A DNA stretch of 64,000 nucleotides from Gonocerus acuteangulatus (lineage: Eukaryota; Arthropoda; Insecta; Hemiptera; Coreidae): NCBI GenBank assembly GCA_946811695.1, contig OX328127.1:47523373-47587372 (forward strand), written 5' to 3'. A program made the translations under genes and the position numbers. The notes under the pieces are model-generated. The model was not told where the DNA came from. It saw only the letters and a list, made by a program, of their open reading frames with translations, and did not search any database. This document shows positions 1 through 64,000 of this stretch, piece after piece (position 1 is the first letter of the stretch; the number at the start of each line of letters is the position of its first letter).

Positions 1-2345
1 TATGTACTAGTTATCTTATAATTAATCAAAATGACCTTTAACCAGATCCTCTGTATACAGAATCCCTTATGGGTCATTTCGACTTTTATTATTTTATTCT
101 TGGAGACTCGTCAAGCACATCGGGTTTAAAATTAATCTTTGAGTTAGTTACACTCCTCCTTCAGGAAATAGATCAATTATCAAAAGCAATTGGGAACCTA
201 ACGAGGCAGCTTTTCACACGAGCCGTTATAGTCCCATGAAAAATGACAGGAAAAGATCTATTTTTTTCTTCTTCTTCCCCTTACATCTGTGTCAGACTAT
301 TAAAGAACTATAAGAAACTAGCAGGTTTTATCTCCCACTGCTTTATAACTAGACTACGTTACGCTCCTACAATTCTCTTCACGCTTCAGCATTCCACACA
401 ATGCGATTTTATACACCCAACTTTATTATAGGTGCTTTTGTGTAGATTCCTGTCCCTTTTCAAGGCAATATCATACACAGTGTGTCAAGGTTGGTCGGTT
501 TTCATTTTCTAAAGAGAACTGATAGCTTTCGACTTTTTACAAGATATTAACAGACACCATTAAATCCAAGGCATCATTAAAGCACCTCAACATGAAACGG
601 TTATCATTTCAAAGTTTTAACCAGCATTTCACTAGGTGAATGTTGTTCGTGATGTTGTACCCTCATCTACAGGATATTACCAGTACCCTGTAGATTGAGA
701 CTTATTTTGGTATTTCCAGAACGGGCTATGACTCGCTTTTTAGCACCTTCTGAAGAAATTTAGTTATTGAGTTTCAACTCGCCAAAGGCATTTTGAAAAA
801 TAATCCTTCTTTATACTAATAAGGAGTCTTACCCTACCCTCAAACTACAAACCAAAATTGAAATTTTTGTTCTATAACGACGAATCTCGCCTTAGAATAC
901 TCAAAACTAATGATAGAAACGTATTCTGAAAATAAACAAAATTTGTTTCCCGAAAAACCCCTATTCGAAACCCAATTATTCTTGTGTTTTTCGAGGCCTT
1001 AAATTTTATTTAGCTGCACGGAAACTGCTAATATATCATTAGAATAATTAGAAACATGAATTTTGAAGAAGTTATAGAACATTGGCGATATTACCCTGTA
1101 GGAAGATAAAAGTTGCATCTGGCGAAGAACTGGGTTTATTTATTTAACGGGGGGGCATTTATGTATGTTTGCATAGTAAAAATAAAAATTTTTAAAAATG
1201 AAATTGGATTCATTTATAGATTATTAGTTATTTAAAAAAAATTATATAATCAATTGCATCACATAAACGTTTTACCCTCCAATAGGTTTTTCTATAAATG
1301 TTGTTATTCATTCGAAAGGCGATAAAGTTTTTATATGACATTGTTTACTTGTTTAAAAAACAAAACAAAAAAAAAACACGTTTTATAGCCTCAGAATTAT
1401 TGGTTCCTTCCCGATATTTTCTGTTTTCGTTTATCCATGTTTGAACTAAATCGTTCTCTCTTTCATGTGCAAATATCCTCGCTTTTCACTATGGCTATCG
1501 GCAACAAACAATTATCCGTTCAAAGACCGATTTGTTCAATTGGCGTTTAATGAGAGAGAGTTCAACATTGATCGTTGGCTTTTTTGCTGGATACGATCAA
1601 AGGCCCCGGGTGTAGGTGCGCAGCTTGCTAATTGGACATACCGCTTTCCAGCGGGGAAAAAAGGAGTAGTCTTGATGAGGGTACGTGGGGATGGTGATTG
1701 GACAAAGGGGGCAATGTGCCGCTGAAAATTAGTAAACACTGAAAAAGAAGAGAATGTTTTTTTTTTTTTTTGCGCGAAATCTATGGTAATTAAAGCGGCC
1801 ACTAGAGTGCTCTACGCGCCAGAACATTTCTGATTAAAACCGAATATCATCATCCCGTGGAAATTAATTTCCACTAGTTATAAGCTTGAAGGACGAAAAA
1901 AAAAGGGAAGATTAATTGATGTCTATTTCAGGTAAAGTACATTTCATTCGACCTGATGAAATCCTGAATTAATCCGATTCGTTAATAATTATTATGCTAG
2001 CCACAATTCAATAAGAGGCAGATTCTCCCGATAAAGGTTCTTTAAGGTAGATAATTTGGAGTGTAATATAGTGTAAGAGCAATTCCAGTACATTGATGAA
2101 GTTATTAAATACCTAATAGGCTCATTTTTATTTTTAAAAAAAACGTTAACAAAAGCCTTTTATTTTTTGGGAAGGGGGAATCAATGACACAACACTAGCA
2201 GTAAAATTTCAGGCCACATACGAATAAATCAGTGAAACCAATACTTAAATTTTACTTTATTTATTACCGCAGACAAAATAGGTAATTATTCAATTGAATC
2301 ACCAAAATTGTGTAAAACCAAAATAAAATAAAAAATAAAATTTGT
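1..2345. other. Unassigned AT-rich DNA
   Basis: I see no gene, RNA gene or recognisable transposon here. Two short overlapping reading frames near 1465-1800 on opposite strands show no motif of a known family and are probably chance ORFs. There are short A and T runs near 1360-1378 and 1756-1770. Confidence 0.5.
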
Positions 2346-2346
2346 T

Positions 2347-2460
2347 TTGCACAATTTATTTATACAATGGTGAGACAAGGGCAATTCATCATTTAAAACT
2401 ATTAAATAATAATAAACAACAATTGTAAACAAATTATCAAATAAAACAATTAAAACAAGT
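2347..2460 (-). repeat. Short LINE/SINE-like tail fragment (family E, copy 1)
   Basis: This stretch starts with a TTTATTTATA block and then resembles 46694-46797 over about 100 bp, sharing the order GTGAGAC, CAATTCATCA and AATAATAAACAA. The second copy has a clear 13-bp TSD, so both are probably short 3' fragments of a retroelement whose tail is the ATTT-type repeat. No TSD was found for this copy. Confidence 0.4.
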
Positions 2461-2534
2461 TTCGAATACAATATGCTTTGACGATAAAAAAGTTAAAAAC
2501 TACACAGAGGCAAATAGGGCAGTGAGTGTAGTAG

Positions 2535-2600
2535 CGTTAATTTTGATCATACCTTATTTAAAGCAATATAAAAACTACTTATCGGCCGTGGTGAAGCCAC
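2535..2600 (-). repeat. Dispersed repeat family C, short copy
   Basis: The reverse complement matches 58653-58745: a CACGGC motif, GATAAGTAG, a TTTAAATAA block, then TTAACGCTACTAC. A third copy lies at 4365-4515. The family is unidentified; its start (ACTAGC followed by ACCCG-like sequence in the best copy) resembles repeat ends that are common in arthropod genomes. Confidence 0.45.
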
Positions 2601-2756
2601 GGCAAGGGAGTGGGGTAGTCAGCTAGTCTACTATATATTTGTCAAATACCACTCACTAACTCACTGAGCTATCATCGCCTAGCTCAAACGACGACAGAAA
2701 AATTTGAAATTTTGCATGGACACGCCCTTTAGCATGTAAACACTCGCTAAGAAAGG

Positions 2757-2880
2757 TTTTTAGCACTTTCCTCCGAAGGAAAGTAGCTATTGAGGTTGCA
2801 CTCATGACGGAATTTTTGAAAAATTTCTTCAAATCTCCATCGATCCTACCTAGTAGGCACCGAATATGACCCCCGTTAAA

Positions 2881-2948
<68 letters not shown>

Positions 2949-3873
2949 CTGTTAGCACGATAGCGGTCAGAGTTGTTGGTTTTTCTTCACGAAACATGGT
3001 ATATAGCGTTCAATTAGCAAACGATTTAACGAGTTCGTTAACCACCAAAATCGGTCCACCGGGAGGAGGGGTTTATCCCGAACCCAAAACACTAATTTGA
3101 CCCTGCCAGCAGTAGTTTTTGTTATATTTCAACGAAACTCGGTAATCGTTATGTTGATATAAAGAGAGACATACGTTGTAAAAATAAACTAAATCGGTTT
3201 ATTAGGAGGGGGGGGGGAATTTACTCCGGACCCACATTACCAATTTGCCACTACCAGCCGTAATTTTTGTTACATTTCAACGAAACTCGGCATTCGTGGT
3301 GGTAATCAACAGAGAAAAATGGGTTGTAAAAATAAACTAAATCGGGTTATTTGGAGGGGGGTTTACTCAGGACCTAAAGTACTAATATACTCATACCGGT
3401 CGTATATTTCTGCTGTATTGTAACGAAACGCGGTATACGTCATGGGTATCTCATGAGAAAAAATTGTTGTAAAAATTAGGTAAATCGGTCGATTGGAAAG
3501 GAGGGTTTACTTTAAACTCTGTTTCATTGGAATTAGCCGGCCAGACGTAGGTTCCCAAAGGCGCCGCGAGGAGCGCTATCTCCCACTAAGGGGACTGTAT
3601 CCTGTTCCTGCTTCAGATCAAAAGACGGAAAATGAAGTTTTTGTGTATTTATTAAGTAGTACAGTATCATATATTAACATAACTCTGGAAGCAAATTATT
3701 TACAAAATTAATAATTGAACAGTTCTCATAAGAAATTCAAATGAGCAGAACTATTCACGTTTTTATTTTATTTATATAGGTTATTTACAGCAAATTATTC
3801 AGTAATGTAGTCTACACTACAAAAATTCTGAGGAAAGTGCTTAGTTATGCAGCTCCTGCGTGACGGACTTTTT
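2757..3873 (-). mobile_element. Helentron-like non-autonomous element, family A copy 1
   Basis: In the element's own orientation the 5' end lies near 3873 (GTCCGTCACGCAGGAGCTGC) and the 3' end near 2757, where an 8-bp-stem hairpin (2765-2784) is followed by GCTAA. Between them are a (TA)n/(TG)n tract and diverged tandem units that repeat an ACGAAACTCGG and TTACTCCGGAC pattern. The subterminal 5' sequence TAAGCACTTTCCTC is inverted-complementary to the 3' terminus. These are HINE/Helentron traits. No protein is encoded; an ORF across the TA tract is an artefact. The superfamily assignment is inference from structure. Confidence 0.6.
2884..2948. repeat. (TA)n(TG)n microsatellite inside family A copy 1
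   Basis: A pure TA tract runs into TG repeats. The same position in family A copies 3 and 5 also carries a TA tract, so the microsatellite belongs to the element core. Confidence 0.95.
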
Positions 3874-4364
3874 TGATATTCAAATGTTTAAGTATTTTTA
3901 GAGGGGTTTGAATTTTTAGTTTTGAAAAGAGCATACTTGCCTAGGCAGCGTGCGTTGCTAGGACGATAACAGAACAGCTGTTACCGTACTGTATCTATTT
4001 CATAGTATTATTTTAAATTGCGGTTAATTTCAACTTATGATGGCAGTCCTTGAATTGCTAGAAGTAAACTGTCCCTCATAGAGTTTACTCTATGAGGGAC
4101 TAAATCACCATTTTAATTGCGGTTCATTTCAAATTGTCCACCATAGAGTTTTCCTGGTGATGGTCCATCCGAGGCAATAATATCCCGAACCCTTGCACAG
4201 CCTCCTCACCCAACAGCATCCCCAGTCAGAACACTTCTTGATAATGCTCGCAAATATAATGGGTGTTTCCAAATGACATGTGAGAAACATAAAATTCTAA
4301 ATTTTAACGTACATTTATTATTGACTACGAATTTTAACCTGAACTAGTATAACTCCTGTTACTG
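3874..4364. other. Unassigned sequence
   Basis: No gene seen. A short local inverted repeat surrounds 4066-4101, where the TCCCTCATAGAGTTTACTCT block is followed by its complement CTATGAGGGA. Confidence 0.4.
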
Positions 4365-4515
4365 ATGACCTATAGATTGCAGGTTATCTCTAGGTTATCT
4401 GTTTGTCAAGAAACATTGATGAACAACGTATAGTATGACCATTTTATAATAAACTGCAAAAAACTATACATATAGTAGCGTAAATTTTGATACCTTATTT
4501 AACGCAACAGCTAGT
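4365..4515 (-). repeat. Dispersed repeat family C, longer copy
   Basis: On the minus strand this copy shares with 58653-58815 the order GTTGCGTTAAATAA, then ACGCTACTA, then a CAGTTTATTA block and AACAGATAACC..GAGATAACC. It is diverged, so old. Family unknown. Confidence 0.5.
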
Positions 4516-5006
4516 AATAAACATAAAACTCAGGATATACAAATGTATAAACAGCTGCCCTATATAAATGTGCATTATCTCCTATTTATTATATTACAAT
4601 CTTCAGGACTTTATTATTATTATCATTGGGGGTTTTATCCTCAGTCACCTGGGATAAATTCTTTCGGGGGCTGTTGCCAACCGAAAGAATTGTTTTTTAT
4701 TGATTTTTGTGTTGTTTTTTTACGGGCGTTCATTTAAAAATTTCCGAACCGTTCTGGCGGTATCAAGCAGTACCGCTTGTTGGGCATTTTTAATTAGATC
4801 CTCCGGCAGTTCTTCTTCTTCTTCTTCTTATTATTATTATTATTATTATAACATGTTAAGATTAGAAAATTATTCTTGTCTTGGATTTTCTTTTAGTAAA
4901 ATTAAATATAACAACGAACGATTTGCATCGAGCAACTAATTGTTAATAATTACATTTAAAAAATTGCGGATTATTTACTATAATATTAATATTTTTAGAT
5001 ATTTTA

Positions 5007-5020
5007 TTTTTGATGATACA

Positions 5021-5054
<34 letters not shown>

Positions 5055-5303
5055 CTCCCGTAACAGGCCACAAGGGCCCAGAGGGGCAGATACTGTATCT
5101 GATTCTTGACCATAACGGCACACTAGGGATATAGTGTGGTCAAAACTATGCTCCGGCCGCCTGATTTTCCCCTTGGCTGCTTCGACTGCTAGAGTCACTT
5201 AGTGACTCATGCTTTAGTGCGCGCTCGGGTTTTGAACCTGGTCCTCCAGTTCATTAGTCGAGTGCTCTACCACTGAGCTAACCTCGCCCTTTTTGATGAT
5301 ACA
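5007..5303 (-). mobile_element. tRNA-derived SINE (SINE2) with 14-bp TSD
   Basis: The element at 5021-5289 is flanked by a perfect TSD, TTTTTGATGATACA, at 5007-5020 and 5290-5303. On the minus strand its head (5289 leftwards) reads like a tRNA: GGGCGAGG, an A box TTAGCTCAGTGGTAGAGC, and a B box GGTTCAAAACC. The body is about 180 bp and is partly repeated at 25070-25180. In SINE orientation the 3' tail is a run of about 27 T followed by AT, not poly(A), which is unusual. These are RNA polymerase III promoter boxes of a retroposon, not a functional tRNA gene. Confidence 0.85.
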
Positions 5304-5968
5304 TTGTGAGGGAAACATGGGCCAGAAAGAGAAGTGAGTTGAAATAAGAGCGGTACAGATATAGTCCCCCGTGGAACACCCTGGAAGTCTCATGGGTGTC
5401 GGTAATGGTCTCAAAGGTCCGCTTTAAACACCTTCTCATGCATTATGTAAGCATCCTGCTGGCTAGTGGCTGTCTTCTTCTGCTTGTTGTGGATTCTCAG
5501 GACCAAATCTATTTACAGATTCCCTTAATTCTAAACAACATTAGTCCTGCACAAGGAAGACATTTGTCTTTTGTAAATTATATGAGAAGCTTTTAGTAGA
5601 ATGCTGAGGTGTCATTTTAGACCTGAAAAATGTGACTTTAGGGCCAACGTAATGTGCGGGGCTTCGGGGAGGGGGGTCGGCTTAAAATAAATCAAACTCA
5701 ATACTATTGAAAACCTTTCATTTTGTATTTAGACGTTGTGCGTTAGTTAAGGTATTAAATACTAAACTGATGCTACAAATTTATTGGCATAAACCTATTT
5801 GAATTAAGCCGTCGTTGAATCTGAAAATCTTTTTTTGTGACAAGCTTATTTCTATGTTTGGCATTCAGGCCAATAATATACACTCGGACCGACACCGAAT
5901 TAAATATGTTACCAATTCGTCGCGCATGTATCTCCTCTAATAATCCACGCCCAGTTACAAAGAGGGCG
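5304..5968. other. Unassigned sequence
   Basis: No supported gene or transposon. The short ORFs have no recognisable domain. Confidence 0.4.
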
Positions 5969-5969
5969 C

Positions 5970-5971
<2 letters not shown>

Positions 5972-6024
<53 letters not shown>
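5972..6024. repeat. (TA)n microsatellite
   Basis: An uninterrupted TA tract of just over 50 bp. Confidence 0.95.
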
Positions 6025-6027
<3 letters not shown>

Positions 6028-6120
6028 TCTGTTTTAAGTTACTTCGCTGGGGTTGAAATGATTGATTTGTGAGACGGCTTCTCTCTCTCCAGCGGTGATT
6101 TTCCTCTCCTTGCTGCAATA

Positions 6121-6150
6121 TTTCGTCGGGTTCATCTCCGACTTCTTCAG
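6121..6150 (-). ncRNA. Hammerhead-ribozyme-like core downstream of the Penelope ORF
   Basis: On the minus strand, a few bases after the Penelope ORF stop, the sequence shows CTGAAGA (fits the hammerhead box CUGANGA), then a perfect stem GTCGG/CCGAC around a short loop, then GAAA. Hammerhead motifs are known from Penelope-like elements, in their pseudo-LTR regions, so the position fits. Stems I and III and the cleavage site are not obvious, so this may be a decayed or minimal form. Confidence 0.5.
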
Positions 6151-6154
6151 GCTG

Positions 6155-6930
6155 CTATGTGTCGTCCTCGGTGGTTGTCAAGGGAATGATTTTTTCCCCG
6201 GAATTTCCCTCCTTTATAGCCCTGCTTCGTAGACTATGCGGGCCAATGGTGTAGGGGGTCCGTGGGCCAATAGGGCTCGAGGGCTGTCTTCGTCGTTCGT
6301 CCGTCGTCTGTAGTTCATCAGTGGTCCGTGTGGGGCGCTGGTCTTCAGTCCTTATTTTCTCCTCTGTCTTGTTAAGGATGGGCCGCCAAATGTCCGGGAG
6401 GATGAGGCCATCTTCCCTATTGAAGTTGACCGGATGCTTATATATTTCTATGGCTTCTCTAATAAGTCTCCTTGTCAAATTGGTCTCCTTGGCTAGGGTC
6501 TTGGCTCGGTCGACTTGCTTGGGGCACTCTTCTCCGTGTGTTGCCACCGCGGAGGTTTTGGTGCGCCCCAGCCTGTAGTCAGCAGCGTGTTGTCCGATCC
6601 GGGTGGCCACCTTCTTACCTGTTTGACCTACATACACCTTCCCACAGTCGCACGGTAGAAGGTAAACACCCTGCTGCTTATCCTTACTCTTGCTGAGCCA
6701 TTCCCCTAGCTTATTGAGCGGTTTAAAGGCGACTTCGGTGTTGTGACTTCTAAATAGTCTGCCTAATTTCTCGCTCACACCGTTGACATATGGCAGGGAG
6801 ATTCTTTTCTTTTGTTCTATCTCTGTCCGGTTGTTGTCTTGGTGTCGGGTTTTCACTTCTTTGATGATCCGGGCCACTTTCTTATGATCATAGCCGTTGC
6901 TCACCAGATCTTTCGTGAGTGTCTGACATT
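6155..6930 (-). pseudogene. Penelope-like element, 5'-truncated, GIY-YIG endonuclease end
   Basis: The open frame (249 residues from 6904, readable in frame to about 6927 before a stop) matches the C-terminal part of Penelope-like retroelement proteins. Counted from 6904, the GIY-YIG endonuclease shows GVY at residue 79, a CDCG metal-binding-like motif, YVGQTG at 91-96, an Arg at 102, and the acidic residue in LIREAIE near 150, followed by KHPVNFNREDG. Family members carry an N-terminal RT, which is absent here: only the link into the endonuclease is left. The last 70 residues are polar and poorly conserved. No proper start codon is present (the first codon is GTG), as expected for a truncated copy. 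The frame is free of stops, so the insertion is fairly young. A hammerhead-like motif follows directly. Confidence 0.85.
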
Positions 6931-9789
6931 TTTAATGTAACAACGGCTATCCTTGTACTCATTCTCTGCAGTCTTTTATTTCCACTTTAAGCTTCTTAAC
7001 CGTGGTAATCTTTAGACATGGCTACTACAAAACTAACTCTTTGTTCTTCGAATGAAATAATATTCGCCTATAAGAGAGAGAGAGAGAGAGGTAATTAGAG
7101 AGTAAGACGGTAGCGGTACTAATCCCAGAGGACATTATCCTCACTAATACGAGCACTAAAGTGGACGTTAGAGCCCGCAGGCACCGTAATGGCTCTCCTT
7201 AATGTGTATTACCGCCACCACAATCTGCACCTAACGCACCATATCTGCTTCTTTCATCAGGGCAGTAGTACCAATGTAAGGCAGTTAAGTATGGAATGAA
7301 TTTTATTGAATTCTGAATGATAATTTGTATATTAATTAATTAATAAAATAGGTCATTCAGCCCGCATTAAGAGATGTGAAATAGAGGCCTCAGAATTGTT
7401 TTAAGGAACACATAAATACAGACATTTGACAAATTGAGACAGCTAGCTTGAAGAAGCCGCTTTTCCTCTCTCTTTTGGGGTTTTGGGGCCTGGGAATGAG
7501 TGGGGAGCGGGGGTTGGAAAGAGAATGGCGTTCCTGATGACAAACCAGAATATTAAATGCTTTCATCATCCTCGGACCGTTCTTAATGCGGCCCGTATAG
7601 GCGGGGCATTAAAGTGGAAATCGGCGGACTATCCTGGAAGGGCCATGGAAATATGAGAGGGGGGGGGGGGGGGGGGAAGCGGCTTAGGACAGTCCATCAC
7701 CGAGGAAACAATTTATCTGTTCAAGTCAGCCTTCGCTAATGCCGCTTTATTTATTGCTCTCTCTCTCGAGTCGGATGAAAGCGAAATCTAGTGAGACATA
7801 ATTAATAATCACTTCTAAAGCCCTTCAAAGCCTACTGACTTTTGTGAAGGGAAGAAAACAAACTTTAATTCATGCCTGGAGTCGTTTGACTTACAAATAG
7901 TAACGACTTTTAACTCGTAAGATGACATTGTGTGATATAACATACCACATGTTGCTGAAGCTTAAAGTTGTGGAAAAACCTGAACTTTACCTATTTGTCT
8001 AGGACAATTTTTTTGTACATCACAGTAAATTGTATCACTTCGTAAAATGATTTTATTTCATGTCATTTATAAACAAGGCAGTGCAGTGAACGAGATTGCA
8101 GAACCATAACAACGCCGAAGATGACTTTTATGATTTTTTATTTTGATGTCCACCATTATCGATTACTTTCCGTATACCAGCAACTCGCTGACCACAGTTT
8201 GCGCCTAGTTATTCTGCCATTCTTTCTGACGCCTTAATATCGGAATAACTTAGTTCAAATCCCAGCCTGGACTCTGAAATTTCATCTAAAATAATGGATT
8301 TAAAAAGTATTCCACTTACTATTCATTGCGCACAGGCTACTGTTGTCAAATAAAGATAAATCGGGAAGATTCTATGTATTTGTATTTATTGAAATCATTC
8401 ATATTATTACCGCAAGACTGGTGTAGCACGAAGAACTACGACGGGTTCGCCGAAACCCCTGTACCTATGGGAATTCTATGCTGCATTTAAGAGATTTGTG
8501 ATCTAGGAGTTGGGATCCACTTTTCAGTAGTACTAAAATTACTTTCGTTGGATAGAGAAAGCTTTCGGCGATCTTAGGAAAGCTTGTTGTTTTTGTGAAA
8601 TGGTTTAGGTTCGGGAATTAAATAGTTTTAAAATACATTTTTTCCCAACGAGCTATTTACAAAAATGTAGGAAACTGCTCAGTTATAACTGCTAATATTA
8701 AATATTCTTTACTGGAATGTATTTAAAGATTTTTCAAATTTTGTTTACTTTTTTGTGCCATTTACTCATAATGAACATTTGTCTAAAACTCGACAAGTTA
8801 GTCTGTAAAAGAGACAGGCTATAAGGTCAAGAATTTTCATCAGTTCAATTGTTGTCATTATTAACTGAAGATAGATTTGGAAGTAGTGGAATAATCTATA
8901 TAGTTAAGGATTTGGGATATGTCCTCAAAATTCGTAATCATGAATTTATATAGATAAAAAGAAAGAAATTGAAATGCCAGCTTGGGTTCATTATTTTGAG
9001 CTTATATTGAACCATTCAGTTCGAATTGAAATTCCCAGAGACTGCTGTATTTTTAGACATCCAGGAATATTCCTCATTAAGAATATTGAAGTTAATCAAT
9101 AAAATATATCCTCAGATAATACATTCGCGTCTTTCTTAGTACAGTATATTATCAAAAAATCTCTGTGACTTACCAAAAATAAACCATGGAAAAAACAATT
9201 GTTATTTTCTGAAATGTGTTCTTTACAATTTGTTTAGTCCGTCCATTTATGTTATTTGAATTTATATAATACTTAATCTGGGGCGTAATCGATGTCTGTA
9301 CTTCTTTTTGAGATAAAAGGGGAAGATTGACTTATAAGTCACTCGACATTTTTAGCGTATTTCCTGTATCCCCACAGGAAAGACGGACAGGAAAAAAGGC
9401 GCTCAAGCTTTTCGGGGAGGCGGTAATGGGTCTAAACGAAATGAGAGGAGTTATGAGAGTCAAGAGGCGGTCGCGGGGTACCTACCTAATTAGAAATTTA
9501 ATATAATAAAATACTTTTGGTGCGTTAGAATATTTTTTCTTTTAATGAGGGTGGTAGTCTATAAAATGCGAGTTAATATTCTTTTCAGTCATTGAAACTC
9601 AGGGAGACATCAGACACGGGTTCATGGCGTTTTATATATTTTGTTAAATGCCTAGAAAACTGTTGGAAAAATCTAGCAATTGGAAGGAATCTATTCTAAA
9701 CCCTAACAAATTTCCAACCAAAAAAGTTTAAGAAGTATAATTGTCAGTAATAGATAAATATACTTTTCTGATTTATAAAAGTAAAAATC

Positions 9790-9837
<48 letters not shown>

Positions 9838-11640
9838 AAAATGTTATTACTCGCCAAGATTATATCAGGACAAAAACGTCCAGATTTGGTATGAAATCGC
9901 CGAAGTATTGATAAGAATTCACTTCCATCAAGCTTCTGGGCGTTACATTTTTCCCTAAAAGTATATTTTTTATTGATTAAATAAATTTCAGAAAATGTTG
10001 ACAAGTCACCTAAATGTTTGTTTAAATAACTCGGAATCGATTTTAAAGTAATAAACTTGTCATGAGTTTCTCTTTTTCTCAAAAATTCCCTTTTCCCCCT
10101 CTCTTTCGTTTTTTAAACAATAGTGGAGGCCAAAAAATGTGTATGTTCAATTTTCTTCACCAGATTTAGACTCAAAGTTGAGCAAAAGTAACACATTATC
10201 CACGTCTATCGGATCTAAGGACTTTACTGGGCTGGTTTCAATTTTCGGCGACAGCGCTGAATTGAGCCCGTCAAAGCCGTGTCCTGTTTTCCCTTTGCCT
10301 GTGCATTCCCTTCTGCAACGCCTGCCCTGAGCTCAATTTGCGGCCGGCCTTGGGCTAGTCACTACGGTTTCATTCCCATCGGGTATCTTGGCTTTTAAAC
10401 GTTTGGTTTTCTTCATAAGACAGTTGAATACTTCATTCACGTTCAATCATTTAATATCTAATTTTACATTTGATTACATTCTTTAGGAATAAAAGCATAA
10501 AGTACGCAGGGCCTTAACCTCCAGAGCAATGTACCAATTCCAGGTCGTTCTTTAGGCTGACTTGACCATCTGTCTCCAATAGAAGACTTCACCCACACTA
10601 ACCATTCCCAACTCCATCTACACCCTTTCGATCTTCAAAGCAATTTCCCATTCTAATGTTGGGGTCCGAACCCATCGTCTGCTGTTAACGACAGTGACGA
10701 GGGTGGCTCTATCTGCTAGAGTCAGCTACTACTTAACATTGCTGTAGCAATTACTAAGCCGCCTTTGCTATACCTAATTTCCTGAAGGCGTTACTGTTAA
10801 GTCGCTTCATATGGAGTATTCTTTGGCAAGAGAGGGTTGCGAGGCCCTATTAACTTCTTTTCGGACAGGGTGGGAGCGGAGCAATGATTTGGAAGGGGAT
10901 GTCGAAGTTCACCAGCAGTCATGGCTTAGACTTCGATCACAGTGGATGCGTGTTTAAGCAATTTATCGCAGTGACGTGCAACGAAGATAGCGATGAAAAA
11001 CTTTCGCAGGCTTGCACGGGGACTAGTGAATGAGGAAAAAATATAATTTGTTGTTTTTTTTCGTCAGTGTACGCACGATTTCAAAACAAATACCGAACAA
11101 ATAATTCCTTGAATAATTAAGCAATAAATTTCTCTCGTATTCGAATGGAAACCTCCGTAGGGCATAAAATCAAAGTCATATCACAATAGGAATTTTTTAT
11201 TAGGGGTTTAATTCCTAGCGGATAATAAAATGTTTGCGGTTTCTTTCGGAAATAATTAAATCATATTTTTGGCTGTTGGAGTAAGCGAGTAAATAATCAA
11301 ACTCTTCCATCTTTTAGCACATTTTTTTTTTCTATTCACTTCTCACAAGACTGCTTAGTAAAAATAGTTTCAAGAATAGCTTCTCTAAGAGTTATAACGT
11401 TTCATATCCTTGGACATAACACAGCAGAAATATTGAATTATATACTAGTTGTAGCGAATGTTTATGACAATAATTCAAGGGTTAAAGTAGAAAAAAATGT
11501 AGTTCAACACCGCCAACCACAATTTCTCCGTTCCAGACATATGCCGTTCTAAAGGTTCTTTAGAAAAAAAACCGTGTTTTTCTTAGTACAACTGTAATTT
11601 TATCTGCTTGTACACATTTTGTTCTATGTTTCATTGCATT
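6931..11640. other. Unassigned intergenic sequence with simple repeats
   Basis: I see no gene. Simple repeats include a GA tract at 7074-7090, an 18-base G run near 7660-7677 and a 43-base A run at 9793-9835. A B-box-like GTTCAAATCCC near 8252 lacks an A box at the right spacing. A GGTTCGGACCCC-like motif on the minus strand near 10662-10673, with a weak A-box-like stretch to its right, could be an old tRNA-derived SINE head, but I cannot support it. Confidence 0.4.
9793..9835. repeat. Poly(A) run
   Basis: An uninterrupted run of about 43 A. It may be the tail of a retroposed sequence lying to its left on the plus strand, but no body was recognised. Confidence 0.9.
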
Positions 11641-11649
11641 TTTTAAATC

Positions 11650-12225
11650 AACATTAAATTGGCTTTAAGGCACATCCAATGTTCACAAGTATCTCATTCA
11701 AAGAGGAATATCAATTCAAAAAGTGGAAGCTAATAAAAGCTTCTGGTTAGCGACAACATCACTACTCTTCCAAAAAACATCCTGCAGGCTGCCGAATCTC
11801 ACAAAAGATGTAAAATTTAATCAGCTTTCCAAGGGTATACTCAGAACAGGGATTATCTCTCATTTTCATAATGTAATTAGAATGAAAGATAAAAGAAACA
11901 AGTAACAAAAACATTTTTTGTTGTTTTTTCTTAATTGCAATTAACAGTAAAATGAGTATTTTAGTAAAACAAGGCTAGAAAATGAGAAGCAATATTGTAG
12001 GGAGTTCCAAGAGCGAACGTTGAGAAAGATGATGCAGTAATTTCTGCTTAGGACACACTCAGTTTCCTCTTGTGGCACTTAACATCTTAGATTAATTCTC
12101 TTATTTCTTTTTATATTTTTCACAAAAGATAGAAACCTATCAATAACTACTTCTATTCCTTTACTAATAGCTCTAGGGATATGAACGGAAACGCGCTAAG
12201 ATGACGCAGCTCATGCGAGTCGGAC
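11650..12225 (-). mobile_element. Helentron-like family B, diverged copy (B4)
   Basis: On the minus strand the 5' end starts near 12225 with GTCCGACTCGCATGAGCTGC and TTAGCGCG, then AGCTATTAGTAAAGG, AGGAAACTGA and TTCTCATTTT in the same order as in the copy at 28619-29288. The 3' end with its hairpin is not recognisable, so the left limit is approximate. Non-coding. Confidence 0.5.
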
Positions 12226-13050
12226 TTTTTAAATATATTTGAACAATTTTGTGAATAGAAATTGATTTAATTGTAGTTTATACAAGCTATTTTATAACAA
12301 TGAAAAGTGTGAAATAAATTGAAGTGCTTTGCGGCATTTTTCCCGCGCTTTTATTCATATTTAGGGTGGAATGAAATAGTATGTGAAGTTTCATGAAAAT
12401 CCAAGTTGGGTTACTAATTGTTCAGAATTACCTAAATACCTATTTTATTATATTATGAAAGCAGGCTTATCTAACATTCATAAATAAAATTCCTTATCGT
12501 GAGTCGCCATTCGTGTTATAGACAACTGTAACGAATTCTTTTGAAAAGTTGTTGGAAGGAATTTCCTGTTTGAAGAAGGTTGCGGTTCCCAGTAGATTTG
12601 TGTGGCTATGAATCTCTTTTCGGTTGACAGTTCTGGGCTTAACCCACCAACGGCTCTTCTGCGGTGTGTATTGTCTACTCATCCACTCTCCACTTTCCTT
12701 GTATTTATTTTCATTCAAAAGTCACTCTTATCTTTTAAATTTCTATTTATTGGGGATAATTAGTAAATTACGGAGGCAATGAATTAGGAGATAAATCAGA
12801 TATAAGTTTCAATTATGAATTGATTTTCTATGTGATTTCAGATTTTTCTTAAGGTCTGACGTAAGACGTTTTTTTTTTTCGAAATCAGTGAATTATCTTC
12901 CGTTCTCATCCAATAGTCGTGGTAATCATGATCGAATGGAGATCACAAAAATAGTGATTTTTGGAACTGAAAGATTGAATGCTCAATTACAAAGGGTTGC
13001 TTACTTCAAAGCATAGGATCAACCTCTGAATGAACTTTCCATAAATACAA

Positions 13051-13795
13051 CGCCTACGCAGGAGCTGCATAACTAAGCAGATTCTTCAGCAAGGTGGTTG
13101 GCTTACCGAGCAATCCTGAAGAATGCACTTAAAAAACCCTGTAAAATAAAAAAAAAAAACAAAACATAAGTAGTCATCTGCCTTAATTATACATTTTTTA
13201 TTTAATTTTGTTTGGATTAAACGCCAACTTCGACTTGACAGATTTTGCTTACGTTTACAACTCGTGCTCCTTTTTAGTTGAGAATATCTACTGAGTTTAG
13301 TAATTGAAAAATAATAAATTGGTACATAAGTGAATGCATACCCAGCCTCGTTGTAATATAAACAAATGTTGACCGTAAGGGACATACTAATAATTTGTGA
13401 CTATAGTAAGCCCTCTGATGTCTTTCGAGTTACATTGCAAGGAAGTAAAAATAACGGGTCCCTTATGGGCTGAATTAGTTTATTTTTAGAACAAATCTTT
13501 CTCTTTAAATAGACACGATGTGTGCTGAGTTTCGTTGCATTGTAATATAAATTTCGAGAGTTATGGTAACATTAATAATTTGTGTCCGGAGTAAACCCCT
13601 CTTCAGATAGACGCATTTCTCTTGTTAACGAAATCGTCTACTCGTTTGTTATAGGAATACCACAAAGTTTTGAAAAAAAAAAAAAAAAAAAATTGTGGCC
13701 GCTATCGTGTTAACGGATGATACTTATGTATGTGTGTAAATTAATATTTTTGAAATTGTGTCATAAGTGTAACCGTTCTGCCTCCGCGGAAGTCC
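13051..13795 (+). mobile_element. Helentron-like family A, degenerate copy 2
   Basis: The 5' end reads ACGCAGGAGCTGCATAACT, as in the other family A copies. The body contains GAGTTTCGTTGCA and TCCGGAGTAAACCCCTC blocks of the family's tandem units, then GGCCGCTATCGTGTTAAC, which in other copies marks the inner edge of the TA tract. Heavily diverged, with a poly(A) run at 13672-13691. Non-coding; the ORFs here are chance. Confidence 0.5.
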
Positions 13796-15193
13796 GTTCC
13801 TTCAGAAAGTTTTAAAAACGTCTATTTCTAGGAAATTTATAATAAACGATTGGTTATGTTCTACAATTGGGCATATATAACGCCTGTTTTATAAAAGTAT
13901 ATATTTTATCTACTAAAATCGCTGGCGTAAGAACCGGATAAAATGATAATCGCCACTAAATCCTGATCCTAATCTAGTAAAAGCATTAAAAGATATGTGG
14001 AAAAATAAGTGTTTAACGTATAGAAGATAGGAGATCTAGAAATATGTAATGGAAAATTCAGAAGTTGGTTGGAAGAAAGTAACCTAACTCTACTAAGATA
14101 AGAATTTCAGAAGCCTATTTTACTTCTGTAAACTCTCAAAAGACCTTTGCTTCTTTACATTCTGGAATTTACCTTTGTAGTGAATTATACATTTTAAGAT
14201 ATTAAATCTCCTCCATTCTAAATGCCCTGCATTATTTATAAGTACACTTTAGTAAACTGAACATTAGATTTGGGCGGAATTTGAATTAAATATTAGGACA
14301 AATTATTTGAAATTACATTTCAAAAAGTATTTTACGGCTGAAATACTTGGAAACAATTTTTTGCAAATTGGTCTTTAATGGTTCGAATCCCTTTTTGTTT
14401 GCGAACCCATCGAAGAAAAACATTTCTTACTTCCCCATGAATTATCAGAAACTATCAGATGTAAACGCACCCTAATACAACTGAACATCAGAACATTTCA
14501 CTACGCAGTGAATGCGGATTTGAACTGTTCTAAATACATACTACGCCAGTTAAATTACCGTGGAGGGTAAGCGATTTCGAAATTATCACAGAATTAGTCA
14601 AATTCAATAAAAATACGGGTTTTACCTACATTTCGCCTATAGTAGATCGTTCCAATGGCGAACTTTAATAATAAACTATCGTATTCATGCCAAGAAACGA
14701 GTATCAAATATCGAACGCCTATGAAATATGGTTGGGGCTAGAAAAATTATAAGTATCGTTTAAAACTGTGTCAGCATTTGTCCATTGTTAATTAAGCCCA
14801 GCGATGTTGGTGAAAATCACAGCTCTCTGCTCCTTGATTGTTCAATGAGGCGATGCTTTGATTTTTGCTTGAGTCAGCGACACCTGTTTGTCCATCCAGG
14901 CGGCAAGATCAATCATCCCATTTGTCAGAGGAAACAGCTGTTGAGTGCTCTGACCCAAATTAGGGCGGATCCCCGCTCACCATCTCGAAATTAGAAACGC
15001 CATCCCTTCCGCTGTCGCTGCTCTCCACTTATTAAAATACACACTCCCTGTCGCTATGGTTAAATGATTTCGGTATGCTTTTTATTTTTTCGAAATGTTG
15101 TAGATGAAAAACGAAAAATGTTCCATTTTATTACATTTCGAAGGAATGAGGTAGCACTCATGTAAATATGTACCTTCCTTAAAATTTCCTACA
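13796..15193. other. Unassigned sequence
   Basis: No supported gene. A perfect B-box sequence (GGTTCGAATCCC at 14379) followed by a T run lacks a tRNA body upstream, so I do not call an RNA gene. Confidence 0.4.
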
Positions 15194-15300
15194 ACAGTCC
15201 ATTGCGAGCATAGGGCACACCGATAAGCAAGTTTTATTGTCCATATATTTGTAACAATAAGACTTTCTTATCGATGTGCTCTATGCCCACAATAGACTGT
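15194..15300. repeat. Hairpin (foldback) element with 47-bp arms
   Basis: Arms 15194-15240 and 15254-15300 are inverted repeats of each other at roughly 85% identity by eye, around a 13-bp loop. They share GCATAGGGCACA-like and ATCGATAAG-like blocks in inverse order. It could be a small MITE or a foldback; no clear TSD was seen. Confidence 0.75.
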
Positions 15301-17445
15301 GACCAGCTCATGAATGTCATTTAAAAGTATATTTTCTTTAAATCTATTTTGTTAGTGATAGCCACGTAGTTCTTTGCCCTAAAAAACAAATAAACAAACA
15401 TACAAACATATTTTGTTAGGTCATGGAAGTATTTAAAAGATTGACAGCATGTGGTAATATCGAAATAATTTTTTTTTAAATCTATATGTACACAAACAAA
15501 TATATATACATACAAAAATACAAAAATTATTCCTCATGGTTGACATTCGCCTAAGATATATACATTTTGGTTCAATTGGAAAGTAGGTAGTATTACAAAA
15601 AATTTATATCAGCAAGCAGTTGTCGACATATTTTCTGCTATATCGCGAGGAAAAATTGGAAAGAAGTGGGGGAAATGGTGCTTGAAGTTTCGGAAGTGTG
15701 GGCTACGTCCCAGTATGAGTGTCTTGTATTAACTTTGTAAGGCACCAGGGGTAAGCATTGTATGAAACCGCGCTAAAATGACTAATTTGTTAAATTTTGC
15801 CTTAATAAACTTGGAGATTTATTGACTAATATGTTTTCCCTAAAACTGGACGCCAAAGTAGCGGAACTCTAAATTAATGAATAAGTGAGTTATCTATACA
15901 TATAAACTATTTTGAATTTAACGACATTTGCGTGATCGATGGGTTCTGAAGCCAACATTTCGGGGGGGGGGGGCTGCAGCCCTCTCAGCCCCCCCTTACA
16001 TACGCCCATGTCGGAATCTTCTTTTCCTTTATCGGGTCAAAGTATCTTTACTGTAGGAGGATGAATGATTATCTCATTTGTAAAAGTTAAGATAAGAGAA
16101 TCAACCTAAATGTATAAGTCACCGAGGAAGCGCCATTGCTAAAAATGGTTACAATTGAAGTTCAAGCCCTTCTTCCAAGTAAAAAGTACAAATTGTACTG
16201 ATGCTTTTCCTTAAAGAAGGAATTGGTTTAACGGATATAAATTTGCTGATACAAGACCCTAAGAGGAAGTTCCGAAATCGATACATATAGATACATAAAA
16301 CATGAGTAAAAGTTAAGGATGAAAGTTGTAGGAAGTCGTCCTTTCCACGTGTGCAATATGCATTATTGATGCCCCCAGGGTAGGGAGTGAGACGTGTGTA
16401 GGCTTGTAGAGGACCTAAGAGAGGCTAAGAGAATTTAGCTCTGAAGGGTGCAACGGCTATGGCTTCTGATAGAACTCTGCTGTGGACGGTTGGTTAGTTC
16501 CGCCAAAGGTTCCAATTGGATATTTCTCTTCAAAATGGAATTGGCTCCGATGCTTCTCGGAGAAAAAAGGGAGGATGATTTTTTTTTTTTTTTTTTATCT
16601 AGTGAAAGATCTTTTCATGTCCGAAAGATTACATCTATGGGCTCTTTTGAAGAGTATATTAGACAAGAATGTACAGAAATATTAAATGAAATCCTACCGA
16701 TATAATTCCACTGAGTGGAAAGAAAATTCCTTGCTTAGTATTAAATTACTAGGATACTTAACCGATTGTAATACGCTGGCATTACTTTTATTTGATATTT
16801 TTTATTTATTATTACCTAATTTAAATTTATTAAGAATACTCAAAACGTTCATTACATTCATCGCGGAACATTGACAGCCACTACCCAATAGTTATTGTAA
16901 GCCTTGAACAAATACACAACATAAACAACCAGTCACGATATACTGGCTCGCAGGACATGTTGACATTAAAGAGATCACTGTACGTAGTTGACATCCTTGC
17001 AAAGACGGCTACAACAAGACAAAAAATCAGGACAGGACGTATGACACGGCAGACAACGAACTAAGACAAATTAAAAGCCCTTCAAGTAAGAGAGGCAAAA
17101 GAAGGGGAAATGTTGACCTTTGGTGCCTAACAATAGGTCGTCCACGTATTACACATCCATACCTTATGATGTATCAAGACATAACTCATTTGGGCTAAAG
17201 GCAGCGCACTATCTGGTTCTTTTCTTCGCGGTACACCTTTAACGTACTTAGTGACGAGAGTCAATGTACATGTATATATACACATATCAAATTTTGAAAC
17301 AATGCAGGAAATATGTCGTAAACTGATTAGTATACCTCTGAGTGATGCTACGGACTAACGACCGTAACCTTTTGATTTCATTTTTTATTGTATTGTGTAT
17401 TTATTTGTTTTCTCCTACTATTTTTTTTTCTTAATTTCGTTAAGA
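15301..17445. other. Unassigned sequence left of the BEL element
   Basis: No gene recognised. Several short ORFs near 16450-16870 overlap each other in different frames around a T run and have no motif. Confidence 0.4.
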
Positions 17446-17450
17446 CATTT

Positions 17451-17758
17451 TGTTGGGGCGCGGGCTTTAAGATTTAGGGTACAAAGTATGTCGTACCCCC
17501 ACCTCCCTAATATACCAGCGCAGTTCGTTTCCAGATCTAGAGTAGATCACATCTCATTCTTTTAGCTCGGGACTGCCCCCTCAATTCCCATTACGTTCCG
17601 GCCTCTCTTCTCTCTTTACTTTCCAGGAGCTGCTAACAGGGCCCTGTTTCTTCAGCAGCTGGCAACGTAATGGTAAGTTTAAATGTTTTTTTCTCATACT
17701 CTGAACCCATCCCTCAAACCACGTGCCGAGGATTAATTTTCAATCCCCAGCGCGTACA
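17451..17758 (+). repeat. BEL element 5' LTR
   Basis: 308 bp, starting TGTTGGGGCGCGGG and ending GCGTACA. Reading both copies base by base I found no difference from the 3' LTR at 22217-22524. Near its end it contains ATGGTAAGTTT, which looks like a splice donor. Confidence 0.95.
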
Positions 17759-17762
17759 TTTT

Positions 17763-17780
17763 TGGTCCTCCGGGCCGCGG
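17763..17780 (+). promoter_or_regulatory. Candidate tRNA primer-binding site
   Basis: Four bases after the 5' LTR the sequence reads TGGTCCTCCGGGCCGCGG. TGG is the complement of a tRNA CCA end and the spacing suits a minus-strand primer site. I have not matched it to a tRNA. Confidence 0.5.
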
Positions 17781-17887
17781 ATTGCGTAAGTAATCCGTGG
17801 AGATTTAACCACGACTAATCCGAATCGCGGAATACATATTAGTTCCCCATTTTATAGAATTAGAATTTTTATTCGTCCAACTTCAAG

Positions 17888-20800
17888 ATGTCGAAGCGAG
17901 ACCCCATTAAACAACTAGCTATTTTAAAGGAAAAGCGCGAGGCCATGTTCGCAATGGCATCCAATTACTTAAAAAGGGCTACAAATTTAGAAAAGGAAAA
18001 TTTTCGCGATTTCGCCCCTACGTATATCAAATTGGATCAAATGGAAAATAATTTCTATAGAATACAGGATACGATTATGGAAATTAACGCGGAAGTTTCT
18101 ATAGAAACTGAGAAATTGGAAGTTCAGAATGTTTGCGTAGCCTTCGATGACGTCATACATTCCATACGCAGTACATATCTTAGGCTGGACAGGCTGTATC
18201 CCGAAGCTCCGACAGGCGCGTGCCTGCAGGAGAAGCCTATTCTTCAAACCAAATCCTTTCTCCCTAGGATAGAAATTCCACGTTTTTCGGGGAAAATCGA
18301 AGATTGGACTACCTTCATATCACTCTTTAACAGTATAGTCGATACCGACGAATGCCTGACGCAAGTTCAAAAATTTCAGTATTTGAGGTCGGTACTCGAC
18401 GGAGAGCCTCTATCTCTTATATCAAATTTCCAACTTACAACAGAAAATTACGCTTTAGCATTGCAGGTGCTTAAAGATCGATACCAGTCAAACAGACGTC
18501 TGGCCGCATATTATATAAATCAAATTTTGTTCTTTTCTCCCATTACGACATCTAACCATAATTATCTGCAGAAATTCATTAGCGTACATTCCAATTCTGT
18601 AAATGCACTGAAAGTGCTTGATCTAGAAAATTTGGAAGATGTTCTTCTTTTTCATTTGGCCTATAGGAACTTAGATCGTTCCACTCAGATTGCATTCGAA
18701 AATCATTTCAAATCAGTAAATGTTCCAACTTTTAAAAATTTACTTGATTTTGTAATAGAACGTGCTAGATCATCTGAGATAATGCAAGATCTCGGAATAA
18801 AAGGTAGAATTACTCAGAGTAAACAAGTTAATACTTTCCTAACTAATTCGAATAAAATAGAACGAGAAGATCCCAGCTGTCCCATTTGTAAACATTCTCA
18901 TAAGATAACATCGTGTCCTCAGTTAATTAATTGTCAACTCAATAAAAAATATGAAATTTTAAAACGCCTAAAACGATGTTTTAACTGTCTTGGTGCACAT
19001 ATGAAAAATCAATGCAAATCGAAAAATGTTTGTAGATCGTGTAGTAGATCCCATCACACCTTATTACACCCTTCTAATTCTTATTCAACTTGTAATAATA
19101 ATCCGAATGATAATTTAAATTCTTGTGATTCTAATTCCAACGATGCGATAACTCCCACTTTTATCACTAATGAAGAGCCTAGAAATAATTCCGTTACTTT
19201 ATCTTGTCATTCTGCTAATTCCATAACGGTACTTCTTGGAACTGTGAAAATGTTTATAAGAGATTCAAGTGGCCGTCAACAACCGATTCGAGGAATATTA
19301 GATTCTGGATCTCAAATTTCAGCTATATCTCTCGGAGCTGTCAAGCGTCTAGGATTCAAAAAATTGAAAAATTCTATCTCTCTTTCTGGGATATCCAATG
19401 TTGCTACACCCACATATGGAGCTGTAGATTGTATCTTGTCTCCCCGTGACAACTCTAAAAGAGAATTTAAAACACAATCTGTTATCTTATCAACCATTTC
19501 TAACGACCTACCGCAACAAAGTCTACCTGTACGGGTAATAAACAGATTTAAAAATTTAAAATTAGCCGATGATACATTTTTTGAAAGTTCTCCAGTAGAA
19601 TTCATAATTGGAAATGATTTATATCCATTCATTCTAGAAAACGAGCCTATTACAATAATTAAGGGTAACCCTTCAGCAATAAACACTGTTTTTGGTTGGG
19701 TTATCGGTGGTAATGTTATCAACCCAGAAAATAAAAACCCAAATAAAGATTCTGCTATATGTTCCTTGATGGCTATAACTCCTTCTTTGGATTCTTTAGT
19801 TTCCAAATTCTGGGAAACTGAAGAAGTGAGTGCATCCATTCCTATAAACCCTGAAGATGAATTCGTTGAAAATCATTTTGTGACCACTCATTCCAGAGAC
19901 ACTTCTGGTCGCTATGTGGTGTCATTGCCTTTCAAACCTAATGCTCCAATTTTGAGCGATAAGCGCAACCAAGCGCTAAAATATATTTTAAATTTAGAAA
20001 GGCGCCTTTCTCGAACTCCTGAGATTATGTTTGACTATAATAAATTTCTAAACGAATATTTAGAATTGGGTCACATGGAAATAGCCAATTCCTCTTCTAG
20101 TTACATATTACCTCATCATTGTGTGCTTAACGAATTTAGTTCTTCTACAAAAATAGCGAGTTTCCCACCAGCAAATTGGTCGCACGTTTCGACTGACCAG
20201 AACCCCGCCGATATAGCCACTCGAGACTGCTCTCCGGAGCATTTTTCAGAAAACTCTTTGTGGTGGAGAGGTCCCTCTTTTTTGAGAAAAATTCCCAGCG
20301 AATGGCCGACCACGCGTATCGTCAGTCCTGAGGAAGAAATACCAGAGCTGAAACCGCTTAAAGTGTTATTATCCGCCTCTGTTCCATCACCTTACCTAAT
20401 CGAGTTCATAAATAAGTTTTCTTCTTGGCTTCGTTTGAAATATGTTCTAGCATATGTTTTGAGATTTGTTCACAACATTAGATCAAGTAACACGCGTCAT
20501 AAGGGCGCTCTTTCTGTCCAAGAGTTAACGTTAGCAGAAGACCTGATAATATCGTTGGTGCAGAAAGACAGTTTCCCATTTTTATTTGTTTCTAATTCAA
20601 CTGTTCCTTCCAATATAGCATCCCTGTCCCCATATCTCGATAAAAAGGGACGTATAAGAGTTGGTGGCCGCTTGAGGTACTCAAACTTAAGTGAGTCCGC
20701 TAAGCATCCTATTCTTTTGCCTAAAAAATCAAGAATATCTGAACTCCTCTGCGACTATTATCATTTAGTTTCCTTGCACTCAGGACCTAGGACTACTCAA

Positions 20801-21859
20801 AGTTTGATCCAGCGATATTATTGGATAATTTCTCTTCGCGATCTAGTGCGCAATCGCATCCACAAGTGCCTTACATGCCACAAGTTAAGAGCCTCAGTTA
20901 CGCAGCCAGTTATGTCTAATCTGCCTTATCCAAGAGTCAATGTCTCAAAGCCATTCACAAGCACCGGGGTGGATTTCGCTGGCCCATTTCTCATTAAGGA
21001 AAGCAGCAGGAAAAATGCTGCTGCTAAGAAATGCTATTTATGTCTTTTCGTTTGCTTCAGTACTAAGGCTGTCCATCTGGAAGTTGTTTCCTCTCTGTCG
21101 ACCCAAGCATTTATCGCTACTCTAGACAGATTTGTTGCGAGACGAGGTCTCCCCCACGACATTTATTCAGACTGTGGACGTAATTTTGTTGGTTTTTCTC
21201 GACACCTAAAAGAAGTTTATGATCAGATGAAGGCTTCCTCTCCTGAAATTAGCGCATTTCTCGCATCCCGCAGCATAAGATGGCATTTTAATCCTCCTTA
21301 TGCACCTCATTTTGGTGGCCTTCATGAAGCTGGCATAAAATCTGCCAAACTCCTTTTGGTACGAATGCTTGGCCGGAATCCTGCTCTAAGTTACGAGGAA
21401 CTCACTACTCTAGTTGCGCGCATTGAAGCCGTCTTAAATAGTCGTCCACTCTATCTCTCTTGCCCTCATCCTCTTGATGATCCTGATCTTCTAACCCCTG
21501 GTCATTTCTTGGTGGGCGGCCCTCTGCTAGCCGTTCCAGAACCTCTAGAAGAAAGTACCTCATATGCATCACGTTGGACAAGGGTCAAGTCGTTATATGC
21601 GTCCTACTGGAGACGCTGGACTTCTGAGTATTTAAACACACTCATGCAAAAACAGAAGTGGACAAAGTGCTCCGAAAACCTTGCCGTAGGCGACGTCGTT
21701 TTCCTCAAGGAAAATTCTTTACCACCCCTCGCATGGCCTATTGGCCGGGTTGAAGCCGTACATCCAGGACGTGACGGCGTGGTGCGTGTGGTGTCAATCC
21801 GCACAACCCATGGCACTTATGTCAGGCCAGTAACAAAACTACTGTTGCTGCCACATTAG
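17888..21859 (+). CDS. BEL/Pao Gag-protease-integrase polyprotein lacking RT core and RNase H
   Basis: 1323 residues; the start is the first ATG after the LTR. In order: a DUF1759-type Gag region (PRFSGKIEDWTTF near 130); three zinc-knuckle-like motifs (331-395: CPIC.., CFNC.., CRSC..); a retropepsin-like protease with DSGSQ near 472; the N-terminal edge of the RT region (ILPHHCVL near 745); then an abrupt junction near residue 755 (about 20150) straight into the segment after RNase H (NWSHVSTDQNPAD..ATRD). Next come an integrase HHCC zinc-binding region (HSGPRTTQ..CLTC), a DDE core with D in TGVDFAGPF (about 1029), D in YSDCGRNF (about 1095) and E in LHEAGIK (about 1146), and a DUF5641-type C-terminus. 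Full-length relatives are several hundred residues longer. The missing part includes the catalytic YxDD-type motif, yet the frame stays open across the junction. Gag, protease and integrase may therefore still be made; polymerase cannot be. Confidence 0.93.
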   Translation: MSKRDPIKQLAILKEKREAMFAMASNYLKRATNLEKENFRDFAPTYIKLDQMENNFYRIQDTIMEINAEVSIETEKLEVQNVCVAFDDVIHSIRSTYLRLDRLYPEAPTGACLQEKPILQTKSFLPRIEIPRFSGKIEDWTTFISLFNSIVDTDECLTQVQKFQYLRSVLDGEPLSLISNFQLTTENYALALQVLKDRYQSNRRLAAYYINQILFFSPITTSNHNYLQKFISVHSNSVNALKVLDLENLEDVLLFHLAYRNLDRSTQIAFENHFKSVNVPTFKNLLDFVIERARSSEIMQDLGIKGRITQSKQVNTFLTNSNKIEREDPSCPICKHSHKITSCPQLINCQLNKKYEILKRLKRCFNCLGAHMKNQCKSKNVCRSCSRSHHTLLHPSNSYSTCNNNPNDNLNSCDSNSNDAITPTFITNEEPRNNSVTLSCHSANSITVLLGTVKMFIRDSSGRQQPIRGILDSGSQISAISLGAVKRLGFKKLKNSISLSGISNVATPTYGAVDCILSPRDNSKREFKTQSVILSTISNDLPQQSLPVRVINRFKNLKLADDTFFESSPVEFIIGNDLYPFILENEPITIIKGNPSAINTVFGWVIGGNVINPENKNPNKDSAICSLMAITPSLDSLVSKFWETEEVSASIPINPEDEFVENHFVTTHSRDTSGRYVVSLPFKPNAPILSDKRNQALKYILNLERRLSRTPEIMFDYNKFLNEYLELGHMEIANSSSSYILPHHCVLNEFSSSTKIASFPPANWSHVSTDQNPADIATRDCSPEHFSENSLWWRGPSFLRKIPSEWPTTRIVSPEEEIPELKPLKVLLSASVPSPYLIEFINKFSSWLRLKYVLAYVLRFVHNIRSSNTRHKGALSVQELTLAEDLIISLVQKDSFPFLFVSNSTVPSNIASLSPYLDKKGRIRVGGRLRYSNLSESAKHPILLPKKSRISELLCDYYHLVSLHSGPRTTQSLIQRYYWIISLRDLVRNRIHKCLTCHKLRASVTQPVMSNLPYPRVNVSKPFTSTGVDFAGPFLIKESSRKNAAAKKCYLCLFVCFSTKAVHLEVVSSLSTQAFIATLDRFVARRGLPHDIYSDCGRNFVGFSRHLKEVYDQMKASSPEISAFLASRSIRWHFNPPYAPHFGGLHEAGIKSAKLLLVRMLGRNPALSYEELTTLVARIEAVLNSRPLYLSCPHPLDDPDLLTPGHFLVGGPLLAVPEPLEESTSYASRWTRVKSLYASYWRRWTSEYLNTLMQKQKWTKCSENLAVGDVVFLKENSLPPLAWPIGRVEAVHPGRDGVVRVVSIRTTHGTYVRPVTKLLLLPH

Positions 21860-22216
21860 TTGTTTTTTTTTTCCTCTTTATCTCGCAAGATGCATTCATT
21901 TATTTTTCTATTATTTCACAAGTGTTTTGTTGTCTCTCTTTCTTTTCGCCAAGCGAGGCTTTATTATAATTTGCCAAAGGATTCATCCCTCCTTAGTCCT
22001 CATCCTCTCCGTGGGCTTCCCGCGAAGAAGTCTTCCATGACAGCCCCCTTGGAAGTGAAGAAGTTGCGTTTCCTTTATTCCTACTTCTCTCTCTCATACC
22101 TTTTCGTGATGAACCTTTGGAAGATAACCACCTATTTATTATTATAAGTTATTTCCTTCTTTCTCTAGATTTCTTATTTCTCTTTTTAAGAAACTATCGT
22201 TTCTTGGTGGGCGGTA
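21860..22216 (+). other. BEL 3' untranslated region with polypurine-like tract
   Basis: This region lies between the ORF stop and the 3' LTR. GGTGGGCGG at 22206-22214, two bases before the LTR, is the best candidate for the plus-strand primer (polypurine tract). The short ORF at 21860-22147 has no motif. Confidence 0.6.
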
Positions 22217-22524
22217 TGTTGGGGCGCGGGCTTTAAGATTTAGGGTACAAAGTATGTCGTACCCCCACCTCCCTAATATACCAGCGCAGTTCGTTTCCAG
22301 ATCTAGAGTAGATCACATCTCATTCTTTTAGCTCGGGACTGCCCCCTCAATTCCCATTACGTTCCGGCCTCTCTTCTCTCTTTACTTTCCAGGAGCTGCT
22401 AACAGGGCCCTGTTTCTTCAGCAGCTGGCAACGTAATGGTAAGTTTAAATGTTTTTTTCTCATACTCTGAACCCATCCCTCAAACCACGTGCCGAGGATT
22501 AATTTTCAATCCCCAGCGCGTACA
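22217..22524 (+). repeat. BEL element 3' LTR
   Basis: 308 bp, reads as identical to the 5' LTR, and is followed by the TSD CATTT. Confidence 0.95.
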
Positions 22525-22529
22525 CATTT

Positions 22530-23195
22530 TAATAATGTGACTACTTAACATCAACAAATCTCTTATCCTAAAAAGTCTGAGAAGATCCAATAAGTAAATA
22601 CAAAAAATGTTATTATTTTACTCAAGCCGAAAAGTAGGCAAAATACAATATAATTTTATTTTGTATTAAGTTCTTCCAGTGGGACAGTATTAAGAGCACT
22701 TTACCAATGATTATTGACTAGATGCCACTCACCATAGAAGTTTAACATCGTAAAAAGAAAACAACAAAATAAATACACAGATTTCAAACTATTACCCCCA
22801 GCTATATTATAAACGTCAATTCACAATTTCTTGCCAGAGCTATAATTTCGCTATCAAAGTGTCTCAGTAAAGAAGCTCATAAATAAGTCATATCTAATAG
22901 TGATGTCGGTTTCCCTGCCTCGAAAACCCTTATCGAACAACCCCGATAAATGTATCTTGAAGAATAGGAGGAATAGACCGCCCGGCATCCAATATAGAGG
23001 ATTCCCGCCTCCAGTAACGCCAATACATGCTCTGGATGTCAGGGCGTGGGGCAATAAACTCGAGATTGCTTGGTACCCCAGAGGGATGTTAACTCAAAAC
23101 CGATTTGTTTGTTCCTTGTAAGAATCTACATGAGTCATATGATTTATCCGCCACTGAGGAATAACTTGCTACACGTGAGTTGTATCTTTATTTTA

Positions 23196-23200
<5 letters not shown>
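22530..23200. other. Unassigned sequence right of the BEL element
   Basis: No gene supported. Overlapping ORFs near 22854-23121 lie on opposite strands and have no family motif. Confidence 0.4.

Positions 23201-23238
<38 letters not shown>
23201..23238. repeat. (TA)n microsatellite
   Basis: A pure TA tract of about 38 bp. Confidence 0.95.
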
Positions 23239-23240
<2 letters not shown>

Positions 23241-23507
23241 ACTGTTTTCAAGACGCCTGTGAGTGATGGTAGCTGAATGGAGGTGATATTTCATATTTAG
23301 ATGCTGTGGAACAAAGTGCGGCGAGTGAAGGGCGAGGAAAAGACTATACATCATCGAAAAAAAGCTGTTCATGAAATCTGTAAGATATGTTACCTCCTCT
23401 AAAACATCCTTACCTGTTTTCGGCAATCAAACGAGAGTCCACAGTCGAATTTTAAGCACTTTCAAACGACTATCGCTATTGAGCTACATCTTATTATATT
23501 TCAGTCT

Positions 23508-23580
23508 GTTAACACGATGGCGGCCATTTTTTCTTCACCACGTTATTTGGTATATAGTATTCCTTTACAAAGGATAGGAG
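23508..23580 (-). repeat. Fragment of Helentron-like family A
   Basis: CTGTTAACACGATGGCGGCC followed by GGTATATAGTATTC matches the segment next to the TA tract in family A copies 1, 3 and 5. Both ends of the element are missing. Confidence 0.5.
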
Positions 23581-23599
23581 ATACCTACTGGTTTAGTTG

Positions 23600-24700
23600 A
23601 CTTATAAAATTAGTCCATTTGTAGGGTTTCCTTTGGTACACACGGTCCGGGCTGTAGAGCTTCATTGCTGCCAATGGGGAGCGCACACGGTCCGGGTGAT
23701 CGTCTTTATCGCCGGAAACAGTGACGTTTTTCACCATGACCGAATTGTTGGTTAAAGAAATTATTCGTTACTCACTGAGCCTGTAGCAGAAAAAAAAAAT
23801 CGTTGGATTTAAAGGCCGACCGCAATATTTTATAATATAGATTTGGTGTCTTTACGGTAGGAAACGGAAAGATATCACGAAACGGGTTTATTCTATGTAT
23901 TCCAAAAACACAAAACCTTAATTTTATAAGTATAGATTTATTTAATGGGTCTTAACCACCAATGTTTTGGTTCCTATGCCCACATGTGGACCATGGGCGT
24001 GGGTCTGAGTGTAAAATTGCGTAACAAAGACTTATGGGTCTCCTCCTCGGAATTTCTAAGCAACCATATTCAAACCGGAGTTAGTAGTGCTTTTAGGCGT
24101 CCATAATTTATGTATTGAGATTTTACCAAGAAAATGTAGGATTGTTGAAAGTCTTCTTGAGTAATTCCTAGACTAGTAGTAATAAGATAATGAAAAGGGT
24201 TAAGACTCTGATTGTAGTTTTACATATTTTCCGTTATTATTAAAACCGTCGAGACTTTTTTATTATTATCTAACATGTTATTTCATTCACGTCACTCTGA
24301 GTATAACTCCATGACCTAATATATTTAGTGAAATATTTTTAATAATTCTACAGTGGGGTTGGATAACCCTACCGTTGTTCTCTGAGTTGTGGGGGTTACT
24401 CTTTATTTCAATACTCTCCTCGCTGAGAGAAAGCAAAACTGAATAAAAAACTGTTTAGAATTGTAGAATTCCCAAGCCCATTTAAATCATCCCTTTGTTG
24501 GCTTAAATCCATTTGACTCGTCAACAAGTTTTCAAGTACCTAGTAATAACATTTACTTTTTATTTTTAATGGTGTATTTCTTTTTAATATTGTTACTTAG
24601 GTCTTACGAAGTAAACACGTATCATCTCTTCCTTACAGTGTTCTCGTCAATCATTTCATTTTAGTCCCTCAACCTTTCTGAAAACATTGACTGAGAGAGA

Positions 24701-24736
<36 letters not shown>

Positions 24737-25069
24737 GTGAGAGAGAGAGAGAGATTTCCGAGAATCCTGGTTTACCATAGCCCCATTATTTCTGGATAAC
24801 GACCGCGATCAAACATATCCCTTGAAGGATTTTGTAGTTTAGTATTTTCAACTGACATTACAGGATTTTTAAGCTTGACAAGTATGCTCATTAAAATTTA
24901 TAAGCCCGACATCATTACCAGTATTTCTCCCTAATTAGGCTAAAAAAATAAATATTAAAAATCTTTTATCAGGACGATGTTAATGGGCGGAAAACATTCC
25001 AACTTCATTGTTTTAAACTGTCCATAATATTTATACTTATTTTTTAATTGTTCATATTCTTCCAAGGAT
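23600..25069. other. Unassigned sequence
   Basis: No gene seen. CACACGGTCCGGG occurs twice, near 23639 and 23685. A GT/GA-rich tract spans 24697-24752. Confidence 0.4.
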
Positions 25070-25180
25070 TTAGGACTAGGCCGCAACAGGGCCCAGAAGG
25101 GCAGACACTGCAGAAATATCCGATTCATGACCTTACGGCACACTAGGACTTTTGAGTGGACAGTGCTAAGCTCCCTCTCA
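25070..25180 (-). mobile_element. SINE2 fragment, 5'-truncated
   Basis: This fragment shares GGGCCCAGA.GGGCAGA, ATGACC and ACGGCACACTAGG.. with the 3' half of the complete SINE2 at 5021-5289, in the same strand orientation. The tRNA-like head is absent. Confidence 0.6.
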
Positions 25181-25199
25181 TAATTCGATTTTAATGAAT

Positions 25200-27605
25200 T
25201 TTGTGCCATTACGCACAGAAAACATACAGTAGTGGAAATTACACACTCTATCTCTTCGACATTTACTAAACAAGCTTTATTACAAAAAAAAAGAAGAAAA
25301 AAGTTTCTTATTTCACGTATCTTCTTTTACTGGCTGATGCATTTTACTGCTAGAAGATAATATTGCATTTTACTGCAATTGCGTAAAGAATAATAATAAT
25401 TTTTTTTTTTTTTAAAGTACCACGATTTTCCAACCTATTTTGAGAAATTTAAGAAAGTATCATGGATCTGCTTATCCTAAAACTGTCTAATATATTTTTT
25501 TTTTTTTGTAATGCTTCCTTAATTCCAAACGTAAACAAATTTTAAATGTCTTAGCTTAGGATGAAGAGATACTGTAGGGATATTAAATCATTTATGAGCC
25601 ACTCGTTCCCAATTCTTGTGGAAAATGTATTGTCGGAGAGGAGGTGCTAAAGTAACTCTGAGAGATTCCTATGAAAATCTGTCCTAAACGTCGGACGTAC
25701 ATGTAGGATTCATGTAGTGTCACCCGTCGACGAAGACAAGGTAGGCGAAAAGTCTGCATTATCCAAAGGCCGTCTCATAGAAGGAACGCTTTAATATTTC
25801 AACTAATGGTTGCTCGTCAAAGACAGCTTATTAATTATTTAGAAGAAACCCCCAAGTCTGGAGGCATTAAATATTACGGGGGGAAGACCTTTAGGCTGAA
25901 GTAGATCTTACTTCTAAGGGTTGGGGGATCTCTACGACACTGCAGCCCACTTCTCCAAAGTCTCTTCCCAAAATTTTGCCTATTTCATTATAATAAATAT
26001 TTGAAAAGAGCATTCAAATTTATATTGCGATGGGAATAAGAAACGAATGAATTTTTCAAGATACTTCTTAGAAAGTATAGTGAGTTCAAAGTTTTTGAAA
26101 CTTTTTTTAACTAAAAAGAATCCATCCGAGATTTGTTCACCTAGTTTTCCTCTTCTGGAGTATTTAATTATTAATTAATTGAGCTCAAATAATGATTTGC
26201 TTTCATACTAAATAAAACTTTAATAAAAATTAAAATAAATAATTTGATAAAAACTATTAAACATGCTTGAAGAAATAAATTTGACTGAAAACACAATTAT
26301 ATAATTTAAAAAATAATAACGATCTATTATAATGATAATTTTTTTTCCTTTTATTATGGTGCGTCGACTGCTATGGCCATTGGCACCATTATATAATGAT
26401 AATGAATAGATTAATATACATTCAATTATTATTAAGATGAAAATCATTATTTCATGTTCTAGGATATTTAATATTTTAATTTTATATCCTAAGGTGCCCC
26501 TACTAACACACGCAGCAAGCTCATTTCTTATGAGATAATCCCCCAGTTACCTTAGAAAAAAAAAAAACACTAAACGAGGTGACATTTACAGTACTTATTC
26601 TAAATTAATGTATTTTATTTTTACGCAGCAAACCAGTGAACGTGGAGAGAAGTAATTAATGTACCTAGAAGTTAGAATGGATCAAGAATTGAAGATATTT
26701 TTCAAAAGTTCTTTCACAAATGTTAAATCTTTAGCCAGTTCGTAAGAAGGATAAGTTAGAGATCAGGTCCATTAAGAGGGCGGGTTTGCTCGGAAGTATT
26801 TAATGTCCCTAATGAGTGTTAGCGTGAAAATAAGCCAAATTAATTAGATGGAGGGGTCACCTTAACCAAAGTTCAAACTAAAATTTAAGCATCATCCATA
26901 AGTTTTATTTTATGCCCATGAAACAATCTATAGGTGAGAGGAGGGTTCAATTGTGCAACGGGGCAATAGATCCTTCGACCTCCAAAATCGTGAAAAAATT
27001 GAATACCCTCTTAGAATTAGATTCTAATATATTTAACTCTGATATATCCAGAATTTAGAATCATTGTGAAAAATAAATGTTGAAAAACTAAGATTTTTGT
27101 ATTTTTAGGCATGCAAACGTCTTATTTCGATTGGTACAATTTTTTATAAATATCTGAATTTCTTAATGCACTCTTGAAGCTCCTATTGAAGTATACCCAT
27201 ACTTTATGATTCCTAACTTCAATAATAGTAAAATAATATTTTATTAATTTATTAATAATTAAAATAAAGTTATGCTGGGTCAATTGAATCATTATTACCA
27301 GGGGCTCTTGGGCCACAGAGAGAATCAAACATTCGCGAATCTTGCTTTTAGTAAAAAAAAAAATAATAAAAAATAGTTAGGCAAACCAAAATGTAGTGGT
27401 TGTTGTTGTCTATGTAGCACTTTCATTCAGTATTCGCTAAATAGTTAATCGAAAACCTTGTTAGTATAGAACATGAGAGTCTTGTAGATACTGACACTGA
27501 CACTTTTTGATTGTGAGCAACTAGTAAGAAATCTTTCTATAAAAATGTAACATTTTTAGCAAGAATAATTATCAAATAAATTCACACCAATTTTTCAAAA
27601 GATAA
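25200..27605. other. Unassigned AT-rich sequence
   Basis: No gene or identifiable transposon. Several T runs (25391-25412, 25494-25508) and short ORFs without motifs. Confidence 0.4.
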
Positions 27606-27608
27606 TGT

Positions 27609-27610
<2 letters not shown>

Positions 27611-27669
<59 letters not shown>

Positions 27670-27806
27670 GCGCCGACGTCCTGGGTACAACCAGGAATTT
27701 TCTCAGCGAGCCTTGAAATGAGAAAACCCCTGCCGCCGGTGGGGATCGAACCCACCATCTCCCGCTTATGAATCTAGCTCGCTAGCCACTAGACCACGGG
27801 AGACCC
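27611..27806 (-). mobile_element. tRNA-derived SINE (SINE1) with long poly(A) tail
   Basis: On the minus strand the head begins near 27806 with GGGTCTCCCGTGGTCTAGTG (A-box region), then a B box GGTTCGATCCC at about 27741-27752, a body with GTCGGCGC-type sequence, and a tail that appears as 56 T at 27611-27666. Further copies lie at 62472-62648, 63911-64000 and, diverged, at 38607-38695. The long uninterrupted tail suggests a recent insertion. Not a functional tRNA gene. Confidence 0.85.
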
Positions 27807-28097
27807 CACTTGTTGATGTTATTGTGGAAATTATTTTTGAAATTTTCTGCTATATTTATAGGATAAAGGTTAACGACTTTTGCCTTAAAGGTAGGAAAGA
27901 AGCTTCCTTTATTTTCCGCACAAGAGCTTCTAGTAAGATATTCATGTTCACTGCTAAACGACCCATATCAGATGAGGGCCTCAAACGATGTAATCATCGT
28001 GAATGAAGATTTTCCATCTCAGCTTATGAGCAAGAAAAATAAAACTATGATACCTAAAAAGCACGCATATTTTGAAATAACCAGCAATTTATGACCC
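27807..28097. other. Unassigned sequence left of a LINE insertion
   Basis: No gene. Its right edge, AATTTATGACCC at 28086-28097, is the left copy of the TSD for the LINE fragment that follows. Confidence 0.5.
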
Positions 28098-28549
28098 CGC
28101 GACTTACTCACGAGTACCTCATGACAAGACAAGGGAGACCATTATGTGAAATTTGTAATACTGAACTGACAATAAAACATATTCTAACAGACTGCATTAG
28201 ACGGAAAGACTTCACCATACCATTCAACTTGTGTGAACTTCTCGCTGAAGGTAGCCAGTACATAGACAGTATCTTGACATATCTACCAAGTACAGGATTA
28301 TGCCATCTCATATGAGCGTCTCAAGGACAGGTTAATGAACTACATTTTCATTCCATGAATAAGCTCTTACTCATTATAGTTTAAAATTGACATTTATTTT
28401 AATCATTTTATTTTTAATAATATTTTAATTGTAAATAAATACAATTTTCACTTTCTCCCTGGTTTCTTGGAAGACTTACCTTAGTGTGCTTACTGTCCAC
28501 GAAACGAAGTACTTAAAATAAAATAAAAAATAAAAATAATTTATGACCC
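28086..28549 (+). mobile_element. 5'-truncated LINE tail with 12-bp TSD
   Basis: The insert at 28098-28537 lies between AATTTATGACCC at 28086-28097 and the same 12 bases at 28538-28549. It opens inside the last part of a LINE ORF2, reading RLTHEYLMTR..PLCEICNTELTIKHILTDC, the Cys-rich C-terminal segment common in I/jockey/R1-type LINEs, and runs to a stop at 28315. A 3' untranslated region follows and ends in an A-rich tail with AAATAAAA repeats. The upstream ORF was never copied, as is usual for incomplete reverse transcription. Confidence 0.85.
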
Positions 28550-28618
28550 TAAAACTCGCGGACCTGAGTTATCTTCCTCTCGGATTAGGAACTGTGTAGA
28601 TGAGTGTCACAATAAAAA

Positions 28619-29288
28619 GTCCGACTCGCAGGTACTGCGTCATCATAGCGCGGTTCCATTCATATCCCAAGTGCCATTAGTAAAGGGGAAAACAGATATT
28701 AGTAGGGATGATCTTTCGTAAAAAATACAAAATAAAATTACAAAGAGAAGGAAGTTTAAGGCTCCTCAACAGGAAACTGACAGTATCCTGAGTGAAAATT
28801 ACTCACCCGCCTTCTCCATGTTCGCTCTAGGAAATCACTATTACCAATAAGTTTCTCATTTTCTTCCCTTATTTTACAAAATTTCTAATTTTACTGATAA
28901 ATGCAATTTAAAAAAAACCATTAAAAAGTGTGTTAAACAAATACAAAAATCCGTTCAGAAGAACAAAACTAACATTTTCGAAGCACTTCTTTCTGCGATA
29001 GACCTCTTCACATCGTAAATTGCTTCAGAGTCATTAGTGTAGAGAATTTAGAAAGCTTTCGAATGGCCACTTTCCACTTACTACGATTTCCCAAGAGTTT
29101 TGGAGATATTTATGAAAATATACCAAGATCCCAAAACTTTTCATGCCTATTAATAATTTGAACCGCCGTTATTTTCGCGATATATGGGATCTAAAGGTGA
29201 AATTTTCTAGTCGGAATTTCCGGATTGCGTCATGAGGTCAACCTCATAAGCGGGTTTCCTCCCTATGGACGGATGGAGGAACCGCGCA
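28619..29288 (+). mobile_element. Helentron-like family B, copy B1
   Basis: The 5' end is GTCCGACTCGCAGGTACTGC followed by TAGCGCGGTTCC. The 3' end is a hairpin at about 29253-29283 (GGTTTCCTCC against GGAGGAACC) followed by GCGCACAA, a changed form of the GCGCTAA seen in copy B2. The 5' subterminal AGCGCGGTTCC and 3' GGAACCGCGC form an inverted pair. The body matches B2, B3 and B4. Non-coding; no TSD, as expected for rolling-circle elements. Confidence 0.6.
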
Positions 29289-29289
29289 C

Positions 29290-30170
29290 AAATTCTTTCA
29301 TGAGAAAATCTCCTTCTGCACGTATTGTGAGTACAAAAAAGAAATGAAAATATGCTGAGCCTCGATGAAATTAAGGTTGCGGAGAAGTGTGTTAGGCTGA
29401 AGGAGTAGGATTTACCCACTCCGCTGATTGAGGGTGCAGGTGCGACTCCAGCCATTTCCTGGGTCTCTCTCTCTCTCGGTTTATTGCCCTAGTCCTCCGA
29501 ACCTCATCAGGAGCCTGCGTGTAGGTTAGGGTAGTTATGGATCGCCTCCCGTTTTACAATAATATCAGGCTTTTTAGTTCTCCCTTGTATTGGAAGGCAT
29601 TTTTCTGATTTTTCTCCTTATTGGTTTCCATCGAACAACCCATCAGAAGAGAAACTACCCCTTGCCCTGGCGCAGGTGTTGTCGGATTGGTCCTCTTTGT
29701 TGATTGTTCTACAACATTCCATGTATATTCTGTGTAATCGAAAACGTAACTCGCGGGAACATCGTCAAATTAGTGTGGTTACATATAATGCTAATTTCTG
29801 GTATTATAGAAAGATTACAACAGGACCTTCTAATATTTCACCTCTAACGAAACGTAGTCAACGTTTCTTAAAGGTCTAGCGCTGTATTCTTCAGTCGAGA
29901 TGCATTTAAGGTTCTGCGTTAATAAATTTCCAGGTTCACTTTTCATAGGTAATGGCGGGGAATCTAATAAAACTGCTTTCAAGGCCATATCTGTTACCTT
30001 TTTCAAAAAAAAAAAAAAAAAAAAATGGAAGTAACTAGAGTTTTAATATAAGGCATATATTCGAAAGCTTACTTCACATATCTACAAAAAACGGTTATTA
30101 TGACGTTTGATGACATTTCATTGGACTAGGTGTTTACATTTTTCACAAAACTAAATGTTACCTGTTTCTA
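29290..30170. other. Unassigned sequence
   Basis: No gene seen. A poly(A) run lies at 30005-30024. Confidence 0.4.
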
Positions 30171-30176
30171 TTCCAA

Positions 30177-30660
30177 AATTCCTATTTATCACTGAAACCA
30201 AGCCTTGTAAGTAAAAACACCTCAATGTAAACGTTGTAGCCTATTAATTTTCCTTTCAGGTGATACCAAGATCAAAGTTGTAGGTTTAATATTTACCGGG
30301 ATATTATGAATGAAAAATATACCTTAAAAGTTTTAAAAAGTAACAATTCAGAAAATCGATATGAATAGAAAAAAAAGTAGCTGACATAAACAATAAAAAA
30401 AAGTACTTATTTACTTTATGAAAAAAAGTATATAAAAATTATTATAAAACAGAACAGAACAAATTTATTTTTCCATATGAAATTATTATATCATAAAACT
30501 AAAAAAAAAATTTGCCTTTGGTTTCATTCATAATACCCCGTTAAATATCTAATCTACAACTTTGATCTTGGTATCATCTGAAAGGAAAATTAATAGGCTA
30601 CAACGTTTACATTGAGGTGTTTTTACGTACAAGGCTTGGTTTCAGTGATAAAAAGGAATT
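30177..30660. mobile_element. Foldback element with 139-bp inverted arms
   Basis: Arm 30177-30315 is repeated in inverse orientation at 30522-30660, with only scattered differences by eye. Shared blocks include ATCACTGAAACCAAGCCTTG, ACACCTCAATGTAAACGTTG, ATCAAAGTTGTAG and TATTATGAATGAAA. The 206-bp spacer is AT-rich and non-coding. This could be a MITE or foldback transposon; I found no convincing TSD. The match is close, so it is fairly young or kept similar by gene conversion. Confidence 0.85.
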
Positions 30661-30962
30661 TGTCTACAAAAGGGCGATATTTTTCAGTTTTTTGCGTTTT
30701 ACGCGCAAATGGTGCGTCGGATCAAGAGATGTCTCGGAATAAATTAGTCTTAAAATTAAATTTTCTATCAGAATTCGTCATAAAAAATACCTGCCGCCAT
30801 TGGAAAATCAAGAGTTATGCGCTGGAGAAAAACTGGAGAATGTTACAAAGTCAACTAAACCTTCAAAAGTAACCTCACGCAACATAACTAAGACCTACCA
30901 AGTTTCATTTCGAAATTCCAACAACTCTAGGAGGAAAAGGGGGTGGACACATATACTGGGAC

Positions 30963-30966
<4 letters not shown>

Positions 30967-31015
<49 letters not shown>
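30967..31015. repeat. (TA)n microsatellite
   Basis: A pure TA tract of about 49 bp. Confidence 0.95.
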
Positions 31016-31021
<6 letters not shown>

Positions 31022-31936
31022 AGTTGAGAGTTCTATGAACTGGCAATCTTTGGAAATTAGCCTATTGGACAAAGATGATAATACCTGTTATCTTATCATA
31101 AGTTCGTTTGAGATTAGCGTCTTATATTCAGAACACTTTAGCTGATCAAGGATTTAGTACATTCTTATAAATATTTTACGTATTTTTTTGTAGGAAATAA
31201 TGGAACAACATTTAAAGATTCTCGATATTTCGGGCCGAGTCTTTATCTATGACCAAGGCCTATCAAATAAAAAAAGTATAGGAATAAATAAAAAGTCTGC
31301 AAAACTCCGGATATAAGATATGCCAGTTGAATAAATCTTGGGTTGGAAGCAATTAATCACCAGCCAGAAGAGATAAGTTACACTGGGAAAGTTCCCCTTT
31401 TATTGGAGAGAGGATTCGGTAGGCGTAGAACAAAGGGTCTTTGTACTATCCGTCCCTTAAACCAATAATATAGAATCGATTAATTCTCCACTAAGCTGAT
31501 AGATTTGAACATTTTCCCAAAGAACTGCAAGGCCTTGTTACATTTACTATACTTTTAGGATTCAACATTTATTTATATTGGTAATTAAAGGCCTCAATAT
31601 AATTATTTAATAACAAAAAAATAAGTACGCCGGGAAAATGCTTTTGCTCAGTGTCCACCGGAGGTAAAGAGGATTTTTGTTTCTGTCTTCTTGGAATGTG
31701 GTCAGCTTGCCGGACTGATGTTATGCCGACGAGGTGCTAAAAATAAGAAAATCTAATCCTGAATTTAACTTAATTAAATAAAATCATATTAACATTGGAT
31801 TGGATTCGCATTCTTTTCGAAAGTACACGCCTTCGAAGTGCAAGGGAAGTTCTGTTCACTTATTCCTTACATTCTATTCACTTTTTTAATTACTTTTGTT
31901 CTGGAGAAAATCCTTATTTCCAATTGACCTAGATTC
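31016..31936. other. Unassigned sequence
   Basis: No gene or known repeat recognised. Confidence 0.4.
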
Positions 31937-32063
31937 TTTTAGCACTTTCCTCCGAAGGAAAGTGGCTATTGAGGTTGGACTCATGTCGGAATTTTTGAAA
32001 AATTTCTTCAAATCTTTATCGATCCTACCTAGTAGACACCGAAAATGACCCCCCTTAAAATTT

Positions 32064-32090
32064 ATATATATCTATACACACACACACACT

Positions 32091-32173
<83 letters not shown>
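32064..32173. repeat. Compound (CA)n(TA)n(TG)n microsatellite
   Basis: CA, TA and TG tracts follow one another at the same internal site as the TA tracts of the other family A copies. Confidence 0.95.
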
Positions 32174-32329
32174 CTGTTAACACGATAGCGGCCAGAGTTT
32201 TTGTTTTTTCGTCACGAAACTTGGTATATAGCATTCAATTAGCAAACGATTGAACGAGTTCGTTAACCACCAAAGTCGGTCCACCGGAAGGGGGGGTTTA
32301 CCCCGAACCCAAAACACTAATTTGACCAT

Positions 32330-32741
32330 GTCAGCAGTAATATTTGTTATATTTCAACGAAACTTGGTATTCGTAGTGGTAATATAGAGAGAAAAGTGAG
32401 ATATAAAAATGAACTAAAAAGGTTCATTAGGAGGGGGGGGGGGTTTCTCCGGACCCACAATACCAATTCGCCACTACCAGCCGTGATTTTTGGAATATTT
32501 CGACGAAACTCGGTATTCGTAGTGGTAATCCACAGGTAAATATGTGTTGTAAAAATAAACTAAATCGGTTCATTAGGAGGGGGGGTTTACTCCGGACCCA
32601 CAATACCAATTCGCCACTACCAGCCGTGATTTTTGGTATATTTCGACGAAACTCGGTATTCGTAGTGGTAATCTACAGGTAAATATGTGTTGTAAAAATA
32701 AACTAAATCGGTTCATTAGAGGGGGGGGGGTTACTCCGGAC
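32330..32741. repeat. 143-bp tandem repeat in family A core
   Basis: Two well-matched units and a more diverged neighbour. Each unit carries CGAAACTCGGTATTCGTAG, a TAAACTAAATCGGTTCATTAG stretch, a G run and TTACTCCGGAC. The same units occur at 52440-52740. Confidence 0.8.
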
Positions 32742-32865
32742 TAGACATGCGCGCCGAGGCTAAATTTTCCGGCGGCGGTGCGCTGGACTAAATTGGCCGG
32801 CGGCGGCGGCGCGCGCGGCGTGGGCTATTTTTTATGGGAGTGGGGATGTTAAAATTTTAATCACA

Positions 32866-32866
<1 letters not shown>
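32742..32866. repeat. Left GC-rich end of the hAT-like element
   Basis: TAGACATGCGCGCCG followed by GGCGGCGGC-type repeats, strikingly GC-rich against the surrounding DNA, then AT-rich sequence up to a TA tract. Confidence 0.75.

Positions 32867-32926
<60 letters not shown>
32867..32926. repeat. (TA)n microsatellite at the LINE 5' side
   Basis: A pure TA tract. Another TA tract ends the LINE at its 3' side, so the LINE may have entered a TA-rich target. Confidence 0.95.
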
Positions 32927-32928
<2 letters not shown>

Positions 32929-33250
32929 TAGTTGACCTGTTACCATGGTGATGTTTACTTTGCTCCTCAACAGATAATTACTTTTTAGTGGATTATTGAT
33001 GTGTGTGTTAAGAAGACTGTGTACAGTGGTCAATTTAATATTAATCTACGCGTGAAAATGAAATTAAACATATTTATGAAAGGATTGAAAAGTTTTAAGT
33101 AATAAAAGTGTTAAGCACCAGTACAGGTTAGAGTATCGACTTAATATCTGTCTATATAAGCCTAATAAAAGACTTATTGACTATTTTTCCAATCAAATTA
33201 TACTTATCTTAGACTAAAAAAAAAAAAAAAAAAAAGCAATATCCAAGAAA

Positions 33251-34190
33251 ATGTCGTTGACGGAAGGTAATAACGAAAACACAGCTGACTTAGCAACTTT
33301 GGTACTGAGCCGGCTTGACGTAATTACAACCGATATAAAAAGTCTAAAAGATAATTTTAACAACATTCAAATAGATAATCAGGCACTGAAAAACACAATG
33401 ACAGAGTTGCGAACTGACTTTAATAATATGTGGCCTAAAACTCAAAAACAACTGAAGTCCTGTCAGCGTAGCATCGGGCAGCTGAGAGAAGAAAACAGTA
33501 AACTAAAGGAACAGCTGTTAGAAATGAATAAATTAATCATAGATAATTCCCAAACACCGCACAGAAATACCCTTAAAATTGAAAATGTCATAAAAAGAGA
33601 AGATGAGAATTTGTTTTTGGTTATCAAAGAAATCGCCGATCTTATCGGGGTTCACGTAAATGTAGATATGGTTGATAAAATATTCCGATCTAAAACAAAA
33701 AGCCAAAATCATCCACCTATTATAGTCCAATTCTTAAGTAATTCCGTCAAAACGGATTTTATCATAAAAGCAAAAAAAAAAGAGAGAAGCCTTGGTATAC
33801 AAAAATGAACCAATTTTCGTAAATGAATTTCTTTCACAAATAAAACAAGAGCTGTATTTCCATGCGCGTAAGCTAAAAAAAAATGGTAAAATAGCTCAGA
33901 CTTGGGTCAGGAATGGAACAATTTATATTAAAAAAACAGAAATGGACCAACCTAAAATGATTAGAGACAGAAACGACTTACTTATTTTTGAAACCCCCCT
34001 CTGCCATGAGAACCAAAATTACTCTGACTTTGAAATCTCAGATCGGGAGCTGGATGAGGGAGAAACTGATTCCTCAGCACAAACAAGCATGTCTCAAAAC
34101 TCAAAGAAAAGGAAAATCAAAGCTCAGTCACAAAAAACGACTATAAAGAATTTTTTAGTCAAAACTCAAGTAGGACCACCCATAAAGTGA
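33251..34190 (+). pseudogene. LINE ORF1 protein, split by a frameshift at an A run
   Basis: The first part (33251-33808, 185 codons) has a heptad-rich coiled coil at about residues 30-95 (REENSKLKEQLLEMNK) and then a compact domain. The matching C-terminal part (KNEPIFVNEFLSQIKQELYF..ARKLKKNGK..TWVRNGTIYIKK), typical of the ORF1/FP-like nucleic-acid-binding proteins of insect LINEs, lies in another frame ending at 34190. The two frames change over around the A run at 33772-33781. ORF1 proteins coat the LINE RNA in the particle. Either an A indel has broken the gene, or the assembly is wrong at the homopolymer; programmed slippage is a less likely third option. Confidence 0.8.
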
Positions 34191-37100
34191 CAATAAATCA
34201 ACCAAATCTTCTTCCCCATCAGTTAGAGTTACCCTCACTCAGTAATGGGATGCTTGAGGAAGCCACTCTCACTCAGAAATACAACTTGAAAATCTTATTT
34301 TGGAATGTAAATGGTTTTAATACTCTCTATAATTTATCGAATGAAGAAGTGAACTACATAAGACAAGCAGAGATATTGTGTTTGAGCGAAACCTGGCTGA
34401 TGTCTGACCCTGATGTAAAACCACAATGTCTGCTAGAGTTTCAGCATCTTTTTGTTGTTGCAACAAAAGTGCATTCAAGAGGTAGGGGCAGTGGGGGATT
34501 GTCCATTTTTTTTAAAGAAAATATATTTAAAATGTCTGAAACCATACTATCAAAGGACCACTTTCTATGTTCAATTTTTGAATATAATAACACAAGAATA
34601 CTACTTGGTCTAATTTATTGGAAACCAGGAAATGAAAATGATTTTATGTTGCAAGCAATACAGAATGATATTATTGAGGTCCAGGATAGATACCTTACAG
34701 GCCATCTGATAATAGGAGGGGATTGGAATGCAAAGATAGGAAATCTTAATTCCACAGATGATGATATATTTCAATCTCACCCTTTTACCGGAGAACGTTC
34801 AGTCAGTGACATAAATATGGATAAAAGAGGGACAAACCTGGCTAAGCTAATGGACAATTTGGGCTTCTTGGTCTGCAATGGCCGATCACCTAGTGACACC
34901 CCAGCACACTTTACTTATATTGGTCCTAAAGGTGTCAGTATTTTGGACTATGTATGGATTACAGCATCATGCCTGGATTTTGTTCAAGACTTCTCTGTTA
35001 TTGAGCTATGTAATTTGTCAGATCATCTCCCATGCTTTCTGGCTCTTTTTCAAAATTGCAAATCTAAAACTGGGATGACAGAAGCTTTAGTAAGAAACAA
35101 GATTTCTATGAATATATTTACAGCCATTCTGAAGTCATCGCCCCCAGAAGTAATAGCAGAAGATACAGTTACTTTAGACCTATGTCAGGACCTGCAATGT
35201 TCTTTGAAGACACACATGGTAGAGGCTGGTCTTATTAAGCATGTGAAAATCAGAATGAGCAATAATAGGAAACCCTGGTTTGATACTCACTGTTTTGAGG
35301 CGAAAAAACAACTCAAGTCTCTTTATAAAATAGCTCGTAAAAACAGCTTTGCCCCTCACTACCTAGAACCTTTCCTTGCAGCAAGGGGAAAATACCGGAA
35401 ATTATTGGGAATAGCCAAGAAAACTTATCAAGACAAACTAAAAAACAAGCTGATGGAAAGCAGAAACTCCTCAGAGTTTTGGGCTTGCATAAGGCTTTTC
35501 CAAAAACCAAGGCAAAATGAAAATATCATCCCTATTGCAGAATGGGAAAGCTTCTTCCTGGATCTTCTACCACCAAAGGAAAGTATTGACATAGATAAAC
35601 ATTACATCCATTCCACTATGCCCGATTTAGATGGTACCTTCACTTTAGAGGAACTAGATGAAGCTATCAAAAACTGCAAGATAAACAAAGCAGCGGGGCC
35701 AGATTTAATACTAAATGAAGTATATAAGAATTTTGATGAGAGGTGGAAGCTTTATCTCTTAGACATTTATAACAGGATTTGGCACAATGAATCAATTCCC
35801 TCATATTGGACAAAAATCAGAATGACTCTTATACATAAGAAAGGATTGAAGGATGATCCCAGAAACTATAGAGGGATTTCAATTCTAAATAGTGTGCTGA
35901 AACTTCTGACAAGCATGCTCTGCAACAGGCTTACTAGATGGGTTGAAGAGAAAGGTCTTATCCCAAATGTCCAAATGGGCTTTCGGAAAGGAAAAGGATG
36001 TCGTGATGCAATATTTGTCCTGACTTCAGCTGTAAACATTGCACTACGATTGAAAAAACGCAAAGTCATAGCTATTTTTGTAGACTTTCAAAGGGCCTTT
36101 GACTCCATAAACCATAATAGATTATGGCAATGTTTGTATGATTATGGTATAAGAGGAAAAATATTAAGATTCATGATTGCCCTGTACTGTTCAGCATCTT
36201 TTAGCATGACTATTGAAGGGACCAAGTCTAAAGAGATACCAATCACAGAAGGTCTTCTTCAGGGAGAATTCCTTAGTCCTCCTTTTTTCTTGCTTTATAT
36301 AGCAGACATTTTAGAATTTTTTAAAGCAATGAACATGGAAGGTATTTCAGTGATAGACCTAATTGAGATCCTTTTAATTCTATATGCCGATGACTTAGTG
36401 ATCCTGGCATCAAGTTGGAAAGATGCTCAATTTAAATTAAATGTGCTGGAAAAATATTGCCTTTGGAAGCAGATTAAAGTAAATGTAGACAAAACTGTAG
36501 TTCTGCCTTTCCACAGAGGTGGCAAATTGGGGAAGCATCAGAAGCTCATTTATCAAGGGCAAATTGTTAAAGAGGTGAATATGTTTGTATATCTGGGAGT
36601 GCCATTGTCCACATCAGCCAAATTCTCCTTAGCTCCTGATTATTTTCTCTCTAAATCGGCGAGAGCAAACAGTGCTGTTCTGAATATTCTTTCCAGATCC
36701 AAATCTGAGTCATGGCATACAAAAGTCAGATTGTTCCAGGCAATGACTGAGAGCACATTGCTCTATCTTGCAGAAATATGGGGGCCAGGATATACCAATG
36801 TCATTGAAAAAGGGCAATTATCTTTCTTTAAAAGGCTTCTCCATTTGCCTATCACAACACCAAACAGCTATGTCCGAATGGAAACTGGCCAAACACACCT
36901 ACAACATAAAGTGTTCCAAAGAATGTTTTCCTGGTGGCAACATCTCCTGGGAATGCCTGAAAGTGAGCTCCCACGTATTGTTTACTCAGGCCTGGTGAAA
37001 ATGTTAGGAGTTTTTGATATTCCATATAATTGGGCGGGCATGATGAAGGCTAGCCTCTCAACACTTGGATGCGATGACATATGGGAAAGGCAGTCAATAC

Positions 37101-37573
37101 AGACCAGTGAATCTAAAAGGAGCATCCTTGAAAAATCACAAAATTCTCTAACAAGTAAAGACATAAATAACATTTTAAATAGTTCTTTCAGCCAAATCTA
37201 CAGACTCCTGTGTCCTTTTAATCTTTTCGGCCCTTGCTTGAACACAAAACTCAAAATAAAGTCTCTCCGATTGATAACTCAGATTCGACTAGCTGGACAT
37301 CATCATACAAAATTATTTTATAACCACTATAAACATACTTTCATAGCATCTGAGCCATGCCCGTTATGTAAAGCTGATACTAATACAGTATTGCATCTGT
37401 TACTCAACTGCCCAATCCTCCAGTGTCTTAGAGTAAAATACATCCCGATGGTTTGCAGAGGAGATGTACAAGACCAACTAATAAGTGTTCTTACTGCAGA
37501 AAATAAAGAACTAAATAATTTATTAACATTTATAGACAAAAGTTTGCAGCTCAGGAGATTATTGTCAAAATAG
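34187..37573 (+). CDS. LINE ORF2: endonuclease and reverse transcriptase
   Basis: The open frame starts at a GTG overlapping the ORF1 stop (GTGA); the first in-frame ATG is at 34250, which would give 1107 residues. Numbered from 34187, an endonuclease/exonuclease/phosphatase domain shows WNVNGF near 39, SETWL, GGDWNAKIG near 176 and SDHLP near 277. The RT shows AAGPD near 502, FVDFQRAFDS near 630, GLLQGEFLSP near 690 and YADD at 733-736. The C-terminus has a zinc-finger-like CPLC..H..C near 1057. The protein would nick DNA and prime reverse transcription at the nick. All key catalytic motifs are present and there is no stop, so this enzyme may still be active even though ORF1 is broken. No RNase H domain is seen. 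Confidence 0.92.
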   Translation: MTINQPNLLPHQLELPSLSNGMLEEATLTQKYNLKILFWNVNGFNTLYNLSNEEVNYIRQAEILCLSETWLMSDPDVKPQCLLEFQHLFVVATKVHSRGRGSGGLSIFFKENIFKMSETILSKDHFLCSIFEYNNTRILLGLIYWKPGNENDFMLQAIQNDIIEVQDRYLTGHLIIGGDWNAKIGNLNSTDDDIFQSHPFTGERSVSDINMDKRGTNLAKLMDNLGFLVCNGRSPSDTPAHFTYIGPKGVSILDYVWITASCLDFVQDFSVIELCNLSDHLPCFLALFQNCKSKTGMTEALVRNKISMNIFTAILKSSPPEVIAEDTVTLDLCQDLQCSLKTHMVEAGLIKHVKIRMSNNRKPWFDTHCFEAKKQLKSLYKIARKNSFAPHYLEPFLAARGKYRKLLGIAKKTYQDKLKNKLMESRNSSEFWACIRLFQKPRQNENIIPIAEWESFFLDLLPPKESIDIDKHYIHSTMPDLDGTFTLEELDEAIKNCKINKAAGPDLILNEVYKNFDERWKLYLLDIYNRIWHNESIPSYWTKIRMTLIHKKGLKDDPRNYRGISILNSVLKLLTSMLCNRLTRWVEEKGLIPNVQMGFRKGKGCRDAIFVLTSAVNIALRLKKRKVIAIFVDFQRAFDSINHNRLWQCLYDYGIRGKILRFMIALYCSASFSMTIEGTKSKEIPITEGLLQGEFLSPPFFLLYIADILEFFKAMNMEGISVIDLIEILLILYADDLVILASSWKDAQFKLNVLEKYCLWKQIKVNVDKTVVLPFHRGGKLGKHQKLIYQGQIVKEVNMFVYLGVPLSTSAKFSLAPDYFLSKSARANSAVLNILSRSKSESWHTKVRLFQAMTESTLLYLAEIWGPGYTNVIEKGQLSFFKRLLHLPITTPNSYVRMETGQTHLQHKVFQRMFSWWQHLLGMPESELPRIVYSGLVKMLGVFDIPYNWAGMMKASLSTLGCDDIWERQSIQTSESKRSILEKSQNSLTSKDINNILNSSFSQIYRLLCPFNLFGPCLNTKLKIKSLRLITQIRLAGHHHTKLFYNHYKHTFIASEPCPLCKADTNTVLHLLLNCPILQCLRVKYIPMVCRGDVQDQLISVLTAENKELNNLLTFIDKSLQLRRLLSK

Positions 37574-37906
37574 GTTTACCTTTAATTTTTGTTATCATAA
37601 GAATTTTTTTTTTCTTTTTTGACCTGAAATTATTCATGTATGTATCATTTTTGTGTAGCTTTTTTTTCTTTTGGTTATTTTTTTTTACTTAGACTTTTTT
37701 TGATTCAAGTTCCTATTTCTTTCTTTGTCATTACATTTAGAAAATATTTAATTTAGTTGAGGAGTTAGACTAAAGAATTATTTAGAATACATTATTGGTG
37801 TATATCAGTATTTCACCTTGTATATTGTAAGGAATTATGAATTGTATATACTTTTTTTATTATTATAAGGGTCAACCCTTGCTATAAATACTTTTGTATT
37901 AAAAGC

Positions 37907-37912
37907 AATAAA
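37907..37912 (+). terminator. LINE polyadenylation signal AATAAA
   Basis: AATAAA lies just before the TATATC/TA tail, where a LINE's 3' end signal is expected. Confidence 0.6.
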
Positions 37913-37919
37913 TATATCT

Positions 37920-38000
<81 letters not shown>
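37913..38000. repeat. (TATATC)n(TA)n LINE tail
   Basis: Four to five TATATC units followed by a long TA tract form the LINE's 3' terminus. Confidence 0.9.
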
Positions 38001-38003
<3 letters not shown>

Positions 38004-38600
38004 CCGCTATTTCACAGGCTTAAAAATGGGCATATTTTGAAGAACGTTGGTACAATAATCGTCTAATTTGTAACGTCAAATTCGTTCACCAGTAGAATCC
38101 GTCCTCCGGTGGGTTTTGGTACCAAATTCGCGCGAAAAATAATCGTAGCGCATACGCACGTTTTCGGGTTTATATTCTTGCAGATACTCGCGTAATATAT
38201 TCCTTAACATACGATAACAAACGAAACCGTTTTTAAGGCGATATCTGCAACAGTTTTGAGATAAGTGGAACAAATGTTTATGTAGCTCATTTTCGGTTTG
38301 GGTACATGAAATCGTGGGATTCCTACGTCTTTGGAATTCATCTAAACTAAGATGTTGATTACAATTGAAGTTAAGGAAGTATTCGAAAAACAAATTTTAT
38401 TAGTGGACATGAAAAATTTTCGGATCTTCGTATTTTGTAGTAAATATCTTTAAATAGGTTGGGAAGGTTCCCATTCGAAAGCTTACTAATGTCTCTACAT
38501 AAATGGTTATTAAGTAATTTTTGACTGGGTGATGTCAATCGGAGAAATAACGGCATTTGTTTTTGTTTAACTCGGTTGTTTTGAATTGCAATTATCAGAA
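38001..38600. other. Unassigned sequence inside the nested insertion, with a family B-like stretch
   Basis: No gene. On the minus strand the part near 38425-38570 (TCTCCGATTGACATC, TTCGAATGG-type blocks) resembles the inner part of family B elements, so it may be a truncated copy. Confidence 0.4.
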
Positions 38601-38606
38601 AAAGTA

Positions 38607-38695
38607 GGGTCTCCTCGTGGTCATGGTCTAGTCGCTAGCGCCTTAGATTTATAAGCGGTAGATTGTGGTTCGAAGTTTCCTGTTGTGGCACCTTA
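38607..38695 (+). mobile_element. Diverged SINE1 head
   Basis: GGGTCTCCTCGTGG..GGTCTAGTCGCTAGCGCCTT and a B box TGGTTCGAAG follow the SINE1 tRNA-like head in order, with several changes. The body and tail are not clear. An older insertion than the other SINE1 copies. Confidence 0.65.
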
Positions 38696-38785
38696 AACTT
38701 CCTTTTGTTTGAGATTTTAATTTATATATTTTTTAGAAAAATCAAACCCTCTCCAAAAACTGTATGTATTCCTTTACTAATAGCT

Positions 38786-39286
38786 TCCTGATCTGACGCA
38801 GGAAAAGGATACAGTCCCCCTAGTGGGAGATATCGCTCCTCACGGCGGCTTTGGGAACCTACGTTTGGTGGGCGAATTCTAACGAAACAGAGTTTAAATT
38901 AAAACCTCCTTTCTAATAGACCGATTCATTTCATTTTTACAACACTTCTTTCTCATGAGGTACCCACGACGTATTCCGCGTTTCGTTACAATACAGCAGA
39001 AATTACGACCGGTATGAGTATATTAGTACTTTAGGTCCGGAGTAAACTCCCCTCCTAATAAACCGATTTAGTTTATTTTTACAACGTATTTCTCTCTTTA
39101 GATCAACATAACGAATACCGAGTTTCGTTGAAATATAACAAAAACTACGGCTGGCAAGGTCAAATTAGCGTTTTGGGTCTGGGGTAAAACCCTCGTCCCG
39201 TTGGACCGATTTTGGTGGTTAAGGAACTCGTTCAATCGTTTGCTAATTGAACGCTATATACCATGTTTCGTGAAGAAAGAACAAAA
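38786..39286 (+). mobile_element. Helentron-like family A copy 4, partial
   Basis: Starts at CTGACGCAGGAAAAGGATAC inside the family's 5' part, runs through the AGCGGCTTTGGGAACC-like block and tandem-type units (GAGTTTCGTT, TCCGGAGTAAACTCC), and stops at TTCGTGAAGAAAGAACA, where family B copy B2 begins. It lacks the TA tract and 3' hairpin, perhaps lost when B2 inserted. Confidence 0.6.
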
Positions 39287-40287
39287 GTCCGACTCGCAGG
39301 AACTGCATCATCTTAGCGCGGTTCCGTTCTTATCCCTAGTCTAATTTGGAAAGATTAAAATATTTATTTATTGATAAGGCTTCGCAACTTTGGCGAAACG
39401 CCTGAAGATTAAAATAGAAGCAGTTATTATTTTGGTTCCACCAGTCTTGAATGGTCTTGATTTACGATCTTACCTGGAAGGGTCGGTCAACACTAGAAAG
39501 GGTCCCGCTAGTTGCAAGGTCTTGGAATCTAGGAAATCTGTATTTCTAACAATAAATTGTTTTGTTATTTTACCAAACCAGTTTTATTGTCAAATACATT
39601 ATCTGACTATAAGCAATTTAAAAATAACAAGGAATAAAACAGACAAAAAGAACAGTTCGAATAAGCGAAATCAATTACTTTAAAGTTTTAAGCACTTATT
39701 TCTCCGATTGACATCGCCTTATCAAAACTTTCATTAGAACCATTTTTGTAGAGCATTTAGTGAGCTTTCTAATGGTCATCTTCCGTTTCCCAAGATTCTC
39801 AACCTTTTTCGAGATATTAAGGAAAGTATACAAAGTTACCAAAACTTTTTATGTCTGTTAATAAAATATTTTTTTCTAACTCTTCCTAAACTCCAAACGT
39901 AACAAAAATTTCAACATATTAGTTTTAATGAAAGTAGAACATGCAGAAAATGTTTCAACTGAATCCCATGATTCTAAGTACCCAAACCATAACCGGTATT
40001 CAAAAACTATTTTTCCAATTTTCTCGAAAACGGTTAAAGCTATCGCCTTGAAAATGGTTTCATTCGTTTTCCAAGCCCAAGAAGCCTATAAAACGAGTAC
40101 TTACAAGCTTATGAAGTAAAAAACGTAAGCGTTACGATTTTTTTTGCGCGAATTTCGCCCCAAACGCCATCTTCCAGTGGGCGGATTCTGCAGGTTAACG
40201 AACTTGACCTTTTAAATTGGACGACGGATTTTTGTACCAAATTTCATCACAATCGGACCATTAGGGAAGCCAGAAATGAGCGAACAG

Positions 40288-40328
<41 letters not shown>

Positions 40329-40346
40329 TATACATATATATATATA

Positions 40347-40398
<52 letters not shown>

Positions 40399-40534
40399 AA
40401 TTTGAACCACCGTTATTTTCGGTCTCTAGGGGTTCTGAAACGCGAAATTTTCTAGTCGGCACTTCCGGATTGTTTCATTGTATCAACCTTATAAGCGGGG
40501 TTCCTCCCTATGGGGGAGGGAGGAACCGCGCTAA
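39287..40534 (+). mobile_element. Helentron-like family B, best copy (B2)
   Basis: The 5' end is GTCCGACTCGCAGGAACTGC, then CTTAGCGCGGTTCC. The 3' end is a strong hairpin (GGTTCCTCCC at 40499-40508 against GGGAGGAACC at 40518-40527), then GCG and CTAA (40531-40534). Hairpin plus CTRR is the hallmark 3' end of Helitron-type elements. The 5' subterminal TTAGCGCGGTTCC is the exact inverse of the 3' terminus GGAACCGCGCTAA. A TA/TATATAC tract sits inside. No Rep/helicase is encoded. The Helentron/HINE identity is inference from structure. Confidence 0.65.
40292..40396. repeat. Interrupted (TA)n microsatellite
   Basis: About 105 bp of TA with a few interruptions, inside family B copy B2. Confidence 0.95.
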
Positions 40535-40736
40535 AAACAAAATACATACATGTGCTAAAAGTTAAAAAAGATCGATAGCTACTATCGTTAGTCATGAACT
40601 ATGCATATATCGACAGTGACAATCGACTATTGCCCATCCATACCCTCAATCGGCGCGCCGAATGAATAGGCTTGGTGGCGGCGGCGCCGCTAAAACCCGG
40701 CGTGGCGTAGCGGCGCCGGCGCGGCGCGCATGTCTA
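40535..40736. repeat. Right GC-rich end of the hAT-like element
   Basis: Includes a TCGATAGCTACTATCG-type palindromic stretch, then dense GGC/GCC sequence, and ends CGGCGCGCATGTCTA, the inverse of the left end. Confidence 0.75.
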
Positions 40737-41185
40737 CTCCGGACCCAAATTCCTAATATACTCATACCGGTCGTAATTTCTGCTGTATTGAAACGAAACG
40801 CGGTATACGTCGTGGGTAACTCATGAGAAAGAAGTGTAAAAATGAGCTGAATCGGTCAATCGGAAAGCGGGGGTTTACTTTGTAATATATTTCAATAGAA
40901 AAGCCCGCCAGACGTAGGTTCACAAAGCCGCCGCAAGGAGCGCTTTGTATCTAGAGGGACTGTATCCTCTTCCTGTGTTAGATCAAAATACGATAATATG
41001 AGGTTTTTTGTATTTATTACGTAGTGTAGTAGGTACCATGTGTAAACATAACTCGGGAAGCAAATTAATAATTGATCAGTTACTCATAGTAGGATATTTT
41101 AAGCAAATTGTTCTGGAAAGCAGTCTACACTACCCAAATTCTGAGGAAAGTGCTTAGTTATGCAGCTCCTGCGTGACGGACTTTT
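40737..41185 (-). mobile_element. Helentron-like family A copy 3, 5' half
   Basis: Continues exactly where 32741 left off relative to the copy at 51957-53241 (CTCCGGACCCAAA, then ATATACTCATACCGGTCGTAA) and ends in the family's 5' terminus (on the minus strand), GTCCGTCACGCAGGAGCTGC. Confidence 0.7.
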
Positions 41186-42299
41186 TTTTCTTTACGACTC
41201 GTTTATCAATAGTTGGGCATGATATGTATTGAGTTGCCGAAAAGAGCAAATTGATTATTTCTTTCCGGCAAAAACCATGTCTTCTAATGGACCTATTTTA
41301 CAACAAACTGTTTTCGTTTAGCACAGTAAATACAGAGTTTCGTTGTAAAATTACAAATCTTCCAATCTACTCCCGGTCTTTTTATACACTTCCCATCCAA
41401 TTTCCGGCCTTGCTGTCCACCTTCGGTCCAATCGGGGACTGTAAATACATTTTTTTTTTTTTAACATTCATTCTTCTTTGCCTCTGCATTGCATTATATG
41501 AAATACCTATCCTTAGTATAACTGAATTTAATTGTAAAGTTTTAATCAATGAGAGGCTACTGTATGAATAAAAGATTTATTGATATTGAACTATTCCAAT
41601 AGTGGTGGAGAAATGAAACGGCTTTGAGGGAAGACATCTTTAATTTGACAGAGACAAAAGTAAATAAACCAAAAGCACATTAAAATTAATCAAAGGGAAA
41701 CAAGTAATTCCTCGGTTCCAGATTGTATAGGGCTGTTCTGAAAGCTTTTGGACTGTGAAACCTCCTTAATTGGAAGGAGGGGATTTGGAAGGAAGGCACA
41801 AAGCGGGTGTTAGTTGTAGATCGTACGAATGTAAAAGTAATTACGAGGTGTGTGAAGAGCTGTCGGTAGCCGTTCTTATTGTCTGGAGTGTAGAACCATT
41901 GTACGTTTCAGCCGTGGGCGCTCTGCTCTATTAGCGCGGGTTCTTTCATTGTCAGCCGTATCTTCTGTTAGTTCGTGTCATACTCGTCTTTAGCTTGATC
42001 TCTTTCTCTCAATGAGTTTCTTTCTTTTTCTTTTGAAGTTCCTGATGAATAGTCTGCAGTGTGGATAATATCTTTCTTACTTGTCAGCATTCTGACAAGC
42101 GAGGTGGAAAGGAGATATTTGAAATCGATAAGAGTCTTTTGACTTATCATTGAGCTATCATTGAAATAAATTCGAACAGGGTGATCAAGATTAATATTTG
42201 TTTCTATCAAAGAGAATCAATATATTGAATCTCGATAAGAATATTTGACGTTATCAAAGTCAACTTGGCTTAATAGAAATTGTTTACTCTTAGCTTATT
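41186..42299. other. Unassigned sequence
   Basis: No supported gene. An ORF near 41251-41571 shows no motif. Confidence 0.4.
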
Positions 42300-42488
42300 G
42301 GCTGATTCACGCTGGACCGGGTCGGGTCCGGGCCCGGCTGGGACACGGTGAAACAATCTCACCAGCATTTTGAATAGACTCGTTCACGCTACACCGAGCC
42401 GGGTCCGGGTTTTATGCGTGTGTGATTGCTTCACCGTGTCCCGGCCCTGGCCCGGCCTGGGCCCGGCACCGTCTAGCGTGAATCGACC
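42300..42488. mobile_element. GC-rich foldback MITE
   Basis: About 190 bp with inverted ends of roughly 58 bp. The left begins GGCTGATTCACGCTGGACC and the right ends GCGTGAATCGACC. Inside, CCGGGCCC-type blocks and a GGGACACGGTGAA/TTCACCGTGTCCC pair match. Far more GC-rich than its surroundings. No TSD identified, so the superfamily is unknown. Confidence 0.75.
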
Positions 42489-42770
42489 TTTAAATAATTT
42501 ATTCGAAAAATTTTGAATCAGGACAAGTTGTTTAAGATATACCTTCTGACAAATTCTACATTAGGTATTATAAAATCATATAAGATCTTTGATTCTTCTG
42601 GCCTTGTTGGGGCTGGATATTTGTCAAGTCATGCGTGTTCATTCTTCGTTTCAAGAAAGACGGTCTTCAATATTTGAATGGCCTTAGATTCTTACTACTT
42701 CTATTAAATACTAGCTGTTACCCGGTGTGCAATGCTACACCTACTTTATATTAAATATCTGTAGCCGGGC
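42489..42770. other. Unassigned sequence with the start of a dispersed repeat
   Basis: From 42711 it reads ACTAGCTGTTACCCGG, then two related units (GCTACACCTACTTTATATTAAAT-like), a repeat beginning common in arthropod genomes but not identified here. Confidence 0.4.
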
Positions 42771-43564
42771 TTACCATGCTACACATGAATGAATGAATGA
42801 ATGAAATAGCCTTTTATTTCATCAACAAATATTTACAATTATTTACAGTTATTGGAGTAATTTTACAAATCAAACAATTAATAATAAAATAATATAAAAC
42901 AGAACCATTGGGTGATACAAAAAACAAACAACAAATGTTGATGAAGGCCTTCCTTCTCAGGAGTAGAAGTCTACACTTCCCTGGTGACCAGCCTATTGGG
43001 AAGCGGAAGTCGCTAAGATCTCTAGTCCTTTATATTTCCAGGCCTGGCGATCCATCGCCAATCTCCACCACAGCGGTCCGGCCTTTTCTTTGAAAACATC
43101 TCTCCATCTTTTAGCTTGTCTGCCCCTGTTTCTTTTGAGTTCATACGGCGTCCACCTTGTTACTTCTTGGGACCATCTCTTGTCTTGCCTTCTCATCAGA
43201 TGCCCAGCCCAATTCCACTTCAGCGAAGTCACGTATGAAGAGATATCTGTCAGTCCAGTTCTCTTTCTTATTGTCGTATTTCTGAGTCTATCCTTCCTCT
43301 TTACATTTACCATGCTTCTTTCAATAGATCTCTGCCAGGTAAGTAGTCTATTGGTGTTAGCTTTGGTTAATGACCAAGTCTGGCTTCCGTAGGTTGCCAC
43401 TGGTAGGATGCAGGTTTCGAACACCCTCTTCTTCATCTCCACTGAAAAATCTCCCTTCATTATCAGTTTCAAAGACCAGTACTTCTTCCAGCCTAGAGAC
43501 AGCCGTCTTTCAACTTCTTTTTTCGACTTATTCTTGAAAGAGATAAGTTACCATGCTACACATG
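42771..43564 (-). mobile_element. RTE-type LINE, 5'-truncated, with 17-bp TSD
   Basis: The insert at 42788-43547 is flanked by TTACCATGCTACACATG at 42771-42787 and 43548-43564, a perfect 17-bp TSD. On the minus strand it opens inside the C-terminus of an RTE-like reverse transcriptase and ends, after an AATAAA, in TTCA repeats (TGAA repeats on the plus strand at 42786-42803). Short-unit tails are typical of RTE elements. Confidence 0.92.
42993..43472 (-). pseudogene. RTE-type reverse transcriptase, C-terminal remnant
   Basis: 159 residues from the first internal Met. They match the end of RTE-clade polyproteins: FETCILPVATYGSQTWSLT near residue 18, RSIERSMVNV, RTGLTD, a LKWNWAGHLMRR block and a GRQAKRWRDVF block. 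The endonuclease and catalytic RT domains lie 5' and were never copied. The frame has no stop, so the insertion is not very old, but the fragment cannot act alone. Confidence 0.88.
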
Positions 43565-44470
43565 CTTCATATTAAATAGTTGTAACCCAGCTTCCATGGT
43601 ACGCCTACTTTATATTATATATTTAAAAAAATTAATGATTATATTATATTTGTCCAAATTATGAGAATATAAGATAATAAATTGAGAACTCGGCTGAAAA
43701 ATTTATTTTCCATTTTTTTAAGAGAAAGTGGGGTGGAAAATAAATTAATCCTTATTTTTTAAAAAGTACCCTTATTTTAAAAAGTACCCTTACTTTTAAA
43801 ATGGTATTACAATTAAATGATTCCAAATAATTTAATTGCAATACCGTTTTAAAGAAAATCCAAACCAAACTCCCTGTGTTTAATTTTTTTAAAGAAAAAA
43901 AAATATGTGGTCCATAAATAAATATTCATAAAAAATAGCAATACAAATGAGGCATTTAATTAAGGTTATGATTAGTTATAAGTTGTAATAACCTACAACT
44001 GAAACTATATTCTTTATTTTCATTGATTTTTTTTTAAATATAATATTTATTTATTTTAAGGGCTTCGCATCTAAAGCTAAAACCTCAACCTTGCGCAAAT
44101 ATAATATTAATATGTTATATTGTTTACCTGTTCATGTAATAATCCGTAACTGAGTTTTTTTTTATGAATGAAAAAGTAGGTAAGTCGTGCAGGGTGTATG
44201 TTATTTATGCCAAAAGGAAAGTTTTAAAAACATAGTTTGTTATTAGTCCTTTCTATTAAAGCTTCTGTTTCAAATTTTATGGTTCATGGGCTCTTCTATA
44301 AGGATAGTCCTTCTATCATAGGAAATAGGGGCCTCTAAGAATAAAAACAAATTTAAGATATTTTTCTTGCAGTTATGGACAACAATGAATTAAAGGTATT
44401 TGGGAATTTCAATAACGACATTGACTTGGCGAGCAACAATATTTTTACCAGAATTGCAACCGCATTTAAA
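43565..44470. other. Unassigned AT-rich sequence
   Basis: Begins with the continuation of the interrupted host repeat. ATTATATTTGTCCAAATTATGAG near 43620-43665 recurs near 47440 and 47640. No gene. Confidence 0.4.
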
Positions 44471-45201
44471 CATTTAGTCCAAGAGCTGGTAACACACTTT
44501 TCAAGTGTTTTATGTGCCTTGAAATTGTGCTATAGTGGGTCTCTAGTGTAGATAAAAAGTTAAGTATGTGGTTGCTGGACATACCTTGAAACACCAGGTA
44601 CTGCGCATGGTAATCAGTAACAAACTATGGGCCAAAAATAGTGTTTTATTCAGAAGCCATAATTCTTTAATGTAAAATTAAGGCAATTCTATAATGAATA
44701 ATATATAAGGTAGACACTTTTAAGTGGGATACATATAAAAACAAAACTGAAGTGGGTTTTTTGTAATATTAAATGAAGTCTCTTCTTCACACTGCTATTT
44801 AAACACCATAATTGAAAATAATTACAAAAGGGCAGACACTTTTTGTGAGGTTTAGTAATCAGCAGACATGAAAATAAATTCAGCCGATGATAGACTGCAA
44901 TGCAGTGCGTGTAACCGTAAGAGTGAGAGAGCACCAATCATCTGGACAGTACAGTTGTGGCTGTTCTAGAAATAAAGCAACTTGCCTTAATTATACATTA
45001 AAGATTGTTGGCTTCTGAATAAAATACCATTTTAGTGACATATTTTTTTAACACCTTTCCCCTATGTGCAGTACCTGGTGTTCCAAGGTATGTCCAGGAT
45101 ACACATATATGCCTTACCTATCCACGACATGCAATACACCAAAATTCCAAGGTGCATAAAACACTTCATGAAATGTGCGTTACCAGCTATCCGACTAAAT
45201 G
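44471..45201. mobile_element. Large foldback element with ~220-bp arms
   Basis: Arms at about 44471-44690 and 44978-45201 are imperfect inverse copies (roughly 75% by eye), sharing CATTTAGTC, GAGCTGGTAAC, GTGTTTTATG, the TGGACATACCTTG..ACACCAGGTACTGC region and AGAAGCCATAATTC-like blocks. The spacer of about 287 bp has an ORF on the minus strand without any motif. An old non-autonomous DNA element is the simplest reading. Confidence 0.7.
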
Positions 45202-45807
45202 GTGACAGTCAGAGGATATAACTATCCCAGACAAAAGGAAGCATATGGCAGAATATAATGAGTAAATTATTATGGATATTAAATTAATAAAAAATTGCAT
45301 GGAAAATTTAATTACTTATTCATTTATTAGAACACCACAATTCACGTGACATCCTCTTCTTATAAAAATAATATTTTAATACATTAATTTATCTGCAAAA
45401 AAATAGCATGCAAAAGAAATATTATAAGAAGAATAACTTTATTAAAAAAAAAAAATTAAAGTGAGGCTGCCCAACTTAATAGGGTTGCTAAACCATACAG
45501 CTCTTATAATAATAAAATAATGTTTCAAAATGTGGTGAAAATTAATTCATTTATTTACATTCATTTGTATGATTATAAACATTTATATAATTTATTATGT
45601 ACATCTATCTATATGCGAATAAAACAATAAGTTAAATATAACAACATTTAATATAATATTTTAATAATATTTGCAAATGTATGTGAGAGAATTAATTTCA
45701 AGTTCATAAATTTAAGTCCTTTACAAAATGACATTGTTCACAAAGGAGTTTTTAATGCTTAAAAAAATCTTTATGTTTAAAACAAAATGTTCTATCTTTT
45801 TGGAACT
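45202..45807. other. Unassigned AT-rich sequence
   Basis: No gene seen. Confidence 0.4.
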
Positions 45808-46955
45808 TTAAACTTCACTTAAAGCTACATATTCTGCATATGGAGACTCTTCTGTACCATCTTTTTTCTTTCTCGATTTCCAGTATAATACATTACCAAA
45901 TAACCTAATAAGAAAACCAGTGGTGGATTTTCCTTCTAAATGATCATTTAAGAATATAGTCTCTACATCCATCTGTTCAACATTTAGACCCATTTGATAT
46001 CTTCAACTTCCTTATTTCAACAAAATCTCAAGCATTATTTTGTTTCAAACTATCTATTTCTCTATCCCAAAAATCACAATCGCTTGAACTTTATCAGATT
46101 CGCCCTCAGCCAATCCAATACAGCTTATGTTTTCTTGGATAACATCAACATGCCTAGCGACAATGATTTTATTATTCAAAAGTACTTTATATCCCACTTC
46201 ACTATACTCGATTAAAATGCACATATTCACCTTTTTATCCCATTTAGAAGTTATTATTTGTTCTGGTTTCCTAACAAAATTTTTACTACCACATAAATTA
46301 AAGTTAGAAGCATCTGGTTTCTTTCCAAAACAGATTTCATAGGGTATTTTATTGTCAATGGTGTTAGCTAAAGAGGGATTTTTCAAATAAGTTGCTGCAC
46401 ATACCATTTCTGGCCAACATTTTTTTCTACAATATCTTCTGCCAGTAAGCAATGAGATATATTCATAATTGTTCTAGTAAATCACACCGTTTAACTCATG
46501 AATTCATGGGGCAGGGATTAATTTTGATACCCTTTTTTTTGGTAGTCATAATTCTTACTATTTAATATTCCTTACCAATGTCACACCTCATAATACCAAT
46601 TTCCTAAGTTTTCAACCTCATTTACTTATTGAACAAAGGAATGAAAAACTTCTGTTTTAGGTTTAATAGTTTAAATCCTAGCAATCTTACTATTTATTTA
46701 TTTATACATCAGTGAGACCGCGACAAAGGGAATTCATCACTAAACACTTAAATAACAATAAACAATACTGAACAATTATGAAGAAATTAACATGAGGGCA
46801 ATCTTACTATAATCATCTATAAATGAAACAAAATATTTTTCACCTTTGAGACTCCTAGTTAAAAAAAGGTCCACATCAGTGTAAACAATTCCAAAATACT
46901 TTTAGCCTTGTTCTTATTGTTTTCCAAAGGGACACGGTCCATTTTACAATACAAG
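45808..46955 (-). pseudogene. Copia-type Pol ruin with internal deletion and a nested insertion
   Basis: On the minus strand, from 46955 leftwards, pieces of a Ty1/copia Pol appear in order but in shifting frames: a pre-integrase stretch (KSILELF), the integrase core start GEKYFVSFIDDYSK at about 46812-46863, then, beyond an insertion at 46694-46797, KPKTEVFHSF. Next comes the later integrase, PEMVCAATYL..IPYEICFGKKPD..HVDVIQE (46054-46452), and a small frame (45808-45993) in which the RT start, EQMDVETIFLN, is joined directly to the RNase H motif GKSTTGFLIRLFGNVLYWKS..AEYVALSE. Almost all of the RT is gone. An A-run frameshift near 46440 and several stops make it non-functional. Confidence 0.82.
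46681..46810 (-). mobile_element. Short retroelement fragment (family E) with 13-bp TSD inside copia
   Basis: The insert at 46694-46797 (104 bp) is flanked by GCAATCTTACTAT at 46681-46693 and 46798-46810. It begins with TTATTTATTTATA, the reverse of an A/T-rich tail, so the source RNA ran on the minus strand. A relative lies at 2347-2460. Confidence 0.85.
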
Positions 46956-48892
46956 TTTTATAAATTTATAACATGTCCAGATAAACTGATTGTTTCATTT
47001 CAGTTGTTTGAATTTTATTTTTTTAACATAATCTGAAGTTTCTATGTACAATTTACTATGCTGTTGATTCCTTTAGGTATAATCTATCAAATTTCTGAAT
47101 TATGTCTTAGGCTGTTGTCAAATCACAAAGAAATTCAAACTGTTTATTTGATCTTGCTGATCCCAATCTTCACCAACTTTGGTCTCCTTTGCCTTTTCAA
47201 TGACATTTACACACCTCATCAGTAAAAAAAAAAAAAGTTAAGTGTTTTTCCACATACTAAAACCCTCTCCATCAAATACCAGTACAAACATATTCATTTA
47301 ACAGAAAAGCGAGTGAGAGATTATTCAACCGAATACTATAACCGACATTGCAACCATCCTTTACTAAAGAGAAAAAACTACCTCTCAACAAAAGTTTTGA
47401 AATTATTATAGTTCTGAATAGAAACATGACCACTTAATTATATTATATTAGTCCAAATTATGATTAGATAAACACAGAACATTTTTATGATATACTTATT
47501 TATACGATATTAGTCTATATTCTGGTTAGAGCAGTGTTGCCCTAGGCAATCAAATGAAAATTGATTTGATATGAAGAAAACTGATCTGATATTAAGGAAA
47601 TTAATCTTAAAAAATATGATATTTTATTATATGATATCTTATATGATATTTGTCCAAACTCTGAGAATATAAACCTACTATTTAGATAAACAAACAAAGG
47701 TTTTTTTATTGAACTTCTTCTTAGAAGGAGGGGCAACATTGGAAAGAAAATGCCGATTTCTGACTATAAACTCTTCTGTATATGACAGTTTCGAACTCGT
47801 TACTTCCAAACTATGAATCCTAGAAGATTTTTAGTTAGCCTACGAGATTTCCCGGATCAAGACGTATCTATGTGCGAAGTTTGGTCAATATCAGTCAAAC
47901 GATGTGGATTTGTATAAGGAACAAACAAACAGAAAAACAGAAAAACAGAAAAAACAGAAAAACAGACACGTGATTTTTATATATATAGATTGATAAATTG
48001 GACAGTTCGAACTATCAAGGAGAATTCCAACGTTTAAATCTCTTCTGATGTAAAGCTATCTTGGATTCCCTCTTAACAGTTTGTTCAAACTAGACCTGTA
48101 GATGGAGGGAAATTGGGTCGATCCGAACTTCCATTAAGGACTAGATTTGAATCTGCGACAGCTTCCCCTAGATCTAGGAGATCTAAGGCTCGCCGACAGA
48201 ACTAACAAGGCCAACAGACAGGAATTGATTAGACCATCTTTCTCCAAAGGGCCGGACGTGACCTGCGATAAGAAGAAGCCCTCTCTTCCACAAAGTGTCA
48301 ACAGCCTATAAATTATTCATGAGTTTTTCCCCTCCCTCCAATAATGTACATCCTTGTAGGATAGATAAAAACATTTATTTGTCCCGAGGCTAGCCGATGT
48401 TCTATTCCTTGTGACTAGGTCGTGGCTGGCTTGTCCTTCCCACATCCGCAACCCAATAGCTATTATTTATATCCTCTCGCCTTTCTTAACACGTTCACTG
48501 TCGACCAATATTTCTATCGCCTAGTGAAAATGAATTCTTTACAAATTGCGTCTCTCCTAAAAGAGAGGACTTAAAATAAATAAATAGGTTCAAATGTGAA
48601 TTTTTCCAAGGAAGTGCGATATTTTTTAAAAGCTTTAAATTCCTATAGGTTAACTATAGATTGTACATAACAACTTAACCGTATAATATAATTATAAAGA
48701 ATATTAACGGATTGTGAGGAAAATGACATTCTTTGATACACTGATAAGGGATAACGTCAACCCATTCATTGATGTCGCCACATTAACAGGACGACCACGA
48801 CGCAGGTATGAACATACAAAGAAAACACGACTTATAGGTAATAGAACATAATACAGTTTAGCTGTTACTATAGGCAGTTCAGTTAAATGGAA
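46956..48892. other. Unassigned sequence, possibly including old copia gag and other repeats
   Basis: No reliable gene. CAGAAAAA units near 47928-47965 and an ATATATATAG end near 47980-47990 resemble the end of a dispersed arthropod repeat. No other element identified. Confidence 0.4.
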
Positions 48893-49438
48893 TAGTTCTA
48901 ATCCCGCATGCTCGAAATTCTGAGGAAAATATTCCCGATGGTTCTCCCATTTATATTTCCATTACAATGTACAGCTACTTTAAACTCATTAAAACTGATT
49001 GTGTCTCGTTTAGGACCAGGGAAGCCTTTGAGAGGTCAGGCAGAGGGGGGGGGATAGAGTTTAATATTTATCAATACTTAGCCCAAACGAGGGCTAAAAT
49101 CAATTTAAGCTATAGCCTGTTCAAATAGATGGTTAAGTTGGAGGGAAAAAAGCGTGGCTTATATTCCCCGCGCAAGAAATTGGGGGTGAAAATTCTCTTT
49201 TGTAACTTTATCACTAGGAGTTTTAAAACGTTTTTAGTCTTAGCTTTGGTTAAGTATTAATAAATATTAGACACTATTTCCTTTTTCTGACCTCTCATAG
49301 CCTTCCCTAATCATAAACGAGACATTATCAGTTTTTATAATGTTCCACGTATTGTGTAGTTCCTTGAAATGAGAGTTTGAAAATGGTGGAACCGTTGGGA
49401 ATATTTACCTCAAAATTTCGCGCATGCAGAATTGAACT
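48893..49438. mobile_element. Foldback element with ~207-bp arms
   Basis: Arms 48893-49099 and 49231-49438 are imperfect inverse copies; shared blocks include CGCATG..CGAAATT.TGAGG, ATATTCCC, GTCTCGTTTA-like, CTTTGAGAGGTCAG-like and AGTATT.ATAAATATTA. The spacer of about 130 bp is non-coding. A G run interrupts the left arm near 49045. Confidence 0.7.
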
Positions 49439-50284
49439 TTTCCGCCTATCTGAACAGGCTATACACACTATATGCTCACAATAAACACTACCATCGCCTA
49501 TATTTTTTTCCTCTTTGCCATAATTGAAGCTACGTTTAAACCTCTTTCACTGTCATCCTTCATCTTACTATAAAAAGCACTCATGCACACTACCAATTAC
49601 TCAAATTCTCTCACGTACATTTGCCATGTTTATATTATATGAGGTTATGTGTGCACCTCATATAATATAATGGAATAAATACATTTCTTTTGTATGCGTT
49701 CTGTGAATTGTTACCTCTTGCAGTAGATTTTCTTTTCCCAAACACCAAAACAGTAGTTTACTGATTAATATTATTTCAAATATTCTTATTCGACATATTT
49801 TGAGATTCCCTCTGTTAATTATTTTACGAAATTAAAATTAAGTAAAATAGATTCATGATGAACAAACCATAAGTTTTGTAATAAAAATTACTCTCTCAAA
49901 TTTGCTGTTGACTTTTCATTATTATTATTTTTTTTTTTAAACTTGAAGTTTGATGTTCACAGAGAGGGAAGGGTGGGGAACTCACTTATTTTGTGTTCCA
50001 TTTGAGTGGAACTCCCTTTCGACTGAAAAACTAGGCGTATTTTTTTGGAAGAAAATGTCGATACTGTCTATTGACACAAGCTGAAAAGTTATGGGAGAAT
50101 ATACAATAACTCGAAAAATGGCACATAAGTACTTCTCGTGGTTGTAGTGTAAACAAAATTCTTGCCTTGTGTTTAGAAGGACTTAAATAAACAGAAAGAT
50201 CGCAATAAAGGCACATTTTCGAGTTTTTCCTAGAGCGAACACTCTATTGTGGTGCTTCATATTAAATTTTTCATCAAGTTTTAT
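49439..50284. other. Unassigned sequence
   Basis: No gene. GAGGTTATGTGTGCACCTC near 49642-49660 is a small palindromic stretch whose flanks (ATTATAT and ATATAAT) also pair, giving a longer local hairpin. Confidence 0.4.
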
Positions 50285-50646
50285 GATCAGTCCAGGCAAC
50301 GAATGCTTGAAAACAGCTATAGGTGGAAATTTTTGGAACACAATTTTTGACTTCGTAACTTTGTTTGGGCTTGGATAGGAGGTGAACATATCAAAAGTCC
50401 TCGCCCCTAGCCTTTAAGCCGGGGGGGAGGGGGGGGGGGTTTAGAAGGTCCCATTTTTCGGGTTTTCACTTATATCTCGGAAACCCTGCGTCCTAGCGAC
50501 CTGACTATTCTATAACAAATGAAAGCTGATTAAATTTCCTAAAAGTTCTATTCAATAAAGTTTTTCGAGATATCTTTAGTTTTCGAAATATCCGCTCTTG
50601 AAAATTCAAAAATTTCCATCTATAACTGTTCGTTGCTTGGACTGAT
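50285..50646. repeat. Foldback-type repeat with short inverted ends
   Basis: Inverted ends at 50285-50335 and about 50608-50646 share ATCAGTCCA, CAACGAA and a TATAG.TGGAAATTTT block. The interior has a G run and TATATCTCGGAAACC-like text found in many invertebrate repeats. Non-coding. Confidence 0.6.
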
Positions 50647-51955
50647 ATTGGAAAAGGACAAATAAAAAGATTCTAACATTGTTTTGCCGACCAGCTGTTG
50701 AGATATGCGACGAGAGGAGCTACCACTAAGCCCATGGAGTGTGTTTATACGCTCAAAGCGGGCGCGTGGGCCTCTCCGCTTTATTTATGCGTTAATAACG
50801 GTAGCGCACACATTTAGGCTGTCCTCGCCCTGCCATTAGCCAGCCCAAGTCCCGCATTACACCGCAAAGTTTAACTAAATGACTCTTACCAGTTCGTTAC
50901 TGTCTAATTTGTCTCAAAGTTTTACTCCTATGTTTAAGCCTCGCCGACTCTGAGCAGTGGTTCCTGATGCGATGGCCCTCTCGAGTGTCTCTCTTCTCTC
51001 TTTTAGGCTAGGGGGTGGAAACGATGGATGGTGGACACTTAGAGAAATAAATGACCTCGAGTTTATGATAAAAATATATATGGGTGATTCTACAGAAAAG
51101 TAGCACTTTTGGCGAAAACTTTTTTTCTTTTTTTTTCCATTTTCTTTGTTTGATTATTACCTCAGAGATAATAAAGCATGTCTAACTTAATATTATCAAA
51201 GCATTGGTCAATTAGTTTTCATGGCCTAAGTGTCCAAAAAACAGCCATTTTGTTTTTGGGTTACAGGGGAGTGAAGATAAGAGTAAAAAAAACAATATTT
51301 CTTAGCAGTATTTGTTTCTAACTACCATTCTGAAGATGCAGCATGTTATATTAAACCGGGGAAATGGCAAAAGCCTTTACAAAAACACTTCTTGGGAAAA
51401 TATAATTAAACAATATTTTTCTGACTGACAGGGAAGTGAAAACAATTTAATCCTCACTTCCCTGTTGAGCAAACGTGAAAAAAAGCACATTTGTGTCAAT
51501 TATTTTTATTTAATAAATTAACAGAACAAAAGCTAGTACTACTAGGCCAAAGGTTTTAGTATAAATTGCCAAACTAAGTCTTGCTTTTGAATATCAATTT
51601 CGTCGTGTGCCAGATTATAATTGACAGGGGAGTCAGAAACAGGGCAGGGATAATTTTGAGTTTTGGATCACCTGTAGCACACCCTGTTTATAATGAAAAG
51701 CTTTTAATGATATCTAAATTCATTTTACTTGAAAAAAAAAACTTTCAAAGCAGATCCTCTCTTTCCAGAAACCAAAATCAAGCTGAAATAATTTGTTTTT
51801 GTGTACATTGAGATTCTAAATTAGCTGACTGAAAATAAAAAAGCCACGTTTACAATTCACAAATGTTGTGTTTTCATTGTGACAGGGGAGTGATAAAATT
51901 TTGTGTGACAGACATTAGTGAAGCTTTTGTCATCCTTTAGGATAATATTTTTTAG
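50647..51955. other. Unassigned sequence with a recurring GACAGGGGAGTGA motif
   Basis: GACAGGGGAGTGA or a one- to two-base variant occurs near 51264, 51427, 51624 and 51882, and inverted near 51454. One direct and one inverted copy form a perfect 12-bp stem (51428-51439 with 51454-51465). No gene recognised. Confidence 0.5.
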
Positions 51956-51956
51956 T

Positions 51957-53241
<1,285 letters not shown>

Positions 53242-54757
53242 TTTATCTTGTCATCTCTGAGAAACATATGGCTGCAGGTGTCAAGCGCCTTTTGGACAAA
53301 GATACTCCTAGTACTCTTGCGAAATTCAGCAGGCCGCAAGTGAGACATATGATTTTTCAGCTCGTGCACGAATCCAGGCAAGTCTTTGCAGGCTTGGAAT
53401 GCCGCCTCGCTCTCTTCATTCCACTTTATAGGCGACCGGTCATTTTTCTTAGACCCATGCAAGAAACGATTAAGTGGCGCCTGAGCCTCGGCCGCATTGG
53501 GAATGCATGGCCTATAGAAGTTCGCCATTCCTAAAAACCGGCGTAGAGGCTTAACGTCTTGGGGTTTCGGGTAATCCGCTATGGCTTCGACTTTCCCCGG
53601 CTGGGGCACAATTCCATCAGGCGTGACCTTGTATCCCAGGAAGTTGATCTCGCTGAGGCCGAACCCACATTTTTCAGCGTTTAGCGTCAAACCATTTTCA
53701 CTGAGTCTCCTAAATACTTCCTCCAGATGTATGAGGTGTTCCTCCGTAGTGTGCGACGCGATGAACATATCATCAATAAGAATAAAGCAGTAAGCCAGGT
53801 CTCTGAACTTACTATCCATAAAACGTTGAAATGTTTGGGCCGCATTACGCAGGCCGAAACACATAACAACGAATTCATACAGTCCCACGGGTGTAGTCAC
53901 GGCTGTCTTGGGGATATCTTCCTTTCTAATGGGTATGTGGTAGTACGCCCTGACAAGGTCTAAGCGTGAAAAAACTCTCTTCCCGTGTAAGTTATTTCGG
54001 AAGTCCATTACATTAGGGACCCCGTACCTGTCAGGTATCGTTTGGGCGTTCAGCTGTCGGTAGTCTCCACAAAATCTGATGGATCCATCTTTCTTGGGGA
54101 CCAGATGAAGTGCGCTAGCCCACGGACTACTCGAAGGTCGACAAATTCCGTGTTCTACCATTCGATGAAACTTGTCCTTCACCTGCTGGTACTTCTCGGG
54201 AGGTAGTCTTCGAACCTTGGCATGTACGGGTCGGCCGGTTGTTTCAATTACATGTTCAGTGTCGTGTCTCACCGGTCGCTTAGAAGAAGAAGGGCTCGTG
54301 ATATCCGGGTACTTCCGCAATAGAGAGGCGTAGGGGTGACAATCAGGAACTGCGGGTATGGTTGTGGGAATCTCCTCTGCGACTTTTCCTTTTGATGACT
54401 TGCGTGTAATCTTGTCGATCAATTGTTTACCGTTGAGGTCGACCAAAAGATTGAAGACATACATAAAGTCAGCCCCGATAATTGGCTTCGGGACATCAGC
54501 CATCACAAAATCCCATCGGAAAATTCGACCTAGTCCAAGGTCCAACTGCAGTTCGCGCATCCCATAGGTATTGATCTTTGTACCATTAGCCGCATACAAC
54601 ACAAAGTCATCAGGTGTGGGTTTGGCCATCTTGTTTGGAGGTATCACCGAAATCGCTGCACCGGTGTCAATAAGGAATGCCCGCTTTGACCGCTTATCAG
54701 TTACGAATAGGCGTTGTGTACTTGCGGTGCCGGGCAAAGCCACTTCCGGCCCGCCGA

Positions 54758-55088
54758 TTAGTTTCCCTGTAGTGTGTCCTGCGTCTTCTTGTCCCAAGCG
54801 CAGGGCTGTATGCATTTCCGTGCCTTTTGCTGAAATTTATAATGGCAGAAGCATAACCAGTCGTCCTTATTCTTTCTACCTGCACGAATTAATGAGCGTC
54901 GACGATCATGCGAACCACGGCTCTTACTTCGCCCTCTATGAAGATTTCCCGCAACTAACGCTGAAACCTGTTCCGCCAATCTATCGACTTTTTCCTCGAG
55001 GCTAGCACCCCGAGAGGTAGAAGCAATGGCTGATACGACATTGGGCGGCTCGACTTCATGTATTTTATCGGCTATGCTAGCTAATAAG
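54758..55088 (-). pseudogene. Gypsy Gag C-terminal part with zinc-knuckle-like motif
   Basis: In the frame ahead of Pol, SIADKIHEVEPPNVVSAIAS (about 55075-55016) leads to LEEKVDRLAEQVSAL and a Cys/His cluster, LCFCHYKFQQKARKCIQPC, as in gypsy Gag proteins of this type. Pol starts one base back, consistent with a -1 shift between Gag and Pol. It ends upstream at the palindrome at 55090. Confidence 0.75.
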
Positions 55089-55089
55089 C

Positions 55090-55133
55090 TTAATGACTAA
55101 CGTATACGTTAGTCATTAAGGTACTATAGTACC
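55090..55133. repeat. Two adjacent perfect palindromes
   Basis: A 30-bp perfect palindrome at 55090-55119 (half-site TTAATGACTAACGTA) is immediately followed by a 14-bp perfect palindrome at 55120-55133 (GGTACTATAGTACC). They sit exactly where the gypsy gag sequence is interrupted. Confidence 0.95.
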
Positions 55134-55428
55134 TAAATGAACGCAAGAGCCCAAACAAAGATATGATTTAGAAATGAATGAGGGAGGGTTAACGAGATGT
55201 GAGAGTTTTGCCATGAAAGATATAAATGCAGAAATACTTAACACGGCGCAAATTGTATAGCTGTCGGAGTGATACGAAGCGATGGATAGTTGGGGTTCGG
55301 TTAAAGAAAACGATAGATTCCCGGAAGAATGTAATTAAATGCACATTTACTTCATGGTCAATTAATTACTTATTTTTATTTTTGCCTCTCTCCGCCTCCT
55401 GGCGGAGCTTTGAATTGATTCATCCAGA
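55134..55428. other. Foreign segment interrupting gypsy gag
   Basis: About 300 bp with no resemblance to gag. It contains a CTCCGCC..GGCGGAG hairpin near 55389-55407. One edge is the double palindrome at 55090-55133. Origin unknown: either an inserted element or a rearrangement product. Confidence 0.5.
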
Positions 55429-55890
55429 AGTGTGTGTAGTGGACATGAGTATTGCCTGAGTGTGAGCTGGGAGAGACCGCATCCAAAGAGTTCTGATCAG
55501 GTCTGCGGAAACCGAATCACCAGCAAGATGCTTCATAATACGCAAAAACTGGGATGGTTTCTCATCTCCAAGCTGCTTGCCCTCTAATAGCCGTTGAATG
55601 CGCTTGGACTCGGATTCCGCGTAAACCTCGATTAATCTCTTCTTAATGTCCTCATATGGTGTAGGACTTGGACTTTTGACAATGTCTGACACCTGTCGAA
55701 TTACCTCGCAATCAAGAAGAGGCACGATAACTTCAAACTTGGTTTGACTGTTAGTAATTTTGGCACGCGAAAACACAGCTTCGACACGAATAAACCAAAG
55801 TTCGGGTTCCGACTTCCAAAATGGCGGAATTTCCCGCTCAGTAGAGGTTGATTCACTCTCTAACATTTTACTTTCTTCTTCGTCTGGCAT
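55420..55890 (-). pseudogene. Gypsy Gag N-terminal part
   Basis: 156 codons from ATG at 55890. It shows the capsid-type pattern PPFWKSEPELWFIRVEAVF near 22, KFEVIVPLLDCEVIRQVSDI near 51, KKRLIEVYAESE near 84, LLEGKQLGDEKPSQFLRIMK near 101 and a WMRSLPAHTQAIL block near 135. These are hallmarks of Gag from insect gypsy elements that lack a long spacer. Homology ends near the ST of ILMST, then a few foreign residues and a stop. The rest of Gag resumes beyond 55090. Confidence 0.85.
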
Positions 55891-56514
55891 TTTTTATTCC
55901 TTCGATCACAAAAGTAAAAATAAAAAACACTTGAAGTAAATACTTACTGAGTGAAAGACAATAATATAATTAAAAGGCTAACATGCAAAAAAATTAACAA
56001 TAAAACAGTTCACGAAAAATGACGTCACTGAACTGCATTGAGTTCAATTTATTCTAAAGTTGGGGTCATCATTTTAACCTCTTTGGCAACGGGTATAAAC
56101 GCCGGGTAGAATGTTTCACTCAATGAATACTTACTTAACATGCATTTATTTAAAACATAACAAAATCATATACAACTTAGTGCAAATAATAATAACGATA
56201 ACAGTAAAAAAGCAATTCATTTCATTCGACAAGCAAAAATTAAGTAAATAAATAAGAGCTCTCATGCTAGCAAATAATAATAATCATAATAATATAAATT
56301 AAACATGCATCTACATACTACATTAATTCTAAGGTGCACCTATTTACTGTTCGCATGCGTTTATTTATTCCTTCTTTGTATCTTCACACAAAACTGGCCA
56401 CTTCACATCACCGGCTTTCTTGGTAACGTCCCTAGAAGGCAGCGCCAAAGAGTTGCTATCCATAGAGGTGTTATCAATATGGGCGGCGATTATTTATCCC
56501 TTAACAGTGCTCGT

Positions 56515-56516
<2 letters not shown>
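55891..56516. other. Sequence upstream of gypsy gag, unassigned
   Basis: Possibly the gypsy leader and 5' LTR, but I could not define LTR ends because the 3' copy is missing. No gene. Confidence 0.4.

Positions 56517-56562
<46 letters not shown>
56517..56562. repeat. (TA)n microsatellite
   Basis: A pure TA tract of about 46 bp. Confidence 0.95.
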
Positions 56563-56565
<3 letters not shown>

Positions 56566-57099
56566 TACAAATGGAGAATATTATATTTTAATTATAATTA
56601 ATAAGCAAACAGTATTATTATCATAGAGTAGGTTGAAATCGTTCCCCAGAACTAGGGAAGTAGGAAAGCCCTCTGTGTCGGCAAAGATAAAAGGGGAAGG
56701 TTCACCCTTTTAGCGGTGACTCCCGACCTTCAAAGGACTGGCGATGCTCCATCAGACCTTGACGCGCGGTATCACTTTCCTATAGCAACCTTTCATCTTA
56801 TAAATCTCCGAAATTTCTCTCTTTGGACGTTCATTATTCCCTTATAATATTGCTTTAACTATACAACAGTATTAAGATATCTAAATATAAATTGTTTTAC
56901 CAATGTTAATACCACACTGGGCGATATACAGTAAGAAATATACTCGAAGGCGTATACCGCTCTCAGTATAGACTTGTTTAATAAATTGAAAGCCTAGTAG
57001 CTGTACTTATTGTGGTACTTGTAAAACAATATCATTATCCGAAGTCAGATAAATATGACGTAAGTCCCCTGTCGCAAGCTGTAGCTTCTTATCTTGAAG

Positions 57100-57180
57100 A
57101 AATGTATCTATTGAGGTTACACTCATTTTTGAAACATTTCCACAAATCTGTTTCGGTCCTACCTCATAGGTAGAGAAAAT
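57100..57180 (-). repeat. Diverged 3' fragment of family A
   Basis: CTATTGAGGTTACACTCATTTTTG..CAAATCTGTTTCGGTCCTACCTC follows the family A 3' region (GCTATTGAGGTTGGACTCATG..CGATCCTACCTAG) in order. Old copy. Confidence 0.5.
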
Positions 57181-57311
57181 TCTTTTCTATACTGCGAATT
57201 TCTGCCCAATCAAGTATATTCACTTTTTTTGGATATATAGTTATTAATAGTAGGTCAAAACATAGTACCTACTTTTCTTCTGTACCACTTTATTAGCTGA
57301 TTGTCCTACAT

Positions 57312-57339
57312 GTTTCGTGGACGCATGCCACTTCCTCAG
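57312..57339 (-). ncRNA. Hammerhead-ribozyme-like core
   Basis: On the minus strand: CTGAGGA (fits CUGANGA), a perfect 4-bp stem GTGG/CCAC around a 7-base loop (with one extra A before it), then GAAAC. Box order and spacing match stem II and the core of a hammerhead. A TCGCCACC/GGTGGCGA hairpin lies just beyond. Stems I and III are not confirmed. Could be a remnant of a Penelope-type element. Confidence 0.5.
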
Positions 57340-57407
57340 AGGCCATTAAATCCACATATGTGGTCAGGTCGCCACCCATATTACTGGTGGCGAGCGAACC
57401 AGACAGT

Positions 57408-57620
57408 AATCAAGGAATAGTCAATACAAAGAATTCATACGATTTTTGTAAAAAAAATCTATATTCAGGACGTTTCACCATTGTCACTTAACTTCTAACT
57501 TTCATCTTTCTCCACCCCTGGCATTCATTGCTGATGAAGGCTACCAAAGTGTACCCGAAACACTTTGATTACTTAGATTTTTTACAAAAGTCTTGATACC
57601 AACTATTCTCTAAATGCTTA
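57408..57620. repeat. Inverted repeat enclosing a hammerhead-like motif
   Basis: Arms near 57408-57476 and 57557-57620 share, in inverse order, TTTTGTAAAAAA..TCTA and TATT.ACTATTC-type blocks. They flank the motif at 57531-57561. The layout repeats that of 60873-61160. Confidence 0.55.
57531..57561 (+). ncRNA. Hammerhead-ribozyme-like core
   Basis: CTGATGA, then a stem GGCTAC/GTACCC with one C-C mismatch around CAAAGT, then GAAAC. The CUGANGA and GAAA boxes are exact. Flanks for stems I and III are not clearly paired. Confidence 0.5.
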
Positions 57621-58652
57621 AAGAAATAAAGGATGTCGGTTTTTAGATTTTTTTCATAGCTTTATAATTTTCATGCTAATATACGTTCCCCGTAAAATAA
57701 AGAGAAGTTTTTAAGTTTTTGATTGTAGGACTAATTTCTATGCTGATGACTAATAATTGCCATGGGGAGTGGAGATATTTCCGGTGTCCCGTAAAAACGT
57801 CTTCTCCGGAAGCTAAGACTCATTTCTTGAGGCCATCAAAGTCTCTTTAGGCGGAGGTCGATGTGTTTACCTAGACTAAGTACAAATAGAGCCATCACCG
57901 CACTTAGTGACGGGGAACTGATAACGATCTACAGGAAATGACCTTGTCTCGTAGTGGTTTGTCCTATTAAGGTATCATCAAACATTTGCAGAATACCACT
58001 AATTATTTGAGGCGTTCAAACGGGAGTCGAAAAGAAACGTAGGGCACAAAAGATCTGCGTTAACTTACCGTGTTCTTGCCTCGTCATTAAGTAACTCAAA
58101 CCACTTCTTCTCTTCAGTTTACACGGGAACTGGATGGCCATTTTTGTACTGTATGTTTGTTATAATGTCTCTTGTTCTGTTTCTCCAGTCTTGGTGGGTT
58201 AGTCTGGTTAATTCTACGTTTGTTTTTTACGAGTTGTAATAAAACTGCAAGTAGGTGCCGAAAGTGACCTTTTCTACACCGATTGACGGCTTTTATTCTC
58301 ATTTCGCTCAAAACTCAAGATGAAATTAATTTTAAAGTGTCCAAAGTCCTATAGCAAAGTATTGGAATTTTCAGTCTGACTCTGAGAGTGGGGGCCCGGC
58401 TCTGAGAAGTAGGGGCCCGTGATCTGGTCCTGGGCCCGGCTCTGATATGTGGCGGCCCTGGTATGTGTATTTATTAAAGTACATTATATGAACTTTAATT
58501 TATGAATATAAAGTGGTTCAGTATATGAAATGTTTTATTTTTTATACGATTTAAACGGGTAAGTAATGTATGCCCATTGCGTAATCTAGATAATTAGAAC
58601 TTCTTATCGCCCAAATAATTAATTTTATATCATGAATTATATTTATATAGGA
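57621..58652. other. Unassigned sequence
   Basis: No gene. GGGCCCGGCTCTGA occurs in two near-copies at 58395-58445, a small local tandem repeat. Confidence 0.4.
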
Positions 58653-58815
58653 CTAGCCAAATACCCGTGCTTCATCACGGCAGATAAGTAGTTATTTTAT
58701 TGCGTTAAATAATGTATCAGCGAAATTAACGCTACTACATAATTTTTCAGTTTATTACAGCATGGTTCCTGTTATACTATATGAAGAAACAGATAATCCA
58801 GAGATAACCCGATGG
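58653..58815 (+). repeat. Dispersed repeat family C, best copy
   Basis: Starts ACTAGCCAAATACCCGTGC, then CATCACGGC, GCGTTAAATAATGTATC, AACGCTACTAC and AACAGATAATCC.GAGATAACC. Two minus-strand copies lie in the first 5 kb. Identity unknown. Confidence 0.5.
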
Positions 58816-58884
58816 ATGATTTATTGTTAAACATAATTAATTATAAATGTCTAATTAACCTTATTTGTAAATTTAATGTTTATT

Positions 58885-58886
<2 letters not shown>

Positions 58887-58937
<51 letters not shown>
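58887..58937. repeat. (TA)n microsatellite
   Basis: A pure TA tract followed by TATATAC-type variants. Confidence 0.95.
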
Positions 58938-58941
<4 letters not shown>

Positions 58942-59758
58942 CAAAAATATATACAAGAAATTATATATATATACAAATTATATATATACGAGAATATATA
59001 CAAGAAAAATATAAAAATACCAATTTATTTGTATGTTAACTTGTCTATGTTGTATGGCATTAATTACAATGTTTTGTATGTCTGTCATTAAGGTTTTAGT
59101 ATTGGGTAGTGTGTTGATCGTAAGGTGGTTGTAAATTTAAATATAATTTTTATTGTAATGGAATAAGTAAAATATTCTCTATATAAACTTTTTCTTCCTT
59201 ATTTTTTCATTTTGATGTGTTGTTTTCTTTTTTTCAACTTAGTCTTTGAGGTCATGTTATAATTTGTCAAGTTCTTGGACTTCTTCAGCTACTTAAATAT
59301 GTGTCCTATTTGTTGGCTCCTATCGCCTAGTAGGTCCCTCAAATTGTACGGTAAGTCATAGTTTTGTCTCTGTATACAGTCTGTCATTAGGGGTTTTCTT
59401 GTCAGTGTTGAATCAGAATATTCACATTTCGGTCTCTCCTGTCATAAGGCTCAAGTGTGTCAGGCGTGAATGGCCGATTCATAGGAGACAATACAAATTC
59501 TTCTCTGCGGTTGTTTCTTTTGCTTGAAGCCCATTCACCAATTGTTTGTTTTATTTCTCGAAGTTTTTTTTGTCCGCCGTCATGTGCTAAGATTCCTGTC
59601 ACATTCCTGTAATTAATCTTGTGGCCTCGATTTGTGAAATAAATATAATGATTAGCTGTAAGTACGAGTCAATTCTCAAATCAATAAAATTATTAATCAA
59701 CAGTAACGTTTCCTTAATAAAATGAAAAAAAAACACAATTTTCATTTTTATTTATTTA

Positions 59759-59796
<38 letters not shown>

Positions 59797-60872
59797 AGTA
59801 ACTTATGAGAAGAAAGTCTGGTAATTATATATTTCTTCAAGTCCGGAAATACTAATAAAAGCTAATTAATAACTTCGCAATAATTAAATATTCCAAGAAT
59901 AATGTAATCAGACAAGTGACGTAACTCAGTTTTTCTTGGCATGATTTCCAATTTAATTAGATTTATATCAATTTGGGAAATGAAAATGCTATGTAACGGT
60001 TTGTGCTGTTACGTAAGTTTGTTTTTATTACTGTTATATTGAAAAGAACTGATAATCCATTCAGAGAGAAAAGTTTCATGTTGAAACTGAAACTTGACAC
60101 TGGTTTCAAGGATTTGTTAATTTTGGGCAGTCAAAAAAAAAAAAAAAAAAAAAAAATAAGTGTTCGTTGTATGTTAGTTTATTCGAAAATATTTCGAATC
60201 GACGGCTTACCCGTGGGACGTAACTACGGGCTAACTGGTAAAAATGTCGTTAAAATTGTACCATTCTGTAGATGGCAGAGAACGAACAGACATTCAGAAA
60301 ATCAGAATCAGTTCTTCTCATCATTCAAATATTTAAGAAAAAACAAAAACTTCGTAGGAGTATCGTCTTTGGCCCTTTCTTATCTTTCCAGTTAAAGCGC
60401 TCTTCGATTCTCTTGGGAACTTCTTCAGTTGTACTGGGGGACTATGGTGGTGTAAGGAGAGATCTCATGTAATCTGGAGCTTAGAGATACTTACACATGA
60501 ACTGTTAAATAAAAAGTCCCGGTAGACGACTCAGAGATGAAGTGGTTCCTATCTATCTTAGCCTTCTTTATAAATTCAAGGTGGATTAAGTTTTGATTAT
60601 GAAGGGTAAATTAATTACAAAAAACATTAAATACACGGTGTCCTGTTTAGTTGTATTAAAGTTTCTCGGATTTGTAATAAATTCCATGACATGAATAGAG
60701 CTTCCTAAAATGTTGTTGGACACCCTTTAGGCTGCGTACTGGCGCGTGCCTTCTCATGCGTTGGTAGGATTAGAAGGGATGGGGCAGTTTGGCTCGTCTG
60801 TTGAGCCACTGGCTCGAGGTGATCTAAGAGGCGAACACGCTACCATGTACTAAAGAGACTAAAGTAAAATTA
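58938..60872. other. Unassigned AT-rich sequence
   Basis: No gene seen; a T run at 59763-59788 and an A run at 60134-60156. The short ORFs have no motif. Confidence 0.4.
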
Positions 60873-61160
60873 GTCAAGGAATGGCGAAGATTCAGCTTAG
60901 AGGGGAAAAAAAGTCAGATTTTCAGGAAAATCGATATCGCCATGTTTTCGGCATGCTGTTTGGCAGCCTTCTTTGGCTAAAAACTACAACAATACAATAC
61001 ACAAAAACACCATCAGGAATATTTATTCTAGTTGAAGGCTAAGCTATTTATTTTAGCTGAAGGGGCTGATGACGCCAAAGAGTATGCCGAAACGTTCGAA
61101 ATATAGATTTTTCTGAAAATCTGACATTTTCTCTTAGCCGAATCCTAACCATTCTTTGAC
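60873..61160. repeat. Inverted repeat with ~100-bp arms carrying hammerhead-like motifs
   Basis: The left arm (60873-60972) and right arm (about 61062-61160) are inverse copies at roughly 75% by eye. From the outside in they share GTCAA.GAATGG, GATTC.GCT, GTCAGATTTTCAG.AAAATC and GTTTCGGCAT.CT.TTTGGC. The right arm holds CTGATGA..GAAAC; the left arm holds the decayed inverse. No coding sequence. Confidence 0.7.
61066..61093 (+). ncRNA. Degenerate hammerhead-like motif
   Basis: CTGATGA and GAAAC are exact and 16 bases apart, but the bases between do not form a good stem here. In the mirror-image left arm GGCTGC and GCATGCC still pair, though that copy has lost CUGANGA. Each arm keeps a different part, so this was probably a hammerhead now in decay. 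Confidence 0.35.
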
Positions 61161-61675
61161 TTCTTACCACCACAACGCATTATGATACTAAAGGAAATTA
61201 GATGCTTCATAAATCCACCATTAAGATTATTTCCATTTCACATTTTAGTACACACCTTACACCATAATAACATGTCGCATTTAATTTAATGGCTTCTGAT
61301 TACAGCTTCGTCATTGAATACATTCTTTTAAGAGATTTTCGGCTTTATCTCATCCTTCATAAGAGATGTCGGAAAAAAAAAATTGTATATAAAGTTTTTA
61401 TTTCCTCCTCTGTCCTTTATTTCCTTGGTGAATTGAATGTCCCAATAAGGAAAAAGGCTATGAATTGGATTCTTTTAATTAATGTTTTGGTGGGTAGTAT
61501 TACCCAAAGCGGAAAAACGATTTTTCCTATTTCCATGAAATTGTGTAAATGTAATTATTGCTTCCATATATTTTATGGTTATTATTATGTCTAAAATCCG
61601 CAATAGTTTTGGGCAAAAAGTAAAAAGATAGAAGAGATTTACTTACAAAAAGTGTGAATTAAAAAATGTCTTACT
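61161..61675. other. Unassigned sequence
   Basis: No gene; the ORF at 61289-61594 has no recognisable domain. Confidence 0.4.
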
Positions 61676-61716
61676 CGCAGGGACTTATCTTAGCTAATTT
61701 CCGTTCATATCCCTAG
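61676..61716 (+). repeat. Degenerate 5' end of family B
   Basis: ACTCGCAGGGACT..ATCTTAGC, then TTCCGTTCATATCCCTAG: the first 50 bases of family B with changes, directly upstream of copy B3. Confidence 0.5.
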
Positions 61717-61741
61717 TTGTTGTGGTCTTTTGTGAAAAAAA

Positions 61742-62910
61742 GTCCGACTCGCAGGATCTGCGTCATCTTCGCGCGGTTACGTACATCTCGAAGAAATGGA
61801 ATAGATTAGCATCACAAATAACAGGAAACTGACAGTAGCCAACTTTCACAGAAGCTGATAATTCCTAATAAGTCAAAACACCTATGTACTGAAAACGTAC
61901 TTACTCTTGGACTTTTACTGAGAAGGCTCTATTCTAAACAACCAAAAATTCTTTGTCATTCTAAGAATGTATCTTGTTTTACTAGCAAATTCGTTTTACT
62001 GTAATATTTATTTATTTCATTATGAGCTAAGCAACTTTAGCGATATGCTCATGATCAGGAAAATCTCGAAATTACTGTAATAATCAACTGTAAATATGTG
62101 CTTAATGGTTAATAAAATTCCATTCTGTCGTGGGTTAAATCTTTCTATAAAATAATAAATAACGATAACTCCAGTTGTAGGCTATGGGGAAGGTTATATA
62201 GATAGGAGAATTCAAAACAGCCAACGATTAGCCACAGCCATCTTGATTACCACAGCCACTACAGACTTATTACCTATACCTTTCACCGTTTCTTAGCTTA
62301 TTTTACTACAATACTAATTTTACTGACAAATGCAATTTAAAACCAGAAACAACCAATTAAAAAGTGAGATAAACAAAGAGAAAACCCCTTTCAAAACAAT
62401 AAAACAAACACTTTTTCAGTTTTAAGCGCTTATATCTCTGATTGACGTTGCCCCATCGAATATTGAGAACCTTTTTTTTTTAAACGCCGCATCTACATCT
62501 AGGTCATTAGCGCCGACATCCAGGGTGCAGCGAGGAATTTTACCAGCGAGCCGTGGGATGATAAAATTCCTGCCGGAGGTTGGGAATCGAACCCACCATC
62601 TCCCGCTTATGAATCCAAGGCGCTAGCCATTAGACCACGGGAGACCCCCAGAACCTTTTTTGTAGAGAACTTAGCAAGCATTCGAATTGTCCCCTTCCAC
62701 TTACCACGATTTCCCAACCGTTATCGAGATATTTACGAAAAATGTATGAATATCCGAAAACTTTTCATGTCTATTAATAGAATAATTTTGTTCGCATACT
62801 TCCTTAACTCCAAATATAACCAACATTTAAACATATTAGTTGGGATTAATTTCCAAGATGTAGAAAATATTTCAATTGAATCCCGCGATTCTAAGTACCC
62901 ACAAAAAAAA
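61742..62910 (+). mobile_element. Helentron-like family B, copy B3, interrupted by SINE1
   Basis: The 5' end GTCCGACTCGCAGGATCTGC and CGCGCGGTTAC is followed by family blocks (AGGAAACTGACAGTA, TGCAATTTAAAA, TCTCTGATTGACGTTGCC, TCGAGATATTTACG, TGTCTATTAATA, ATTCTAAGTACCC) matching B1 and B2. A SINE1 at 62472-62648 splits it; the join is recognisable because B2 reads through at the matching place. The 3' hairpin is missing, so the right limit is approximate. Confidence 0.55.
62466..62655 (-). mobile_element. SINE1 inserted in family B copy B3
   Basis: The body at 62472-62648 lies between AGAACC at 62466-62471 and AGAACC at 62650-62655. The tail appears as a T run at 62472-62481. On the minus strand the head is GGGTCTCCCGTGGTCTAATG with B box GGGTTCGATTCCC. 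The uninterrupted B2 copy shows one AGAACC-like site at this position. Confidence 0.88.
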
Positions 62911-63868
62911 TAATGACTTCCAAAAACATTGAATCTACTAAAATAATAATATCACTTAATTCAGAAAAAATAATTTCTTTTGGGCGTAATAGCGTTTTAA
63001 TTGTCTAACTATTCCATGTTCTAGATTTTTATTATCCCATACCCCCAAAATCCTTTCAGCCCCTCCCCCCGAAATTCTCCCAGTCCCCTCCAAAATTATT
63101 TTCTATATAAGCGTGAACATCCTTCTCATTTACTAGCTTTGTTTTATTGAAAAAAAAAATGCACTCAAAATAACAGCACCCAATTAAAAAATAAGGCGTA
63201 CAACATAAATAAAAATTAATAACTGAAGTAAACAGAGACACAAAAAGAGGAACTACTTCTCGAGTTTAATATTATCAAATGTCAAGCAGGTCATTTTGCG
63301 AGGCTTATGGCTGGGGCTGTAACCGTACTTATTGTCAGGACCTTAGAAAGAGGAGCAGGTAGCGAAACCATTGTTTCCTCGTCAAACTTCTAGCCGAGTC
63401 TGGCATATTATGTTGAATAAAACTAAAGATAATTCTGGAATCGCCTTTTCTCAGAAATGGTTAAACTAATGAAAAAAAGTGTGAAGACAAGTTTTGTACA
63501 TAATTTCACATTCTACAATTTTTGTCTGAACTATTTTTGCCATAAAACAAAACGTTTCGTTGAAAATTCCTAAAAACCTTTTTTAGCGAACTTTGACCTC
63601 GAAAAAATTCTTTGCACTCATGGGATCGATAAGGGCTTTTCCCAATTCCCTTATAATGTTGTCCCTATCTTTCATGCAAATTTTCAGGTTGCTAGGAATT
63701 TATGCAAAGGTACTCGTATTTTTCTAACTCATCTATTTCTAACAACAGAAAATTGGTTCTCATTTTAACTATCCTGTTTTAAACACAAATACATTTACCT
63801 AATATAAGAATTACAAAAATAAAAAGCAATAAAAAACTAAGGGGAAGAGACAAAAATTACAAACAAAA
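62911..63868. other. Unassigned sequence
   Basis: No gene or recognisable element. The short minus-strand ORF near 63056 has no motif. Confidence 0.4.
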
Positions 63869-63907
63869 GTCCGACTCGCAGGAACTGCGTCATCGTAGCG
63901 CGGTGCT

Positions 63908-63910
<3 letters not shown>
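63869..63910 (+). mobile_element. Helentron-like family B, copy B5, 5' end only
   Basis: GTCCGACTCGCAGGAACTGC, then ATCGTAGCGCGGT, is followed after five bases by a SINE1 tail. The rest may lie beyond the window. Confidence 0.5.
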
Positions 63911-63955
<45 letters not shown>

Positions 63956-64000
63956 GGCACATCTACATCTAGGTCATTAGCGCCGACATCCAGGGTGTAG
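63911..64000 (-). mobile_element. SINE1, cut by the window end
   Basis: 43 T (a poly(A) tail on the minus strand), then the SINE1 3' body with ATCTACATCTAGGTCATTAG and CGCCGACATCC, as in the copy at 62472-62648. The tRNA-like head would lie past 64000. Confidence 0.85.

Follow-up and report, generated by a model that had tools for sequence, protein, structure and literature searches.

The 64-kb stretch of DNA analyzed here (the window) raises the question of why two repeat families with a common outer sequence should each carry its own matched pair of subterminal inverted repeats (subTIRs). An earlier note, made from the letters of this DNA, had called the two families, A and B, Helentron-like and had taken the joint change of their ends as a sign of a recognition pairing between ends. 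The explanation that we hold to be very probable places A and B among the HINEs (DINE-1-like) as two families, A having arisen by deletion from an autonomous Helentron in the same genome, with end blocks that would be set by the enzyme lineage. That subTIR pairs differ between Helentron families is not new; such differences are already described and family-defining, and A and B are a new pair of families. Helentron families have been delimited by identity at 11 or more subTIR letters (PMC4067079), DINE-1 lineages have been tabulated with different subTIRs, three of them in D. willistoni alone (PMC2374699), and oyster HINEs show element-specific changes in subTIR, inverted repeat, stem, and tandem-repeat arrays (PMC7492417). 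The role of the subTIR is not shown in the portions of the Helentron and DINE-1 literature compared here. The present 1.1-Gb genome holds more than 44,000 exact 3′ ends and at least two families with common outer sequence and different subTIR pairs. Because a parent is also at hand for one of these families, end specificity becomes testable by A/B end swaps.

End Blocks, Polarity, and Anatomy

The sequence GTCCGnCnCGCAGGAnCTGC occurs at eight places in the window at up to three mismatches (six exact and two with one mismatch), against a mean of 0.00 in 100 shuffles. For TAAGCACTTTCCTC there are five places at up to two mismatches where 0.42 are expected, and for TTAGCGCGGTTCC ten where 0.67 are expected, several of the two-mismatch places being unrelated sequence. 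In the focus element, B1, TTAGCGCGGTTCC lies at 39313-39325, and an exact inverse copy of it lies at 40522-40534. Two family A copies, A1 (2760-3872) and A3 (51958-53243), have GAGGAAAGTGCTAA at one end and the TAAGCACTTTCCTC type at the other, and the two A blocks are one fixed letter apart between ends (TTAGC versus TAAGC). The block of A3 has changed to TAAGCACTTTGAAAGTGC. Its 3′ subTIR (window 53197-53214) is now a small palindrome (GCACTTTCAAAGTGC), as though it had arisen by back-copying of one arm. The window holds four complete copies, two of A and two of B, alongside partial ones (Table 1).

Table 1. Helentron-related features of the window
Feature	Position	Strand	Remarks
B1, complete HINE, family B (focus element)	39283-40534	-	5′ end 40534, 3′ end 39283
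B1 5′ hairpin: subTIR TTAGCGCGGTTCC (40522-40534) and adjoining inverted repeat	40492-40534	-	-15.6 kcal/mol, z -5.73
B1 internal (AT)n microsatellite	40292-40396	-	
B1 3′ subTIR GGAACCGCGCTAA	39313-39325	-	
B1 3′ palindrome GCAGTTCCTGC and terminus with final CGGACTTTT	39283-39306	-	Short stem; folding no better than shuffles
A1, complete HINE, family A, with microsatellite and ~148-bp tandem repeats	2760-3872	+	Empty site
A3, complete HINE, family A	51958-53243	+	3′ subTIR altered at 53197-53214
Family A copy: 5′ end and tandem repeats	31939-32741	+	3′ end not found
Family A fragment adjoining B1, 3′ end only	40732-41185	+	
Family A interior fragment, far side of B1	38789-39286	-	Inverse to 40732-41185
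B2, complete older HINE, family B	28615-29290	-	
Family B 3′ end	12187-12229	+	5′ end not found
Family B′-like 3′ end (GTAACCGCGCGAA)	61738-61782	-	
Family B 3′ end, at window edge	63865-63907	-	
Type C (third type) 3′ end: GCTGAAGAATCTGCTTA and GCAGCTCCTGCG	13057-13089	-	5′ partner not identified

The earlier note had placed the blocks and their inverse copies correctly, but it had their 5′/3′ polarity reversed, as the direction of the Rep gene reveals. In the autonomous A Helentron, the genes run from the TTAGC hairpin to CGGACTTTT. The 3′ hairpin with CTAA of the note is the 5′ end, and its outer 5′ sequence corresponds to the conserved 3′ end (...GCAGnTCCTGC...CGGACTTTT). On the opposite strand the 5′ end runs TTAGC, subTIR, loop, inverted repeat, and the 3′ end runs subTIR, GCAGnTCCTGC, CGGACTTTT. 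DINE-1 elements and Helentrons are described with a 5′ subTIR that is terminal or nearly so and has an inverted repeat alongside it, and with the 3′ subTIR about 38-60 bp inside the 3′ end and a palindrome outside that subTIR (PMC2374699, PMC4067079); the window elements match this layout once the strand opposite to that of the note is taken. With polarity settled, the end that bears the start signal is now decided.

Both families share one anatomy. The 5′ subTIR makes up the outer arm of the hairpin at the terminus; the interior holds a microsatellite and, in A, tandem repeats of about 145 bp; and the 3′ part has a subTIR about 40 bp from the end, a short palindrome, and a terminus in a T tract. 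The hairpin adjoins the terminus because its outer arm is the repeat block itself. At five 5′ ends the hairpins beat shuffles (z -3.3 to -5.7). The motif GCAGnTCCTGC is conserved at 3′ ends, and folding of the palindrome at six of them is no better than in shuffles (z -1.5 to +0.6), so the palindrome is to be read as conserved sequence and not as a proven stem. A and B can be aligned just inside the 5′ hairpin and outwards from the 3′ subTIR; the 5′ block, the hairpin arm, and the 3′ block differ between them.

The patterns are abundant genome-wide. The 3′ end pattern has 44,410 exact matches on the two strands of the 1.106-Gb genome. Among 5′ ends, the A hairpin is matched exactly 20,788 times, the B end 29,054 times, and the B′ end 3,454 times; the B 3′ subTIR together with its palindrome has 20,513 exact matches. 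Every pattern gave 0 in a reversed control. The 3′ end pattern has no exact match in a viral collection.

Target Site

TT stands immediately ahead of the 5′ TTAGC in 18 of 20 copies. Of 17 joined flank pairs, two, those of A1 and of a B copy, pointed to clear paralogous empty sites, and a third spanning match was not interpretable. At the A1 site, other copies of the host repeat read AAAGGATTTTTTGATATTC, and the joined site is one A short of these empty copies. At the site of the B insertion, other B copies, including B1, read GTTA, five or six Ts, and then AA. Both insertions thus checked lie in T tracts, with no duplication beyond Ts and with an exact boundary that cannot be fixed within the Ts.

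An Autonomous Parent for Family A

A search for the Helitron Rep domain in the genome of the window gave 42 matches. Ten loci were fetched around such matches, and two more loci of the A lineage were fetched later. Two of the loci, C22:32.77 Mb and C1:106.77 Mb, fall in one Rep lineage, and at both an A 3′ end follows the genes on their coding strand; ahead of the genes, the 5′ A end is intact on C22 and degraded at C1:106.77 Mb. A complete A-lineage element of 9.26 kb with an A 5′ end and an A 3′ end lies at C1:124.83-124.85 Mb. The fourth A-lineage locus has the A 3′ end, and its fetched stretch stops short of the outer 5′ end. In all four fetched A-lineage loci, then, the genes read towards an A 3′ end, and in two of them (C22 and C1:124.83 Mb) both A ends are intact around Rep/PIF1 genes (PF14214 and PF05970). 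The earlier note had proposed a search for an autonomous Rep-helicase Helentron, often with an endonuclease, bearing either end pair, and for the A ends one has been found. The four are a subset of the A-lineage loci listed for the genome. Among the other fetched Rep loci, seven are only distantly related (22-29% identity over matched pieces), and C28, discussed below, makes up the eighth.

The genes of the A-type autonomous Helentron code for DUF6570, Rep, PIF1 helicase, endonuclease, and a USP-type peptidase; DUF6570, Helitron_like_N, PIF1, and UCH are the domains of the C22 element. Several autonomous copies have broken frames. The window A copies and the A-lineage autonomous elements have in common their first ~0.7-1 kb, where the tandem repeats and microsatellite lie, and their final ~60 bp, and by this comparison family A is most probably a deletion derivative of the autonomous Helentron in the same genome.

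An AP-type endonuclease is predicted at the C-terminus of the A Helentron by alignment to relatives. The region aligns with all six relatives among the matches listed, each of which has PF14214 or PIF1 together with PF03372 (two of the six are from Aedes albopictus), and it is collinear with the PF03372 stretch of the relatives P0005 and P0003. The C-terminal part on C22 scored 16-17 bits for PF14529 (Exo_endo_phos_2), below the Pfam cut-off of 27.4. A comparison of the endonuclease region with the PDB gave no match, and its predicted structure was unusable at a mean pLDDT of 35.6.

Downstream of the Rep-helicase-endonuclease, the second gene is a USP-type peptidase (PF00443) in all four fetched A-lineage loci, and a decayed one is also present at C28; the genes lie at L020:4449-5222 and L022:3042-3869, with homologues in L030/L031, L032, and L025. 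Helentron deubiquitinases have been described as OTU and tegument-like (PMC9741609); no report of a USP in a Helentron was found in the open-access literature searched.

At three of the four A-lineage autonomous loci fetched, a further A 5′ end, degraded (ATAGGACTTTCCTCCGAAAG), lies within the first. On C22 the two 5′ ends lie at C22:32765970 and ~32766752, and L021/L022 and L032 are built likewise. These doubled ends resemble the self-inserted composite elements discussed for Fusarium (PMC5148889).

Matching of the Two Ends

Four complete copies in the window are too few for a test of covariation, and the test was therefore run on other parts of the genome. Copies were drawn from ~329 kb that combined the window with Rep-centred loci and with 60 kb of sequence picked regardless of repeats, and 20 copies with both ends were paired by hand as the nearest 5′ and 3′ ends on the same strand. 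Nine are A/A, eight B/B, one B′/B′, and two are old and decayed, doubtfully assigned to B (9/13 letters) and A (7/13). None of the 20 is mixed. Within copies the subTIR matches itself at 12-13 of 13 letters in 14 copies, at 9-10 in five, and at 7 in one; A3, otherwise complete, matches at only 9 of 13 in its 3′ block. Summed over the 20 copies, 230 of 260 letters match, against a shuffled mean of 186.5, and 1 in 200,000 shuffles was as good. The independent changes behind this pattern are few (A versus B; B versus B′, by one letter; and type C, at the 3′ end only), and with so few evolutionary events many of the copies are not independent.

A second test used positions in the first 3.12 Mb of C1. 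It listed 133 3′ ends, 100 by the 3′ end pattern and 33 B ends from a search for the B 3′ subTIR only, as well as exact 5′ ends of A (33), B (74), and B′ (8). A 3′ end was paired with a 5′ end on the same strand at most 3.5 kb away with no other listed 3′ end between them, and its type was assigned by the letters adjoining the palindrome or by an exact B subTIR. Among the listed ends this gave 74 pairs: 25 A/A, 44 B/B, 4 B′/B, and 1 A/B. The 3′ end pattern alone gave 25 A/A, 35 B/B, 3 B′/B, and no A/B pairs. An exact B subTIR is present at the 3′ end in 31 of the 44 B/B rows, and the other 13 were typed without reading the block. Ends match by clade in 73 of the 74 pairs (shuffled mean 40.5), a value reached in none of 20,000 shuffles.

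Three rows appear mismatched: the A/B row, and two in which a B′ 5′ end goes with an exact B subTIR at the 3′ end. Two of the three were read, and in each a 3′ end of the expected type that had been overlooked precedes the counted one; the third stands as listed. The apparent A-5′/B-3′ pair (C1:2167572-2168132) is an A element of ~290 bp that lies nested within a B copy and has an A end of its own, and in the apparent B′-5′/B-3′ pair (C1:686905) the element's own B′ 3′ end precedes the B end. Both overlooked ends had been missed because of single-letter differences from the search patterns. The proposal of two families with block pairs matched within copies is supported.

B 3′ ends also occur in runs on one strand, six at C1:976171-977839 and five at C1:2286558-2286872. 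Their spacings are multiples of ~117 and ~48 bp, respectively, which indicates tandem arrays that contain the 3′ end.

Class Assignment and Rival Explanations

Membership of the families in the Helentron/HINE group, as first suggested, has held up on the Rep-PIF1 parent with A ends, the endonuclease region at its C-terminus, the subTIRs, the 5′ inverted repeat, and insertion in T tracts. As in the Helentrons and HINEs of mite, Culex, and Drosophila, the parent has a Rep-PIF1 helicase-endonuclease, the subTIR of those elements lies 38-60 bp from the 3′ end, and terminal Ts vary in number; the second gene here is a USP-type peptidase in place of RPA or OTU, and autonomous copies often have two 5′ ends, unlike those described there (PMC4067079). 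In DINE-1/INE-1 of Drosophila, the listed subTIRs are unrelated to those of A and B, and the microsatellite is GTCY-rich whereas it is (AT)n/(AC)n here (PMC2374699). Pacific oyster Cg_HINE is alike in its internal tandem-repeat arrays and in its subTIR, complementary repeat, and 3′ palindrome, and unlike in the sequence and placement of its microsatellite; the portions of the oyster report compared do not discuss an autonomous parent (PMC7492417). The Fusarium Helitron2 FoHeli, whose 5′ hairpin is built on the inverted repeat, likewise has asymmetric inverted repeats, a 5′ hairpin with a GAA loop, a 3′ repeat 38-51 bp from an ...ATTTT end, and self-insertion that yields two 5′ ends, but it is described without an endonuclease and with a TNAT|T target, unlike the elements here (PMC5148889). 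The Helitron2 class was set aside since its ends fit but an endonuclease region is present, and a MITE of a DDE transposon since the repeats are subterminal at one end, the two empty sites have no non-T duplication, and the partner found is a Rep/helicase. The Helitron1 class was rejected on its defining features (5′ TC, 3′ CTRR, A|T target, no inverted repeats).

In the reading that we prefer, Rep, perhaps with the endonuclease, would nick the T tract next to the 5′ hairpin, one strand would be peeled off by the helicase, and the 3′ subTIR and palindrome would mark the stop and the rejoining. One short sequence might then serve both ends for one enzyme lineage through recognition by Rep. If one sequence must serve both ends, the 5′ block, hairpin arm, and 3′ block should differ as a set while the surrounding DNA stays alignable, and the set-wise difference of the blocks between A and B is compatible with both ends being recognized in such a lineage-specific way. 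Canonical Helitrons (Helitron1) in the orientation of the earlier note, with a 3′ hairpin then CTAA and insertion at A|T, can hardly account for these elements. A hairpin followed by CTAA does exist in that reading direction, but it adjoins CTAA instead of standing 10-12 nt before it, the Rep genes run the opposite way, the ends carry inverted repeats, and the insertions are in T tracts and not at A|T.

The covariation itself could have other sources. The two ends might base-pair or be bridged in transposition, so that pairing itself drives the covariation, and the ends are indeed inverse copies that differ as a set between families. We nevertheless think this unlikely: the 5′ block is already partnered by its own hairpin arm, and the same protein binding each end separately explains the pattern equally well, the covariation being compatible also with one lineage-specific protein that binds each end independently. 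Lower still we would rate the view that matching reflects only the common descent of whole copies, with an A/B split long ago and ends free of constraint, which is improbable. Full copies of one family do inherit both ends together, and there are few independent events to draw on (A/B, B/B′, and perhaps C). Unconstrained inverse copies should, however, drift apart, and the ends within most copies still match at 12-13 of 13 letters, which counts against descent alone; the blocks also differ between families whose flanks can still be aligned. Beyond our preferred account of two HINE families with lineage-set end blocks, A and B might be mutually insulated Helentron systems within one genome, each dependent on a separate Rep lineage. 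The subTIR triplet (the two end blocks and the hairpin arm) would be a lineage address that is replaced as a unit between ends that can otherwise be aligned, down to a one-letter sub-address in B versus B′, the C28 Rep lineage would be the partner of B, and the USP deubiquitinase would be shared cargo. This extension is speculative, and we regard it as rather doubtful.

A Candidate Partner for Family B

A second, decayed Rep lineage lies amid nested B elements at C28:19.67-19.68 Mb (C28:19671655-19675332), and its pieces are 44-75% alike to the A Rep in stretches of more than 40 aa. The locus is broken and holds other insertions, and its termini are not assignable, which makes C28 only a candidate partner for B; an autonomous element with B ends was not established among the fetched Rep loci. 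A unit with two inverted B 3′ ends was also considered and rejected, as it proved to be part of longer B elements that run from a B 5′ end to a B 3′ end.

Other Features of the Window

None of the eight window ORFs scanned has a Rep or helicase domain, and Rep/helicase motif patterns found only chance Y..KY matches in the window frames. A GCTAA hairpin at 9352 was rejected as a further 5′ end, no partner end being found in the window. Sequences like 5′ ends, akin to family A and with other blocks, occur at window 740 (TTAGCACCTTCTG...) and ~57080 (GTAGCTTCTTATC...), and no 3′ end that matches them was found in the window. A BEL/Pao-like retroelement occupies window 17451-22516, and its flanking repeats are identical (at least 300 bp at 100%), which points to a young insertion. 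Finally, tRNA-like SINE copies lie at window 27740-27807, ~62477-62650, and 63905-64000, two of them inserted into B-family copies.
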